Positions 1 through 38,110 of a stretch of DNA of 38,110 bases are shown in pieces. Position 1 is the stretch's first letter, and each line of letters starts with the position of its first letter. The position numbers were made by a program, and so were the translations under genes. Origin of the DNA: an uncultured Bacilli bacterium. Lineage in GTDB: Bacteria > Bacillota_I > Bacilli_A > RF39 > UBA660. The stretch lies in the NCBI GenBank assembly GCA_944332555.1, contig CALVKF010000009.1, forward strand, positions 1 to 38,110, given 5' to 3'. The notes beneath the pieces were generated by a model. The model searched no databases. It was not told the DNA's origin and worked only from the letters and a program-made list of their open reading frames with translations.

Positions 1-99
1 TGGAAAGATAAGAAAATTACTGCTCGTGAAGCTATGAAAAAATTAAATTTAAAACCAAATACATTTTATAATATGGTTAAGAATGAGAATGATAGATAA
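1..99 (+). CDS. Serine site-specific recombinase, C-terminal end (partial)
   Basis: Only the last 32 residues are in the window; the gene begins to the left. The tail carries the pattern ITAREAMKKLNLKPNTFY, which is the C-terminal helix-turn-helix end of resolvase/invertase-type serine recombinases (established family pattern, recalled rather than searched). Such enzymes invert, resolve or integrate DNA at short sites. The gene stops at a TAA and is followed by an imperfect hairpin. Its relation to the element to the right cannot be decided from this fragment. Confidence 0.6.
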   Translation, partial: WKDKKITAREAMKKLNLKPNTFYNMVKNENDR

Positions 100-101
100 A
101 A

Positions 102-150
102 ATATAAGGGATACATTAAGTGATTATAGGTATATATGTATCCCTCATAT
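102..150 (+). terminator. Imperfect hairpin after the recombinase gene
   Basis: ATATAAGGGATAC (102-114) pairs with GTATCCCTCATAT (138-150) with one A/C mismatch and a 23-nt loop. Only a short T-run follows (151-153), so it is a weak terminator candidate or a structured site. Confidence 0.4.
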
Positions 151-366
151 TTTCTCGGTATTTACGGTAACTCTTCACTTCAAGGGATAAAGTGATGTAG
201 ATTTAAAAATTTTTTTAGTTTAAAAATATATTTTTTTTTACTAGTGTACTTTTTTATAATAATTTTAAAGAACATATCCCTTTATCCCTTCTTTTAAAAA
301 AACATTGTAAGAACAACAAAAAAATAAGGGATAGTTTATTCTTTCTTATCACTCGGCATATCCCTT
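106..366. repeat. Cluster of AAGGGATA octamers in both orientations
   Basis: Exact AAGGGATA occurs at 106-113, 182-189 and 326-333, and its complement TATCCCTT at 275-282, 283-290 (in tandem) and 359-366; a near copy lies at 138-146. Two pairs form the arms of hairpins. The 236-bp gene-free stretch 100-335 holds nothing else that I recognise. It could be a set of binding sites or part of a replication or transfer origin. Confidence 0.5.
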
Positions 367-371
367 ATTTT
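313..371 (-). terminator. Terminator of the zinc-ribbon protein gene, overlapping its stop codon
   Basis: On the minus strand AAAATAAGGGATA (371-359) pairs perfectly with TATCCCTTATTTT (333-321) and runs into seven T's followed by GTTG. The gene's stop codon (336-338) sits inside the loop. Confidence 0.7.
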
Positions 372-1979
372 CTTATTTCTAGCTTTTTTACGACATTCTT
401 CACTACAATATATTTTATTTTTTTCTGTAGGAGTAAAAAATTTTCCACAAAATTTACACTGTTTATCGTTCCGATATCCTATCCTTGTTATTTTTTCTTG
501 TGTTAAGAGAGTAGCAGCTTCACACAGATTATGAAAGAATATTTGTGAAAATTCACTATCATCAAAATCATCTTTCTTTTTTTTATTATTTGGTTTATAC
601 TTAAATTTGTTATCAGATTCAGAATAATCTTTTTTACCATCAAATTCTATTTTTTCATATTTTGTTTTAAAATCTAGAATTTTCATATTCAAATTACTAT
701 CTAATTTAGAGTAGTTAGTTTTAGTTTCATATGTAAATTTCAGATTTTCTTTTACATCTATTTTAGAACCAACTTTTTCAGGTGTTTTAAAATAAAAAAC
801 TTCTTTTATTCTTTCATCTGCTGTTTGTTGTTGAGTGAGAATAGTATAAATTAAGTAATTATATATACTATTAACAATCAATGGTTCACACGGAATAAAC
901 ATTTCGTTAGAAAAATAGTTTGGATCATCCACTTTTTCTATATAATTAACTACTTTATTATCATCCTTTATTATATAGTAGTTAGATTTTTTGTATCTAT
1001 TTTTTTCAAATAGTTCTTTTCCTTCTTCTTTTAAAATATAACATTCTAATCTGAATATTTTTTTAATTTTTTTTAAATATTCTTCTTTATCAGAGTTATA
1101 CACAAAATATGGAAATCCATATATTTCTAACCATTTTATAATAATTTTGCTTAAATCCACTATCTGATCACATGAAAAGAATACTTTTAGTGGAGAAAAA
1201 CCAAATTTTTCATCAAAATCCCATTTAGTTATAGTGTTTAAATTTTTTTTATTACCAATTCTAATATCTTTTCTTATATCTATATCATACATCTTCTCCA
1301 ATTCTCTTATTTCATCATTTATTTCTTCAAATTCAAATGTTTCAAGACCAAAAAATAGTTGATGTACTAATCTGTTATTCTCTATATTCTTATATTTTTT
1401 TAGTGTCTTTTTTAGTACATTATATAGTTTTTTAAGTAAATCAGTAATATCATATTTAGTATAATAAAGTAAAATAGTTAAAGAGTTTATAATCGATTCG
1501 ATAGTATCTGTATATTTAATCATATGTGTACAATCGGTTCTTTCAGCATAATAATAATTTATCTCATCTATTTTCCTTAGTAATTCTAGTTGTTCTTTTG
1601 TAAAATTTGTATCCATTACGATTTGTTCAACAAAAAAACTTTTTAATTCCTGTCTATCAAAATTGTCTTGAGGATTAGAACTGTCATCAAAAAAATAGTT
1701 ATTATTGAAACACACTTTATTTTTTGCGGAAGCTAATTCAAATAAATCTTTACCAAGTTTAAGATAGTCATCAAAAAAAGATTTTTCTGGTATTGTAATG
1801 AAATTATTACTATTCTTTCTTCTATTAATTCCTTTAATATAAAAACTATAACTACCCATCTTATTAACTTTACCTTTTAAGGTAGTAGAAAGTAATCTAT
1901 AAACACCATAATCAATGAATTCATATCTTTCAAACATTGGGATGTCTTTAGTGTAGATATATTTTTCTTTAGATGCCAT
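336..1979 (-). CDS. Unknown 547-aa protein with C-terminal zinc ribbon (DUF6076-like)
   Basis: The ATG at 1979 is chosen because GGTGAT lies 5 nt before it; the in-frame ATG 33 bp further upstream (2012) has no ribosome binding site. The protein is Lys/Asn/Glu-rich, has no signal peptide or membrane segment, and ends in a zinc-ribbon-like module, CKFCGKFF followed by CSEEC, with a basic tail. This layout resembles DUF6076-type proteins found on Firmicutes mobile elements (recalled, not searched). The zinc module suggests nucleic-acid contact, but the function is unknown. It is transcribed against the rest of the element from a compact promoter and has its own terminator, so it is probably cargo or a regulator. 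Confidence 0.6.
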   Translation of the reverse strand: MASKEKYIYTKDIPMFERYEFIDYGVYRLLSTTLKGKVNKMGSYSFYIKGINRRKNSNNFITIPEKSFFDDYLKLGKDLFELASAKNKVCFNNNYFFDDSSNPQDNFDRQELKSFFVEQIVMDTNFTKEQLELLRKIDEINYYYAERTDCTHMIKYTDTIESIINSLTILLYYTKYDITDLLKKLYNVLKKTLKKYKNIENNRLVHQLFFGLETFEFEEINDEIRELEKMYDIDIRKDIRIGNKKNLNTITKWDFDEKFGFSPLKVFFSCDQIVDLSKIIIKWLEIYGFPYFVYNSDKEEYLKKIKKIFRLECYILKEEGKELFEKNRYKKSNYYIIKDDNKVVNYIEKVDDPNYFSNEMFIPCEPLIVNSIYNYLIYTILTQQQTADERIKEVFYFKTPEKVGSKIDVKENLKFTYETKTNYSKLDSNLNMKILDFKTKYEKIEFDGKKDYSESDNKFKYKPNNKKKKDDFDDSEFSQIFFHNLCEAATLLTQEKITRIGYRNDKQCKFCGKFFTPTEKNKIYCSEECRKKARNKKIRDMPSDKKE

Positions 1980-1995
1980 AAAATCACCGCTATAT

Positions 1996-2004
1996 ATAAT
2001 ATCA
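1996..2004 (-). promoter_or_regulatory. Extended -10 promoter of the zinc-ribbon protein gene
   Basis: The minus strand reads TGATATTAT, an extended -10 about 16 nt from the GGTGAT-ATG start. The -35 region is weak, and the leader would be only about 10 nt. Confidence 0.4.
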
Positions 2005-2085
2005 CAGAACATTTAAAAAAAGAATATTTTTTTTTATAAATTATTTTTTTTCCATAGTAAGGGGAAAATTGATGATTGAAAAAGC

Positions 2086-2319
2086 ATGAAAATTTATGAA
2101 AATAGCAGTTTGTTTAGTTTGACAAAATGGGATTATTCCATATTGCGGTACAATAGGTCTCGTCAGCAACAAATAAGTGCTCGAGCATATTTGGATGTTG
2201 ATGATAGAAAGATATTGGAAATGCAGTTTGTCTTGTTTGACAAAATAGAACTACTATCTTTCTGTGTTAAAGTAATTTCGTCAGCAACAAATAAGTGCTC
2301 GAGCATATTTGGATGTTGA
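2086..2319 (+). pseudogene. 5' part of a gene split by a 118-bp tandem repeat
   Basis: This reading frame starts at an ATG that overlaps the stop of a tiny upstream ORF (ATG 2072, five codons, SD AAGGGG), in the arrangement ATGA. Its first 25 codons are unique; then it enters the 118-bp repeat in the frame RQQQISARAYL and is thrown out of frame in the second copy, ending at TGA 2317-2319. Deleting two repeat copies (236 bp) joins codon 25 to the frame of the gene at 2427-2954, giving one continuous 210-residue ORF. It is therefore read as the front part of that gene rather than as a separate protein. No known domain is recognised. Confidence 0.5.
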
Positions 2320-2436
2320 TGATAGAAAGATATTGGAAATGCAGTTTGTCTTGTTTGACAAAATAGAACTACTATCTTTCTGTGTTAAAGTAATTTCGTC
2401 AGCAACAAATAAGTGCTCGAGCATATTTGAATGCTG
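2161..2436 (+). repeat. 118-bp tandem repeat, two identical copies plus a 40-bp partial third
   Basis: Copy 1 (2161-2278) and copy 2 (2279-2396) are identical by eye; a third, partial copy (2397 to about 2436) then diverges. Each copy holds the perfect palindrome TGCTCGAGCA inside a longer imperfect inverted repeat of about 42 bp, and also an AGAAAGATA/TATCTTTCT pair around a TTTGTC/GACAAA hairpin. The 56 bp before copy 1 align at the same spacing with the second half of the unit at lower identity, suggesting an older degenerate copy. Confidence 0.85.
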
Positions 2437-2954
2437 ATGAAAAAATGAAAGGATTGGAAATAAAAATGAAAAAATTAGTTAAAATTAATCTTCATTATGG
2501 TTATGCATTAGATGAAACCATAGAAATTAAAGCGGATGATATAGGAAAGTTAAAAATCAATGGAATTGATACATTAATTACTTACGATGAAGAAAAAAGA
2601 TATACTGTTGATGAAGGGTTTAAGCGTTATAAAGTATATCATGAAATTCCTTATTGTAGATTCTTTTTCCTACAACTCGACAAGAATACAGTAGAAAAAT
2701 TTCTATTTGAAAAGATTATCGAGATTAAGAACTTTAGTGCGATTACACTATATTATGAATGTGGTTGTATAGATAGTTATTACTTTTTTAGAAAGTGGAA
2801 AGAAAATACAACAGCTTTGGGAAAGAGCATAGAGTATGGTAATAATGTATTTCAATGGAATCATCTTACTGATGATAATCTTCAAATTACCATTGGACCT
2901 TCAGAATCACTCGATGTAAAAAAATATGATAGTAATCTAATATATATACAGTAA
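2427..2954 (+). CDS. Unknown protein downstream of the tandem repeat (175 aa or less)
   Basis: I do not recognise a family. The frame is open through the third repeat copy upstream (RQQQISARAYL-NADEK), so it is probably the 3' part of a longer gene starting at 2086. The ATG at 2427 has no ribosome binding site. An internal ATG at 2466 has AAAGGA about 13 nt upstream and could give a 162-aa product. The protein is acidic and soluble, with several aromatic-rich stretches and a CGC motif near the middle. It is followed by a perfect 13-bp hairpin. It could be an accessory gene switched by repeat copy number. Confidence 0.5.
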   Translation: MNADEKMKGLEIKMKKLVKINLHYGYALDETIEIKADDIGKLKINGIDTLITYDEEKRYTVDEGFKRYKVYHEIPYCRFFFLQLDKNTVEKFLFEKIIEIKNFSAITLYYECGCIDSYYFFRKWKENTTALGKSIEYGNNVFQWNHLTDDNLQITIGPSESLDVKKYDSNLIYIQ

Positions 2955-2987
2955 AATTCATTATATTGGAAAAATTCTATCTTAGTG

Positions 2988-3027
2988 AGCTAACTATTAC
3001 TAAATCATTATTATGTAATAGTTAGCT
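2988..3027 (+). repeat. Perfect 13-bp inverted repeat before the SSB-like gene
   Basis: AGCTAACTATTAC (2988-3000) and GTAATAGTTAGCT (3015-3027) form a perfect stem with a 14-nt loop and no T-run. It lies 35 bp before the SSB-like gene and could be an operator or an mRNA stem-loop. Confidence 0.55.
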
Positions 3028-3062
3028 GAACTTACATGTTTTATAGAAAGGAATGAGAATAA

Positions 3063-3704
3063 ATGATAGCTAATAATTGGGAAGAAATACTTCCTACAAA
3101 CATACAAGAGTTTGATAAGGTTACACCTAAAGGGTACATTTTTCAGGTAGTTGATATATCAGAATATAGCTCTAATAACGGAAAAGGAAAACTTTGGCGT
3201 ATTAAATTTGATTTTGATGATAATAGTGCTTTAAAAAACTATTGTCAGAGATTATATGAAGCGTTAGGAAGATGGCCGAATGAAGGTACCAAATATTTAA
3301 CTCAACAAAATCAAGGATACATGAAGTACTTTATAGATATTATAGAAAAATCTAACGATGTTAAAATTAATGTTATCCCTGGGCAAAAATTGGAATTATC
3401 TCAATTTAAGGGACTAAAATTTGCTGGTCAGTTAGGTTATACAGAATATGAAAAGGATGGGAAAGTAAAGAAGGGTTTGGAAATTAGAGGTTTTTATGAT
3501 GTGAAAGATGTCGATAATATCCCTATTCCAGATGTCAAATTAATTGATGGTTCTTTTATGAACTATGAAGAATACAAGAAAAAGTTTGGAGAATATACAA
3601 AAGAATGTTTCCAACTTTCAATGGATGTTGATAATCCAAATAATAATCAACTTTCTAGTGTTAATGTCCCTGGTTCTGAAGATGATGATTATCCATTTTT
3701 TTAA
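3063..3704 (+). CDS. SSB-like single-stranded DNA-binding protein of the element (DUF669-like)
   Basis: The 213-aa protein starts at ATG 3063 with AAAGGA upstream. It begins with an aromatic-rich region and ends EDDDYPFF, which copies the acidic tip of bacterial SSBs (DDDIPF), the part that recruits replication and repair partners. The body resembles phage DUF669-type proteins, some of which are annotated as ssDNA-binding (recalled, not searched). It sits directly upstream of the primase-helicase, separated by a hairpin, which fits a replication module. Likely role: coat single-stranded element DNA and load partner enzymes. The acidic tip is the strongest evidence; an OB fold is not provable by eye. 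Confidence 0.65.
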   Translation: MIANNWEEILPTNIQEFDKVTPKGYIFQVVDISEYSSNNGKGKLWRIKFDFDDNSALKNYCQRLYEALGRWPNEGTKYLTQQNQGYMKYFIDIIEKSNDVKINVIPGQKLELSQFKGLKFAGQLGYTEYEKDGKVKKGLEIRGFYDVKDVDNIPIPDVKLIDGSFMNYEEYKKKFGEYTKECFQLSMDVDNPNNNQLSSVNVPGSEDDDYPFF

Positions 3705-3739
3705 TATAGTTAGGGCTTTTTTATAAGGCCCCAACTATA
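3705..3739 (+). repeat. Stem-loop between the SSB-like and primase-helicase genes
   Basis: TATAGTTAGGGC (3705-3716) pairs with GCCCCAACTATA (3728-3739) with one mismatch and an 11-nt T-rich loop. There is no T-run afterwards, so it more likely tunes or processes the mRNA than terminates it. Confidence 0.55.
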
Positions 3740-3774
3740 ATAAGGTTATTAAAAAATAGAAGGAGGAAAATTAT

Positions 3775-6138
3775 ATGAATAACCAAGAAAATCAAATTAA
3801 TGGTGAAAAAAAGATAAAAATAATGGTTGATAGTGTTTCTTTTGATCATAAACCGAGTCCTACTAATGGTGAAGTACAAGCAATTCAGAATAGATTGAAA
3901 AATTCTTCTACAATTCGAGAGGTTACAGTTACTCAACTATATGACTATTTATTAAAAGGATATACTGTTCGCCCTGGTGTTTTAAAAGATGGTGCAAGTA
4001 TTCAGAATTTTTTACAACAACAAACTATCTTTTTAGATATTGATAATAAGGAAGGAAAAACTGTTATAACTTTAGATAGTGTGTTAGCTAAGTTGAAAGA
4101 AGTTAATTTAAACCCATGTTTCTATCATAATACATTTAATTATACTGAAGAATATCCAAGAATTCGGATAGTATTTATATTAGATGAGCCAATTACAAAT
4201 TTAGGTTTAATTACTAGAGCTTTAGAAATATTGAATAATTACATTCCTAATGCAGATACTTCATGTGCTAATCCAGGAAAATTGATGTTTGGTACTAATA
4301 AAGGTGGTTGTATGCTTAATAAAAATGCTACTATTAGTATAGATGATATAATCGCCTTAAATCAAAAAACTGATAAATCTTCTTATAAAAAAAATACAGC
4401 ATTAAATAAGATGATAAGAGATTTTGATTTATTGAACTATGTATCTCAAGAATATGGATCACCAGTAAGTAGAGGTAGTAATTACTATGCTTTTGATGAT
4501 TGCCCTATTTGCGGTACTCACGGATGTTTTCGCATTTATGATGATAACACTTTCTATTGCTTTGATCCTAAAGGTTTAACAGGTGGGACTATTATAGAAT
4601 ACTTAATGGCTACCAAAAAAATGAGTAAATCAGAAAGTATTAATTACTTCAAATATGAAATTATGGGTTTGTCAAAGGAAGATGATGACTCAGGTGAAAA
4701 ATATAGGGATAATTTAGAGCAAAAAATCAAAAAGTTACCTATACAAATTACTCTTCCAGAAAAAATTAATTGGATAATGAAAACAAAACATGGTGTTGAT
4801 ATAAACCCTGCTATTCTTTCTAAATTTATTTTAAGTCAAATTTACTTCTTTATAATTAAATCCTATGTGGATAAAAATACTGTAAAGTACCTTTATAGTG
4901 ATAATGTTTATAAAGAATGTTCTGATATGGAATTAAAAAAAATAATTGAAGCTCTAATGCCAGATGGTTTAGAGTCAAGAGAAGGTATTGAGAAAACACT
5001 TTATTTATTATGTGTCAAAGCTAAGTATTTGAAAATGAAGGATGTTAATGATAATGAAGATATTATTAATTTCAAAAATGGTATTTATCATTTTAGTACA
5101 GACTCTTTAGAACCTCATAGTCCAAAATACTATGTAACTATTCAAATAGATGCAAATTACATAAAAGATCTCGAATCACCACCAACTCATTACTATGATA
5201 ATTTTATGAAAGATTTTACTACTAGTGAAATGGATAAACAGCAAGTTCTTGAAGAATTTTCAGGATTAACAATTTCTAGTATAGATGCCTCTAGAATAAA
5301 AAGCGTGCTTATATTAGTTGGTGAAGGTCATACAGGGAAATCTAAATATATAAGTTTACATGAAAATCTTGTTGGTGAGGGTAATTTTACTAGTACTGAA
5401 ATCAAAAAGATGGATAGTAATTTCAGTAAAATAAATCTTCTTAATAAAAGGCTTGCATCTTTTAGTGATGTTACTAGTCTTAAACTGCCTAACTTAGATT
5501 TTTTGAAGAAAATGACAGGTGGAGATTCATTGAATGATGCTAGAAAGTATCAAGATGCAATTGATTTTACATTTAAGGGTGTTGCTATGATGTCGATGAA
5601 TCAATTTATGAAATTTGGTGGAGATGCTGGGCCTCATGTGTGGGATCGTTTCGTTATTGTTGAAACTCCTAATGCAATACCACCTGAGAAAAGGGATAAG
5701 GACTTATTAAAACATTTACTTGAGGAAAAAGATTATATTGTTTCTAGGGCTATTAAAGCAGTTCGAAAAGTTATAGAAAATAATTATACTCTTTCTATTC
5801 CTGAAAGTTCAATAAAATCTAGAGAGTATTTTAGGATTGAACATGATAGCCTTGCAAGATTTATTAAAGAGTGTACCGAAAGAGTAATACGCGAACCTGA
5901 AATTGATGATCCTACAACTGGCCAATTTTACCAAATTTATAAAAATTGGTGTAAGGATAACAACAATAATTTTACAGAGGATTACAAAAATTTCAGAAAG
6001 GCTTTACTTGCAGAAACTAAAGAAACGCTGGTTAAAAAAACATTTGGTGGTAATACCTATTTCAGATATATAATTCCAAGTGATGAAATAAAAAATACAT
6101 ATGGAACAGAAATGGGATTATTCAAAAAAAGATATTAG
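3775..6138 (+). CDS. Primase-helicase replication protein (AEP primase, zinc ribbon, SF3/D5 helicase)
   Basis: The 787-aa protein has SD AGGAGG before ATG 3775. About residues 60-190 look like an archaeo-eukaryotic-type primase: LDID (acidic pair near residues 88 and 90) and YPRIRIVF. Residues about 243-267 form a zinc ribbon, CPICGTHGC followed by FYCF, as in primases. From about residue 515 there is a superfamily 3 (D5/P4-like) helicase: Walker A GEGHTGKS, an acidic FSDVTS segment, then HVWDRF as the likely arginine-finger region. The C-terminus (about 692-787) is a DNA-binding-like domain with PEIDDPTT and YFRYIIP. Proteins of this type unwind and prime DNA to start replication of phages, satellites and plasmids. 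The next gene repeats its C-terminal domain. Confidence 0.85.
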   Translation: MNNQENQINGEKKIKIMVDSVSFDHKPSPTNGEVQAIQNRLKNSSTIREVTVTQLYDYLLKGYTVRPGVLKDGASIQNFLQQQTIFLDIDNKEGKTVITLDSVLAKLKEVNLNPCFYHNTFNYTEEYPRIRIVFILDEPITNLGLITRALEILNNYIPNADTSCANPGKLMFGTNKGGCMLNKNATISIDDIIALNQKTDKSSYKKNTALNKMIRDFDLLNYVSQEYGSPVSRGSNYYAFDDCPICGTHGCFRIYDDNTFYCFDPKGLTGGTIIEYLMATKKMSKSESINYFKYEIMGLSKEDDDSGEKYRDNLEQKIKKLPIQITLPEKINWIMKTKHGVDINPAILSKFILSQIYFFIIKSYVDKNTVKYLYSDNVYKECSDMELKKIIEALMPDGLESREGIEKTLYLLCVKAKYLKMKDVNDNEDIINFKNGIYHFSTDSLEPHSPKYYVTIQIDANYIKDLESPPTHYYDNFMKDFTTSEMDKQQVLEEFSGLTISSIDASRIKSVLILVGEGHTGKSKYISLHENLVGEGNFTSTEIKKMDSNFSKINLLNKRLASFSDVTSLKLPNLDFLKKMTGGDSLNDARKYQDAIDFTFKGVAMMSMNQFMKFGGDAGPHVWDRFVIVETPNAIPPEKRDKDLLKHLLEEKDYIVSRAIKAVRKVIENNYTLSIPESSIKSREYFRIEHDSLARFIKECTERVIREPEIDDPTTGQFYQIYKNWCKDNNNNFTEDYKNFRKALLAETKETLVKKTFGGNTYFRYIIPSDEIKNTYGTEMGLFKKRY

Positions 6139-6161
6139 AAATGAGAAAGGAATGATGAAAA

Positions 6162-6554
6162 ATGACTAAAAAATTTAGAAAATATGGAAAAAAATTAAGA
6201 AAAGACAGGAAAAAAGCTGATAAATCGTTTAAGGAGTTTATTAAAAAATGTACTGTGAGAGTTAAGCGTGACCCTGAAATTGATGACCCTACAACTAGCC
6301 AATTTTTTCAAATTTATAAAAATTGGTGTATGGAAAATTTCAAACCTTATACGTGTTATTTGGATTTTAAGGAGAAAATGATTAAAAAAACTGGTGAATT
6401 TTGGGTTACAAACTCATTTGGTGATAGTATCTACTTCAGATATATAATCCCAACTGATGAAGTGAAAAATAGGTATGGAATAAAAATGGGAGTATTTGGA
6501 GAAAATACTGAAGCAAGTTTAGTTAGTCAAAAAAAGAAGAAAAAAAAGCAATAA
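6162..6554 (+). CDS. Stand-alone copy of the primase-helicase C-terminal domain
   Basis: The 130-aa product aligns over about 90 residues with the end of the preceding protein, sharing PEIDDPTT, QIYKNWC and YFRYIIP. The DNA is also very similar around 5906-5965 and 6273-6330, so the duplication looks recent. The copy has a very basic N-terminus (KKLRKDRKKADK) and a poly-Lys tail, both absent from the parent domain, and lacks the primase and helicase parts. SD AAAGGA precedes ATG 6162, 23 bp after the previous stop. Likely a small DNA-binding protein that recognises the same site or partner as the replication protein, as accessory factor or competitor; this is inference. Confidence 0.7.
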   Translation: MTKKFRKYGKKLRKDRKKADKSFKEFIKKCTVRVKRDPEIDDPTTSQFFQIYKNWCMENFKPYTCYLDFKEKMIKKTGEFWVTNSFGDSIYFRYIIPTDEVKNRYGIKMGVFGENTEASLVSQKKKKKKQ

Positions 6555-6661
6555 CTAACAAAGTTAGAGAATATGGTAATATAAGAAAATACAGAAATTC
6601 TTAGCGTGCCACTTTTAATTACATAAGATATCATTACTCTAAAATGAAAGGATGATTGTAT

Positions 6662-7042
6662 GTGATAGTTTGGAGTGATCGGATTAGAAAAGCAATTGAT
6701 ATTTTTAATGCTGTATCGAATCAGCTATTAAAATTAGAGTTTGATGTAGATGGTGTTATCGAAATTTTTAATAATGGTGCTGAACAAGGTGCTTTATTGA
6801 AAATATTTGATAAATATGATCCTGAACTAGACTTATGTATATGGGCCTATTTACCACGTGAAAGAGATTGTAACAATCAAATGGAAGTGTTAGTAGGACA
6901 TCATATTGATTGTACTGAAAATAACATGTGGAGGGAAAATGTCAAACCAAAAATATTTACACAGATTAGAGCTAGAGAGTTACATAAAGAAGTTAGAGAT
7001 TATATACTGGAAGTAATTACTTCCAGATTAGAACGCAAGTAA
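6662..7042 (+). CDS. Unknown small soluble protein
   Basis: I do not recognise this protein (126 aa from GTG 6662). AAAGGA lies 9 nt before that GTG; an alternative TTG at 6656 is only 3 nt from the same site. There is no signal peptide or membrane segment. It has two Trp-rich segments (WSDR, WAYLPRER) and two His near the middle (GHHIDC). It lies between the replication genes and the Xis-like gene in one transcription direction, so it may be a small regulator or accessory protein of the element. Confidence 0.55.
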   Translation: MIVWSDRIRKAIDIFNAVSNQLLKLEFDVDGVIEIFNNGAEQGALLKIFDKYDPELDLCIWAYLPRERDCNNQMEVLVGHHIDCTENNMWRENVKPKIFTQIRARELHKEVRDYILEVITSRLERK

Positions 7043-7058
7043 TAAAGGAGGAATTGAT

Positions 7059-7376
7059 GTGGAAAAAGAAAACATTACTTGTTTAAGTGATTTATTTATT
7101 GGTATAGGGAATCTTATTAAAAGTTATGAAAACAACTTAGAATTAGATACTATAAAGGAAAGTAAGAAAGAACTTTATAGTATAAATGAGATTATGGAAA
7201 TATACCCAAAATTAAGTAAGTATATTATCACTAAGGCTATCAATGAAAAGTTGTTACCTGTTACATGGATAGGAAATGAAAGACACTTTTATATTAGTGA
7301 TGTAGATAACTTCCTACAAGCGAGTACTAACAAGAAAAACAATATAACTACGTGGCGAACTCATGAGCAAATCTAA
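7059..7376 (+). CDS. Helix-turn-helix protein, probable excisionase (Xis)
   Basis: The 105-aa protein starts at GTG 7059 after a strong SD (AAAGGAGGA). Residues about 42-90 (LYSINEIMEIYPKLSKYIITKAI, then RHFYISDVDNFL) have the pattern of MerR-type HTH_17/excisionase domains: a recognition helix followed by a short wing. It overlaps the integrase start by 14 bp, so the two are translationally coupled. That pairing fits a recombination directionality factor; a transcriptional regulator of int is the alternative. Confidence 0.65.
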   Translation: MEKENITCLSDLFIGIGNLIKSYENNLELDTIKESKKELYSINEIMEIYPKLSKYIITKAINEKLLPVTWIGNERHFYISDVDNFLQASTNKKNNITTWRTHEQI

Positions 7377-8922
7377 ATTAACTAAAGAAGTGATAGAGCG
7401 ATTTTCTATCACTTTTAATAAAGCTAAAAGTTTGGGAATTACTGATGAAGATTTAAAATATATTTATGAAATCGGTCCAGATAAATTCCGAATTTCAATT
7501 AGATTTAATGGAAGTAGAATTACAGAAGTAGTTTATGGGTTACTCAATGCTATTAATAGGAAATGGGAAATTCTTGATTCTCTAAATAACTCTAATCAAA
7601 AAAATGATGTTGCTACAACAGATGAGAATGAATTTGTTAATCTAACTCTGAAAGAAGGGTTTGAGAAATTTCTTTTATACAGAGAATCGCGACTTAATAA
7701 CAAAAATTTAAGTCAATTAACCTATGATAAAGATGTACTTGCTTATAGAAGTAGGTTCATACAAGATTCTGGGTTATTAGATAAGAAGATAGTAGATATT
7801 ACTGTAGAAGATGCACAACAATATGTTGATTATCTCTTCTCTGCTAAACCTCTTAATGATACCAATAAAGGGGTCTTGTCTGAAAATACAATTAACAATC
7901 CTTATGAATTAATGCACAAAGCATTTGAGTACTTTAGAAATAAAATAAAAATTATATCAGAAAATCCATTTGATGAGGTTGATAGAAAGCCAAAATATAA
8001 ACCTAAAAGTAGAAATTATTTAGCTAATGTAGATATACATTTGGTACTTGATAAAGTTAATAATAAGAATATTAGATTTAAATTGTTAGTTAATTTATTT
8101 TTGGAAACTGGCTTACGTATAGAAGAAATCTTAGCAATAAAGTATTCTGATATTAATAGAAACAGATGTACTTTGAAAATTGTACGTGCTTTAATAAAAT
8201 CACGACTTACCAATGAGTTGATTATTAAAGATTTGAAAACAGATTGTAGCGAAAGAGAGATAAGTATTAGTGAGTACACATTGACTTTAGTTGATCAATA
8301 TAGGTATTTTAAAGAACAATGTGGTGTTTTAGTTAGTAATGATGATTTTATATTTACTTCTTGGTTAGATCAAGAGTTAATATCTCCATCAAAATATACT
8401 GCTGAATGGCGTGAGTTTATTCGTTCTTTAGGCTATCAAGAACTTCCTCTTAGAGTACTAAGACATAGTGCTGCGACTTTCATGTTACAGGGTGAAACTA
8501 ATATTGAAGCTGTTAAGAAAAGGTTTGGTTGGTCTAAAGTAAGTACTGTATTGGGGGTTTATAACCAAAGCAATCTTGAAGAAGATAGGAAACTTCTAAA
8601 TAAATTTGAAGAAGAATTTAGAAACTCTCTAGGATTAACTTATGCTGAATTATACCGGATAAGTGTAAACAGATTTAGTAATCAGAGAAAAATAAATTCG
8701 TTTATTCAATATATGTTGGGAAAACCAATTGAAAAAATTAATTATTTAGAAGATTTAAAAATATGCCAAGAGTACCTTTTTCGTTTATTTCCAGTATTTA
8801 AAAAAATTTCAAACATTGATCATTTATTAGATGATGAGGAAATAGATACAATATTTGAAGGATTTAAAAAGGTGTATAAAAAAATAAAAATAGAACCACT
8901 AAATAAAAATAACTTAACCTAA
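7363..8922 (+). CDS. int: Tyrosine-family integrase
   Basis: The 519-aa protein carries the catalytic set of tyrosine recombinases: Arg in TGLRIEE, a lysine hairpin around IKDLKTD, LRHSAATFM (His and Arg of box II) and the nucleophile Tyr in LGVYNQ. A core-binding SAM-like domain precedes it (about residues 90-190). An extra about 90-residue C-terminal extension follows the catalytic Tyr and is longer than usual for the family. The gene overlaps the Xis-like gene, ends in a terminator and lies next to tRNA-Gly sequences, the typical position for an enzyme that integrates and excises an element at a tRNA gene. Confidence 0.9.
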   Translation: MSKSKLTKEVIERFSITFNKAKSLGITDEDLKYIYEIGPDKFRISIRFNGSRITEVVYGLLNAINRKWEILDSLNNSNQKNDVATTDENEFVNLTLKEGFEKFLLYRESRLNNKNLSQLTYDKDVLAYRSRFIQDSGLLDKKIVDITVEDAQQYVDYLFSAKPLNDTNKGVLSENTINNPYELMHKAFEYFRNKIKIISENPFDEVDRKPKYKPKSRNYLANVDIHLVLDKVNNKNIRFKLLVNLFLETGLRIEEILAIKYSDINRNRCTLKIVRALIKSRLTNELIIKDLKTDCSEREISISEYTLTLVDQYRYFKEQCGVLVSNDDFIFTSWLDQELISPSKYTAEWREFIRSLGYQELPLRVLRHSAATFMLQGETNIEAVKKRFGWSKVSTVLGVYNQSNLEEDRKLLNKFEEEFRNSLGLTYAELYRISVNRFSNQRKINSFIQYMLGKPIEKINYLEDLKICQEYLFRLFPVFKKISNIDHLLDDEEIDTIFEGFKKVYKKIKIEPLNKNNLT

Positions 8923-8939
8923 AAAGGCTAAGTTTTTTT
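8911..8939 (+). terminator. Rho-independent terminator of the integrase gene
   Basis: AACTTA and CCT pair with AGG and TAAGTT around a short A-rich loop (one A/C mismatch), followed by TTTTTTT. The stem overlaps the last codons of int. Confidence 0.75.
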
Positions 8940-8941
8940 GT

Positions 8942-8969
8942 AAAAAAATCTCTAAAAACTAGAGATTTT
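8942..8969 (-). terminator. Terminator of tRNA-Gly
   Basis: AAAATCTCTA (8945-8954) pairs with TAGAGATTTT (8960-8969) over a 5-nt loop. On the minus strand the stem runs into TTTTTTT (8948-8942), just past the tRNA 3' end. Confidence 0.7.
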
Positions 8970-8980
8970 AATCATCAAAA

Positions 8981-9055
8981 TGGAGCAAGTAAGCAGATTC
9001 GAACTGCCGTCCTCGCGTTGGCAACGCGATGTACTAACCACTGTACTATACCTGC
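8981..9055 (-). tRNA. tRNA-Gly(GCC)
   Basis: A complete 75-nt cloverleaf with encoded CCA: acceptor GCAGGTA/TACTTGC, D-stem GTAC/GTAC, anticodon stem TCGCG/CGCGA around loop TTGCCAA (anticodon GCC), T-stem GGCAG/CTGCT and discriminator T. It lies between the integrase gene and the attachment-like tRNA fragment, so it may be element-borne. I see no convincing -35/-10 directly upstream (9056-9110, minus strand). Confidence 0.9.
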
Positions 9056-9133
9056 AAATTTTAATTATTTTTGATTAATTTTTTTTGTTGATAAATTAGA
9101 ATAATTGAAACTAATTTAATCAAAGTTTGTTAT

Positions 9134-9155
9134 TTTGGTACACGATTTGGTACAC
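9134..9155. repeat. Paired direct repeat TTTGGTACAC, candidate integrase arm sites
   Basis: TTTGGTACAC occurs at 9134-9143 and 9146-9155, with a 12-bp period. Short paired repeats near attP are typical of the arm-type sites bound by tyrosine integrases; assignment to this integrase is inference. Confidence 0.5.
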
Positions 9156-9191
9156 AAAGCGGTAATTTTTGATTTTCAAAATTAAATCTTT

Positions 9192-9214
9192 CTTATAAAT
9201 CCTTTATTTATAAG
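9192..9214. repeat. Perfect 9-bp inverted repeat inside the element end
   Basis: CTTATAAAT and ATTTATAAG flank a 5-nt CCTTT spacer. It lies between the paired repeats and the attachment core and could be a bend or protein site. There is no T-run suggesting termination. Confidence 0.45.
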
Positions 9215-9249
9215 GGTTTGTAATTTTTGAAATCACACTACAGGTTTAA

Positions 9250-9260
9250 CCTTGGCAAGG
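9250..9260. other. Proposed attachment core in the anticodon loop of tRNA-Gly
   Basis: CCTTGGCAAGG is an 11-bp dyad, the form expected of a tyrosine-recombinase core. tRNA identity stops here: the 5' half of the tRNA is present to the right and unrelated DNA begins to the left. It is proposed as attR of the element. Confidence 0.5.
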
Positions 9261-9289
9261 CCGCATACTAACCGCTGTACTACACCTGC
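9250..9289 (-). pseudogene. Truncated tRNA-Gly(GCC), 5' half only
   Basis: The minus strand from 9289 reads GCAGGTG, D-stem GTAC/GTAT, anticodon-stem strand CGGCC, loop TTGCCAA, then only GG of the returning strand before unrelated sequence. The T-arm and 3' acceptor are missing. It differs at about ten positions from the complete copy at 8981-9055, so it is a different tRNA-Gly gene, not a duplication of the neighbour. It keeps a strong promoter. Confidence 0.8.
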
Positions 9290-9297
9290 GTAAATAA

Positions 9298-9326
9298 ATT
9301 GTATCAAATTTCTACTTTTTTTGCAA
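9298..9326 (-). promoter_or_regulatory. Promoter of the truncated tRNA-Gly, reading into the element
   Basis: The minus strand has TTGCAA (9326-9321), a 17-bp spacer and TACAAT (9303-9298) with an extended TGA. The predicted start is near 9291, just before the tRNA 5' end. Confidence 0.75.
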
Positions 9327-9332
9327 CAATAA

Positions 9333-9361
9333 TTGATTAAAAATGTAAATATTGCTATAAT
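9333..9361 (+). promoter_or_regulatory. SigA promoter of the envelope operon
   Basis: TTGATT (9333-9338), a 17-bp spacer and TATAAT (9356-9361) with extended TG. It is divergent from the tRNA promoter and gives a leader of about 16 nt before the SD. Confidence 0.75.
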
Positions 9362-9383
9362 ATTGTTTGTAAGAAGGGAAAAT

Positions 9384-11405
9384 ATGAAGAAAAAAATAAA
9401 AAAAACATTAAAAACAATTCGTAAAAGTATTGTTGAATATATAATTACTAATCGTTTATTTATATCTTATGTAATACTTGCAATAATTGGTACAATGTTT
9501 GTAAGATATTTTACCATAGGCAATTTTTTTAGCTTTAAACCATTTATAACTGATTTAGGAATAATTCTAATTATTGGTGGTTTAGGTTATTTTGTTAAGC
9601 CTAAAAATCAATTTAAATATTATTTTATATGGTTAATAATATTTACAATAATTAATGTTATAAATTCTATTTATTATAAATTCTATGTTAATTTTGCATC
9701 CATTGGCTATTTAGATACTGTATCCCAAGCGGAAACTGTAACTGGTTCAATCTTTGAAAAATTAAGTGCTTTTGATATTATGTATATATTGGTACCAATA
9801 ATATTTTATGTAATTCATAAAAAATTATTATCATCATCTTATTATTATTTTATTGATAAAATAGAAAAAGGTAAAAAAATGGTAGTAACAACTCTTTTGG
9901 TGGGTGCCCTATGTCTTGGTTATAGCTTTGGTACTGCTGAAAGTAAAGATTATTCGCGCCTTGCTAAACAATGGAATAGAGAATATGTGGTTGAAAGATT
10001 TGGTATTTTAATGTATCAAGTAAATGATGCTGTTCAAGTTGTTAGAACTAAACTTAGTAGTTTATTTGGAGTTGAAGAAGCAGAGGCGATTTTTGATGCT
10101 TATATTGATCAAAAAGAAGAACATGTGGACAATGAATATACAGGTATTTTAAAGGGAAAAAATATTGTATTTGTTCATATGGAAGGAATGCAAACTTTCT
10201 TAATGGATTTAGAATTTAATGGAGAGGATGTTACTCCAAATTTAAATAGGCTTGCTAGTGAAGGAATGTTTTTCTCAAACTTCTATCCTCAAGTAAGTAC
10301 TGGTACTTCATCAGATACCGAATTTACTTTACTTACAGGATTAATGCCTGCAGCAAGTGGAGCTGTATTTACAAGTTATTATGATAGAGAATATTTTACA
10401 ATACCTAAATATTTACAAGAATTAGGATATTATACATTTAGTATGCATGGCAATTTTGTTGGTATGTGGAGTAGAGATAGAGCTCATCCATCTCTTGGTT
10501 ATGAAGGAATGTATTTTGAAGAATCATTTACTTATGAAGAGTCTGATGTTATTAATCTAGGTATAAATGATAGATTGTTCTTTAAACAAGCTATACCAAT
10601 TATGGAAAATATTGAAAGTACTTATGAAAATTATATGGGGTATGTAATTACTTTATCAAATCACTCACCATTTTATGAAGCAGCTCCATATAGTAATTTA
10701 GATTTATCAAGTCATTATACAAAAATTAACCCTGATACTTTAGAAGAAGTAGATATGAGTGTTGATTATTTATCAGATACAGCAGTTGGACAGTATATAA
10801 AAAGTGCTAATTATGCAGATATGGCTCTTGGAGATTTCTTAAATTACATCAATGAATCAGATGCTTTTGATGATACAGTATTTGTCTTCTTCGGAGATCA
10901 TGATGCTAAACTTAATCGGGGAGAAATAAATTATTTATATAATTTAAATCCTGAAACTGGTGAAGAATACGAAGAAGGCGACCCGGAATATGTGGAATAT
11001 GATTATTATGATCATGAATTAAATAAAAAAACACCACTTATTATTTGGACTAAAAATGCAGAATTAAGAGATGTATTTAGTGGAGAAATTACTTATTATA
11101 CAGGTATGTATAATGTAGCTCCAACCATACTAAATATGTATGGACTATATAATAAATATGCAGTTGGAGAAGATATCTTTAATGCTAAAGATGATAATTT
11201 AATAGTTTTTCCAAATGGAAATATATTAACTGATAAAGTATATTACAATAATTCTACTGGAGAATATAAAGTATTAGAAGATGGTGCTATAATTGATGAA
11301 GATTATATAGAAAATGTTAGTGCAATTGGGGAAGAAAGACTCGATATATCTAATTTAATTATAGTTTATGATTTACTTGATTCAGTATCCATGACAGGAG
11401 AATGA
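9384..11405 (+). CDS. ltaS: LTA synthase family membrane sulfatase-fold transferase
   Basis: The start is ATG 9384 (SD AAGGG); an upstream in-frame TTG at 9333 lies in the -35 box. The 673-aa protein has about five N-terminal membrane segments, then an extracellular alkaline-phosphatase/sulfatase domain: FVHMEGMQ, the nucleophile region TGTSSDTEF, MHGNF, NHSPF and FGDHDAK. Such enzymes polymerise glycerol-phosphate from phosphatidylglycerol on the outer face of the membrane. From memory, the canonical nucleophile motif is GKTSD with Thr; here the aligned residue appears to be Ser (TSSD). It is the first gene of a three-gene envelope operon. A primase or other phosphoglycerol-transferase relative cannot be excluded. 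Confidence 0.85.
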   Translation: MKKKIKKTLKTIRKSIVEYIITNRLFISYVILAIIGTMFVRYFTIGNFFSFKPFITDLGIILIIGGLGYFVKPKNQFKYYFIWLIIFTIINVINSIYYKFYVNFASIGYLDTVSQAETVTGSIFEKLSAFDIMYILVPIIFYVIHKKLLSSSYYYFIDKIEKGKKMVVTTLLVGALCLGYSFGTAESKDYSRLAKQWNREYVVERFGILMYQVNDAVQVVRTKLSSLFGVEEAEAIFDAYIDQKEEHVDNEYTGILKGKNIVFVHMEGMQTFLMDLEFNGEDVTPNLNRLASEGMFFSNFYPQVSTGTSSDTEFTLLTGLMPAASGAVFTSYYDREYFTIPKYLQELGYYTFSMHGNFVGMWSRDRAHPSLGYEGMYFEESFTYEESDVINLGINDRLFFKQAIPIMENIESTYENYMGYVITLSNHSPFYEAAPYSNLDLSSHYTKINPDTLEEVDMSVDYLSDTAVGQYIKSANYADMALGDFLNYINESDAFDDTVFVFFGDHDAKLNRGEINYLYNLNPETGEEYEEGDPEYVEYDYYDHELNKKTPLIIWTKNAELRDVFSGEITYYTGMYNVAPTILNMYGLYNKYAVGEDIFNAKDDNLIVFPNGNILTDKVYYNNSTGEYKVLEDGAIIDEDYIENVSAIGEERLDISNLIIVYDLLDSVSMTGE

Positions 11406-11406
11406 T

Positions 11407-12030
11407 ATGAAGAAAAAATATAAAAGAATATTAATAATAATTCTAATAGTTGTACTGCTTGCTATTATATCTTTTGTAATATATAAAATTTTATTAAATA
11501 ATAAAACGGAAGAAGAAGTAGTAAATGTAGTTGATAGTATTTCCGAATATGGATACAATTTAGATGATCGAGATACTGAACTCATGAAAAGTACTTATGA
11601 GGAATTAAAAAACATTTTAAATAGTGATGAAATAGATTATGAACTATATGCGAGTGCTTTAGCAAAACTATTTGTTATTGATTTATTTACAATGGATAAT
11701 AAAATTAACAAATATGATGTTGGAAGTACTGAATATGTTTATCCAGATGCCTTGGAAAACTTTAAGTTAAATGTCGAAGATACATTATATAAACATATGG
11801 AAAATAATTCAAGTGGTAAAAGAAAACAAGATTTACCAGAAGTATCTAGTATTGAGGTATTAAGTAATGAAACAGGTGAATATACTATTGAGGAAAATTC
11901 ATTTGATTCCTATATAGTTAATTTGTCATGGCAATATGTAAGTGATTTAGGTTATGATAATAATGCATTAATTACATTAATTAATTTAGATAATAAATTA
12001 TATGTTGTAGAATACGAAGTTGGAGAATAA
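11407..12030 (+). CDS. Membrane-anchored extracytoplasmic protein of unknown function
   Basis: The 207-aa protein has one N-terminal membrane segment (about residues 8-28) after a KKKYKR start and an acidic outside domain of about 175 residues; no family is recognised. It begins 1 bp after the stop of the LTA-synthase-like gene, whose last codons supply the SD (GGAG), and is followed 5 bp later by the LCP gene. The tight coupling suggests a role in making or attaching envelope polymers. The length and mixed alpha/beta look are compatible with an NTF2-like accessory domain, but this is a guess. Confidence 0.7.
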   Translation: MKKKYKRILIIILIVVLLAIISFVIYKILLNNKTEEEVVNVVDSISEYGYNLDDRDTELMKSTYEELKNILNSDEIDYELYASALAKLFVIDLFTMDNKINKYDVGSTEYVYPDALENFKLNVEDTLYKHMENNSSGKRKQDLPEVSSIEVLSNETGEYTIEENSFDSYIVNLSWQYVSDLGYDNNALITLINLDNKLYVVEYEVGE

Positions 12031-12035
12031 AAAGG

Positions 12036-14021
12036 ATGAAGAAAGTATTAAGAAAATTAAAAAGATCTAAAGGTATATATCGATATTTATATTATATAAT
12101 AGGAATTCTTTATATAATTTCTTTATTTTTCTTTGTAAAAAGTTTACTTAATTTAAAAGGGATAGAAACAGCTATTAGAATAATATTTATAATTTTCTTT
12201 ATTTTATATCTTATTTTATATTTATTTATTAATTTACTAAATTTATTAAGACGAAAATATAAGGGAGTAGTTATTACTTCTATTATATCTGTTATATTTA
12301 TTGTTATATTTTGTGTTGGCTCTTATTATATAAATATGATTTATAATAATTTAAGTAATATGACTGATGATGAAAATTTAGTATATACAAGTTTATTAAT
12401 ATCTTTAAAAGATACAAAGTTTAATAATGATTCTACTTTAGGTATGATAAATGATGAAGCTGAAATAGAAGGTAATATACTGGCTCAAAAACTATATAGT
12501 GAAGAAAAACTTGTAAATAGTATTACCGAATATAATGATTATTATAGTATGCTTAAAGATTTATATAATGGGGATATTGATGCGATATTTGTTCCAAGTA
12601 ATTATGTAACACTATTTAATGAAGAAGAGGATTACCAAAATATAGCAAATGATACTAAAGTTTTATATAAATATAGTGAAGAGAGGGAAAATCAAGATTT
12701 AGTTTTAACAAGTAATAAAACTTTTGAAGAACCATTAACATTCCTGCTTTTAGGAGTGGATTCTGAAGACTATGGCCTAAATGCTAATGCGGCATTTAAT
12801 GGTGATACTTTGATGATTATTACCTTTAATCCTGACACTTTACAAACTACAATGTTAAGTATTCCTCGGGATACCTATGTACCGATTGCTTGTCGCAATG
12901 ACCAGTATGCCAAAATTAATTCAGCTGCCGCCTATGGGACAAGTTGTGTTATAGATACTGTTAGTAACTTTTTAGATATTGATATTGATTATTATGTTAA
13001 AATTAATTTTAAAGGAGTAGTAGAACTTGTTGATGCTATCGGAGGAATAGAAGTGGATGTTGAAGCTCCAACATATAATGCTGATAAATATGATGGTATG
13101 ATGTGTGAACAAAATTCAGATAGAGAATTTGGCGATAGTTTGGTTTGTATTGAGCCGGGATATCAAACGCTAAATGGCGAAGAAGCCCTTGCTTATGCGA
13201 GAAATAGACATTTATATATTGGTAGTGACCTAGATAGAATCAGACATCAACAACAAGTTGTTGAAGCTATTGCTAATAAAGCTTTAGGATTTAGTAGTGT
13301 AGCTAATTTGCAAGATATCTTGAATGCTGTAAGTAATAATATTGCTACAAATATGGATATTAATACCATTTTATCTGGTTATAGTGTTATTAAAAGTATG
13401 GTAAGTAATGTTTTAAGTGGTGAAGACATGCTTAGTATTAATAAAGCTTATTTAGAAACATATAGCTTGCCAGTTTATGTTCCAAGTATGGGTAATACTA
13501 CATCTGCTCAAGGATATTTCAAAGATTCTCTAGAAGATATTAAACATGCCTTAAAAGTAACTTTAGGAGAAGAAGATGAAGAAGAAATTAAAACCTTTAG
13601 TTTTTCAGTAAATGAACCATATGAAACTTATAGTCCTGGAAAAGGGTTACGAAGCGAAAGATCAAGTGAGGTTTTGCCTAGTTTTATCGGTAGAACTGTA
13701 ACTGAAGCCGAAAGTTATTGCAGTGAGCAGGGAATAATGTGTAATATAGAATATGTTGATCCCGATAGCGAACATTATAATAGTAGTGTTAATGTTGGTT
13801 TAATTGGAGATCAAAGTGTACCTATTTCAACATTCCTAGGTAATATTACAGATATAACTTTTTATGTTGTAAATAGTAGGAAACCAATAAGTGAAGAGCC
13901 GAGTGATGATAATTCTTCAAATAGTGGAAGTGATGATAATACAACTAATGAAGAAGATTCATCAGGTGGAGAAGAAAATTCTGAAATAATAGATGAAATA
14001 CTAGAAGATATGTTAAATTAA
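12036..14021 (+). CDS. LytR-CpsA-Psr (LCP) family protein with C-terminal PASTA-like domain
   Basis: The 661-aa protein has about three N-terminal membrane segments, a short outside linker, then an LCP phosphotransferase domain (about residues 230-420): GDTLMIITFNP, SIPRDTYVP, KINSAAAYG, VDAIGGIEVDV, LNGEEALAYARNRH and DLDRIRHQQQV, including the Arg/Asp residues that bind the polyprenyl-phosphate substrate in the family. Around residues 545-610, PSFIGRTVTEAESYCSEQGI resembles a PASTA repeat. The Ser/Asp/Asn/Glu-rich tail is probably disordered. LCP enzymes transfer anionic polymers from a lipid carrier to peptidoglycan. Its place behind the LTA-synthase-like gene fits that role. The LCP-PASTA combination is uncommon to my knowledge. 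Confidence 0.85.
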   Translation: MKKVLRKLKRSKGIYRYLYYIIGILYIISLFFFVKSLLNLKGIETAIRIIFIIFFILYLILYLFINLLNLLRRKYKGVVITSIISVIFIVIFCVGSYYINMIYNNLSNMTDDENLVYTSLLISLKDTKFNNDSTLGMINDEAEIEGNILAQKLYSEEKLVNSITEYNDYYSMLKDLYNGDIDAIFVPSNYVTLFNEEEDYQNIANDTKVLYKYSEERENQDLVLTSNKTFEEPLTFLLLGVDSEDYGLNANAAFNGDTLMIITFNPDTLQTTMLSIPRDTYVPIACRNDQYAKINSAAAYGTSCVIDTVSNFLDIDIDYYVKINFKGVVELVDAIGGIEVDVEAPTYNADKYDGMMCEQNSDREFGDSLVCIEPGYQTLNGEEALAYARNRHLYIGSDLDRIRHQQQVVEAIANKALGFSSVANLQDILNAVSNNIATNMDINTILSGYSVIKSMVSNVLSGEDMLSINKAYLETYSLPVYVPSMGNTTSAQGYFKDSLEDIKHALKVTLGEEDEEEIKTFSFSVNEPYETYSPGKGLRSERSSEVLPSFIGRTVTEAESYCSEQGIMCNIEYVDPDSEHYNSSVNVGLIGDQSVPISTFLGNITDITFYVVNSRKPISEEPSDDNSSNSGSDDNTTNEEDSSGGEENSEIIDEILEDMLN

Positions 14022-14023
14022 AA

Positions 14024-14050
14024 GAAAGCATCATTTTTTAGATGCTTTCT
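14024..14050. terminator. Bidirectional terminator between convergent genes
   Basis: GAAAGCATC (14024-14032) pairs with GATGCTTTC (14041-14049), with A-rich and T-rich flanks on either side. It serves the LCP gene and the convergent small membrane protein gene. Confidence 0.8.
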
Positions 14051-14432
14051 TTTTCTTACGATTATTAGTTTTCTTCCTCTTGGTTGGAGATACATAACCA
14101 GTATTTCTTTTGGAATTATTTGGTTGTTTTTTAGCAGTAGTTTTAGTTTTATTAGCATTAATAGTAGTTTTTTTAGTTGTGGTTGCTTTACTTACAGCTT
14201 TTCTTGTAGAAGTAGCTGTTTTTTTAGAAATAGATTTATTGTTATTAGTAGTTTTAGTTGGCTTATTTCTAGTTTTTTCTTCTTCTACTGGAATTGATAC
14301 ATTTTTCTTTGGTAACCAATATTTTTTTTCTATTTTATCTAATACGATCCATAAAATACCCACAAAAAGAGTAATTAAATAAATGGATATTAAAACAATA
14401 AAAATAATATCTATTTTATCAAAATGCTTCAT
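14031..14432 (-). CDS. Small membrane protein with Lys/Thr-rich cytoplasmic tail
   Basis: The start is taken at ATG 14432 because GGTGG lies 8 nt upstream; the ATG at 14447 overlaps that site. One membrane segment (about residues 8-30: IDIIFIVLISIYLITLFVG) is followed by a tail of about 90 residues, extremely rich in Lys, Thr, Asn and Ser, with a RKKKKASKK end. The tail is likely disordered and could bind nucleic acid or the acidic membrane surface. No family is recognised. The opposite strand has an ORF that is only a shadow of this low-complexity sequence. Confidence 0.65.
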   Translation of the reverse strand: MKHFDKIDIIFIVLISIYLITLFVGILWIVLDKIEKKYWLPKKNVSIPVEEEKTRNKPTKTTNNNKSISKKTATSTRKAVSKATTTKKTTINANKTKTTAKKQPNNSKRNTGYVSPTKRKKTNNRKKKKASKK

Positions 14433-14523
14433 TCCTAAAACCACCATTTCAAAACTATTATATTATAAAATACTCAAAAATAATAGATATTTACATTAAT
14501 TTTACAACTTTTTTTGTAAAAAT

Positions 14524-14553
14524 TTGTCGAGTCATGTAATAAAATGTTATAAT
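14524..14553 (+). promoter_or_regulatory. Promoter of the dockerin-enzyme/cohesin gene pair
   Basis: TTGTCG (14524-14529), 18 bp, then TATAAT (14548-14553) with extended TG. SD AAGGAG follows before ATG 14583. Confidence 0.65.
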
Positions 14554-14582
14554 TATTATGAATCTAATATAAGGAGAATTGC

Positions 14583-16319
14583 ATGAAAAAAGTTGAATAT
14601 ATATTATTTAGTTTTTTAGTTATGTTCATATTTCTAGCTGATACAAGTGCAGCTACAACTGCTCGTGCTTATATAAATTCTTCTTGTAATGTAAGAACGG
14701 GACCAGGAACTCAAAATACTAAAATTTCTTCAGCTTATATTGGTTCATATTATACTTTAGTAGAAGATAAAACTTATAGTGATACTAATAATCATTATGA
14801 TTGTAATAGTGATTGGTATCAAATATATTATAATGGTGTAGATACCGGTTATGTATGTGGAGATCATGTTGATGTTGTTTATAGCCATAGCACTGATGAT
14901 GTAGCACCAAGTACAACTTGTGAAATAGAAATGAGTAATTTAGGTTTTCCATCAAGTTATTGGGGCGGTTTATGCCATTTAAGAGAAAAGTATCCTAATT
15001 GGCAATTTGTAGCCCTTCAAACTAATCTTGATTGGAGTTATTCAGTCCAAAGAGAAAGTGCTTGTGGTAAGAGTTATGTTCAAACTTCTAATGAATCGTT
15101 TATGGATAGGTCTTGTAATAACCGATATGGTTGGGATAGTTCTTGGAAAAATGCGAGTCAACAAGCCTTGGCGTATTATATGGATCCTCGTAATTTTTTA
15201 TCAGATAGATTTATATTTCAATTTGAATATTTAAAATATTCGGATTTAATAAAGCCTTATTATCCAAGTAGTGTTAAAGCTATAATAGATAGTGCAACCT
15301 TTTATACCTATCATGCTAATTTAGGAAACGATTTAGGAGTTATAATTGATAATGTTGGCTCAACACTTGATGTAAGTCCAACGTTCTTGGCATCACGGAT
15401 TTTACAGGAACTTGGAACATCAACAAGTTTGTATAATTTATATAGTGGGGTTTATCCTGGATATGAAGGATACTATAATTTTTATAATTATGGAGTAAGT
15501 GATGAATGTGCAACAACTAATGGAGCAACTTATTGTGGTTTAGATTATGCTAAAGATCATGATTGGTATGGTTTAGAAAATGCTCTAGCTGGTGGAGCAA
15601 ACTTCATTTCTTCAAGTTATATTAATGCCGGACAATATACCACTTATTTACAAAAATTTAATTTGGTTCCTACCAATATGAGTTCTCAATTTACTCATCA
15701 ATTCCAAACAAATATTGCAGCTCCTTCAAATGAATCCGCTTCAACTTATAAATCTTATAGTGATTTAGGAATTTTATCACAATCATATGTATTTTATATA
15801 CCTGTATTTACCAATATGAATGCCACAATTAATAATAGTGATAATGGAGCAACTGGAGAAGAACCAGATACCTCATTAAGTGATTTACCTATAAATACTA
15901 TTGTAACATCTAGTGGATATAAATATCAAAGCGGTTATATAACTGGTATTGCAGTTGGTACAGATATTAACACGATTAAAGGAGCAATTGAATCTGTATC
16001 TGGTTATAATACGGTTGTTATTATGGATAGTAGTGGCAATGAAATTCAAACAGGTTCTGTAAAAACAGGAATGCATTTAAGAATAACTAATGCATCAGGA
16101 AGTGAAACTTTAAAAATTGCTATTAAGGGTGATACTTCTGGGGATGGAATAATTAATGCTCTAGATTTATTACAAGTACAAAAATATATTTTAGGAACAT
16201 ATAGTTTAACAGATGTCTATGCTCTTGCTGGTGATACTTCTGGTGATGGCATAATTAATGCTCTAGATTTATTACAAGTTCAAAAAGATATTTTAGGTAC
16301 ATATGAAATTGTTCAATAA
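14583..16319 (+). CDS. Secreted SH3b/glucosaminidase-like wall hydrolase with two dockerin repeats
   Basis: A signal peptide (about 1-24) is followed by an SH3b domain (about 25-98, with CNVRTGPG), a glucosaminidase/LytG-like domain (about 115-410, with YPNWQF, AYYMDPRNF and LASRILQELG, where Glu276 is the likely acid), a linker module (about 433-515) and a type I dockerin (about 516-574) of two near-identical calcium loops, GDTSGDGIINALDLLQVQK. Glucosaminidases cut the glycan chains of peptidoglycan. A dockerin binds a cohesin, and a cohesin-bearing membrane protein starts 15 bp downstream, so the enzyme is probably held at the cell surface by it. The domain order is clear; the exact bond cut is inferred. 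Confidence 0.85.
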   Translation: MKKVEYILFSFLVMFIFLADTSAATTARAYINSSCNVRTGPGTQNTKISSAYIGSYYTLVEDKTYSDTNNHYDCNSDWYQIYYNGVDTGYVCGDHVDVVYSHSTDDVAPSTTCEIEMSNLGFPSSYWGGLCHLREKYPNWQFVALQTNLDWSYSVQRESACGKSYVQTSNESFMDRSCNNRYGWDSSWKNASQQALAYYMDPRNFLSDRFIFQFEYLKYSDLIKPYYPSSVKAIIDSATFYTYHANLGNDLGVIIDNVGSTLDVSPTFLASRILQELGTSTSLYNLYSGVYPGYEGYYNFYNYGVSDECATTNGATYCGLDYAKDHDWYGLENALAGGANFISSSYINAGQYTTYLQKFNLVPTNMSSQFTHQFQTNIAAPSNESASTYKSYSDLGILSQSYVFYIPVFTNMNATINNSDNGATGEEPDTSLSDLPINTIVTSSGYKYQSGYITGIAVGTDINTIKGAIESVSGYNTVVIMDSSGNEIQTGSVKTGMHLRITNASGSETLKIAIKGDTSGDGIINALDLLQVQKYILGTYSLTDVYALAGDTSGDGIINALDLLQVQKDILGTYEIVQ

Positions 16320-16334
16320 AAAGGAGGTTAAATA

Positions 16335-17765
16335 TTGAAACATTTAAAAGTAATAATAATTAGTTTAATTTGTCTAATAGTTTTTCCTATTAGTGTTAAT
16401 GCTGCATCAGGAAGTATTAGAATTACTGGAACTTCTAGTGCAGTTGTAGGAAATACTGTATCTATTACGGTAACACTATCAAGTTCAACTCCAATAGGTA
16501 GTTGGGATATGGATTTAAACTATGACCGTAGTTATTTAGAACTTATTAGCACTGATAGTGAAGGTGGCGGAGTAAGTATGGTTAACTCTTCTTCTGGTAC
16601 TACAAGTAAAAAATATACATTTAGGTTTAGAGCTTTAAAAAGCGGTAGTACGAGCCTTAGCATGAGTAGTTATTCAGCATATGATTATGAAAACATGACT
16701 GCAATGGATTTAAGCGCCGGAACTAAAACGGTAAGAATTATGACTCAAGCAGAATTAGAAGCATCATATTCTAAAGATAATAATTTAAAAAGTTTATCAG
16801 TTGAAGGCTTTGAAATAACTCCGGAATTTTCTAAAGATGTAACAGAATACAGTGTAGTTGTACCAGAAAACACTACAGAAATTACTATTAATGCCGAAGA
16901 AAATGATAAATCTGCTAGTGTAACTGGAATAGGCACACAAACAGTAACTCAAGGTACTAATACTTTTCCTATTATTGTAAGAGCTGAAAATGGTAGTGAA
17001 AAAACATACACTTTAACAGTTGAAGTTAAGGATGCCAATCCTATAAATGTAACAATTGGAGATGAGAATCTTACAGTTGTAAAAATAAAAGAGTATTTGC
17101 CAGTTCCTAATGCTTATCAAGAGACAACAGTAAACATTAATGATTTTGAAATACCTGCATATACATCAGAACTAACTGGCTTTACTCTAGTAGGATTAAA
17201 GGATAGTAGTGGAAATATAGATCTTTATATATATAATGAAGAAGATAATACCTATGAGATTTATAATGAACTTAAGTTGAGTAATTTAACTATATATCCT
17301 GTAAATACTGATAAAGTATTAGATGGATATAAAAGTGGCACAATAACTATTAATGATATAGAAGTTAAATCCTTTTATGTTAGTGATGACTCTAGATTTG
17401 CTATTATTTATGGTATTAATGTTGAAACTGGCGAAGAAGGATTCTTTAAATATGATAAAAATGATCAAACGGCAATTAAATATGATGATGAAATGATTAA
17501 TGTTTTAAATGAAAAAATAAATTTATATACTTATATTATATTTGGTTTTATTGGTCTATTTGTTTTAATGTTTATCATATTAATATGTGCTTTAAAGGGT
17601 AAAAAGAAACATAAAAATAAAAATAAAGAGAAGTTAGCAGATAAGAAAGAAATAAAAGTAATTAAGGAAGATAAGAAAAAAGAACAAGTAATTGAAGAGG
17701 ATAAGACTAAAAATCAACCAATAGTTTATGATAATATAAATAATAAAAATAAAAAGAAAAAATAG
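16335..17765 (+). CDS. Membrane-anchored cohesin protein with cadherin-like beta-sandwich domain
   Basis: It starts at TTG 16335 behind a strong SD (AAGGAGG). The order is: signal peptide (about 1-24); cohesin domain (about 25-137: GNTVSITVTLSS, IGSWDMDLNYD, YTFRFRALKSG); a cadherin-like beta-sandwich (about 148-232: LKSLSVEGFEITPEFSKD, VRAENGSEKTYTLTV); an uncharacterised region; a membrane segment (about 397-420); and a Lys-rich cytoplasmic tail of about 55 residues. Cohesins bind dockerins through calcium-dependent contacts. The only visible partner is the wall hydrolase encoded immediately upstream. The protein lacks LPXTG and is anchored by its own helix. Confidence 0.85.
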   Translation: MKHLKVIIISLICLIVFPISVNAASGSIRITGTSSAVVGNTVSITVTLSSSTPIGSWDMDLNYDRSYLELISTDSEGGGVSMVNSSSGTTSKKYTFRFRALKSGSTSLSMSSYSAYDYENMTAMDLSAGTKTVRIMTQAELEASYSKDNNLKSLSVEGFEITPEFSKDVTEYSVVVPENTTEITINAEENDKSASVTGIGTQTVTQGTNTFPIIVRAENGSEKTYTLTVEVKDANPINVTIGDENLTVVKIKEYLPVPNAYQETTVNINDFEIPAYTSELTGFTLVGLKDSSGNIDLYIYNEEDNTYEIYNELKLSNLTIYPVNTDKVLDGYKSGTITINDIEVKSFYVSDDSRFAIIYGINVETGEEGFFKYDKNDQTAIKYDDEMINVLNEKINLYTYIIFGFIGLFVLMFIILICALKGKKKHKNKNKEKLADKKEIKVIKEDKKKEQVIEEDKTKNQPIVYDNINNKNKKKK

Positions 17766-17769
17766 TGTC

Positions 17770-17798
17770 AAAAATTTAAGATTATTCTTAAATTTTTT
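17770..17798 (+). terminator. Terminator after the cohesin gene
   Basis: AAAAATTTAAGA (17770-17781) pairs perfectly with TCTTAAATTTTT (17786-17797) over a TTAT loop, followed by T-rich DNA. Confidence 0.75.
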
Positions 17799-17825
17799 GT
17801 TTTTAGTTTAATATTGTTATATAAT
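17797..17825 (+). promoter_or_regulatory. Promoter of the P-type ATPase gene
   Basis: TTGTTT (17797-17802), 17 bp, then TATAAT (17820-17825). The leader would be only about 10 nt, just enough for GGTGAT. Confidence 0.6.
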
Positions 17826-17841
17826 AGTAGTGGTGATACTA

Positions 17842-20460
17842 GTGAATGATGCATATTTAAAAACTAAAGAAGAAGTATTAAAAGAATATAAAACAAGTAT
17901 GGATGGCTTAAGTAACAGTGATGCTAAAAAAAGACAAAACCTAATTGGGAAAAATATTTTAATTGAAAAAAACAAAAAGAGTAAATTAAGTATATTTTTA
18001 AAACAATTTAAAAATGTAATGATTATTCTTTTATTAGTTGTAGGTTTAATGTCTTTATTTTATGCAATATTTACTAATGGCGATTTTTTAGAGCCAATTG
18101 TTATTTTAGGTACAACTCTAGTTAATTGTATTATGGGCTATTTTCAAGAGTCTAAAGCAGAAGATGCTATTGAAAAACTTAAAAATTATTCATCAGAATA
18201 TACGACTGTTAAAAGAGATGGTAAATTAGAAAAAATTAATTCTGAAGATTTAGTTGAAGGCGATTACATTATTTTAGAAGCGGGAGATAAAGTCCCAGCA
18301 GATGCGAGAATTATCGAAAGTCATTTTGCTAAATGTGATGAAGCTATTCTTACGGGAGAAAGCCTAAATGTTGAAAAGATAGATGAAGTATTAAAAGGTG
18401 ATTTAATTATTGCTGAACGTAAAAATATGGTTTATTCTGGGACAGTTGTTACTGCTGGCAAGATTGAGGCGATAGTTGTTGATATTGGTATGGATACCGA
18501 ACTTGGTAAAATTGCTGCCAGCATTGATACATCAGTTGAACCAATTACCCCATTACAAGTTAAAATCAAAAAAATATCTTCATTTATTTCGGGTATTGCA
18601 GCCTTTTTAGTAGCTTTTGTAATGTGTTATGGCATTATTATGGATTATTCCTTACTTAATGTATTTATGCTTTCTATTTCCATGATTGTTGCTAGTGTTC
18701 CTGAATGCTTACCAATAGCAATAACTGCTACATTATCTATTGGGGTAAGTGAAATGGCCAAGAAAAAATCCATTGTAAGAAACCTTGCAGCCATTGAAAC
18801 TCTAGGAGCAACAGAAGTAATTTGTACTGATAAAACAGGAACACTTACTACCAATAAAATGGAAGTAATTAAAATATATACTGATAATAATATAATTAAT
18901 TTAAGAGATATTAAAAATAATCCAGAATTAATTGATATTATGGCTTTATGTAATAATGCTGCATTTGATAATAAAGATTTTTTTGGAGATAGCATCGAAG
19001 TAGCCTTAGCTAATTATTTACTAAAATATAAAATTAATATTGAAGATATACAAAAAAAGAAAAAATTAATAATAGAATTACCATTTGATTCTGATCGAAA
19101 ACTAATGAGTGCTATATATGAAGATAATAAAAAATATTATATTTATACTAAAGGTAGTTTAGAAAATTTAATTAACAGATGTAAATATGTTTTATTAGGT
19201 GGTAAAAAAGAAAAATTAACTAAAGAAATAAAAAATAAGTATTTAGATATTGAAAAAGAATATTCACATGAAGCTTTAAAAGTACTATCTTTTGCTTATA
19301 AAGAAGTTAAAAACAAATACAATAATGAAGAGGATTATTTTAAAGAAGAAAATGATTTAATATTAGTGGGATTAGTTGCTCTAAAAGATCCTGCAAGAAA
19401 AAATGTCAAAGAAGCTATTCAAACTTGTCGTGATGCCGGTATTAGACCAATAATGCTTACTGGTGATAACCTTGAAACGGCTCTTGCTATTGGTAAAGAA
19501 GTAGGAATAATTTCTAGTGATGATGAAGGAATTAATGCTAGCATTTTAAATAATTTAAAAAAATCTGAATTAATGGAAGCAATAAATAAATACTCTGTAT
19601 TTGCTAGAGTTAGTCCTGATAATAAACTGCAAATTGTTGAGTCTTTACAAAGACGAAAAAAAGTTGTAGCAATGACTGGGGACGGGGTCAATGATGCTCC
19701 TGCAATGAAACTTGCTAATGTTGGTATTGGTATGGGTAAAAGTGGCACCGATGTTACTAAAAATGTTGCTGATATTATTCTTTTAGATGATTCTTATAAT
19801 ACAATAACTACTGCTATTGAAAATGGTAGAAGAATATATAATAACGTAATTACAAATGTATTATATAATTTATCAAGTAATTTTACAGAAATAGTTATAA
19901 TTTTATTAGGTATGTTTATGGGAAGTAATATAATTAGTGCAATTCATGTTTTATATATCGATTTAGTGGCTGATACAATTCCTTCAATTGCTTTAGCTTT
20001 TGAAAGCTCTGATAAAAATATTATGAAGGGAAAACCTAATGGCTTAAATAAAAGAATATTTACTCCGTTCTTTATGGCATTCTTAATAATATCCGTCATT
20101 TTAGAAGCGGGTATAAGTATTTTAGTATATTTCTTATTTGAAAATATGGGACAAGGTATTGCTCAAACAATGGCTTTATTTAGTATTGTCTTAAATGAAT
20201 TTGTTTTTGCCTATAATTGTCGTAGTTTAAAAAGACCAATAATAGAAAAAGGAATATTTTCAAATATTTATTTAAATTTAGGTATTTTAGTTTTATTAAT
20301 TATCCAACTTATTGTCTTCTTTACTCCCGTTGGTAAATTATTTGGTTTAGAAATTATTAATCTATCCCAATTTATATTTGTTATATTAGTCAATATAATT
20401 GCCTTTATTATTTTAGAATTATTAAAACCAATTATAACTAAAATTTTTAAAGATAAATAA
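17842..20460 (+). CDS. Cation-transporting P-type ATPase, Ca2+-ATPase (type II) family
   Basis: GTG 17842 is preferred (GGTGAT 4 nt before) over GTG 17830, which overlaps the SD. The 872-aa protein has an N-terminal cation-ATPase domain, the actuator loop with LTGES, membrane helix 4 with PECLP, the phosphorylation motif CTDKTGTLT (Asp near residue 330), the KGSLEN nucleotide-domain motif and the hinge TGDGVNDAPAMK, followed by six C-terminal helices. PEC(L)P in helix 4 and the overall length fit SERCA/PMCA-type calcium pumps that export Ca2+ using ATP. It is transcribed alone. Substrate specificity (Ca2+ versus Mn2+ or Na+) is not proven by sequence. Confidence 0.9.
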   Translation: MNDAYLKTKEEVLKEYKTSMDGLSNSDAKKRQNLIGKNILIEKNKKSKLSIFLKQFKNVMIILLLVVGLMSLFYAIFTNGDFLEPIVILGTTLVNCIMGYFQESKAEDAIEKLKNYSSEYTTVKRDGKLEKINSEDLVEGDYIILEAGDKVPADARIIESHFAKCDEAILTGESLNVEKIDEVLKGDLIIAERKNMVYSGTVVTAGKIEAIVVDIGMDTELGKIAASIDTSVEPITPLQVKIKKISSFISGIAAFLVAFVMCYGIIMDYSLLNVFMLSISMIVASVPECLPIAITATLSIGVSEMAKKKSIVRNLAAIETLGATEVICTDKTGTLTTNKMEVIKIYTDNNIINLRDIKNNPELIDIMALCNNAAFDNKDFFGDSIEVALANYLLKYKINIEDIQKKKKLIIELPFDSDRKLMSAIYEDNKKYYIYTKGSLENLINRCKYVLLGGKKEKLTKEIKNKYLDIEKEYSHEALKVLSFAYKEVKNKYNNEEDYFKEENDLILVGLVALKDPARKNVKEAIQTCRDAGIRPIMLTGDNLETALAIGKEVGIISSDDEGINASILNNLKKSELMEAINKYSVFARVSPDNKLQIVESLQRRKKVVAMTGDGVNDAPAMKLANVGIGMGKSGTDVTKNVADIILLDDSYNTITTAIENGRRIYNNVITNVLYNLSSNFTEIVIILLGMFMGSNIISAIHVLYIDLVADTIPSIALAFESSDKNIMKGKPNGLNKRIFTPFFMAFLIISVILEAGISILVYFLFENMGQGIAQTMALFSIVLNEFVFAYNCRSLKRPIIEKGIFSNIYLNLGILVLLIIQLIVFFTPVGKLFGLEIINLSQFIFVILVNIIAFIILELLKPIITKIFKDK

Positions 20461-20534
20461 AATTTCACATATTTTCACATATTTACCATAGAAATAAAGG
20501 CAAATTTATTATATAATTATTACGGGTGAATAAA

Positions 20535-21509
20535 ATGGTTTTAGGAGATAACTACATAACTTATATAAAGAAACTAAAGAAAGATGAATTAATTAACATA
20601 ATAAATGATTATAATTCTTTAAGAGAAATATATGGTGGTATAAAAATAGAAACTAAAAATGCCAAAAAAGATAAGTTAATTGAAGATATAACAGAAATTC
20701 AAAATACTTATTTTAAATATGTTATAATGTCTCTAGATTTAGAAGATTATAATATTTTAAAACATTTAATGACTAAAAAAATAAATAGTGATTATTTACT
20801 AGAAAATAGAGTCTTTTTAAATTATTTAATTAGTAAATGTATTTTAATTCAAGAACAAGACCTAGTTATACCAAAAGATACTAAGGTTTTAATTAGTAAT
20901 TTATTAAAGGATAAAGAAGTTATAACTTATATTAAAAAATGGGATAGAATTTATAAATTAGTTGATGGGGTAATTATTGCCTACGGAATAGTTGATAGAA
21001 AATATTTTGATATAATAATTAGTGGTATCCTTGATAAAGAATTAATTATTCCTAAAATGAACTATTATTATAAAAAAGAATATAAAATAGATAATAAAAA
21101 GATTATTAGTACTAAATTATCTAATAAAAAAAGAATTGACAGTTACTTAAAAAATAAGAAATATAAATATTTTACTAATAAAGATTATTGCTTATTAGGA
21201 AGTTCAATATATCATCATAATATTAAAAGCTATAAAAAATTTATTAAAATGTTAAAAAGTAATTATGTATTTAGAAATAAAGATATAGAATTTGTTGATA
21301 AGTTTATAGTTATTCCATATTTATATAATTCTCTAAATGAAGAAGAAGTTGCTAAAGAGAATCTAGAAGAAACAGTAACTAAATATTTTGAATTTAAGGG
21401 AGATAAATTAAAAACGAAAATGTTAAGTGAAATAATGAAAATAAGAGATGAATTTCCTTTGTGGGAATATCGGGGATTTAGTAAAGAGGAGGAGAAAAAT
21501 GAAGAATAA
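20535..21509 (+). CDS. Unknown Lys/Ile/Asn-rich protein
   Basis: No family is recognised. ATG 20535 has GGGTGA 5 nt upstream and TATAAT at 20512-20517; a GTG at 20526 lies inside that SD. The 324-aa product has no membrane segment or signal peptide. Its N-terminus (YITYIKKLKKDELINIINDY) resembles short SAP/Rho-N-like helical modules that bind nucleic acid, but this is weak. It overlaps the following small membrane protein gene by 11 bp, so the two are translationally coupled. Confidence 0.6.
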   Translation: MVLGDNYITYIKKLKKDELINIINDYNSLREIYGGIKIETKNAKKDKLIEDITEIQNTYFKYVIMSLDLEDYNILKHLMTKKINSDYLLENRVFLNYLISKCILIQEQDLVIPKDTKVLISNLLKDKEVITYIKKWDRIYKLVDGVIIAYGIVDRKYFDIIISGILDKELIIPKMNYYYKKEYKIDNKKIISTKLSNKKRIDSYLKNKKYKYFTNKDYCLLGSSIYHHNIKSYKKFIKMLKSNYVFRNKDIEFVDKFIVIPYLYNSLNEEEVAKENLEETVTKYFEFKGDKLKTKMLSEIMKIRDEFPLWEYRGFSKEEEKNEE

Positions 21510-21867
21510 TAAGGGTGCTATATCAATTGGTTTAATAGTCCTTTTGGCGGTTTTTACAGTTGGTTATTTTGCATTAGCTAATATGTTTTCTTATGATTTT
21601 GATGTGAATTATGAAGAAGATTTATATGATTTAAAAATTGCTGCAATTGAAAAAAATGCCGTAATATATGCGGAAGGTCATGAAGAATTATTTGCTGAAT
21701 CTAGTGATGTCTATATGACTGTTGAAGAACTTGCCTTAGCAAATGTAATTATTTCTAATTCTGAAGGTGTAGTTGAAGACCCTAGAAATAGTGAAGATAC
21801 CCTAAATGATTTAAGAGTTAAAATTACTAATAAAGATGATGTAATAACTGCTGAGGTTTTAGCATAA
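21499..21867 (+). CDS. Small pilin-like membrane protein
   Basis: ATG 21499 follows AGGAGG directly; an upstream ATG at 21448 in the same frame lies deep inside the previous gene and has no SD. The 122-aa product starts MKNNKGAISIGLIVLLAVF, a short basic stretch, Gly and one hydrophobic helix, as in type IV pilin-like or TadE-like proteins, then an acidic outside domain. No prepilin peptidase or assembly gene is nearby, so a simple membrane-anchored protein is equally possible. The next gene follows 1 bp after its stop. Confidence 0.6.
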   Translation: MKNNKGAISIGLIVLLAVFTVGYFALANMFSYDFDVNYEEDLYDLKIAAIEKNAVIYAEGHEELFAESSDVYMTVEELALANVIISNSEGVVEDPRNSEDTLNDLRVKITNKDDVITAEVLA

Positions 21868-21868
21868 A

Positions 21869-23761
21869 ATGGCAATTACTAAAACTAATTTTATCAATTA
21901 TAGTCGTTGTCCGAGATATGCGGCCTTAGAAGAAATAAAAAGTGAAAAACTAGATGCCGATATTACTTATAAAGAATATAAGAAGGAAGAAGAAGGGGAA
22001 TGCTTAAAAGAGATATTAGGTAGTATTTTTGAAGATGATACTTATGAAGTTGATTTAACTAATAAAGTCGATAAGCAATTAGAAGCCATGATGCCTTATT
22101 ATAAAATGGTCGAAATTGAAGCGGGTCGTATAACTAAAAAATATTTCGGGGGTAAAAGCGTTTATGCGGAAGATACATTTAGCCAAGAATCATTTGAATT
22201 TAATAAAAACGGTATTAAATATATTTGTTATGTCGATATTTATAATGAGGTATCTAATGATATAAATATCATTGAAGTAAAAGCAACAACATCTAATAAA
22301 TATGTTAATCTAAAAGCAAATCATAAAAAGGGTGAAAAATATTCTATATTTCATTTTGATAAAGATAAAAATTGTTATTATTTAAAAGATGAAATAGGAG
22401 GGTATCCGCTTGATAGTGAAATGCCTTTGGATGCTTATCTAAAACAAAAAGAAAAATTATTTGATAGATATAGTTCTGTTGGATCTTACATCTTTGACCT
22501 AGCTATTCAAAGATTTATTTTGGAAGGTGAATACAAAGAATCACATAATGAAGAAAGATTAAAAAATGTTCATTATTATCTAGCAGTACTTAATCACAAC
22601 TATGTTTTTGATGGCACTTATGAAGGTAAAAAAGCTATTTATAATCCTGATAATGAAGGAAATGAAATAGTAGTGTTTTTTGATTTAACCAAAGTTACGG
22701 AAGAATACCAAGATATTATTAAACAAACCGCAGAAAGTTTGGAAAATTATCTTTTTAACTTAAATGCATCTCCATGTCCTATGGGTAAGTGGTGCGAAAG
22801 AAAAAAGGTAAAAGAATGTATTTATTTAAGTCCTGTCTGCGGTAAAAAGATTCCCGCTAAAAATTCTAGTTTAAATTATTTAAATAATGGTTTTGGTTTT
22901 AAAACTTTAGACGGTGAAAGATTAAAAGGCCTAGAACTAATCAATGCCGGATATATTAATATGTTAGATATACCAGAAGAATGGATTACGAGTAAAAAGC
23001 ATGAAATTCAAAGAGACTGTTTAAGATTTAATAAACCTTACATTGACGCAGAAAAAATAAGAGCAGGTCTAAATGCTTTAGAATATCCGATATATCACCT
23101 AGATTTTGAAACAATGCCATGCCCAATGCCAAGGTTTCGCGGGGAAAAACCTTATATTCAATCACCATTTGAATTTAGCTTACATATTGAACATGCTCCA
23201 GGTGTATGTGATAAAGAAAAAGATAATTATATCTTTTTAGCTAAAACTTTTGATAATGATGAAAGAGAAGAATTAGTTAAAGCTTTATGTAATTATATTG
23301 ATCCTGATAAAGGCACCTTATTTGCGCAGAATGTTGCTTTTGAAAAAGGTCGAATTAAAGAACTGGCAGCTATATTTCCGGAATATCGTGAAAAACTTAT
23401 GAAAATGTATAATCGGGGTTTTGACTTGCTTTGGTTAGTTAATACTAAAACTGAACTTTATGAAGAGTTAGGTTTTGATAAAGAAAGAGCAAGTCTCCCA
23501 AATTATTACAACAAAGATTTAAGTGGTTCTTATTCTATCAAAAAAACCCTGCCAGTTTTTAGTGATTTATCTTACAAAGATTTAACAGTTAAAAATGGTA
23601 CTGAAGCAATTGTTGCTTATGCCAGTTATAATAAAATGACAAAAGAAGAATATGATTTATATTATGAAGCCCTAAGAATTTATTGTCAGCAAGATACTTG
23701 GGCAATGGTTGTAATTTTACAAGCTTTAAGAGAATTATGTCAAATTAGTGTCAAATCTTAA
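21869..23761 (+). CDS. DUF2779 protein: Cas4-like PD-(D/E)XK plus DEDD-type exonuclease-like domain
   Basis: The 630-aa protein begins NFINYSRCPRYAAL, as Cas4/RecB-like nucleases do, and carries Asp123 (CYVDIYNE) and IIEVK (Glu136, Lys138), the PD-(D/E)XK signature. Cys14 plus a cluster at Cys303, 309, 317 and 324 could hold an iron-sulfur cluster or zinc. The C-terminal half is DUF2779-like: YHLDFET (Asp412, Glu414), FAQNVAFEKGRI and YCQQDTWAM (Asp609), a DEDD exonuclease pattern. It has no strong SD and starts 1 bp after the previous stop, so it depends on coupling. A DNA- or RNA-processing role is likely; the substrate is unknown. Confidence 0.75.
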   Translation: MAITKTNFINYSRCPRYAALEEIKSEKLDADITYKEYKKEEEGECLKEILGSIFEDDTYEVDLTNKVDKQLEAMMPYYKMVEIEAGRITKKYFGGKSVYAEDTFSQESFEFNKNGIKYICYVDIYNEVSNDINIIEVKATTSNKYVNLKANHKKGEKYSIFHFDKDKNCYYLKDEIGGYPLDSEMPLDAYLKQKEKLFDRYSSVGSYIFDLAIQRFILEGEYKESHNEERLKNVHYYLAVLNHNYVFDGTYEGKKAIYNPDNEGNEIVVFFDLTKVTEEYQDIIKQTAESLENYLFNLNASPCPMGKWCERKKVKECIYLSPVCGKKIPAKNSSLNYLNNGFGFKTLDGERLKGLELINAGYINMLDIPEEWITSKKHEIQRDCLRFNKPYIDAEKIRAGLNALEYPIYHLDFETMPCPMPRFRGEKPYIQSPFEFSLHIEHAPGVCDKEKDNYIFLAKTFDNDEREELVKALCNYIDPDKGTLFAQNVAFEKGRIKELAAIFPEYREKLMKMYNRGFDLLWLVNTKTELYEELGFDKERASLPNYYNKDLSGSYSIKKTLPVFSDLSYKDLTVKNGTEAIVAYASYNKMTKEEYDLYYEALRIYCQQDTWAMVVILQALRELCQISVKS

Positions 23762-23769
23762 ACTTTTTG

Positions 23770-23798
23770 TTGATTTTACTTTTCAAAGTGGGTATTAT
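23770..23798 (+). promoter_or_regulatory. Promoter of rpoZ
   Basis: TTGATT (23770-23775), 17 bp, then TATTAT (23793-23798), followed by SD GAGGAG before GTG 23827. Confidence 0.6.
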
Positions 23799-23826
23799 AT
23801 ATATTAAAGAGAGAGGAGTGAGAAAG

Positions 23827-24030
23827 GTGTTATATCCATCAATTGATAAATTACTTAATATCGTTGATTCTAAGTACAAATTAGTACATGTTGCATCAAT
23901 TAGAAGTAAACAAATGTTAGAAACAAAACACTTTCAAATGAAAGAAACCGAGTACAAAAACAAAAGGGAATTAGGTCGTGCCCTAGAAGAAGTTGAAGCA
24001 GGCTTAATAAAAATTGTGGAAGAACATTAA
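23827..24030 (+). CDS. rpoZ: RNA polymerase omega subunit
   Basis: The 67-aa product from GTG 23827 (SD GGAG about 10 nt upstream) matches omega: YPSIDKLLNIVDSKYKLVHVAS at the start, then KRELGRALEEVEAGLI. Omega wraps the beta-prime C-terminus and helps assemble RNA polymerase. Longer in-frame starts (23767) run through the promoter and are rejected. In many Bacillota rpoZ follows gmk; here it stands alone between a nuclease-like gene and tRNA-Ala. Confidence 0.85.
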   Translation: MLYPSIDKLLNIVDSKYKLVHVASIRSKQMLETKHFQMKETEYKNKRELGRALEEVEAGLIKIVEEH

Positions 24031-24038
24031 TTTAGCCC

Positions 24039-24067
24039 TTGATTATTTTACCGATATATGGTAAGAT
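24039..24067 (+). promoter_or_regulatory. Promoter of tRNA-Ala
   Basis: TTGATT (24039-24044), 17 bp, then TAAGAT (24062-24067), about 11 nt before the tRNA. Confidence 0.7.
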
Positions 24068-24078
24068 ATTCTTGTTCT

Positions 24079-24155
24079 GGGGAATTAGCTCAGCTGGCTA
24101 GAGCACCACGCTTGCACCGTGGGGGTCGCGGGTTCGAATCCCACATTCTCCACCA
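24079..24155 (+). tRNA. tRNA-Ala(TGC)
   Basis: A 77-nt cloverleaf with encoded CCA: acceptor GGGGAAT/ATTCTCC, D-arm GCTC/GAGC, anticodon stem CCACG/CGTGG with loop CTTGCAC (TGC) and T-loop TTCGAAT. The T-stem GCGGG/CCCAC has one C/A mismatch, which is unusual for this gene. An integrase remnant lies just downstream. Confidence 0.9.
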
Positions 24156-24167
24156 ATAAAGTATTTT

Positions 24168-24191
24168 AGCCCGTAAATACGGGCTTTTTTG
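24168..24191 (+). terminator. Terminator of tRNA-Ala
   Basis: AGCCCGT and ACGGGCT pair around AAAT and are followed by six T's. Confidence 0.85.
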
Positions 24192-24195
24192 TTGT

Positions 24196-25050
24196 TTAAA
24201 TATGTTTTACCTCGTTTTTACCTCGTAATTTTAGCTCATTTAATTTATTAGTTGGTATCTTTTTCTTTTCTGGGAACATGTGATAATATGTTTTTTCTAC
24301 AACTTCTATTGTATCTCCTATTCGTTCCGCAACATCTCTGGAATCACATCCTAAATTAATTAATAAACTAACATGTGAATGTCTAAAACCATGAGGTGTT
24401 ATTTTTTTACAGTTTGCTTTTTCTATATATTTATTTAATATTCGCCTAAAATTAGTAGGGGAAATATGCTTAATATTTCCAAATACAAGATATTCAGGAT
24501 TAAATCCATAAATTTTCTTTTCTTCTTCAAGGTGTAGTTTTAATAATTCTGCTAGATCATCATCTAATTCAATTATTCTAATCGAGTTTTTAGTTTTAGG
24601 ATCTACGAAATCATATGATTTACCCTCAACACTATTAGTAAATGTATATTTTATTTCAATGTATTTTTTTTCCAGGTTTACATATTTCCATTTTAAAGCA
24701 ATCATTTCTCCTAATCTAACACCAGTATAATATAAAAATTCAAACATTACTCTGTCAAAAAACGCATCAACAACTTCAATGAAACTTTGGTATTCTTCAA
24801 ATGTCCAAAAATTCCATTCGGCACCATTCTTTTTAGAACTGACAGAAATTTTATAAAGATTTAATTTACTATAAAGTTTTCTACTTAAATCATATTCATC
24901 AGAACAAAATTGCAAAAACTCTCTAAAATAACCTATAATTTTATTTTTATATTCTAATTTTAGAAGGTTTTTAGAAAATTCTTTTTTCCAAGATATTATA
25001 TTTTCTTCTGTAATTCGTTTTATATCTTTAAAATCTTTAAATTTTATATA
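24196..25050 (-). pseudogene. 5'-truncated tyrosine integrase next to tRNA-Ala
   Basis: The C-terminal catalytic domain is intact: TGVRLGE (Arg), HGFRHSHVS (His, Arg) and KTYYHMF (Tyr). The frame stays open upstream of the TTG at 24915 to about 25050 (FKDIKRITEENIISWKKEF, a core-binding domain pattern) but has no start and breaks off where tnpB sequence begins. It is therefore the 3' remnant of a phage- or island-type integrase whose 5' end has been lost. Its position just behind tRNA-Ala is the usual integration geometry. Confidence 0.75.
24205..24225. repeat. Paired direct repeat TTTTACCTCG at the end of the integrase remnant
   Basis: Copies at 24205-24214 and 24216-24225 have an 11-bp period and lie inside the last codons of the integrase remnant. 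By analogy with the pair at 9134-9155 they may be arm-type sites; chance repetition in coding DNA is possible. Confidence 0.4.
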
Positions 25051-25052
25051 GA

Positions 25053-25172
25053 TCCACTTGTTTAAGGAACTGGGTTTGTCCTAAATGTGGATATATACAT
25101 GACCGAGATATCAATGCTAGTATCAATATAATGTTTGAAGGATTAAAAATATATATGCAAAGTTTAGTATAG
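25053..25172 (+). pseudogene. tnpB: 3' end of an IS605-type tnpB
   Basis: The last about 39 codons read [20 protein letters not shown] followed by NIMFEGL, the C-terminal zinc-ribbon and final RuvC Asp region of TnpB, an RNA-guided nuclease of IS200/IS605 elements. It stops at TAG 25172. Everything upstream of about 25053 is missing and replaced by the opposing integrase remnant, so the gene is dead. Confidence 0.8.
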
Positions 25173-25290
25173 ATAATAAAATAAAAATAGTAGGGTGGCG
25201 ACCATCCGAAATTGGTCTGTGGAGAGTCGGAAGAACTCAATGAAGCAGAAATGCCTTGTAGTGATACAAGGATAGTCAAAATTTATTTTG
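25173..25290 (+). mobile_element. Right end of the IS605-type remnant, with omega-RNA-like region
   Basis: The DNA after tnpB contains GGGTGGCGACCATCCGAA, then GTCTGTGGAGAGTCGGAAG and AATGAAGCAGAAATGCC, the usual layout of IS605 right ends, where the TnpB guide RNA (omega RNA) scaffold overlaps the 3' end. CCTTGTAGTGATACAAGG (hairpin CCTTGTA/TACAAGG) lies at the probable terminus. No tnpA and no left end are visible. The stretch 25291-25425 holds nothing recognisable. Confidence 0.55.
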
Positions 25291-25425
25291 ACTTTTGTTC
25301 TATTATAAAAAGTTGGTATAACGTAAAGCAATAAACAATTTTTAGAAACAATGAAAAAATATTGGTTTTAAAATAAATTAAATATGATTAAAGATAGCAA
25401 AAAACTTTATATTTAACCATTTTTT

Positions 25426-25434
25426 TGATATAAT
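25426..25434 (+). promoter_or_regulatory. Extended -10 promoter of the XRE membrane protein gene
   Basis: TGATATAAT (25426-25434) lies 16 nt before ATG 25451. No good -35 is visible, which is compatible with an extended -10 promoter. Confidence 0.5.
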
Positions 25435-25450
25435 CTTTATGAGTGGTAAT

Positions 25451-26173
25451 ATGAATTCAGAAAAAATAGGTAAATTTATTTGTGATTTAAGAAAGAAATA
25501 TAATTTAACTCAAAAAGAGTTAGCAGATAAACTTAATGTAACTGCCCAAGCTGTTTCTAAATGGGAAAATGGGCGAGGTGTACCAGATATTGAACTTTTG
25601 AAAAAATTAAGTGAAGAATTTGATGTAAGTATTACAGAATTAATCGAAGGTGAAGAAAAAAATAATGGTAAAAAAATAGCCATTTTTGTAGCTATAGGGT
25701 TAGTTGTTCTATCAATTTGTACAACCATTTTTGGTCTTTATGTATCACAAGATCAAGATTCATTCAATTTTTCATCTCTTACTTGTGATAATGATTCTTT
25801 TGATATCGAAGGGGTTATTGCTTATAACCACAGTAAAAAATCTATTTATATATCAGATATAAATTATTGTGGTGAAGCTGAAGAACCAAAATTTGTAGCT
25901 GTAGAATGCATTTTATATGAAAAACATGAAGATGATGAATCGAGAATTGCTAAATATAGTAGTTTAAATAAGAAAAATGAAGAGAGTTATAATTTATCTT
26001 ATTATTTAGAAGAAATTCGTTTTAATATTAATAACTTTAGTTTTAATGATTACTCTTGTACTTGTGATAGTGAGGTTTGCAATAATATTTATATAAGAAT
26101 TAACGGATTAACTGCCGATGATACCGTTATAACTTATGATATTCCTCTAGAAGTTTTACCGGATTGTGAGTAG
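25451..26173 (+). CDS. Membrane-tethered XRE-family HTH protein
   Basis: ATG 25451 follows GTGGT; an in-frame ATG at 25439 overlaps the likely transcription start. Residues about 8-62 form a classic XRE/Cro HTH (LRKKYNLTQKELADKLNVTA, QAVSKWENGRGVPDI). A membrane segment (about 73-95) and an acidic extracytoplasmic domain of about 145 residues, with several Cys, follow. HTH-plus-membrane proteins of this kind are thought to sense an outside or membrane signal and control nearby promoters; target and signal are unknown. It is transcribed alone. Confidence 0.8.
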   Translation: MNSEKIGKFICDLRKKYNLTQKELADKLNVTAQAVSKWENGRGVPDIELLKKLSEEFDVSITELIEGEEKNNGKKIAIFVAIGLVVLSICTTIFGLYVSQDQDSFNFSSLTCDNDSFDIEGVIAYNHSKKSIYISDINYCGEAEEPKFVAVECILYEKHEDDESRIAKYSSLNKKNEESYNLSYYLEEIRFNINNFSFNDYSCTCDSEVCNNIYIRINGLTADDTVITYDIPLEVLPDCE

Positions 26174-26210
26174 GTAAACGGAAAGTTTAGTGAAATAAAC
26201 TTAAGGTTTA

Positions 26211-26240
26211 TTGACAATATTATATATTTAATGATACTCT
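26211..26240 (+). promoter_or_regulatory. Promoter of the thioredoxin-like gene
   Basis: Consensus TTGACA (26211-26216), 18 bp, then TACTCT (26235-26240) with extended TG. SD GGAGGG precedes ATG 26263. Confidence 0.6.
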
Positions 26241-26262
26241 TTGTATATGGAGGGAAAAGTAT

Positions 26263-26874
26263 ATGAAAAATAAAGGATTAATTATTGGCCTTGTAGCAAT
26301 AATTGTAATTTTAATCGGAGTAGTAGTTTTCTTACTTGTTCGTGATAATAACGAAGAAAATGTTGAAACAACACCAACTGATGCTGAAAAGTTTGCTGAA
26401 GAATATCCAAGCATGCCTGATGATAATGTCTTTACTTATGCTACCGTTGATGAAATCATTGATGTTTTAGATGGTGGTAGTGGTATTGTTTATTTAGGTT
26501 TTCCAGAATGTCAGTGGTGTGAAGCTTATGTTCCATATTTAAATGAAGTAGCTAAAGATGTGGGTATAAGTGAAATACTTTATTATAATATTAGAGAAGA
26601 CCGAAGCAACAACTCCGAAAATTATCAAAGAATAGTAGAATTGCTTGATGGTTATTTAACAGATGATGAAGAAGGTAACCCAAGAATTTATGTTCCGGCG
26701 GTAATATTTGTTAATAATGGTACTATCGTAGGTTTTGATGATGAAACTTCACTTGATACTGGGGGATTTACAAATCCTGACGATTACTGGACTGAAGAAG
26801 AAGTTAATGATTTAAAATCTCGTTTAACAAGTTACATGCAAAGTTGCACAGTTTGTACAGATTGTAACAGTTAG
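26263..26874 (+). CDS. Membrane-anchored thioredoxin-fold protein
   Basis: One N-terminal membrane helix (about 5-26) is followed by an acidic linker and a thioredoxin-like domain: IVYLGFPECQWCEAYVPYLN holds the CxxC pair (Cys83 and Cys86), and YVPAVIFV supplies the cis-Pro loop. The protein ends in a second cluster, CTVCTDC. Such proteins act in thiol-disulfide exchange on the outer face of the membrane; oxidase versus reductase function cannot be told from the CQWC motif. It is transcribed alone, just before the tyrS leader. Confidence 0.8.
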   Translation: MKNKGLIIGLVAIIVILIGVVVFLLVRDNNEENVETTPTDAEKFAEEYPSMPDDNVFTYATVDEIIDVLDGGSGIVYLGFPECQWCEAYVPYLNEVAKDVGISEILYYNIREDRSNNSENYQRIVELLDGYLTDDEEGNPRIYVPAVIFVNNGTIVGFDDETSLDTGGFTNPDDYWTEEEVNDLKSRLTSYMQSCTVCTDCNS

Positions 26875-26877
26875 TAC

Positions 26878-26907
26878 TTGAAAAAAAGTTTAAGCATATG
26901 ATATAAT
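26878..26907 (+). promoter_or_regulatory. Promoter of tyrS
   Basis: TTGAAA (26878-26883), 18 bp, then TATAAT (26902-26907) with extended TG; the transcript should begin near 26914. Confidence 0.7.
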
Positions 26908-26914
26908 ACTAGCA

Positions 26915-27035
26915 ATCAGTGATGAATGGAATTTACGACTCCAGAGCTGATGCGTTTAATCCGCGTTAAGGAAAATTAAGTTAAAAAAAGGATGGTACCG
27001 TGCTAATGCACTCCTTTGTGGTACCATCCTTTTTT
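26915..27035 (+). promoter_or_regulatory. T-box riboswitch of tyrS with ultrashort Stem I
   Basis: Stem I is only about 37 nt: ATCAG/CTGAT at the base, a kink-turn-like UGAUGAA/GAG internal loop, then TGGA/TCCA closed by a loop containing TTTACGA with the Tyr specifier TAC. The T-box GGATGGTACCGTG is at 26990-27002. The antiterminator pairs AAGGA (26988-26992) and GTG with CAC and TCCTT (27009-27016). The competing terminator pairs GGATGGTACC (26990-26999) with GGTACCATCC (27020-27029) and six T's. Uncharged tRNA-Tyr should stabilise the antiterminator and switch tyrS on. Confidence 0.88.
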
Positions 27036-27059
27036 AAATTTTAGAAAGAAGGAAATTTT

Positions 27060-28304
27060 ATGACAGTATTTGAAGATTTGAAATGGCGAGGACTTATTAA
27101 TGATATTACCAGTCCTGATGTTGAAGAAGCTATTAACAAAGGAGGTCTGAAGTTTTATATTGGGGTAGACCCAACTGGTGATAGTCTTCATATAGGACAT
27201 TATTGTACCGTAATTGCCACATCTAAAAGATTACTTGAAGCTGGACACACTCCAATAATTATTGCTGGTGGTGGTACAGGTTTAATCGGCGACCCTAAAC
27301 CTAATGTTGAGCGTCCAATGATTAGCAAAGAAGCGGTTGCTCATAACATTGAATGTATTAAAAATCAAGTTAGTACTATCTTAGGAAGCAATGTAGAAAT
27401 TGTTAATAATGCTGATTGGCTTTGTAATATGCAAGCAATCGATTACTTAAGAGATTATGGTAAATACTTTAACATTAATTACATGCTTGCTAAAGATACC
27501 GTAAAAAGAAGATTAGATATTGGTATTACTTATACAGAATTTTCTTATATGATATTGCAATCAATTGACTTTTTAAAACTTTTCGAAGAACACGGTGTAA
27601 CAATGCAAGTCGGAGGTCAAGATCAATGGGGTAATATCACCTCAGGCTTAGAATTAATTCGTAAAATTCATGGAGCTGATGTTAAATGTTATGGTTTTAC
27701 AGTACCTCTAATTACTCGGGCTGATGGCACTAAATTTGGTAAAAGTGAATCTGGTGAAGCATTATGGCTAGATATAAATAAAACATCAAGTTATGAATTA
27801 TATCAATACTTTATTAACACCGAAGATGAAAAAGTAATTGAATACTTGAAAAAATTAACATTCTTAAGTAAAGAAGAAATAGAAGCTCTAGAAAAAGAAG
27901 TTAAAGAACATCCTGAAGAAAGAAAAGCTCAAAAAGCTTTAGCAAAAGAAATGATTACTTTCTTACATGGTAAAGAAGAATATGAAAAAGCTCTAAATAT
28001 TAGTGAATCTTTATTCTCTGATAAAATATGGAATTTATCAAGTGATGAAATAATTTCTTCAATTAAAGATGTACCAACATTTGAAGTAGAAGATAACACA
28101 AGTTTAATAGATATGCTTGTAAATAACAAAATTGTAAGCAGTAAAAGAGAAGCTCGCGAAATGATTAGTGGTAATGCTATAAGTATTAACAACAAAAAAG
28201 AAACTGATTTAGAAAAAGTAATAACTAAAAGCGATGCTATTGATGAAAAAGTATTGCTAATAAAGAAGGGTAAGAAAAATTACTTTTTAGGACTTATGAA
28301 ATAA
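27060..28304 (+). CDS. tyrS: Tyrosyl-tRNA synthetase
   Basis: The 414-aa class I synthetase joins tyrosine to tRNA-Tyr. It shows YIGVDPTGDSLHIGHY (HIGH motif), the tyrosine-pocket segments TEFSYMILQ and QVGGQDQWGN, the KMSKS-equivalent KFGKSESG, and a C-terminal S4-like RNA-binding domain (IDMLVNNKIVSSKREAREMI). SD AAGAAGGA precedes ATG 27060. The T-box directly upstream independently supports the identity. Length is normal for bacterial TyrRS. Confidence 0.97.
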   Translation: MTVFEDLKWRGLINDITSPDVEEAINKGGLKFYIGVDPTGDSLHIGHYCTVIATSKRLLEAGHTPIIIAGGGTGLIGDPKPNVERPMISKEAVAHNIECIKNQVSTILGSNVEIVNNADWLCNMQAIDYLRDYGKYFNINYMLAKDTVKRRLDIGITYTEFSYMILQSIDFLKLFEEHGVTMQVGGQDQWGNITSGLELIRKIHGADVKCYGFTVPLITRADGTKFGKSESGEALWLDINKTSSYELYQYFINTEDEKVIEYLKKLTFLSKEEIEALEKEVKEHPEERKAQKALAKEMITFLHGKEEYEKALNISESLFSDKIWNLSSDEIISSIKDVPTFEVEDNTSLIDMLVNNKIVSSKREAREMISGNAISINNKKETDLEKVITKSDAIDEKVLLIKKGKKNYFLGLMK

Positions 28305-28316
28305 TAAGTCTTTTTT
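28291..28316 (+). terminator. Terminator overlapping the tyrS stop codon
   Basis: GACTTAT (28291-28297) pairs with ATAAGTC (28304-28310) across the TAA stop, followed by six T's. Confidence 0.7.
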
Positions 28317-28367
28317 CTTGCAATTTAATAAATTTATTGATATATTAAAATTGTAGATGGAGGAATA

Positions 28368-28817
28368 ATGATTGGAATAAGATTTGAATTAAATGTAACA
28401 TGGGATAATGTTTTAAAAGATTTGCTTAACAATATAAATTATAAAGAATACAATTGGTATTTTAAAGAACAAGATATTTATTTTAATATTAAAGATAAAT
28501 CTAAATTTTTAAAGAAAACTTCGGGAGAATTATTAGAAAATATTATTAATAGCAATGAAAAGTACTTAATATTAATGGCTAATATCTTGGTATTTAATAA
28601 AGATGATAAAATAATTAATATTAAAAATCAATATGAACTTTCGAAAAGTAATTGTAATTTAGTTATTTTAATTGAAGAAACTACTAAATTTGAAATATAT
28701 TTTAATAATACCGAATTACAAGACATTATTATTAAAAATTTAAATAAATTAAATATAAAATATGATAAAATAACTTTATATAATGATTTAAGAAAAGAAT
28801 TTATTCTAGGCGATTAA
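28368..28817 (+). CDS. DUF2691-like protein of unknown function
   Basis: The 149-aa soluble protein starts at ATG 28368 (SD GGAGG). The pattern GIRFELN at the start, YNWYF near residue 30, SNCNLVILI near residue 95 and a final YNDLRKEFIL follow what I remember of the DUF2691 family of Bacilli; this was not searched. The role of that family is unknown. The gene stands between tyrS and a small coat-like gene. Confidence 0.55.
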   Translation: MIGIRFELNVTWDNVLKDLLNNINYKEYNWYFKEQDIYFNIKDKSKFLKKTSGELLENIINSNEKYLILMANILVFNKDDKIINIKNQYELSKSNCNLVILIEETTKFEIYFNNTELQDIIIKNLNKLNIKYDKITLYNDLRKEFILGD

Positions 28818-28835
28818 ACTAAACAAAGTAGTCTT

Positions 28836-28857
28836 CTTTCATACAATATTATGAAAG
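28836..28857 (+). promoter_or_regulatory. Hairpin covering half of a Shine-Dalgarno site
   Basis: CTTTCATA (28836-28843) pairs with TATGAAAG (28850-28857) over a 6-nt loop. The SD AAAGGAG (28854-28860) starts inside the stem, so folding would reduce translation of the next gene. Confidence 0.45.
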
Positions 28858-28867
28858 GAGTTTTCTT

Positions 28868-29104
28868 ATGAATCCAAAATATAATACAGTGTATCATCCT
28901 GTAAATAATAATGATCGTTTTGTATTTCCATTTTTAACTGGTGCTTTAGTTGGTGGTGCAGCAGTAGGTTTAACTCGTCCAAGACCAATATATAATGTTG
29001 CCCCATATCCACCATATCCGCCATATGGACCATACCCACCAAGACCATATCCTATGCCATATTATAGTACATCCTACAATTACAATACTTTTGGACCATA
29101 TTAA
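28868..29104 (+). CDS. Small Pro/Tyr-rich coat-like protein
   Basis: The 78-aa protein has a Gly/Ala patch (LTGALVGGAAVGL) and then Pro-Tyr repeats (PYPPYPPYGPYPP), ending in Tyr-rich sequence. Such composition is typical of spore-coat or surface-layer proteins in Bacilli (general knowledge). No signal peptide is visible. The gene is preceded by a hairpin that overlaps its SD, and it overlaps the convergent RodA/FtsW gene by 4 bp at the stop codons. An antisense reading frame over it is a shadow of the repeats. Confidence 0.65.
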   Translation: MNPKYNTVYHPVNNNDRFVFPFLTGALVGGAAVGLTRPRPIYNVAPYPPYPPYGPYPPRPYPMPYYSTSYNYNTFGPY

Positions 29105-30183
29105 TAAACAGATTTATTTAATATATTTAGAATAATACCTAAAAACATAAAATAAATTATAATTGTTGAACCACCATAAGATAAAAATGGTAGAGGTATA
29201 CCAATAATAGGGAGCAATCCTAAATTCATTCCAATATTAATAAATTGTTGGAAGAAAAAAATACTAATAAAACTAATTAAAACTAGTTTTATTTGTTTTT
29301 GTTTTACAGTTAAATATTTATTAATTAAAAATATATCAATAAGTAAGTAACATAAAATTACTATAATTCCCGAAATTATTCCAAAATTACTAATATTAAA
29401 TGCAAATATAAAATCAGTTGGTGCCTCTGGTATATATAAACTTACTTTATTTAAACCACTACCAAAAATAGTTGCAGATCCCATAGCAATAATAGCATTT
29501 TCTAACTGATAACTAGATTCCGTACTAAAAGTAATAAGTCTCTCAACTCTATAAAAGAAACTTGTGCCAATTAGATTTATGAGTATTTCTTGATTATAAA
29601 TATAAAGTAATATAAAAGTTCCTAATAAAAGAATAATAATTATTCCAAAAATTACAAACCAATATTTTTTAACTCCCGCAACAAGTAATACAGTTATAGC
29701 AATTAAAAAATAAAAGATAATTGCCCCAGTGTCAGGCTCTAAAAATACCAGTATTGAAGGAATTAAAGTAATAATTATAACTTTTAATATTAGTTTAAAA
29801 TCTGGTTTATTAACGAGTGCAATATTACTTAAATACAATGTTAGAGTAAGTTTAACAAGTTCACTAGGTTGAAAAGAAAATAATTTAAAATCAAACCATG
29901 CGGTTGATCCATTAATATTTTTACCAAAAAATAATACTAAAACAAGTAATAAAACCGAAATATAGTAATAATATTTAGAATACTTTAAAATAGTATTAAT
30001 ATTTATTTTGCTTATTATAATAACTAAAATAATACCTATACCAAAAAATATTATTTGTTTAATTAAATTATGTTCATATAAAGTACTTAAAGCCTTAGCA
30101 TTTTGCATATTAAGTAAACTAATAATCATTATAATAAATAAGGGAATAATTAACATATATTTACTATTAATAATTTTATTCAT
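29101..30183 (-). CDS. RodA/FtsW/SpoVE (SEDS) family peptidoglycan polymerase
   Basis: The 360-aa polytopic protein with about ten membrane segments shows SEDS landmarks: FSFQPSELVKL after a NGSTAWF loop, FLEPDTGAI with the catalytic-region Asp, and the C-terminal IIGIPLPFLSYGGST. These proteins polymerise glycan strands from lipid II, together with a class B PBP. The short length and lack of cytoplasmic extensions fit RodA better than FtsW, but the call is not certain. No clear SD is seen before ATG 30183. It diverges from the gene at 30240. Confidence 0.87.
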   Translation of the reverse strand: MNKIINSKYMLIIPLFIIMIISLLNMQNAKALSTLYEHNLIKQIIFFGIGIILVIIISKININTILKYSKYYYYISVLLLVLVLFFGKNINGSTAWFDFKLFSFQPSELVKLTLTLYLSNIALVNKPDFKLILKVIIITLIPSILVFLEPDTGAIIFYFLIAITVLLVAGVKKYWFVIFGIIIILLLGTFILLYIYNQEILINLIGTSFFYRVERLITFSTESSYQLENAIIAMGSATIFGSGLNKVSLYIPEAPTDFIFAFNISNFGIISGIIVILCYLLIDIFLINKYLTVKQKQIKLVLISFISIFFFQQFINIGMNLGLLPIIGIPLPFLSYGGSTIIIYFMFLGIILNILNKSVY

Positions 30184-30239
30184 GTTATTATTATGTGTTC
30201 TTTTTCTAAATTTATCATAAAATATAGTGAGGTGAGGCT

Positions 30240-30527
30240 GTGGAAAAACCTAGAGTATTTGCTAATCCTATCAATAAAAAACTTGATAACAATGAAGATT
30301 TATTTCGAAGTAGTAAGAGTGTAGTAAGAAATAATCCAAAAGACATTAACAAAAAAATTAATGAAATATTTGCATCAACAAATCATGTTTATAAAAGTAG
30401 AGTAAAAGTAACTTTAAAAGATAAGACACTAGAAACGGATTTAATAGGCAAAACTAATTTAAATCTCTTAACATTAGATGGTGGACTTATTAGAATAACT
30501 GATATATTAGATATTGAAAAGTTATAA
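30240..30527 (+). CDS. Small conserved-looking protein of unknown function
   Basis: The 95-aa protein starts at GTG 30240 with GAGGTGAGG just upstream. The first about 45 residues are charged and probably loose. The second half looks like a small beta-barrel or SH3-like fold: SRVKVTLKDKTLETDLIGKT, then LLTLDGGLIRITDILDI. I do not recognise the family. It lies divergent to the SEDS gene and convergent to the EIIB gene, with which it shares a terminator. Confidence 0.6.
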   Translation: MEKPRVFANPINKKLDNNEDLFRSSKSVVRNNPKDINKKINEIFASTNHVYKSRVKVTLKDKTLETDLIGKTNLNLLTLDGGLIRITDILDIEKL

Positions 30528-30566
30528 AAAAAGTATATCTAAAGAATTTCTTCGATATACTTTTTT
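30527..30566. terminator. Bidirectional terminator
   Basis: AAAAAAGTATATC (30527-30539) pairs with GATATACTTTTTT (30554-30566), with a small nested stem inside. It serves both convergent genes and contains the stop region of the EIIB gene. Confidence 0.75.
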
Positions 30567-30856
30567 AATTGTTTAGCATTTTTGCCAAATATTATTTTTA
30601 ATTGATTATCAATTTCTACTATACCTTTAGCACCAAGTTTTTGAATACCTTCTTTGTTAGCTTTAGATACATCCTTAAGTATTACTTTAAATCTTGACAT
30701 ATTACATTCAGCATTAACAATATTATCTTTACCACCAAGATAAGTTATTAATTTATTAGCTTCAATATTGAAGTTTTTCTTTGATAACTTAACTATAACT
30801 AAAGATATAATAATAAGTACTATGGCAATAATACCATATTGGATAAATGTTTGCAT
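30539..30856 (-). CDS. Orphan membrane-anchored PTS EIIB (glucose family) domain protein
   Basis: The 105-aa protein has one N-terminal membrane helix (about 7-24), then an EIIB fold: ITYLGGKDNIVNAECNMSRF carries the phosphorylatable Cys51 followed by Ser-Arg, then VILKDVSKANKEGIQKLGAKG and IIFGKNAKQLKKYI, closely following the EIIB part of PtsG/NagE. EIIB normally passes phosphate from EIIA to sugar in the EIIC channel. Here no EIIC or EIIA is attached or nearby, so it may serve other permeases, or act as a sensor. SD AGAGGTGA precedes ATG 30856, with TATAAT at 30877-30872. It lies just downstream of RNase J. Confidence 0.75.
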   Translation of the reverse strand: MQTFIQYGIIAIVLIIISLVIVKLSKKNFNIEANKLITYLGGKDNIVNAECNMSRFKVILKDVSKANKEGIQKLGAKGIVEIDNQLKIIFGKNAKQLKKYIEEIL

Positions 30857-30903
30857 AGCTTCACCTCTTTAATTATACTACAAATTTTAAAATTTTAATA
30901 GTC

Positions 30904-32586
30904 TTAATTATTTGCTTGATTTACTTCCATTATAACTGGCAGAATTATTGGCTTTCTACCTGTTAAATTATTGATAAATGGTAATAACTCGAGTATTATT
31001 TGATTTTTTAAATCTGTATAGGTATAAGGCCCTTTAGCTAAGAAATTATTGACAACTTCGGCAATTTTCTTTTCTATTTGGTGCATTAATTCTTGATTTT
31101 CATTGACTAAAACAAATCCTCTTGCTGTAACATTTGGCTTAAGTAGTAACTTACGAGTTAATGTATTTATATTAAGTATTGTAATAAGAATGCCATCTTG
31201 ACTCATCAGTTTGCGATCTTTTATAACAACACTACCAATATCTCCAACACGAGAACCATCAACATAAACATCTCCTGCTTGGACAGTACCATTTTTCTTA
31301 ACAGTACCATTAAGTAATTCTAAAACATCCCCATTAGAACATATAAAGGTGTTTTCTTGCTTTACACCACAATCTATTCCAATTTCCGCATGTCTTTTAA
31401 GCATTCTGTATTCCCCATGCATTGGCATAAAATATTTAGGTTTAATAATTCTTAACATCCATTTTAATTCTTCTTCTTTAGCATGACCTGATGTATGAAC
31501 ATCACTAAATTCAGAATTAGTAAATACTTTAACACCTTTTAAGTATAACTTGTTGATAATTTTATTAATACTTTCGGCATTTCCAGGAATAGGGTTAGAT
31601 GAAAATATTACAAGATCATCCCCTAGTAATGAAATTTGTTTATGTTGCCCATTAGCAATTCTTGATAAAGCTGCAAGGGGTTCACCTTGGCTACCTGTAC
31701 ATAAAATACATATTTCATTACGCTTTAAACTCTTAGCATCATTTGCTTCAATAAATAAACTTTTATCATTGATAAGTCCATTATTTAGGGCAAGTTCAAT
31801 AGAGTTTTCCATACTACGACCAAAAACAATAATCTTACGGTTATACTTTTTACATGTTTCAACAATATGTTTTATTCTATATATATTTGATGCAAATGTG
31901 GCAATTATAACTCTTCCATAGTGTCTACCTATCATATCATTTAAGGTACTATCAACAGCACTTTCGCTTTTAGAGTATCCACTAGATAAAGCATTAGTTG
32001 AATCACTTAAAAGTAGGGTAACACCATTTGCTCCCGCCTGAGCCATTTTGTGAATATCAGCCATTGGTCCAACTGGAGTTAAATCAAATTTAAAGTCTCC
32101 AGTTTCAAATATTGTCCCATTCGGTGTCTTAATCAAAAATGCATAAGAATCCGGAATAGAGTGAGTAGTATTAACGAAAGTTATATTAAAATACTTTGTT
32201 TTTACTTCTAACTCTGGTGTAATTATTTCATAATTTTCATATTTGATATTCTTTTCTACTAATTTCTTTTCAATTAAATCTTTTGCAATCTTTGGTGTAT
32301 AAATCTTTGGTATATTAATTGCTTGTAGTAAAAAAGGTATTCCTCCGATATGATCTTCATGGCCATGAGTTATAAATAATCCTTTAATTTTACTAGCATT
32401 TTTCTTTAAATATGATACATCTTGAATAACATAATCGACACCTAGTAATCCATCCTCCGGAAACATAACTCCAGCATCAATTACTAAAATCTCGCTATCA
32501 TGTTCAATCAAATACATGTTTTTTCCAACTTCACCTAAACCACCAAGAGCAATTACTCTAGTGGGTATATTACTTTTATTTTCCAT
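30904..32586 (-). CDS. rnj: Ribonuclease J
   Basis: The 560-aa metallo-beta-lactamase/beta-CASP RNase starts RVIALGGLGEVGKNMY and carries the metal motif THGHEDHIGG, the beta-CASP loops ATFASNIYRI and TGSQGEPLAAL, TSGHA (motif C region) and the C-terminal MPMHGEYRML. RNase J is the 5'-to-3' exo- and endonuclease of Bacillota mRNA decay and rRNA maturation. The length is normal. SD GAAGGAA precedes ATG 32586, with a strong divergent promoter facing ftsY. Whether it is the J1 or J2 paralogue cannot be told. Confidence 0.95.
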   Translation of the reverse strand: MENKSNIPTRVIALGGLGEVGKNMYLIEHDSEILVIDAGVMFPEDGLLGVDYVIQDVSYLKKNASKIKGLFITHGHEDHIGGIPFLLQAINIPKIYTPKIAKDLIEKKLVEKNIKYENYEIITPELEVKTKYFNITFVNTTHSIPDSYAFLIKTPNGTIFETGDFKFDLTPVGPMADIHKMAQAGANGVTLLLSDSTNALSSGYSKSESAVDSTLNDMIGRHYGRVIIATFASNIYRIKHIVETCKKYNRKIIVFGRSMENSIELALNNGLINDKSLFIEANDAKSLKRNEICILCTGSQGEPLAALSRIANGQHKQISLLGDDLVIFSSNPIPGNAESINKIINKLYLKGVKVFTNSEFSDVHTSGHAKEEELKWMLRIIKPKYFMPMHGEYRMLKRHAEIGIDCGVKQENTFICSNGDVLELLNGTVKKNGTVQAGDVYVDGSRVGDIGSVVIKDRKLMSQDGILITILNINTLTRKLLLKPNVTARGFVLVNENQELMHQIEKKIAEVVNNFLAKGPYTYTDLKNQIILELLPFINNLTGRKPIILPVIMEVNQANN

Positions 32587-32637
32587 TAAAAAAATTCCTT
32601 CTTTCTTTTTGTTCGTAAAGTTTTTCTAACTGGATAA

Positions 32638-32666
32638 ATTATATCAAAAAAATTAATAATAGTCAA
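32638..32666 (-). promoter_or_regulatory. Promoter of the RNase J gene
   Basis: On the minus strand TTGACT (32666-32661), 17 bp, then TATAAT (32643-32638) with extended TGA. Confidence 0.75.
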
Positions 32667-32707
32667 ATACTTATCTTTGTGGTAAAATATATTAGTACGG
32701 AGGATAT

Positions 32708-33694
32708 ATGGGATTATTTAGTAAATTTAAAGATATTTTTAAAACAAAGGAAAAAGAAGAAAAGACTAGTGAAGAGATTAAGAAATATGATACTGGTTTG
32801 GAAAAAACAAGAAATGAGTTTGTTTCTAAATTAAATTTGCTTGGTATAAAATATACTAAAGTAAATGAAGAATATTTTGAAGAATTAGAAAATTTGCTAA
32901 TTATGGCTGATATTGGGGTTAAAACGGTAATGGACTTTATGGACCGTTTAAGGCGTAGAGTCAAAAGTGAAAACATAACTGATACCAAATTTTTAGGAGA
33001 AGTCATAGTTGATGAATTATTTATTATTTATGTTAATAATGAATCTATTACTGATAAAATAAATATAAATCCTGATGGCCCAACAGTAATACTTATGGTT
33101 GGGGTAAATGGAGTAGGTAAAACTACTACCATTGCTAAACTTGCTTATAAATATAAAAATGAAGGCAAAAGTGTCATGATGATTGCGGGAGATACCTTTA
33201 GAGCTGGTGCTGTAGAACAACTAAAAATCTGGGCAGACCGTACTGATTCACTCTTCTTTGGTAAAGAAAATATTGATCCCGCCGGAGTAATCTTTGATGG
33301 CCTTGATAAAGCTATCGAGGAAAATGTCGATATAGTTTTAATTGATACCGCAGGAAGACTTCATAACAAAGTTAATTTAATGAAGGAACTAGAAAAAATT
33401 AATAAAGTAATAGGGACAAAAATAAATGGTGCTCCGCATGAAACTTTACTTGTAATTGATGCAACAACTGGTCAAAATGGCATTATGCAAGCACAGTCTT
33501 TTAAAGAAATAACTAACATCACTGGTATAGTTTTAACTAAACTTGATGGCACCGCCAAGGGGGGAATTGTTCTAGCTATAAAAGAAGAAGTCAATTTGCC
33601 AGTTAAATTTGTTGGTCTTGGGGAAAAAATGGAAGATTTAATTCCTTTTGATATTGAAAATTATATCTATGGTTTATTTAAGGATATGATGTAA
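32708..33694 (+). CDS. ftsY: Signal recognition particle receptor FtsY
   Basis: The 328-aa SRP-family GTPase has a short charged N-terminal A-region, a helical N domain, then the G domain: GVNGVGKTTTIAKLA (P-loop), AGDTFRAGAVEQL, DTAGRLHNK, TKLDGTAKGG and GLGEKMEDL. FtsY at the membrane receives ribosome-nascent chains from Ffh. SD CGGAGGA precedes ATG 32708. ylxM follows immediately, as in many Bacillota; ffh itself is not in the window. Confidence 0.96.
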   Translation: MGLFSKFKDIFKTKEKEEKTSEEIKKYDTGLEKTRNEFVSKLNLLGIKYTKVNEEYFEELENLLIMADIGVKTVMDFMDRLRRRVKSENITDTKFLGEVIVDELFIIYVNNESITDKININPDGPTVILMVGVNGVGKTTTIAKLAYKYKNEGKSVMMIAGDTFRAGAVEQLKIWADRTDSLFFGKENIDPAGVIFDGLDKAIEENVDIVLIDTAGRLHNKVNLMKELEKINKVIGTKINGAPHETLLVIDATTGQNGIMQAQSFKEITNITGIVLTKLDGTAKGGIVLAIKEEVNLPVKFVGLGEKMEDLIPFDIENYIYGLFKDMM

Positions 33695-33991
33695 ATGGAA
33701 GAGTTTGTTTATTATGATTTATTATTTGATATATATGAACAATTATTAAATGATAAATCTCGAGAATTTTTTAAATTATATTATGAAGAAAATTTAACTT
33801 TACAAGAAATTGCGGATAATTATCATGTTTCTAAAAGTTATGTGGGCAGTGTCCTAAAAAAAACTGAAAAAAAGTTAGATGAATTAGAAGCTAATTTAAA
33901 AATATATGAAAATCGCAGTAAACTAGCGGATTTATTAAAGTTAAATGATATTGAAAAAATAAAAAAAGGTATAAATAAAATTTTAGATTAA
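33695..33991 (+). CDS. ylxM: YlxM/p13-like HTH protein (UPF0122)
   Basis: The 98-aa protein with a sigma-4-like HTH shows YYDLLFDIYEQLLNDKSREF, then the pattern LTLQEIADNYHVSKSYVGSVL. YlxM-type proteins are encoded beside ffh or ftsY and are proposed to modulate SRP function. ATG 33695 directly follows the ftsY stop, so translation is coupled. The C-terminus is a charged helix. A terminator follows. Confidence 0.88.
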   Translation: MEEFVYYDLLFDIYEQLLNDKSREFFKLYYEENLTLQEIADNYHVSKSYVGSVLKKTEKKLDELEANLKIYENRSKLADLLKLNDIEKIKKGINKILD

Positions 33992-34020
33992 AAAGTGTTC
34001 ACTTAGGTAGCACTTTTTCT
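33990..34020 (+). terminator. Terminator of ftsY-ylxM
   Basis: AAAAAGTGTT (33990-33999) pairs with AGCACTTTTT (34009-34018), with one G/U pair, and runs into T's. Confidence 0.7.
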
Positions 34021-34048
34021 TTACTTAAAATAAACACGATGTTATAAT
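34020..34048 (+). promoter_or_regulatory. Promoter with long leader before the BRO-type gene
   Basis: TTTACT (34020-34025), 17 bp, then TATAAT (34043-34048) with extended TG. The leader would be about 170 nt, much longer than others here, and contains AACTTTG/CAAAGTT (34133-34150) and ATCATAG/CTATGAT stem-loops plus a short ORF. Confidence 0.45.
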
Positions 34049-34136
34049 TGAGTTAGATATTAAGGCCTACCTAGATTTTAGTTTATTATTTTTGATTTTA
34101 TTTTAGGGCGAAATACAGAAAGAAAGGAGAAGAACT

Positions 34137-34193
34137 TTGGCAACAAAGTTAAATCATAGTAACAACACATCACGCTATGATCAATTGTTATAA
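34137..34193 (+). CDS. Putative 18-codon leader ORF
   Basis: TTG 34137 lies 7 nt after a strong SD (AAAGGAG) and reads MATKLNHSNNTSRYDQLL before TAA. In another frame, codons from 34177 run to a TGA (34225-34227) overlapping the next gene's ATG, reading YNLLRNEEKEVK. The two could be one small gene broken by a frameshift. Nothing in the sequence shows that it is translated. Confidence 0.3.
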   Translation: MATKLNHSNNTSRYDQLL

Positions 34194-34223
34194 TTTATTA
34201 AGAAATGAAGAAAAGGAGGTAAA

Positions 34224-35093
34224 ATGAACAATAATAAGTTAGAAACAATAACAAATTTATTTGAAGGTTCTCAAATAAGAAGTGTTTGGGATAATAATAA
34301 AGAAGATTACTACTTTAGTGTAGTTGATGTAATTAGTGCACTAACAACTGGTGACTATCAAAAATCAAGAAATTATTGGAAATGGCTAAAAGGAAAATTA
34401 ATTGATGAAGGTAGCGAACTGGTTAGTAAAACTAACCAGTTGAAAATGAAAGCACAAGATGGAAAAATGAGAGATACAGATGTGCTTGATACCAAAGGTA
34501 TATTAAGGCTTATTGAGTCTGTGCCATCTCCTAAAGCAGAACCATTTAAATTGTGGTTAGCATCTCTGGGGAGTGAGAGAATTGATGAAGTATTTGATCC
34601 AGAAAGAGCGATAGCTAGAGGAATTGATTATTATCGTAAAAAAGGCTATGATGATGCTTGGATTGAAGCAAGAATAAAAGGAATGATTAATCGTAAAAAG
34701 CTCACTGATGCATGGAAGGATGCTGGTGTTACTGAAGGTTATGAATATGCTCAACTAACCAATGAAATATACAAAGAGTGGTCCGGTATGACTGCCAAAG
34801 AGTATAAAAATTTTAAAGGTTTAAGAAAAGAATCTTTAAGAGATAATATGTCTGATTTAGAAGTAGCTCTTACAGATTTAGGAGAAATTGCTACTAGGGA
34901 GCTTGTAAAAACACATAAACCTCATGGTTTAAAGGAAAATAAAGAAATAGCAAAAAGAGGTGGCAAAATTGCTAAAAATACTCGTGACAATTTAGAACAA
35001 GAATTAGGTAAAACAGTAATAACTAACGAAAATCATTTAGGTTATCAATATATTGATGAAAAACAAATCGAATATAAAGAAAAAATAGGGTAA
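34224..35093 (+). CDS. BRO-N domain antirepressor-like / DinD-like protein
   Basis: The 289-aa protein starts behind a strong SD (AAGGAGG). The N-terminal half is a BRO-N domain (IRSVWDNNKEDYYFSVVDVI, later DTKGILRLIESVPSPKAEPF). The C-terminal half (SLRDNMSDLEVALTDLGEIA, KTHKPHGLKENKEIAKRGG) matches the BRO/DinD-type proteins scattered on Bacillota and proteobacterial chromosomes and prophages. Family members act as phage antirepressors or DNA-damage-inducible DNA-binding proteins. No other phage gene is nearby, so it is probably a resident single gene. Confidence 0.75.
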   Translation: MNNNKLETITNLFEGSQIRSVWDNNKEDYYFSVVDVISALTTGDYQKSRNYWKWLKGKLIDEGSELVSKTNQLKMKAQDGKMRDTDVLDTKGILRLIESVPSPKAEPFKLWLASLGSERIDEVFDPERAIARGIDYYRKKGYDDAWIEARIKGMINRKKLTDAWKDAGVTEGYEYAQLTNEIYKEWSGMTAKEYKNFKGLRKESLRDNMSDLEVALTDLGEIATRELVKTHKPHGLKENKEIAKRGGKIAKNTRDNLEQELGKTVITNENHLGYQYIDEKQIEYKEKIG

Positions 35094-35120
35094 AGCAATA
35101 AATTATTGCTTTACTTTTTT
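35090..35120 (+). terminator. Terminator of the BRO-type gene
   Basis: GTAAAGCAAT (35090-35099) pairs perfectly with ATTGCTTTAC (35105-35114), followed by six T's; the stem includes the stop codon. Confidence 0.8.
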
Positions 35121-35163
35121 ATATGGTTGTGATTTAATGTAAGTAAGATAGGAAGTGGTTTAT

Positions 35164-35613
35164 TTGAAAAAGAGATTTTTAATTGTTTTGATTGTGTTTT
35201 TAATGATTGTAGGAATAATTATTATGTCAGTATTAAATGATGATTATTTAGTTAAAGAAAGCGACATTGTTATAGCTGATAATGTAACTATGGAAATTGT
35301 GAGTGGTACTTTAACAAAAACTAGTGCTACAATAATAATTACCGATTTAAGTGGTAGTGATTATACTTATAGTAAACAATATACTATTGAAAAATATGAA
35401 GATGAAAAATGGTGGGTTATAAAACCTTTAATTGGAAATGAAATAACTACTCTAGAAGGATATTCCGTTGATGAAAATAATACTTTAACAATGGATTTAA
35501 ATTGGGAAAGAAAGTATGGAGAGTTAAAAGAAGGTAGATATAGAATAGTAGTAAAAGTATCTGATAATTGGCCTAATGGAAAATATACTACGGCTGAATT
35601 TACAATAGATTGA
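35164..35613 (+). CDS. Membrane-anchored Ig-like domain protein
   Basis: TTG 35164 is preferred: GGAAG lies 8 nt upstream, and the product then begins with Lys-Lys-Arg and a hydrophobic helix (about 4-24). GTG 35155 overlaps the SD. The outside domain reads like a bacterial Ig-like fold: TMEIVSGTLTKTSATIIITD, then YTIEKYEDEKWWVI and GRYRIVVKVSDNW. There is no lipobox Cys. Proteins of this sort are common, poorly characterised surface proteins of Bacillota. The next gene, also a membrane-anchored protein, starts 10 bp later. Confidence 0.7.
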   Translation: MKKRFLIVLIVFLMIVGIIIMSVLNDDYLVKESDIVIADNVTMEIVSGTLTKTSATIIITDLSGSDYTYSKQYTIEKYEDEKWWVIKPLIGNEITTLEGYSVDENNTLTMDLNWERKYGELKEGRYRIVVKVSDNWPNGKYTTAEFTID

Positions 35614-35623
35614 TGGAGGTTAA

Positions 35624-36118
35624 ATGAAAAAAAGAGTTTTAATCGTTTGTGGAGTTTTAGTAATTTTAATTATTATATTTGTTTTAATTGTTATATTTAA
35701 TAAAGGAACTTGGTCTAAAGAATATTCTTTAGAAAATATGAAAAGATATGTATCTAAATCTACTCAAATGGTTATATGTTTATATGAAGAGAATAGAGAA
35801 GAAGTTTGTGATAATGAATTAGTTAGAATTACAAACAGTGATACTTTAGATGAATTTGCTACAATTATAAGAAGAGGTAATCTATTAGTATTTACTGAAC
35901 CTGCTGATGCAAATAATACAGAAAATAATAATACAGATAATAATATAGATAATAATTATGTATATCAATTTTATATGTTAAATGATCAAGATGAAGTTTT
36001 ATTAATTATTGATTATAATTATGATTATTTAAGATTAAAAAAAGATACATCTTCTAATATGTTAGTACTAGCTAGTGAAGATGATTATGACTTTATTAAC
36101 AGATTACTTGTATATTAA
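35624..36118 (+). CDS. Membrane-anchored protein of unknown function
   Basis: The 164-aa protein has one N-terminal helix (about 4-26) and an acidic outside domain with two Cys (Cys52 and Cys62, possibly a disulfide), interrupted by an Asn/Thr-rich linker (about 100-112: NNTENNNTDNN). No family is recognised. SD TGGAGG precedes ATG 35624. It shares an operon with the Ig-like protein. Confidence 0.6.
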   Translation: MKKRVLIVCGVLVILIIIFVLIVIFNKGTWSKEYSLENMKRYVSKSTQMVICLYEENREEVCDNELVRITNSDTLDEFATIIRRGNLLVFTEPADANNTENNNTDNNIDNNYVYQFYMLNDQDEVLLIIDYNYDYLRLKKDTSSNMLVLASEDDYDFINRLLVY

Positions 36119-36138
36119 AAAAGCCTTAAGGCTTTTTT
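36117..36138. terminator. Bidirectional terminator between convergent genes
   Basis: AAAAAAGCC (36117-36125), a TTAA loop, then GGCTTTTTT (36130-36138). Confidence 0.85.
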
Positions 36139-37303
36139 ATTGTTTTAATACATCTTTTCCTCTAGCAAACATTTGAATATTTCTTAGCATATAATCAAGT
36201 AAACCAGCTTTTTTTATTTCTTTTTTTACGGTTACATCAACTTCATCAATAATATTGCCATCATTATCAATAATCTCGGCTGAACCAACGATATCCCCGG
36301 GCTTAACTGGTGCTTTAATAGTATCCACTTTTAAATTAAATTCATAATTACTAACATCTTCTGTATTTTTAAGAAGTTCTGTAGCATCTTCTAGTAACAC
36401 AATCTCGGCAAAATTTTCTTTACCACGCTCAACTCGCACTTTACCTAAAACTTCATCTTTAGTTTTAATAGTATTAATTTTATAAGTATTAAATCCATAG
36501 TTTAATAACTTAACAGTATCACTGCTTCTATTTTCAGTACTATCTTCACCCATAACAACTGAAATAAGTCTAAAATCATCTTTTTTAGCAGTTGCCGTTA
36601 AACAATAACCGGCGCTCTCCGTAAATCCTGTTTTAAGTCCATCAACCCCATCATAAAATCTTACTAATTTATTTGTATTAACTAACCAAGTTTTAGTGCC
36701 ATCATTTTTCTCTAAATATTCTTCATAAATACTAGTATATTCTAATATTTTTTCATGTTTAAGTAATTCCCGAGCAATAGTTGCCATATCCCGAGCAGTA
36801 GAATAGTGTCCTTCGCTATCAAGCCCATGGGCATTAACAAAGTTTGTGTTATTTGCTCCAAGTTCTTTAAATCTTTCATTCATCATATCAACAAAAGCTC
36901 CTTGCGAACCAGCTAGTTTTTCAGCAAGAGCTACGACAGCATCATTACCAGAAGCAATAGCAACCCCCTTTAATAAATCATGAACTGTATATACTTCCCC
37001 AGCTTCTAAAAATATTTGTGAACCTCCCATTGAAGCGGCTTCTTCAGATATAGTTACTTCATCATTAAGTGATAACTTACCACTATCTATTGCTTCCATA
37101 ATAAGTAACATACTACCGATTTTGGTCATTGATGCTGGAGCAAGTCTCTCATCAGCATTCTTTTCATATAATACTTCCCCAGTTGCATAATCTATTAATA
37201 TTGCACTCTTAGCAGTTGGAGTTAAATCTTCCTCGGCTTTTACAACCATTCCCTGATGCAAAAATAAACTTATACAAAGTAAAATTAAACATATTCTTTT
37301 CAT
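36137..37303 (-). CDS. dacA: D-alanyl-D-alanine carboxypeptidase (PBP5/DacA family)
   Basis: The 388-aa protein has a signal peptide (about 1-23) and the three S11 motifs: SMTK (nucleophile Ser), SGND and KTG in DGLKTGFTESAG. A C-terminal beta-domain follows, and the last about 20 residues (AGLLDYMLRNIQMFARG) look like the amphipathic helix that holds PBP5-type enzymes at the membrane. It removes the terminal D-Ala of peptidoglycan stem peptides. SD AAGGTG precedes ATG 37303. DacF is an equally good name. Confidence 0.93.
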   Translation of the reverse strand: MKRICLILLCISLFLHQGMVVKAEEDLTPTAKSAILIDYATGEVLYEKNADERLAPASMTKIGSMLLIMEAIDSGKLSLNDEVTISEEAASMGGSQIFLEAGEVYTVHDLLKGVAIASGNDAVVALAEKLAGSQGAFVDMMNERFKELGANNTNFVNAHGLDSEGHYSTARDMATIARELLKHEKILEYTSIYEEYLEKNDGTKTWLVNTNKLVRFYDGVDGLKTGFTESAGYCLTATAKKDDFRLISVVMGEDSTENRSSDTVKLLNYGFNTYKINTIKTKDEVLGKVRVERGKENFAEIVLLEDATELLKNTEDVSNYEFNLKVDTIKAPVKPGDIVGSAEIIDNDGNIIDEVDVTVKKEIKKAGLLDYMLRNIQMFARGKDVLKQ

Positions 37304-37354
37304 ACCAACACCTTAATAATTATTATGAAACTCAAAACTAAATATTACTGATGA

Positions 37355-37383
37355 TTGCTTAAATGCTAAAAATGTTATATAAT
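37355..37383 (+). promoter_or_regulatory. Promoter of the HAM1-type NTPase gene
   Basis: TTGCTT (37355-37360), 17 bp, then TATAAT (37378-37383). Confidence 0.65.
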
Positions 37384-37406
37384 TTTCATTAAGAGGTACT
37401 GCTATT

Positions 37407-38012
37407 ATGAAGAAATTATTATTTGCAACAACTAATCAAAGTAAAATAAATCGATTTAAAGAAGGACTACTAAAAAAAGGTGTTGAATTATTATCTTTAG
37501 GTGATTTAAATTTAAATATTGAAGTTGAAGAAAGTGGTACATCTGCTATCAATAATGCTTTAATTAAAGCTAGAGCATATCAAACCATAGTAGATATTCC
37601 AATTATGGCTATGGATGATAATTTATTTTTAGAAGGTGTTCCTGATAAAGAACAACCAGGAACTAATGTTAGAAGAATAGGGGGCAAAAGACTCACTGAT
37701 GAAGAAATGATCAAACATTATATTAGTTTAGTTAATAATTATGGGGTTAATGGTAAAATTACTGCTCGTTGGGTCTATGGTATTGCTATAATTAATAAAA
37801 CACGAGAATATACTCATACTTGGAGTAAAAGTGATTTTTATTTAGTAAGTAATCCAACCGAAAAAAGAGATATAGGATATCCTCTAAATTCCATATCAAT
37901 TAATAAGAAATTAAATAAATATTTTACAGATATGACTGAAGAAGATAAAATAAGTCCCCAAGAAGATGAAAGTGATATAATAGATTTTATTGCAGATTGT
38001 TTAAATATATAA
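37407..38012 (+). CDS. Non-canonical purine NTP pyrophosphatase (RdgB/HAM1 family)
   Basis: The 201-aa protein starts LLFATTNQSKINRFKEGL, the substrate-binding opening of the family, followed by NNALIKARAYQ, MAMDDNLFLEGV (the equivalent of the catalytic ADDSGL segment) and PGTNVRRIGG. Typical members hydrolyse XTP and dITP to monophosphates and keep deaminated purines out of nucleic acids. The central motif is more divergent than in standard RdgB, so substrate preference may differ. SD AGAGGT precedes ATG 37407. The next gene follows after 10 bp. Confidence 0.8.
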   Translation: MKKLLFATTNQSKINRFKEGLLKKGVELLSLGDLNLNIEVEESGTSAINNALIKARAYQTIVDIPIMAMDDNLFLEGVPDKEQPGTNVRRIGGKRLTDEEMIKHYISLVNNYGVNGKITARWVYGIAIINKTREYTHTWSKSDFYLVSNPTEKRDIGYPLNSISINKKLNKYFTDMTEEDKISPQEDESDIIDFIADCLNI

Positions 38013-38022
38013 AGGAGGTATT

Positions 38023-38110
38023 ATGGACAAAGCTACATTATTACCAGCAGATAGATATGTAATTTATAATAAAACTATCCTGACGGATTTTGATCGTAAA
38101 ATACTTACAA
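38023..38110 (+). CDS. Probable helicase-loader (DnaB/DnaD-type), N-terminal part
   Basis: Only the first 29 codons are present; the gene runs off the right edge. It starts at ATG 38023 behind a strong SD (AAAGGAGG) and reads TLLPADRYVIYNKTILTDFD. This resembles the N-terminus of DnaB replication-initiation/membrane-attachment proteins of Bacillota (recalled from memory). The stretch is too short to be sure. Confidence 0.45.
   Translation, partial: MDKATLLPADRYVIYNKTILTDFDRKILT

Follow-up and report, generated by a model that had tools for sequence, protein, structure and literature searches.

The window analysed here, a stretch of 38,110 nucleotides from an uncultured Bacilli bacterium, is contig C9 of a 1.33-Mb draft genome in 64 contigs (G000), and it begins inside an integrative element. 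The features of the element and of the host sequence that it adjoins are as follows.

1–9249, no strand: right part of the integrative element, about 20 kb as a whole, with its left part beyond the contig end; 97% identical to the element in G060, complete relatives being 19,814 bp long
3775–6138, + strand: P4-type primase/helicase, the replication gene of the element (TIGR01613, 1e-41; PHROG DNA primase, 4e-59)
7059–7376, + strand: small protein overlapping the integrase start, putatively excisionase-like in position and make-up, conserved beside the integrase in G061
7363–8922, + strand: tyrosine integrase of 519 aa (Pfam PF00589, 4.3e-17; PHROG integrase, 1e-45; profile match to solved tyrosine recombinases)
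8941–8969, − strand: likely terminator hairpin, AATCTCTAGTTTTTAGAGATT and then a T run, read from the sequence immediately downstream of the replacement tRNA; a similar hairpin follows the tRNA at relatives L087–L089
8981–9055, − strand: complete element-borne replacement tRNA-Gly(GCC) with a recoded anticodon stem (TCGCG-TTGCCAA-CGCGA; ARAGORN; Rfam RF00005, 66 bits)
9137–9155, − strand: GTGTACC, present twice in direct orientation at 105 and 117 bp from the core, probably as arm-type sites for the integrase, and spaced identically in G061
9250–9260, no strand: attachment core CCTTGGCAAGG at the right junction, comprising the anticodon loop and two stem pairs on each side; homology to the empty site begins here, and the same core stands at both ends in G061 and G062
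9250–9289, − strand: 5′ part of the broken host tRNA-Gly(GCC), core included, identical to the opening 40 nt of the gene that is intact in G013, G002, G022 and G019
9298–9326, − strand: candidate promoter of the host tRNA-Gly gene (TTGCAA-17-TACAAT, the −10 being preceded by TG), a match to consensus only, at 9 of 12 positions, and conserved upstream of intact genes
9333–11405, + strand: sulfatase-family, lipoteichoic-acid-synthase-like protein, the first host gene on the right and outside the element (family match; flank 93% identical to G013)

The complete tRNA-Gly(GCC) is supported by both ARAGORN and Rfam, and it lies 193 bp inside the element end that joins the host 5′ half, on the same strand as that half. 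The second tRNA-Gly, at 9250–9289, consists of the 5′ 40 nt only, ends in CCTTGCCAAGG and is followed by unrelated sequence. A preliminary description of this DNA had noted a tRNA-Gly cut after its anticodon loop and a complete, different tRNA-Gly(GCC) beside the integrase gene, and both observations hold. Searches with the small protein at 7059–7376 returned no family match, and the hairpin at 8941–8969 was not flagged by a terminator scan that demands three G-C pairs. Promoter-like sites such as that at 9298–9326 arise by chance in an AT-rich region.

The window contains the right junction of an insertion into tRNA-Gly

To find the site as it is in related genomes, we searched the region against 59 genomes, the window's own included, of which 45 match at some level. 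Strong same-genus matches start at base 9247–9251 and extend rightwards (about 25 genomes besides G013); in G013 the match starts exactly at base 9250 and runs rightwards for 251 bp at 100% identity. Empty sites of the kind that the preliminary description had suggested looking for were thus found: same-genus genomes hold a single intact tRNA-Gly(GCC) at the window's break point with no second tRNA, and the tRNA at 8981–9055 is absent from the site in every empty-site genome compared. Because an intact gene stands at the same point in these genomes, 9250–9289 is half of a real gene and not a chance resemblance. The sequence left of the tRNA in G013 (7.4 kb, 97%) is present in the window's genome on contig C14. 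Together with the empty sites, this shows that an insertion in the anticodon loop has its right junction in the window. In G022, attL occupies the same chromosomal site as in G000, with a flank 98.8% identical to G013 over 6.8 kb.

The missing 3′ part had been expected to start GGCCG, which proved wrong; the continuation on the tRNA strand is GGCTGAGACGGCAGTTCGATTC. A search of G000 with the 3′ half as originally spelled (CCTTGCCAAGGCCG) returned the known site only. The correct 3′ half, with three mismatches allowed, was not found in the G000 assembly either, and so attL of the window's own element copy is missing from the assembly. In the single draft G022, both a left junction (L069, G022:C2:34734) and a tRNA-Gly site that is intact and whose right flank matches (L073, G022:C19:3030) are present, a combination that may reflect strain mixture or excision within the population.

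Related elements carry the complete tRNA between their attachment cores

Using the integrase (7363–8922) as query, we found five loci in other genomes. At one (L085, in G059) the integrase is 99% identical and the same complete tRNA is present, with a different host 5′ half in front. At three others (L087, L088 and L089, in G061, G062 and G063) the integrases are 71–73% identical to that of the window, and each locus has a complete tRNA-Gly(GCC) at a distance of 195 bp from the core, with a host 5′ half in front that differs from one locus to the next. The complete tRNA therefore belongs to the element, as had been proposed, since it travels with the integrase into different hosts (G059, G061, G062 and G063).

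Both ends can be read in two of these genomes. In G061, the 5′ half starts at C23:3487, with one core at 3515, and the host 3′ half comes after the left core at 23329; in G062, the 5′ half starts at C12:5482, with cores at 5511 and 25325. The core-to-core length is 19,814 bp in both, and the complete element tRNA lies between the two att cores. Acceptor stems of the two halves agree within a genome and differ between genomes (GCAGATG/CATCTGC in G061, GCGGATG/CATCCGC in G062). The rejoined halves make a perfect tRNA, which ARAGORN called as tRNA-Gly in each genome; it called no tRNA at either G061 junction, where each half stands alone, nor at the window junction. The core common to both ends is CCTTGCCAAG(G), 10–11 bp, and a window-type attP is expected to read AAAAAACCTTGCCAAGGTTAAACC. 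The element boundary is thus the anticodon core, and not the 3′ end of the tRNA at 8981–9055, a placement that would have told against the original proposal. The G061 and G062 elements are 99.8% identical over 19.9 kb and their host tRNA genes differ. Near-identical elements in hosts with different tRNA genes show that the element moves, and that one of the two has recently passed between hosts.

The left end of an element 97% identical to the window's was located in G060 (C20, about 21617). G060 and G022, which both have the left end of the element, also have a contig with an intact tRNA-Gly(GCC); their co-occurrence is perhaps due to strain mixture. Matching pairs of GTGTACC lie 168–192 bp inside the left end in G061, G022 and G060, so that such pairs stand inside both ends, the pattern expected of arm-type integrase sites.

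Among the proteins scanned, the 20-kb type encodes a P4-type primase, SSB, a DnaB-like helicase and a resolvase. No virion gene was found among them, the matches being to replication, integration, resolvase and reverse transcriptase proteins, and no relaxase or T4SS gene was found among the proteins scanned from the window (where part of the element is missing), G061 and G060. The reverse transcriptase, in the G061 element, is retron-type (L138 4393–5457; G061:C23:18393–19457) and has no fused effector domain; its best PADLOC matches are to type XII/XI (1e-118), and the element carrying it is 99.8% identical in G062. In G060 (L086 11629–12843), an inserted transposase-like gene of 404 aa separates the integrase from the element tRNA.

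The element tRNA is often the only complete copy found

All genomes compared are drafts, and counts of tRNA genes refer to these assemblies. Counting of tRNA-Gly(GCC) genes, as had been recommended, showed that the only complete one found in G000 is the element's (3′-part pattern, and ARAGORN on all Rfam tRNA hits). The same holds for G059, G062, G063 and G383 by the 3′-part pattern, which in G061 detects the element tRNA-Gly(GCC) and the attL half. G000 additionally has a tRNA-Gly(TCC) gene. The element tRNA-Gly is almost constant over three integrase lineages and its anticodon-stem changes are paired (TCGCG/CGCGA, TCTCG/CGAGA and CCGCG/CGCGG), which suggests that it is kept functional.

Downstream of tRNA-Gly(GCC) we also observed small gene-cassette-like units: in L075 (G000:C14) at 4143–4200 and 6640–6660, in L076 (G000:C29) at 133–199, in L072 near 12711 and in L086 at 13158. 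Each closes with a short hairpin and a repeat of the tRNA 3′ end (GCTCCA), after which comes a terminator hairpin (AACTTACGAACT..AGTTCGTAAGTT); the leaders of some read TTCTCTTTCTAGGAAGGAGGAC-ATG. One unit (GAATCACATACAAGTTACG) is joined both in G000:C14 and at the 3′ end of the element tRNA in G060. The units look like an array made by a second recombination system, one acting at the 3′ end of tRNA-Gly.

The same arrangement occurs at tRNA-Trp and tRNA-Cys genes

We ran a profile built from four integrases over 386 genomes of the same bacterial family. This survey found full-length integrase relatives adjoining half tRNA genes, and added a further Gly case (G383). A Trp 5′ half followed by a complete tRNA-Trp was found with gaps of 152 bp (G312), 196 bp (G199 and G216), 251 bp (G411), 253 bp (G357) and 265 bp (G340). 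Both tRNA-Trp halves lie on one contig in G216 and G312, 35.6 and about 44 kb apart, respectively, and the single complete tRNA-Trp in each is the element's. In G357, G199, G340 and G411 the junctions are on different contigs, with the 3′ half beside the integrase on the other contig, and the acceptor stem of each 3′ half fits its own 5′ half (CG, CG, AT and TA at positions 6–7, in that order). In G032, tRNA-Cys halves are 35.8 kb apart with a complete tRNA-Cys inside the element, and no other complete tRNA-Cys was found in this genome. Beyond the end of the first element, G312:C39 (L225) contains more tRNA-Trp 5′ and 3′ pieces at 6315–6372 and 11666–11709, which suggests tandem or nested insertions at the same tRNA-Trp gene.

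A 5′ half could be paired with a complete element copy in 13 genomes: G000, G059, G061, G062, G063 and G383 for Gly; G312, G216, G357, G199, G340 and G411 for Trp; and G032 for Cys. G234, G010 and G196 were left out of the count; each has a tRNA-Trp 3′ half beside the integrase and a complete tRNA-Trp was not located. The carried tRNA has the isotype of the broken one in all 13, and the substitute lies just downstream of the broken 5′ half in 12, G032 being the sole exception. There (L144 and L146, G032:C6), the integrase is at the 3′-half end and the tRNA-Cys is near the integrase, away from the host 5′ half.

In an integrase tree the Gly integrases group together (100/99) and the Trp integrases form two groups. 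The G216 element encodes a MobL relaxase, a T4SS coupling protein, a TraG-type ATPase and TrbL; that of G032 encodes MobL, a TraG-type ATPase and TrbL; and that of G312 encodes a TraG-type ATPase and a MobA/VirD2 relaxase. In each of the three, integrase, relaxase and T4SS ATPase, the combination taken to define an ICE, occur in one element, and their relaxase and type IV secretion genes indicate that they are conjugative. A viral contig collection contained no relative of the window integrase, and phages and plasmids gave weak integrase matches only, those listed having less than 30% identity over at most about 70% of the query.

Gly elements have a recoded anticodon stem, and two types lack a convincing promoter

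Position 31–39 of the anticodon stem is G31-C39 in all three element tRNA-Gly lineages versus C31-G39 in all native genes compared, with a tRNA-Gly(GCC) in G411 as a possible exception. Differences from native genes are enriched in this stem (6/10, 8/10 and 4/10 stem bases, against 7–8/65 elsewhere). The anticodon loop itself is unchanged, and this 7-bp loop is all that the element tRNA has in common with the core. With moderate confidence, we infer that the recoded stem would protect the element's own tRNA gene from the integrase. A comparable stem change is present in G312 (Trp). The core is kept in G216, G199 and G032, and we therefore rejected stem recoding as a universal rule of self-immunity. 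The G411 tRNA-Gly(GCC) (L241, G411:C13:8086–8160) has an element-type stem, CGTTGCCAACG; its surroundings look native, and the nearest 1.5 kb contain no broken half. It may be an element tRNA that has become domesticated, or a site spared by the integrase.

For the Gly copies in the window and G061 types, no promoter candidate is convincing (8–9/12 to consensus, and too near the gene). For this reason we propose, again with moderate confidence, that transcription of these copies starts at the host tRNA promoter and crosses the broken 5′ half. In most Trp copies the tRNA has its own TATAAT-type promoter, 24–37 bp upstream, and host-promoter read-through as a general rule was accordingly dropped and limited to the Gly elements. 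Read-through also fails for G032, whose tRNA sits near the other end.

Integration splits the host tRNA gene and supplies a probable replacement

We conclude with high confidence that an element of about 20 kb integrates in the single host tRNA-Gly(GCC) gene, splits it and supplies a complete replacement. In the mechanism that we propose, the tyrosine integrase acts on a 10–11 bp core, CCTTGCCAAGG, recombining it with its identical counterpart in the anticodon arm of host tRNA-Gly(GCC). Because attP resembles the tRNA in the core alone, integration leaves two useless tRNA halves, one per element end, as is directly visible. The element tRNA-Gly(GCC), probably transcribed from the host tRNA promoter via the broken 5′ half, would take over decoding of GGC and GGU while the element is integrated. 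The recoded stem would stop the integrase from attacking the element's tRNA in Gly elements and in part of the Trp elements, and excision, judging from the halves, would rebuild the host gene.

Of the other explanations considered, one accepts the split and assigns the element tRNA a different role, in codon supply or escape from anticodon nucleases, with loss of the host gene tolerated as tRNA-Gly(UCC) reads all glycine codons. The tRNA-Gly(TCC) gene of G000 would allow this, and work cited within PMC11476347 reports that phage tRNAs altered in the anticodon loop evade host nucleases. We nonetheless consider it improbable: carried and broken isotypes agree throughout the 13 genomes, the genetic code leaves Trp and Cys without a second isoacceptor and the sole complete copies in G032, G216 and G312 are the element's, and it is the stem alone, not the anticodon loop, that differs in the element tRNA.

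Restoration of the target gene is the usual outcome with tRNA-targeting integrases (PMC4383910, PMC8371274), and the element might be an ordinary island of this kind, one that carries the 3′ part, restores the tRNA at one end and has the second tRNA as a passenger. The junctions make this very unlikely. At the junctions read, no tRNA 3′ part follows the 5′ half, no element-supplied 5′ part precedes the 3′ half, and attP and attB overlap by 10–11 bp only. That the host gene is broken without being rebuilt, as first suggested from the window, can be read at both junctions in G061 and G062 (Gly), G032 (Cys), and G216 and G312 (Trp).

Two tRNA-Gly sequences on the same strand, 193 bp apart, could also be what remains of tandem host genes after two successive integrations, one truncated and one complete, an alternative that the preliminary description had raised. 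It is now extremely improbable, as empty sites have one tRNA-Gly and none has the 8981–9055 gene, while the complete gene moves with the integrase into hosts having other tRNA halves and lies between the two att cores in G061 and G062. An assembly artefact, by chimeric contig or binning error in a metagenome-assembled genome, might be suspected in a 64-contig draft whose contig starts within the element, but its probability is close to nil given the same junction with other host flanks in independently assembled genomes and the repetition of the design with two other tRNAs.

Splitting and replacement of the host gene remains our reading. The element tRNA is the only complete copy found in G000, G059, G062, G063 and G383 (Gly), G032 (Cys), and G216 and G312 (Trp); its expression and essentiality are predicted from sequence. 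A stronger version, offered tentatively and in our judgement slightly more likely wrong than right, is that conjugative and other non-phage elements practise obligatory gene replacement: a single-copy tRNA gene with no substitute in the host (Trp, Cys or Gly-GCC) is destroyed, and the element, whose Gly substitute would be shielded by its stem and promoterless until placed behind the host promoter, becomes the sole source of that tRNA. As sole source of an essential tRNA, such an element could be removed by precise excision alone and not by deletion. If true, this would amount to addiction via the genetic code.

Comparison with known systems

The usual rule for islands is a rebuilt tRNA gene (Islander database, PMC4383910; archaeal tyrosine recombinase review, PMC8371274). 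Ordinary islands and ICEs likewise use a tyrosine integrase and a tRNA gene as attB, with the anticodon loop among the usual crossover places, but they carry the tRNA 3′ part and rebuild the gene, whereas the Bacilli elements do neither. Programs that recognise islands by a rebuilt tRNA would overlook such elements, and a tRNA half beside an island is not always a harmless leftover.

The closest parallel is tRNA-dependent lysogeny, described for the actinobacteriophages Fionnbharth, Lebron, Gaia and Mollymur, in which the phage tRNA was shown to be necessary for lysogeny (Guerrero-Bustamante and Hatfull 2024, PMC10865867). Actinophages and Bacilli elements have in common a tyrosine integrase, arm-type sites, a core in the anticodon region (about 8–17 bp in actinophages, PMC10865867; 10–11 bp here), a tRNA that is not rebuilt and a complete tRNA of the same isotype. 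The actinophages are temperate phages of Actinobacteria that target Lys, Ile2 and Leu genes, whereas those described here are integrative and conjugative elements of Bacilli at Gly, Trp and Cys genes. In the Bacilli elements, unlike the actinophages, the substitute usually lies just downstream of the broken 5′ half and the Gly stem no longer matches the core. Essentiality was demonstrated for the actinophage tRNA; here it is a prediction from genome comparison. Outside the actinophages, loss of a tRNA with substitution by an element tRNA is mentioned for the Lactobacillus johnsonii prophage Lj965 (PMC10865867) and for Sinorhizobium prophages similar to Mesorhizobium phage Lo5R7ANS (PMC11476347, PMC12429752); these are prophages, set beside the Bacilli elements by description only.

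The principle is therefore not new, having been published for actinophages (PMC10865867). In the open-access literature, we found no report of such tRNA replacement by conjugative or mobilizable elements. What is new is the carriers, which are non-phage or conjugative, the Gly, Trp and Cys targets, the placement of the substitute in 12 of the 13 genomes, and a recoded Gly stem that removes the element's own attachment core. As the carriers examined do not look like phages, the arrangement works like tRNA-dependent lysogeny and is not lysogeny. It extends to three additional tRNAs, and for two of them, Trp and Cys, there is no back-up isoacceptor, so that an element tRNA gene adjoining an integrase may be the cell's only source of decoder for an amino acid. 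Host tRNA genes can be replaced repeatedly by mobile elements, and a mechanism known from phages of one phylum recurs with the same layout among conjugative and other integrative elements of a different phylum.
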